DNA of 9,823 bases. It comes from CBDUXP01 sp965371225 [NCBI: uncultured bacterium]. Its GTDB lineage: Bacteria > Abyssobacteria > SURF-5 > CBDUXP01. The position numbers and the translations under genes are program-made. Position 1 is the first letter of the stretch. The number at the start of each line of letters is the position of its first letter. Shown here in pieces: positions 1 through 9,823 of the stretch. The notes beneath the pieces are model-generated. The model searched no databases. It worked only from the letters and a program-made list of their open reading frames with translations, and had not been told where the DNA came from. The DNA lies in NCBI GenBank assembly GCA_965371225.1, contig CBDUXP010000100.1:1-9823 (forward strand), written 5' to 3'.

Positions 1-2805
1 CTGTGGCGCAACGGCGGCGGGCGCCACCGGGGCGACCCCGCCTGGTGGAAACGCTACCGCGGCGGGGATGCCGGGTGCCTGTGGATCGACGCGCGCGGGA
101 CGGGCCGGTACCGCAAGCTGCTCGCCCTGGATGGGGACGTGGCCAGCCCCATGTGGATCGGCGGACGGATCTTCTTCCTGGCGGACCACGAAGGCATCGG
201 CAATCTCTATTCCTGCCGCCCGAGCGGGAAAGATGTGCGCCGCCACACGGACCACGACGAGTTCTACGCGCGCTCCCCCGCCACGGACGGTCGCCGCATC
301 GTGTACACGGCGGGCGCGGACCTCTACCTGCTCGATCCGGCGCAGGGCGCGTCGCAGCGGGTGGAAGTCCACACCGGCAGCACGCGCCCGCAGCGCAACC
401 GCAAGTTCGTCCGGCCCGGGCGATACCTGCAACACTACGCCCTGCATCCCAAGGGGCACGCGCTCTGCGTCACCACCCGCGGCAAACCGTTTACCTTCGC
501 GCACTGGGAGGGGCCCGTGGTGCAATTCGGCACGGCGGATGGGGTGCGCTACCGGCTGGCCCAATGGCTGCCGGATGGTAAGCGGCTGGTCGCGGTTACG
601 GACGAGAGCGGCGAGGAGCAACTCACGGTCATCCACGCCAGTGGCGCCGAGCGGCGCGTGCGGCTCACGAAAGACCTCGGGCGGGTCGTCGATCTGCAGG
701 TCGCCCCGGCGGGGCCCGACCGCGTCGCCATCAGCAACCACCGGAACGAACTCTTCGTGGTCCACCTGAAGGAGCGCCGCGCCACCCGCGTGGACGGCAG
801 CACCCACGGACGCATCGCCGGCATGGACTGGTCGCCCGATGGCCGCTGGCTCGCGTACGCGCTCCCGGTGCGCGCCGCCGTGACCCAGGTGAAGGTGCAC
901 GACGCGACCCGGGGGCGCACGGCCGCGGTCACGCACCCGCACTTCCGGGACATGGGGCCGGTCTTCGATCCCGAAGGCCGCTACCTGTACTTCCTCTCCC
1001 TGCGCGCGTACGACCCGGTGTACGACGCGCAGACTTTCGACCTGGGCTTTCCGCGCGGCATGCGCGTGCTCGCCGTCCCCCTGCGCAAGGACCTGCCCTC
1101 GCCCTTCCAGCCGCAGCCGCGGCCGCCCGGCGATCAGCCCGCCAAGCCCGCCCCCGCACCGGCAAAAGGCAAGACGCCCCTGCGCGTCCGCATCGACCTC
1201 CCCGGGATCGAGGACCGGGTCGTGGCGTGCCCCATCCCCGAAGGGTGTTTCACGCAGTTGCGCGCGATCCCGGGGAAGCTGCTGTTCACCGCTTGGCCGG
1301 TGCGCGGGAGCCTGAACCAGGACGTGCTCGCCACCGAGGTGGAATCCAGGGCCAGCCTCGTGTGTTACAACTTGAAAACGCAGAAGCGCGAAACACTGGT
1401 CGACGGGATCACGGACTTCACGGTGACGCGCAAGGGCACCGCGCTCGCCTACCGCAAAGGCGCACGCCTGCGCGTGCTCCCGGCGGGCGTCAAACCGAAA
1501 TCCGACGGCCCCACGCCACGGCCGAGTCGCGAGACCGGCTGGGTCGATCTCGGTCGCGTCCGGGTGAGTGTGGACCCCGCGGCGGAATGGCGCCAAATGT
1601 ATCTCGAGGCGTGGCGCCTTCAGCGGGATCATTTCTGGACCGCCGACATGTCCGGGGTCGATTGGGCGGCCGTCCGCGACCGCTACCTGCCGCTGCTGGA
1701 TCGCGTCGCCAGCCGGGCGGAATTTTCGGACCTCATGTGGGAGACGCAGGGCGAGTTGGGCACGTCCCACGCCTACGAGTTCGGTGGCGACTACCGCCCG
1801 CAGCCACGGTACCGGCAAGGCTTCCTCGGGGCGGACCTGCGGCTGGACACGCGGGCGAACGCGTGGCGCGTCGAACGCATCCTGCACGGGGATTCCTGGC
1901 GGCGCACGGAGGCGCCCCCCCTCGGGGCCCCGGGGGTCAATGTCCGGCCGCGCGACCGCCTGCTCGCGGTGGGCAATCGCCGCGTGAACCGCAACCGGTC
2001 GCCGAACGAATGCCTCGTGAACCTGGCGAATCAGGAGGTGCAGATCACGGTCGCAGACCGGGCAGGCAAACGCCCGCGCACGGTGACGGTGCGCACGCTA
2101 GGGAGCGAGCACCCGTTGCGCTACCGCGACTGGGTCGAGGCGAAGCGCACGCACGTGCACGAGGCGACGAAGGGGCGCGTCGGGTACGTCCACATCCCCG
2201 ACATGGGGCCGTGGGGGTTCGCCGAGTTCCACCGGTACTTCGTCGTGGAAGTGGAGTACGCCGGCCTGATCGTCGACGTGCGCCACAATCGCGGCGGGCA
2301 CGTGTCGCAACTGCTGCTGGAAAAACTGCTGCGCCGCCGCATCGGGTACGACGTGCCCCGCTGGTCGGAACCGGAGCCCTACCCCATTGCGTCACCGGCC
2401 GGGCCGATGGTGGCACTCACCAACGAGCGCGCCGGGTCGGACGGGGACATGTTCAGTCACGCCTTCAAGCTCTACCAGCTCGGCCCGCTCATCGGCACGC
2501 GCACCTGGGGCGGCGTGGTCGGCATTTGGCCGCGGCACGCGCTGGTGGATGGGTCGGTGACCACGCAGCCGGAGTTCTCGTTCTGGTTCGAGGACGTAGG
2601 CTACGCGGTGGAAAACCGCGGCACGGACCCGGACATCGTGGTCGACATCACGCCGCAGGATCACGCCGCCGGCCGGGATACCCAACTCGAACGCGGGTTG
2701 ACCGAGGTGCAGAAGCTGCTCCGACGGCGGCCGCCGGCCAAGCCCCGCCTCGGCAAGCGCCCGCGTCCGCCCCGCCCGCGCCTCCGGAAACGCAAGCAAT
2801 CGTGA
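1..2805 (+). CDS. tri: Tricorn-type serine peptidase, 5' end outside the window
   Basis: Tricorn is a large cytosolic, self-assembling peptidase that trims oligopeptides released by the proteasome or other proteases. The frame is open from base 1 (934 codons visible). The start of the window already reads as beta-propeller sequence (RGGDAGCLWID, then PMWIGGRIFFLADHEGIGNLYSC), so about 150 N-terminal residues are missing. In window codon numbering: end of the six-bladed propeller to about 155, seven-bladed propeller about 170-520 with a Pro/Ala/Lys-rich insertion at 369-393, C1 helical domain about 523-589, PDZ about 605-700, C2 catalytic domain to about 905. The active-site residues Ser589-His590 (GTSHAYE), Ser813-Asp814 (AGSDGD) and Glu871 (VENRGTDPD) match Ser745, His746, Ser965 and Glu1023 of the Thermoplasma enzyme, with the Ser-to-Glu spacing identical (58). 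Asp784 lies where Asp936, the selector for basic P1 residues, is expected. The C-terminus ends in an extra Arg/Lys/Pro-rich tail. It looks intact and functional. Confidence 0.95.
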   Translation: MWRNGGGRHRGDPAWWKRYRGGDAGCLWIDARGTGRYRKLLALDGDVASPMWIGGRIFFLADHEGIGNLYSCRPSGKDVRRHTDHDEFYARSPATDGRRIVYTAGADLYLLDPAQGASQRVEVHTGSTRPQRNRKFVRPGRYLQHYALHPKGHALCVTTRGKPFTFAHWEGPVVQFGTADGVRYRLAQWLPDGKRLVAVTDESGEEQLTVIHASGAERRVRLTKDLGRVVDLQVAPAGPDRVAISNHRNELFVVHLKERRATRVDGSTHGRIAGMDWSPDGRWLAYALPVRAAVTQVKVHDATRGRTAAVTHPHFRDMGPVFDPEGRYLYFLSLRAYDPVYDAQTFDLGFPRGMRVLAVPLRKDLPSPFQPQPRPPGDQPAKPAPAPAKGKTPLRVRIDLPGIEDRVVACPIPEGCFTQLRAIPGKLLFTAWPVRGSLNQDVLATEVESRASLVCYNLKTQKRETLVDGITDFTVTRKGTALAYRKGARLRVLPAGVKPKSDGPTPRPSRETGWVDLGRVRVSVDPAAEWRQMYLEAWRLQRDHFWTADMSGVDWAAVRDRYLPLLDRVASRAEFSDLMWETQGELGTSHAYEFGGDYRPQPRYRQGFLGADLRLDTRANAWRVERILHGDSWRRTEAPPLGAPGVNVRPRDRLLAVGNRRVNRNRSPNECLVNLANQEVQITVADRAGKRPRTVTVRTLGSEHPLRYRDWVEAKRTHVHEATKGRVGYVHIPDMGPWGFAEFHRYFVVEVEYAGLIVDVRHNRGGHVSQLLLEKLLRRRIGYDVPRWSEPEPYPIASPAGPMVALTNERAGSDGDMFSHAFKLYQLGPLIGTRTWGGVVGIWPRHALVDGSVTTQPEFSFWFEDVGYAVENRGTDPDIVVDITPQDHAAGRDTQLERGLTEVQKLLRRRPPAKPRLGKRPRPPRPRLRKRKQS

Positions 2806-2969
2806 ACAGGACCCGGCCCGGATCTCGTGGACTTTCGGCGCAGCTTCCAAGCCGACGAGTTGATCTCGGTCTTCGATCAACCTATCACGATCGGCGAAGT
2901 CTGAGCCTTGGAACCCGCGGCGAAGCTCCCGGTGTCGCCGCCTCGTAGGGCACATCAAGAGGTGGCAAG
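2806..2969. other. Intergenic gap with a GC-rich hairpin and possible coding remnant
   Basis: The 164 bases between the Tricorn and CPBP genes contain a perfect 7-bp inverted repeat (GCGGCGA at 2917-2923, TCGCCGC at 2935-2941, 11-base loop). No T-run follows it, so it is at best a weak terminator. In the Tricorn frame, the bases after its TGA stay open for 33 codons to a TGA ending at 2907 and read as a fairly natural peptide (including FQADELISVFDQPITIGEV) with mostly C/G third positions. This could be a decayed gene end, but I do not recognise it. A Shine-Dalgarno GAGGTG at 2959-2964 lies 5 bases before the ATG of the next gene. No clear promoter was seen. Confidence 0.4.
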
Positions 2970-3833
2970 ATGACGGATTCAGACAACGCGAAGTCCTTGC
3001 GAGATTCGACTTTTATCAGAGGATGGCGCAAGGTTCCGCTAGCGGTCCGCGCGGTGATTCTGGGGTTCTTCGTCTCTACGATCGGCGTCGGCGCCTGGGT
3101 GCTGTGCTTGACTGCGATTCCGGCGCCCTGGTCGATCGCGGCAATGGCGGTCCTCTTATGGCTCTACTGGAAGTATTTCAGTGGCAGCTGGTGGCCGGAG
3201 AGCACGAAGGAGGCCAGGCGCGCCGGCTTTCGGGCGACCCGACTTCCGAGTTCGGTCTGGAAGTGGAGCCTGGCCGCCGCGGCTCTGTTTGTCGTCATCT
3301 TTCAATCCTCCCTCGTCGTGACCTTCCGCTTCGTCGAGTTCCCGGCTGAGCTCTTCAAGGAGGAGTACCTAGCCATTGCTGAGGCGCCGCTCTGGATCGC
3401 CTGGTTATTCATCGTCATGGCGTCGTTGGTGGCAGGCATCTGCGAGGAGACCGGGTTTCGCGGCTACATGCAGGCGCCCTTGGAGACACGCTACGGCCCG
3501 GTCATCGCCATCACCATCGTGACCGTCGTGTTTCTAGCGGCGCATCTCCACCAGGCGTGGCTCGGACCGATCATGTTGCCGGCCCTGGCCGCTAGCGTCC
3601 TGCTCGCCGTGCTCGCTTACGCCTCCGGTTCTCTCATCCCGGGCATAATCGGCCACGTTGTAATGGACATTTTCAACTTCTCCTACTGGTGGACCGACGT
3701 GGCCGGCAAGTTCGACAGGCGCCCGATCCTGGAAACCGGCTGGGATGCGCATGCGCTTGGCTGGATCGTGATCCTGGTGACCGCCCTCGCGGCCTACCTG
3801 TGGATCATTCGCAGATTGATCGCGATTCGCTGA
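2970..3833 (+). CDS. CPBP family intramembrane glutamic endopeptidase (CAAX-like protease)
   Basis: This 287-residue polytopic membrane protein belongs to the CPBP/Abi family (related to Rce1), which cleaves substrates within the membrane using a Glu-activated water. The three family motifs are visible: EExxxR at Glu159-Glu160 and Arg164 (CEETGFRGYMQ), FxxxH at Phe188-His192 (VVFLAAHLHQ), and HxxxD at His229-Asp233 (GHVVMDIFNF). Hydrophobic segments lie at about 26-48, 54-68, 97-118, 138-157, 176-194, 198-224 and 262-282. The length is normal for the family. The ATG is supported by GAGGTG 5 bases upstream. It follows Tricorn on the same strand after 164 bases, so co-transcription is possible but unproven. 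Its 3' end faces the convergent membrane-protein gene across a hairpin-containing gap. Substrate unknown; bacterial members include bacteriocin-immunity and prenyl-protein-protease-like proteins, and nothing here decides between them. Confidence 0.93.
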   Translation: MTDSDNAKSLRDSTFIRGWRKVPLAVRAVILGFFVSTIGVGAWVLCLTAIPAPWSIAAMAVLLWLYWKYFSGSWWPESTKEARRAGFRATRLPSSVWKWSLAAAALFVVIFQSSLVVTFRFVEFPAELFKEEYLAIAEAPLWIAWLFIVMASLVAGICEETGFRGYMQAPLETRYGPVIAITIVTVVFLAAHLHQAWLGPIMLPALAASVLLAVLAYASGSLIPGIIGHVVMDIFNFSYWWTDVAGKFDRRPILETGWDAHALGWIVILVTALAAYLWIIRRLIAIR

Positions 3834-3886
3834 AACGGGACGCGGTACGGCAGGGCTTAGGAGACATCCAGCTTTACGAACACGGT

Positions 3887-3935
3887 GGGCCGACCCTTGT
3901 GCTCGCCCATCAGCTGGGCGCAATGAAGTGCGCCC
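3887..3935. repeat. Tandem pair of GC-rich palindromes, REP/MITE-like, between convergent genes
   Basis: There are two hairpins in 49 bases. The first pairs 3887-3893 (GGGCCGA) with 3903-3908 (TCGCCC), with one bulged base and a 9-base loop. The second is a perfect 7-bp stem, GGGCGCA at 3916-3922 with TGCGCCC at 3929-3935, loop ATGAAG, followed by CCTAC. On the minus strand the unit starts GTAGGGGCGCA, which resembles short palindromic elements I recall scattered through intergenic regions of several GC-rich phyla. No T-run follows either stem on either strand. It may nevertheless act as a bidirectional transcript end for the two convergent genes. The rest of this gap (3834-3886) shows nothing recognisable. 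Confidence 0.5.
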
Positions 3936-3938
3936 CTA

Positions 3939-5570
3939 CTAACGAGAGGCGTTTGCGGGAGGCGCGGGTGCGGCGGCGGTCTGCCGGTTGAGCGCCCAGC
4001 CGTAGGGCAACCACCGCACGGCAGGCCGCGCGCCGTGGTCCAACGCTTGGCGCAAGGCCGGCATGTAGCGTGCCGCGAAGTCGAGGACCGACCCCGCGCC
4101 CTGCTCGAAGTCGCCCCCGTACCAGTCGTACAGACGAGTCAACTGCACCGTGCCCCCGTCCGGATCGAAGTGCGCCCACCGGTCGTGTGCGTGAATGTAC
4201 CGCGATTGCTCTTCCAACTGCGCCTCGAGCCGCGCGGCGGTGAAGGCTTCGTTCCGCAGAGGCGGACAGCCGACGCTGGCGCAGTTCAAGGCGAAGTGCA
4301 CGCGCGGGTCGTTGAACTTGGGCCGCACCTGCTCGTGCTCGATCTGGTTCAGACTCCACACGTGCGGCCCGACCCGCCAGCGCACGTGGTCCCATAGCTT
4401 GCCCCGCGGCACGTCCTTGATCGAGTCGAGGGGATAGTAGTCGAGAATCAGGCGCAGGGTGAACGCGTTGTAGGCATTCAGCAGCAACGCCAGCTTCTCG
4501 TCCCGGCCCAAGTCGTCGAATGGCGCGTCCGCCAGCGCCGCCACATACGCGTCGATCCGCGCCGCCTCTTGTTGCAACCCGTCGTAGTCCACCCACCCGT
4601 CGGCATCCACGTACGCCTGCAGTAGCGCGTCGTACGCGCCGTGGTCGAACGTGGCGGTGCCGCCCGTCGCGGCGTACGCATCCTCCAGGGTCACCTGCGG
4701 TGGACCGAACCATCCCCGCACCGTGTCGCGCTGCATGTATGCCGCGGCGGCCGCAGTTGCCATGCCCAGCGCGAGCACCGCCGCGAGGACCGTGCCCCAC
4801 GACCAGCCGGCGGCAGGCGCGGCCTGCGGTGCGGTGTCCGCCGGGGTCGCTGTAATCTGCGTTTGTTCCTGGATCGCCGCGCGCGCGAGCCGCGTCACGT
4901 ACACGGTGACGGCGACGGTGGCCACCAGGCCGATCGCGAGCAGCGCCCACTGCCCGGCCCCGCGCCCGCTCTCCCCCGCCGCTGCGACCGACAGCCCCGT
5001 CGCGCCCAGGTGCCCCAGGTACACGTACATGAAAGTGCCCGGCAACATGGCGATCCAGCTTGCGGCCACGTACGGCCAGAACCGCACCGGCGTGAGCCCG
5101 TACAGGTAGTTGCTCAGGCTGTACGGCATCGCCGGCGACAGGCGGAGCATGCCGACGATTTTCCAGTCGCCTACGCGGATGGCGTCGTCGATGGCGGCGA
5201 ACTTGGGCGACCGGCGCGCGCGGGCGACCACCGCGTCGCGTGCGACGTAGCGCGCGATCAGAAAGCCCAGCCCGGCGGCGACGGTGGATGCGACCGACAC
5301 GGTGGCGGTGCCCAGTCCTAGGCCGAAGACCGCTCCGGCCATGAGCGTCAGCACGGAGCCGGGTACGAAGAGCAGCGTGGCAAGAATGTACACGAGCGCG
5401 AACACCGCCGGCCCCCACAGTCCCAGGCCGGCGACCTGCGTCTGCAACAAGGCGAACCCCTGGTCCAGCGGCAAGATGCGCACGAACACGAGCAGGGACG
5501 CGGCGATGAGACCGATGGAAATCCATCTGACGTGGCTGCTGTAAGACTGCACTTTCACGGTGGACTGCAT
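3939..5570 (-). CDS. TVP38/TMEM64 (VTT) membrane protein fused to a C-terminal DUF547 domain
   Basis: This 543-residue protein has two parts. Residues 1-230 form a VTT/TVP38 (SNARE-associated, DedA-related) membrane domain: hydrophobic segments near 15-32, 50-70, 72-84, 86-108, 165-186 and 208-228, the FVPGSVLTLMAGAVFG stretch (68-83), and the family signature RLSPAMPYSLSNYLYGLTPV (143-162). A Pro/Ala/Thr linker (about 238-255) leads to another membrane segment (about 258-278). A DUF547 domain follows at about 300-520, with EKLALLLNAYNAFTLRLI (358-375), SLNQIEHEQVRP (406-417) and ALNCASVGCPPLRN (427-440). Cys430 and Cys435 could be redox-active or metal-binding. VTT proteins are linked to lipid scrambling or small-molecule transport; DUF547 has no settled function. 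The ATG at 5570 lies 8 bases after the TAA of the oxidoreductase gene and lacks a clear Shine-Dalgarno, which suggests translational coupling. The frame stays open upstream but that stretch overlaps the neighbour and does not read as protein. Confidence 0.9.
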   Translation of the reverse strand: MQSTVKVQSYSSHVRWISIGLIAASLLVFVRILPLDQGFALLQTQVAGLGLWGPAVFALVYILATLLFVPGSVLTLMAGAVFGLGLGTATVSVASTVAAGLGFLIARYVARDAVVARARRSPKFAAIDDAIRVGDWKIVGMLRLSPAMPYSLSNYLYGLTPVRFWPYVAASWIAMLPGTFMYVYLGHLGATGLSVAAAGESGRGAGQWALLAIGLVATVAVTVYVTRLARAAIQEQTQITATPADTAPQAAPAAGWSWGTVLAAVLALGMATAAAAAYMQRDTVRGWFGPPQVTLEDAYAATGGTATFDHGAYDALLQAYVDADGWVDYDGLQQEAARIDAYVAALADAPFDDLGRDEKLALLLNAYNAFTLRLILDYYPLDSIKDVPRGKLWDHVRWRVGPHVWSLNQIEHEQVRPKFNDPRVHFALNCASVGCPPLRNEAFTAARLEAQLEEQSRYIHAHDRWAHFDPDGGTVQLTRLYDWYGGDFEQGAGSVLDFAARYMPALRQALDHGARPAVRWLPYGWALNRQTAAAPAPPANASR

Positions 5571-5578
5571 ATCGCGTC

Positions 5579-7105
5579 TTACCGCGTCACGCGGAAGAAC
5601 GCCGCGAACAGGCGCTGGAGGCGGGGCGAGAATCGCGACCGGGTGTACGCGCCCGCGGCGCGCTTGATGGCCTCCGCCTGCGTGGGGTACGGGTGGATGA
5701 CGTTGCCGATGGTGCCCAGCCCGCAGTTCTTCGCCACCATGGCCAGGGTCACTTCGCTGATCATCTCCCCCGCGTGGGGCGCCACGATCGTCGCGCCCAC
5801 AATCCGGTCCGTCCCCTTGCGCACGTGCACCTTCACGAACCCATCGGTCTCCCCGTCCGTCACCGCCCGGTCCACGTCCGCCATGGCCACCGTATAAGTG
5901 TCCACCTCGATCCCCTGCTGCTCCGCCTCGGCGGCGTACAACCCCACGTGCGCCACCTCGGGATCCGTATACGTACACCAGGGCATGATGAGATCGCTCA
6001 ACTTCTTCCGGCCGAAGAACAGCGCGTTCTGCACGACGATCTTCGCCGCCGCATCCGCCGCGTGCGTAAACTTCTGCGCCATGCAGATGTCCCCCGCGGC
6101 ATAGATGCGGCGGTTCGTGGTCCGCAGCCGGTCATCCACCAACACGCCGAGCCGCGCGTCATAAGCCACCCCCACCGCGCTCAGGTTGAGGTCCTCCACG
6201 TTCGGCGCGCGGCCGACCCCCACCAGGATCTCGTCGACCACCACTTTCTCCGTGGTGCCGTTGCGCGCGTAGTGCAGCAGCTTCTGGTCGGCCACGGGTT
6301 CCGCGTTCTGAATCTGGCAATCCACCAGCAACTCGACGCCTTCCCGTTCGAGGGCGCGATACACCACGTCGGCCGCGTCCCGGTCCTCGCGAATCAGAAT
6401 CCGCGGCGCCACCTCGAGCAGGGTGACTTGCGACCCGAGCCGCTGGAACGCTTGCGCCAACTCACACCCGATGGGGCCCGCGCCGATCACCGCCAGCCGC
6501 CGCGGCTGCTCCGTCAGCGTGAACACCGTTTCGTTCGTCAGGTACCCCGTCGCGTCCAAGCCGTCGATGGGCGGGGCGGACGCGCGCGCGCCCGTGGCGA
6601 TCACCGCCTTCTTGAAGCGCAGCCGCGTGCCGTCCACGTCGAGCGTGCTGTTGTCCACGAACCTGCCGTTGCCCAGGTACACGTCCACGCCCAACTCGTG
6701 CTGGTAGCGCCACGCCGAATCGTTCGCGCTGATCGTGGCGCGCACGTCGCGCATGCGCGCCATCATGGCGCCGAAGTCCAGCCGCGTCCCGTCCGACACG
6801 TGCAGCCCGTGCAGCGCGCCGCGGCGCAGTTCGCCCAGCACGCGCGCGGAGCGGATCACGGCCTTCGAGGGCACGCAGCCCACGTTCAGGCAATCGCCGC
6901 CGAGCAGGTGGCGTTCCACCAGCGCCACCTTCGCGCCCAGGCCCGCGGCGATCGCGCTCGTGATCAGGCCCGCGGACCCCGCGCCGATCACCACCAGGTG
7001 GTACCGGCCCGAGGGGACGGGGTTGCGCCAGTCGGCGGGGTGCACGTTGCCGACCAGGGTCGCGTTGTGCTCGTCGGCCGGCGGGACTTGAACCGGGTCG
7101 CTCAC
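5579..7105 (-). CDS. FAD-dependent pyridine nucleotide-disulfide oxidoreductase ('mercuric reductase'-like)
   Basis: This 508-residue flavoprotein belongs to the class I disulfide reductase group (lipoamide dehydrogenase, glutathione reductase, MerA). Domains in order: an N-terminal extension (1-35), FAD-binding VVIGAGSAGLITS (38-50), redox-active pair Cys72-Cys77 (GGDCLNVGCVPSK), NAD(P)-binding VIGAGPIGCELA (206-217), GVGRAPN (296-302), FAD-contacting AAGDI (336-340), and a dimerisation domain ending in the His-Glu pair His471/Glu478 (HPYPTQAEA). It lacks both the N-terminal heavy-metal domain and the C-terminal vicinal Cys pair of true MerA, so mercury reduction is doubtful despite the usual annotation. 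The GTG at 7105 is chosen because GGAAGAGG lies 8 bases upstream and the sequence before it does not look coding. Similar enzymes are adjacent to, or fused with, TVP38 proteins in other bacteria, and a TVP38 gene follows here after 8 bases. The physiological substrate is unknown; a dithiol/NAD(P)H couple is expected. Confidence 0.92.
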   Translation of the reverse strand: MSDPVQVPPADEHNATLVGNVHPADWRNPVPSGRYHLVVIGAGSAGLITSAIAAGLGAKVALVERHLLGGDCLNVGCVPSKAVIRSARVLGELRRGALHGLHVSDGTRLDFGAMMARMRDVRATISANDSAWRYQHELGVDVYLGNGRFVDNSTLDVDGTRLRFKKAVIATGARASAPPIDGLDATGYLTNETVFTLTEQPRRLAVIGAGPIGCELAQAFQRLGSQVTLLEVAPRILIREDRDAADVVYRALEREGVELLVDCQIQNAEPVADQKLLHYARNGTTEKVVVDEILVGVGRAPNVEDLNLSAVGVAYDARLGVLVDDRLRTTNRRIYAAGDICMAQKFTHAADAAAKIVVQNALFFGRKKLSDLIMPWCTYTDPEVAHVGLYAAEAEQQGIEVDTYTVAMADVDRAVTDGETDGFVKVHVRKGTDRIVGATIVAPHAGEMISEVTLAMVAKNCGLGTIGNVIHPYPTQAEAIKRAAGAYTRSRFSPRLQRLFAAFFRVTR

Positions 7106-7113
7106 GAGAGAGG

Positions 7114-7121
7114 CCTCTTCC
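7114..7121 (-). promoter_or_regulatory. Shine-Dalgarno that fixes the GTG start of the oxidoreductase
   Basis: On the minus strand GGAAGAGG ends 8 bases before the GTG at 7105. This is the best ribosome-binding match in the 92-base gap after the DUF3179 gene and decides for this start over in-frame codons further upstream that would overlap the DUF3179 gene. Confidence 0.6.
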
Positions 7122-7166
7122 AACGGCGGGCGGGAGGTGCGGGTGGCAGGGGCGGGACGCGTCTCT

Positions 7167-7194
7167 ACTGTACCGCACCGGTCGGCGGCGGCAA
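7167..7194 (-). promoter_or_regulatory. Weak candidate internal promoter before the oxidoreductase gene
   Basis: On the minus strand TTGCCG (7189-7194) and TACAGT (7167-7172) are 16 bases apart, each matching 4 of 6 bases of the sigma70 consensus. It would give the oxidoreductase and VTT-DUF547 genes a start of their own about 55 bases upstream of the GTG. No convincing terminator was seen in this gap, so read-through from the DUF3179 gene is at least as likely. Confidence 0.2.
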
Positions 7195-7197
7195 CCA

Positions 7198-8184
7198 CTA
7201 TTCCTCCCGCGCGTACACCGCGGTGTCGCGATGGAACGCGGCCCACGCGAACCACTTCACCCGGATGGCGGGTACCGAGGTGCCGCCCGCCGTGTGCACC
7301 TGCACGCGCACCCCCGGCGGGTCGTTCGTCACCACCAGGTCCTCGTCGCCCAGGCGACAGTGGAACTCGCGCGGTGCCCGCAGCAGCTCCGCCACGGGGA
7401 ACGCCTTCGCCTTGCCCGCCCACTCGATACCGAGCACGGGGGTGTCCACGGACAGGCGCCGGTCCACATGGCTAACGGGGAACATGAGACCCCGCCGGCC
7501 GCTGTAGGGATCGAGGCCGTAAGAGCGCCGATGGCCGGTCTCGCGACTGAGCACCAGCGTCTCCGGATGGCGGCGCCGCCACTCGCCCCACGTGGTGTCC
7601 GTGAACGGCGCGAGCGGGAGCGTCGTGCCCCGGTGCGGGCCGCTTATCGCTTCGTGCGACAGTTGCGACCAGAGGCTGCGGCCCTGCCGGTCGTAGAACA
7701 GGACGGTGCTTTCGTACAGCAACCCGGAAACCCCGAACGTGAGTCGCTCGCCGTTCACTTGCGGGTCGTACACGACGGCCCCATCGTTGAGCGGTCAGAA
7801 GGTGACCAGGTACGGCTTCCCGCCGACCGTGTCGTTCACCGCTTCGTGCCACAGCAGGATCGCGGCCGGATACGCCTTCGCCACGCCGGCGTGCACCACG
7901 CCCACCACCCGGTCGCCGTCTCGCAGCCAGGTCGCGTCCGCCGCCGACTCGAACGCCGGGTCCGTCAGCGACGGGATGCCGTCCATGGCCGCGCCGCGCA
8001 GGATTTGTTCGCGCGGCACATTCACCGGCGCATCGCCGCGCAGCCCGAACGGATCGAAGCCCTGCGCCCGCACCGAACCCAGCCGCAGCAGCACCACCAC
8101 GCCCGCACACACCGCGGCGATGCTCAACGCCCGCACGGCCCTGGCGGCGCGTCTACTGCTCGCTGCATTCACGTCCATGTGCAT
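7198..8184 (-). CDS. Exported DUF3179 protein with an in-frame TGA at the conserved cysteine (candidate selenoprotein, or pseudogene)
   Basis: The frame covers 328 codons and has one internal stop, TGA at 7795-7797 (codon 130). Before it are a twin-Arg-flanked hydrophobic segment (18-40, possible cleavage after SVRA) and the DUF3179 N-half: DGIPSLTDPAFESAADATWL (68-87), VVGVVHAGVAKAYPAAILLW (93-112), HEAVNDTVGGKPYLVTF (113-129). After it come PLNDGAVVYDPQVNG, LTFGVSGLLY (148-157), LWSQL (171-175), ETLVLSRETG (208-217), GIEWAGKAKAFPV (252-264) and a typical C-terminus (VKWFAWAAFHRDTAVY). Homologues read V-T-[FY]-C-P-L at the TGA, so the stop replaces the family's conserved Cys with no frameshift. 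GGAG at 8189-8192 supports ATG 8184 (or 8178). Without recoding, the product would be a 129-residue fragment. DUF3179 has no established activity; the protein is expected outside the cytoplasmic membrane. It lies 92 bases upstream of the oxidoreductase gene on the same strand. Confidence 0.82.
7763..7797 (-). promoter_or_regulatory. Candidate SECIS-like hairpin just downstream of the in-frame TGA
   Basis: After the TGA (7795-7797) the minus-strand transcript can form GTCG (7773-7776), loop TGTA (7769-7772), CGAC (7765-7768). Beyond a 2-base CC bulge (7777-7778), GG (7779-7780) pairs with CC (7763-7764). The loop starts 22 bases after the TGA and has G at its second position. As I recall them, the usual criteria for bacterial SECIS elements are a short bulged stem, a loop about 16-37 bases after UGA, and a G in the first two loop bases. 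This hairpin meets them. The stem is only 6 bp and such hairpins arise often by chance in GC-rich DNA, so this is supportive only. Confidence 0.35.
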
Positions 8185-8240
8185 TTTGCTCCGCGCCGCC
8201 GCCGTCACCCGACTCGCAGGTTCCGGCCCTGCGGCATACC

Positions 8241-8268
8241 CCTAACTTGTGCCAGGACAACCCTTAGG
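8241..8268. promoter_or_regulatory. Inverted repeat in the divergent intergenic region, candidate operator
   Basis: CCTAA (8241-8245) and TTGT (8247-8250) are mirrored by ACAA (8257-8260) and TTAGG (8264-8268) around the centre GCCAGG, with a slightly uneven gap in the arms. On the minus strand it overlaps a weak promoter-like pair, TTGTCC (8255-8260) and TATGCC (8233-8238), 16 bases apart, which would start transcription about 40 bases before the DUF3179 ATG. A DNA-binding regulator could therefore control the minus-strand unit here. No regulator gene is present in the window. Confidence 0.3.
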
Positions 8269-8390
8269 CGACTGTAAGAAACCTCACAGGAGGGGGGTGG
8301 TCAGCGCTTGCACTGCCACCGGATGGCGCGGTTTTCCTGCAGCGTTCCTCGCCCCCGTAGATCATTCGGGCCCAAGTGGCGACGAAAGAA

Positions 8391-8419
8391 CTGACACCTT
8401 TGATTTTGCATACTACTAT
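8391..8419 (+). promoter_or_regulatory. Sigma70-like promoter placing the transcript start at or near the next ATG
   Basis: CTGACA (8391-8396) and TACTAT (8414-8419) each match 5 of 6 consensus bases and are separated by the optimal 17 bases, in a locally AT-rich patch that stands out in this GC-rich window. The ATG of the next gene is only 6 bases after the -10 hexamer, and no Shine-Dalgarno is seen before it, so a leaderless or nearly leaderless mRNA is implied. Confidence 0.55.
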
Positions 8420-8425
8420 TTGCTC

Positions 8426-9739
8426 ATGACAGAAGCGCGCCCGGACCGTCGGCGTCTGAAATGGGTGGGAGGCGCGCTCTTGCTCTTGCTCCTCGCCTAC
8501 TTCTGGGCTACAGCCGCGCCCACTCCGCGTCGGCCCCAGAATGCCCCGACCGGGGAAGAAACCTTCGCGGAAGAGCTTCTGTACGTCAACCTGACAGGGG
8601 GGAAGGTCCACATCATTGGATCGCCCTGGTGGTATGTGCCCGTGCGGATCAATCTCACGCGGGGAAGCATCACGCCGCTGGACGTTATTGCGAAACAGGG
8701 GGCGGCCGTTTTTGGGTTTCTGCCCGAGGCACGGCTACTGCTGACGGCCCAGAATGCGCGTGACGAAGTACCGCCTGTGGCCGAAAGTCGATTCAGTGTG
8801 TGGCATCTCTCGACGCCAACCGCGCCCGAACTGGAGTTCAGTACCGCTTTTGAGCTAGACCACATACTCGGGGCTTGGCGTGACCCGGAAGAAGGCACTT
8901 TTCTGGTGTGGGGGCGACGGACCCCAATCGACTTGATGGCAAGCAATCCCGACAAAGTAGCGCCCGGGAGCGTGTTAATCATGCTGAGCCCCACCGGAGC
9001 AATCCAGTGGGAGCGGCAGCTTCCCACAGGCGTACACGTCTATGAGGCCCGCTCTGCGCACGGCGCAGATGTACTTTGGCTCGCCGGATGGGATTGCCGT
9101 TCTGGTGGGAACTGCAACCCGGAGAGTGTCGCATCAGATCCCACGCTTTTTGAGTATGGCCTCACCGATGGTGCCCTGAGCACGCTCCTACCGGCTGGTG
9201 ACTGGGAAACGTTCAACAATGTGGTATTCCACGTTCGCCTACACCCCAAACGCCTAAGCGCCATCGTCCTGACGGCGGTGAACGGGCGGCGCGCCGTACG
9301 AGTGCTCACTCAGGGTGTGGACGATGGAATGGGGCCTTGGAAATTGCCAGACTTGTACGATGCCTATTGGCTTTCCGAAGGGCGCGTGGCTCTGCTGACT
9401 CACCGCACTCCTGGATTTGGGTTGTTGGGGGACTGGTATTCCACCGCCATATGGGATGTGGCGGATGGACCTCGTCGCTGGCGCCTGACGTGGCGCCGCG
9501 TGGGTGCAATTGACCTTCCATGGGTGCATTTCGTTTCGTCCGACGGAAATTTGATCGAAGTAAAAAAGGGGGAAAGCGCGTATGACCTGTTCGCGCATGA
9601 GCTGGCCGGGATGACTGCTCGTGCCGCGCGCGAGTGGCACCTGGACGCCCGTGCAGCCGTGAAAGCCTTCGCGCCAGAAGAGCACGAGGAGATGTACGTC
9701 AGCGACTGGGGGGCAGTGGGGCTTGGTGGATGGTGGTAG
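8426..9739 (+). CDS. Unrecognised membrane-anchored extracytoplasmic protein, propeller-like
   Basis: I do not recognise this 437-residue protein. It starts with a basic stretch (RPDRRRLK) and one hydrophobic segment (about 12-31), as expected for an uncleaved signal anchor or signal peptide, followed by a Pro-rich spacer (32-42) and a soluble domain. That domain is rich in Trp and in short alternating beta-like strands, for example SRFSVWHLS (121-129), GTFLVWGRR (157-165), GSVLIMLSPTGAIQWERQLP (181-200) and VRVLTQGVDD (291-300). This is reminiscent of a WD/PQQ-type beta-propeller, though no clear repeat signature is present. Cys224 and Cys230 (WDCRSGGNC) could form a disulfide outside the cytoplasm. 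The ATG at 8426 is preferred over the in-frame GTG at 8249 because the intervening 59 codons do not look coding and the promoter lies inside them. Third positions are less GC-biased than in neighbouring genes, which hints at different ancestry. Confidence 0.8.
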   Translation: MTEARPDRRRLKWVGGALLLLLLAYFWATAAPTPRRPQNAPTGEETFAEELLYVNLTGGKVHIIGSPWWYVPVRINLTRGSITPLDVIAKQGAAVFGFLPEARLLLTAQNARDEVPPVAESRFSVWHLSTPTAPELEFSTAFELDHILGAWRDPEEGTFLVWGRRTPIDLMASNPDKVAPGSVLIMLSPTGAIQWERQLPTGVHVYEARSAHGADVLWLAGWDCRSGGNCNPESVASDPTLFEYGLTDGALSTLLPAGDWETFNNVVFHVRLHPKRLSAIVLTAVNGRRAVRVLTQGVDDGMGPWKLPDLYDAYWLSEGRVALLTHRTPGFGLLGDWYSTAIWDVADGPRRWRLTWRRVGAIDLPWVHFVSSDGNLIEVKKGESAYDLFAHELAGMTARAAREWHLDARAAVKAFAPEEHEEMYVSDWGAVGLGGWW

Positions 9740-9823
9740 TAGGTAGAGCTGGCTATGCATAGAGTCAACAGGGTGGGAAGTCCTCGGCTGAGCGTGATTA
9801 CGGGCAAAGAGGGGTTGAGTGGT
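9740..9823. other. Unassigned right-hand tail
   Basis: These 84 bases after the TAG at 9737-9739 hold no recognisable terminator. An ATG at 9755 opens a plus-strand frame that runs 23 codons to the window edge without a stop. It has no convincing Shine-Dalgarno, and the peptide is too short to judge. Confidence 0.3.

What the first reader, a model, noticed from the sequence alone, without database searches (positions are those of the whole stretch)
7198..8184. In-frame TGA at the conserved cysteine of a DUF3179 protein: candidate new selenoprotein
The DUF3179 frame is uninterrupted on both sides of a single TGA (7795-7797). The residues around it, V-T-F-TGA-P-L, align with the family's V-T-[FY]-C-P-L motif, so exactly the conserved Cys codon is replaced. 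TGA/Cys pairing with conserved flanks is the classical sign of a selenocysteine codon. The downstream 198 codons, including the family's C-terminal signature, show no other stop or frameshift, which argues against long decay. TGA ends the Tricorn and CPBP genes here, so general recoding is unlikely. I know of no established DUF3179 selenoprotein, but I cannot search.
Basis: partly seen in the sequence, partly recalled or inferred. Interest (0 to 1): 0.8.

Follow-up and report, generated by a model that had tools for sequence, protein, structure and literature searches.

The report
Selenocysteine DUF3179 gene, probably planctomycete
The gene carries an internal UGA that most likely codes for selenocysteine rather than stop, which makes it a new member of a bacterial selenoprotein family that has already been described, whose job in the cell is still unknown.

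Summary
On the minus strand, 8184-7198 is one DUF3179 frame (PF11376, E 3.7e-77) with a single TGA at 7797-7795, at the family's conserved Cys. The selenoprotein reading is supported: of 112 distinct homologous loci covering the codon, 41 have TGA there. TGA homologues carry a hairpin about 20 nt downstream: at least 6 of 7 pairs in one of two registers in 38 of 42 TGA rows, 3 of 59 Cys rows. The window has 6 of 7 pairs with one C·A mismatch, so its own element is weak, but a model built without it finds it (31.5 bits). SelB is in 34 of 36 genomes with a confirmed TGA copy, 13 of 24 others. No genome is held for the window; its Tricorn gene points to Planctomycetota. Against: the nearest planctomycete DUF3179 copies have Cys.

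'New' is not supported: two reviews list DUF3179 as a selenoprotein family. Possibly new are a Rieske-like predicted fold without the cluster motif, and a link to arsenic genes (ArsS, ArsM-like) seen in 2 of 11 TGA regions examined.

The parts
7198..8184 (-). DUF3179 gene, ATG start (GTG 8208 also possible), stop at 7200-7198
   Evidence: Pfam PF11376 E 3.7e-77 across the TGA; translation
7795..7797 (-). in-frame TGA, predicted selenocysteine codon (U138 counted from the GTG)
   Evidence: 41 of 112 homologous loci have TGA at this codon, 59 Cys, 12 other
7763..7781 (-). candidate bSECIS hairpin: 7-position stem with one C·A mismatch, loop CGUGU, 20 nt after the UGA
   Evidence: 6 of 7 pairs; model R1, built without the window, 31.5 bits, E 7.4e-7 over 7797-7756; core energy only -5.0 kcal/mol
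8077..8136 (-). hydrophobic N-terminal stretch, probable membrane anchor or signal (no predictor run)
   Evidence: inference from the sequence; part of a low-confidence helix in the model
7534..7983 (-). Sec/Cys-bearing domain, predicted Rieske-like fold without the cluster motif
   Evidence: model pLDDT 93.4; best structural matches Rieske ferredoxins, Z up to 8.7; C-x-H...C-x2-H absent
5579..7105 (-). MerA-like FAD-containing pyridine nucleotide-disulfide oxidoreductase, next gene downstream
   Evidence: NF004991 E 2.6e-242; 401 bits against a cut-off of 454 for mercury(II) reductase TIGR02053
3939..5570 (-). VTT membrane domain fused to DUF547, third gene of the run
   Evidence: PF09335 and PF04784; start chosen by eye from an ORF

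Best explanation
The gene encodes a probably membrane-anchored, extracytoplasmic DUF3179 selenoprotein. In translation, SelB with Sec-tRNA reads the UGA at 7797-7795 as selenocysteine, helped by a stem-loop about 20 nt downstream. Sec takes the place of the family's conserved Cys, in a domain predicted to have a Rieske-like fold but without the iron-sulfur cluster motif, and with an almost invariant His (H121) 17 residues earlier. The selenol most likely works as a redox-active group or a soft metal(loid) ligand, together with a MerA-like flavoprotein and a VTT-DUF547 membrane protein encoded next to it on the same strand. Shown here: the frame, the Cys/TGA pairing across homologues, the conserved hairpin in homologues, the neighbouring genes. 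Inferred: Sec insertion in this organism, location, chemistry, operon.
For: TGA at the same codon in 41 of 112 distinct loci, from phyla of records named Deltaproteobacteria, Acidobacteria and Planctomycetota. Five of the six best-scoring relatives are TGA forms. Hairpin with at least 6 of 7 pairs in either of two registers in 38 of 42 TGA rows (window included) against 3 of 59 Cys rows (my count; registers chosen after seeing the TGA rows). In the 23 TGA rows of A1, 31 cells change on both sides and still pair, shuffled mean 10.2 (rows chosen for at least 6 pairs, window excluded). R1 finds the window site at 31.5 bits; next best in the window 11.8, best of 41 non-TGA loci 19.1 (filters off for the window, default for the loci). 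The sequence-only model gives the window 17.0 and the best Cys locus 23.1. SelB over cut-off in 34 of 36 genomes with a confirmed TGA copy and 13 of 24 others, p 3e-4. Planctomycete locus L141 has a TGA DUF3179 gene (35% identity) with a 7 of 7 hairpin beside the same two partner genes.
Against: No genome is held, so the organism's own sel genes are untested. The ten best planctomycete DUF3179 matches have no stop and carry Cys, and 7 of 9 such genomes tested lack SelB; most planctomycete TGA copies fall in another part of the tree. The tree does not nest the window among TGA forms: its 28-row set has 13 TGA and 14 Cys rows and is unresolved inside. The window's hairpin is weak: one C·A mismatch, -5.0 kcal/mol for the core and -6.9 in a 34-nt context, short of the published -7.5; an alternative fold at the same place reaches -7.6. 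Synonymous recoding reaches 6 pairs in 12.5% of trials, a best-register score gives p 0.39, and free folding shows no excess stability. +3 is Asn, unlike the other 38 TGA rows. One base separates TGA from TGC and no reads were available.
Confidence: 0.82

Rival explanations
1. A Cys form in which the codon became TGA by sequencing or assembly error or a recent nonsense mutation; the organism does not insert Sec here.
For: No reads and no genome; one base from TGC; weak hairpin; the ten best planctomycete matches are Cys forms and the Cys form L102 scores 225 bits, close to the best TGA forms at 238 and 233.
Against: The change would have to hit exactly the codon that is TGA in 41 of 112 homologous loci, and it would not explain 6 of 7 hairpin pairs with the CGUGU loop of planctomycete TGA forms, a level reached by 2 of 59 Cys rows in that register. 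All 11 tested planctomycete genomes with Tricorn identity of 50% or more have SelB.
Confidence: 0.12
2. A decaying selenoprotein gene: formerly Sec-encoding, now losing its bSECIS, which would explain the mismatch.
For: One mismatch in the stem and Asn at +3.
Against: No other stop in 336 codons and unchanged codon-position composition; 8 of the 23 other TGA rows in the same register also have one unpaired position.
Confidence: 0.03
3. General recoding of TGA, or two separate proteins split at the stop.
For: A GTG start occurs shortly after the TGA, at 7773.
Against: Tricorn and CPBP end in TGA; the predicted domain runs across the site; no row of the 112 has TAA or TAG at this codon.
Confidence: 0.02

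Closest known systems
DUF3179 domain-containing selenoprotein (PF11376; UxxC/T), listed in PMC9312934 and PMC13188914
   Same: Same Pfam family; Sec at the conserved Cys that is followed by P-L; hairpin downstream of the UGA
   Different: Window has UPLN (Asn at +3) instead of UxxC/T; hairpin has a mismatch; probable planctomycete source
Rieske [2Fe-2S] ferredoxins (e.g. 5bok, 2qpz)
   Same: Predicted fold of the Sec domain, 5bok Z 8.7, rmsd 3.2, 93 of 102 residues
   Different: No C-x-H...C-x2-H motif; Foldseek E only 0.2; sequence searches of the PDB find nothing
Arsenosugar-type cluster (ArsS TIGR04167, ArsM-like methyltransferase)
   Same: VTT-DUF547 genes adjoin ArsS in 6 of 7 planctomycete loci and a MerA-like gene in 7 of 7; in L141 a TGA DUF3179 gene lies between ArsS and VTT-DUF547
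   Different: No ArsS or ArsM among the six window proteins scanned; DUF3179 is found in only 1 of those 7 loci; gene order differs, MerA-like before VTT-DUF547 in the window

Membership tests
DUF3179 (PF11376) | profile match over curated cut-off | tested here: met
   260.1 bits against 27, residues 76-297
Bacterial selenoprotein gene | in-frame TGA aligned with conserved Cys of homologues | tested here: met
   59 of 112 loci have Cys there
Bacterial selenoprotein gene | TGA-containing homologues in other organisms | tested here: met
   41 of 112 loci, plus L141 and L142
Bacterial selenoprotein gene | bSECIS model quoted in PMC13188914: loop 3-9 nt, stem 4-16 bp, G in the first two loop positions, spacing 16-37 nt, energy at most -7.5 | tested here: inconclusive
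   loop 5, stem 7 with one mismatch, G second, spacing 20; energy -5.0 core, -6.9 in context, alternative fold -7.6
Bacterial selenoprotein gene | Sec insertion genes in the same genome | not testable with these tools
   no genome held. Proxy: 11 of 11 tested planctomycete genomes with Tricorn identity of 50% or more have SelB; G607 and G619 also reach 50% and were not tested
Bacterial selenoprotein gene | selenium shown in the protein | not testable with these tools
   needs an experiment
DUF3179 selenoprotein as tabulated in the reviews | motif UxxC/T | tested here: not met
   window UPLN; in 39 TGA rows, window included, +3 is C 28, T 5, A 5, N 1, so six rows depart from the tabulated motif
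Rieske protein | C-x-H...C-x2-H cluster motif (recalled) | tested here: not met
   no match; besides U138 the only Cys are residues 34 and 284
Rieske fold | three-dimensional fold | tested here: inconclusive
   VIA's top rows are Rieske proteins, Z up to 8.7; Foldseek has no match at E 0.001 or below
Arsenosugar-type cluster | ArsS and ArsM genes present | tested here: not met
   none among the six window proteins scanned with Pfam; they could lie elsewhere in the genome

The most novel reading that the evidence does not exclude
DUF3179 selenoproteins are extracytoplasmic proteins with a cluster-less Rieske-type fold, and in some bacteria the Sec form serves an organoarsenic (ArsS/ArsM-type) pathway together with a MerA-like reductase and a VTT-DUF547 membrane protein, as in L141 and, in part, in the window.
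Probability: 0.2. Interest if true: 0.6.

Novelty: new member of a known kind. Interest (0 to 1): 0.35.

Why it matters
By the standard code the gene reads as two fragments and could be missed or called a pseudogene. The survey confirms TGA at the codon in DUF3179 genes of 22 planctomycete genomes, while each review table gives one example accession. It also gives leads on function for a family without one: a Rieske-like fold without cluster ligands, and in some genomes neighbours that include ArsS- and ArsM-like genes. Both leads can be tested in laboratory strains.

Tried and rejected
Plus-strand reading of the coordinates gave an unrelated frame. Free folding of the downstream region and a loose hairpin search showed nothing special for the window. 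The idea that Sec replaces the box-2 Cys of a Rieske cluster (H121, 16 residues, U138) was dropped: the aligned ranges (model 32-132 against 5bok 3-97) put U138 well before the first cluster loop by interpolation; the loop positions are recalled and no residue-level alignment was available. SelB in the first 28 genomes alone did not discriminate (12 of 13 against 11 of 15, p 0.33). Sequence searches of the PDB found nothing. NCBIfam has no match to the window DUF3179 at E 0.001. The link to MerA-like and VTT-DUF547 genes is not general: of 11 TGA regions examined (L123-L129, L133, L134, L141, L142) two have it, L125 and L141; of three Cys regions (L130-L132), L130 and L132 have VTT-DUF547 about 6 kb away and L132 also MerA-like. 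Literature: 'DUF3179' occurs in 3 papers of the held library, two of them the reviews, the third (PMC9230427) seen only in the listing; a search for at least 3 of arsenosugar biosynthesis, DUF547, TVP38, mercuric reductase and radical SAM found 0 papers. Rows dropped: L013, L037 and L038 as short before the trees, L021, L039, L040 and L041 before the first tree; the second tree used 43 chosen rows. Taxonomy rests on the Tricorn protein searched in two phyla only, 119 genomes each.

Full report
The observation. The gene lies on the minus strand. Reading TGA as U gives 336 residues from GTG 8208 (or ATG 8184) to the stop at 7200-7198, with one TGA at 7797-7795 (U138), in the context VTF-U-PLND. 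Pfam places DUF3179 over residues 76-297, both sides of the TGA, E 3.7e-77. GC by codon position is nearly the same before and after the TGA and close to that of neighbouring genes.

Homologues. From genome searches (fetched loci are a capped part of all matches) 112 distinct loci align over the codon: TGC 43, TGT 16, TGA 41, other 12. Five of the six best-scoring are TGA forms: L044 238 bits (phylum of the record named Acidobacteria bacterium), L022 233 (phylum of the record named Deltaproteobacteria bacterium), L023, L024, L012; the Cys form L102 (Planctomycetota) scores 225. The ten best planctomycete matches have no stop and carry Cys. In the 106-row tree the window sits in an open set of 12 rows, 9 of them TGA, SH-aLRT 86, while most planctomycete TGA copies lie in another part. 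In the more careful 43-row tree it lies in a set of 28 rows (support 99/94) with 13 TGA rows, itself included, and 14 Cys rows, unresolved inside. The tree allows, but does not prove, descent from a Sec form.

Hairpin. TGA homologues share a stem-loop in one of two registers, which I chose after looking at them. In register 20/5 (20 nt from the UGA to a 5-nt loop) at least 6 of 7 pairs form in 24 of 42 TGA rows (window included), 2 of 59 Cys rows and 0 of 12 others; in register 21/6 in 14 of 42, 1 of 59 and 0 of 12. No TGA row is in both, so 38 of 42 against 3 of 59 by my count. In the 23 TGA rows of A1 (window left out; rows chosen for at least 6 pairs, so percentage paired is inflated) six of seven pairs change on both sides, 31 cells against a shuffled mean of 10.2. 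The covariance model R1 from these rows scores the window site 31.5 bits, E 7.4e-7; the next window match is 11.8, and the best of 41 non-TGA loci, taken from the 71 non-TGA rows, is 19.1 (filters off for the window, default for the loci). The sequence-only model R2 scores the window 17.0 and the best Cys locus 23.1; scores of the two models are not strictly comparable. Against this, the window stem has a C·A mismatch, energy -5.0 kcal/mol for the core and -6.9 in context, with an alternative fold at -7.6; synonymous recoding gives 6 pairs in 12.5% of trials; a best-register score gives p 0.39. The window's own bSECIS is plausible but weak; the case rests mainly on the homologues.

Organism and machinery. 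No genome is held for the window. Its Tricorn protein matches 13 Planctomycetota genomes at 50-58% identity (119 genomes), against at most 39% in the rows shown for the phylum of G003 (119 genomes, list cut); other phyla were not searched with it. SelB (TIGR00475 over cut-off) is in 12 of 13 TGA genomes and 11 of 15 others; it is in 22 of 23 genomes with a confirmed TGA copy, 2 of 9 with Cys copies and 4 of 5 without a checked copy. Leaving out those five, 34 of 36 against 13 of 24, p 3e-4. The genomes are related and some others may hold unseen TGA copies (G004 has a weak TGA match, not checked), so p is only indicative. Of the 13 genomes with Tricorn identity of 50% or more, 11 were tested and all 11 have SelB. 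Full sets of Sec insertion genes in Gemmata obscuriglobus and other planctomycetes are reported in PMC4807772 (listing and passages).

Context. Downstream on the same strand are a MerA-like flavoprotein (NF004991; under the MerA cut-off) and a VTT-DUF547 fusion. A search of 392 planctomycete genomes with VTT-DUF547 gave 15 matches in 13 genomes; six loci were fetched, and L141 makes seven. In 7 of 7 a MerA-like gene is next to it, in 6 of 7 an ArsS gene lies on the other side (ArsS named), and in 1 of 7, L141, DUF3179 is present. In L141 the run is ArsM-like methyltransferase, PHO4, DsbH/thioredoxin, ArsS, DUF3179 with TGA and a 7 of 7 hairpin, VTT-DUF547, MerA-like; the window has MerA-like before VTT-DUF547. 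Of 11 TGA regions examined, only L125 (MerA-like 62%, ArsS) and L141 show the link. The window itself holds no ArsS or ArsM among the six proteins scanned, so the arsenic link is a lead, not a membership.

Fold. A model of the whole protein has pLDDT 82, of the domain 76-225 alone 93.4. VIA-align's top rows are Rieske ferredoxins, 5bok Z 8.7, rmsd 3.2, 93 of 102 residues; by title nearly all rows shown are Rieske-domain proteins. Foldseek gives 5bok E 0.2, probability 0.98, so this is suggestive only. The cluster motif is absent. H121 is kept in 106 of 110 rows (35 of 39 TGA, 59 of 59 Cys, 12 of 12 other), while +3 varies.

Known or new. PMC9312934 (listing and one table passage) and PMC13188914 (listing, passages and section 9) list DUF3179 (PF11376, UxxC/T) among predicted selenoproteins; the second gives it the same reference number as the Olavius algarvensis Delta 1 endosymbiont. 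I recall this as Zhang and Gladyshev 2007; the DOI I tried is not held. PMC12013277 was seen in listing and passages. The finding is a new member of a known kind, with an Asn at +3 outside the tabulated motif.

Noticed in passing
L091-L093, L096-L099: Planctomycete DUF3179 copies with His, Ala, Gly or Ser at the Sec/Cys column; genomes G732 and G734 hold such a copy and a TGA copy.
   Followed up: partly
L002:1082-1987; L070: A second in-frame TGA in the DUF3179 gene. In L002 it aligns with a column that is not Cys in the relatives shown; in L070 it was not looked at. A second Sec, an error or decay.
   Followed up: no
L141:2571-12963: Planctomycete run of ArsM-like, PHO4, DsbH/thioredoxin, ArsS, TGA DUF3179, VTT-DUF547 and MerA-like genes on one strand.
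   Followed up: yes
window 8249-9739 (+): ORF of 496 aa (a likely ATG start near 8427) with no Pfam or NCBIfam match, divergent from the DUF3179 gene.
   Followed up: no
window 2970-3833 (+): CPBP/Rce1-like gene with lower GC at codon positions 1 and 3 than the four other genes measured, possibly acquired.
   Followed up: no
matches: Many further DUF3179 matches in the phylum of G003 (Acidobacteria) and in Planctomycetota show one TGA, sometimes several copies per genome; most were not checked at the codon.
   Followed up: partly
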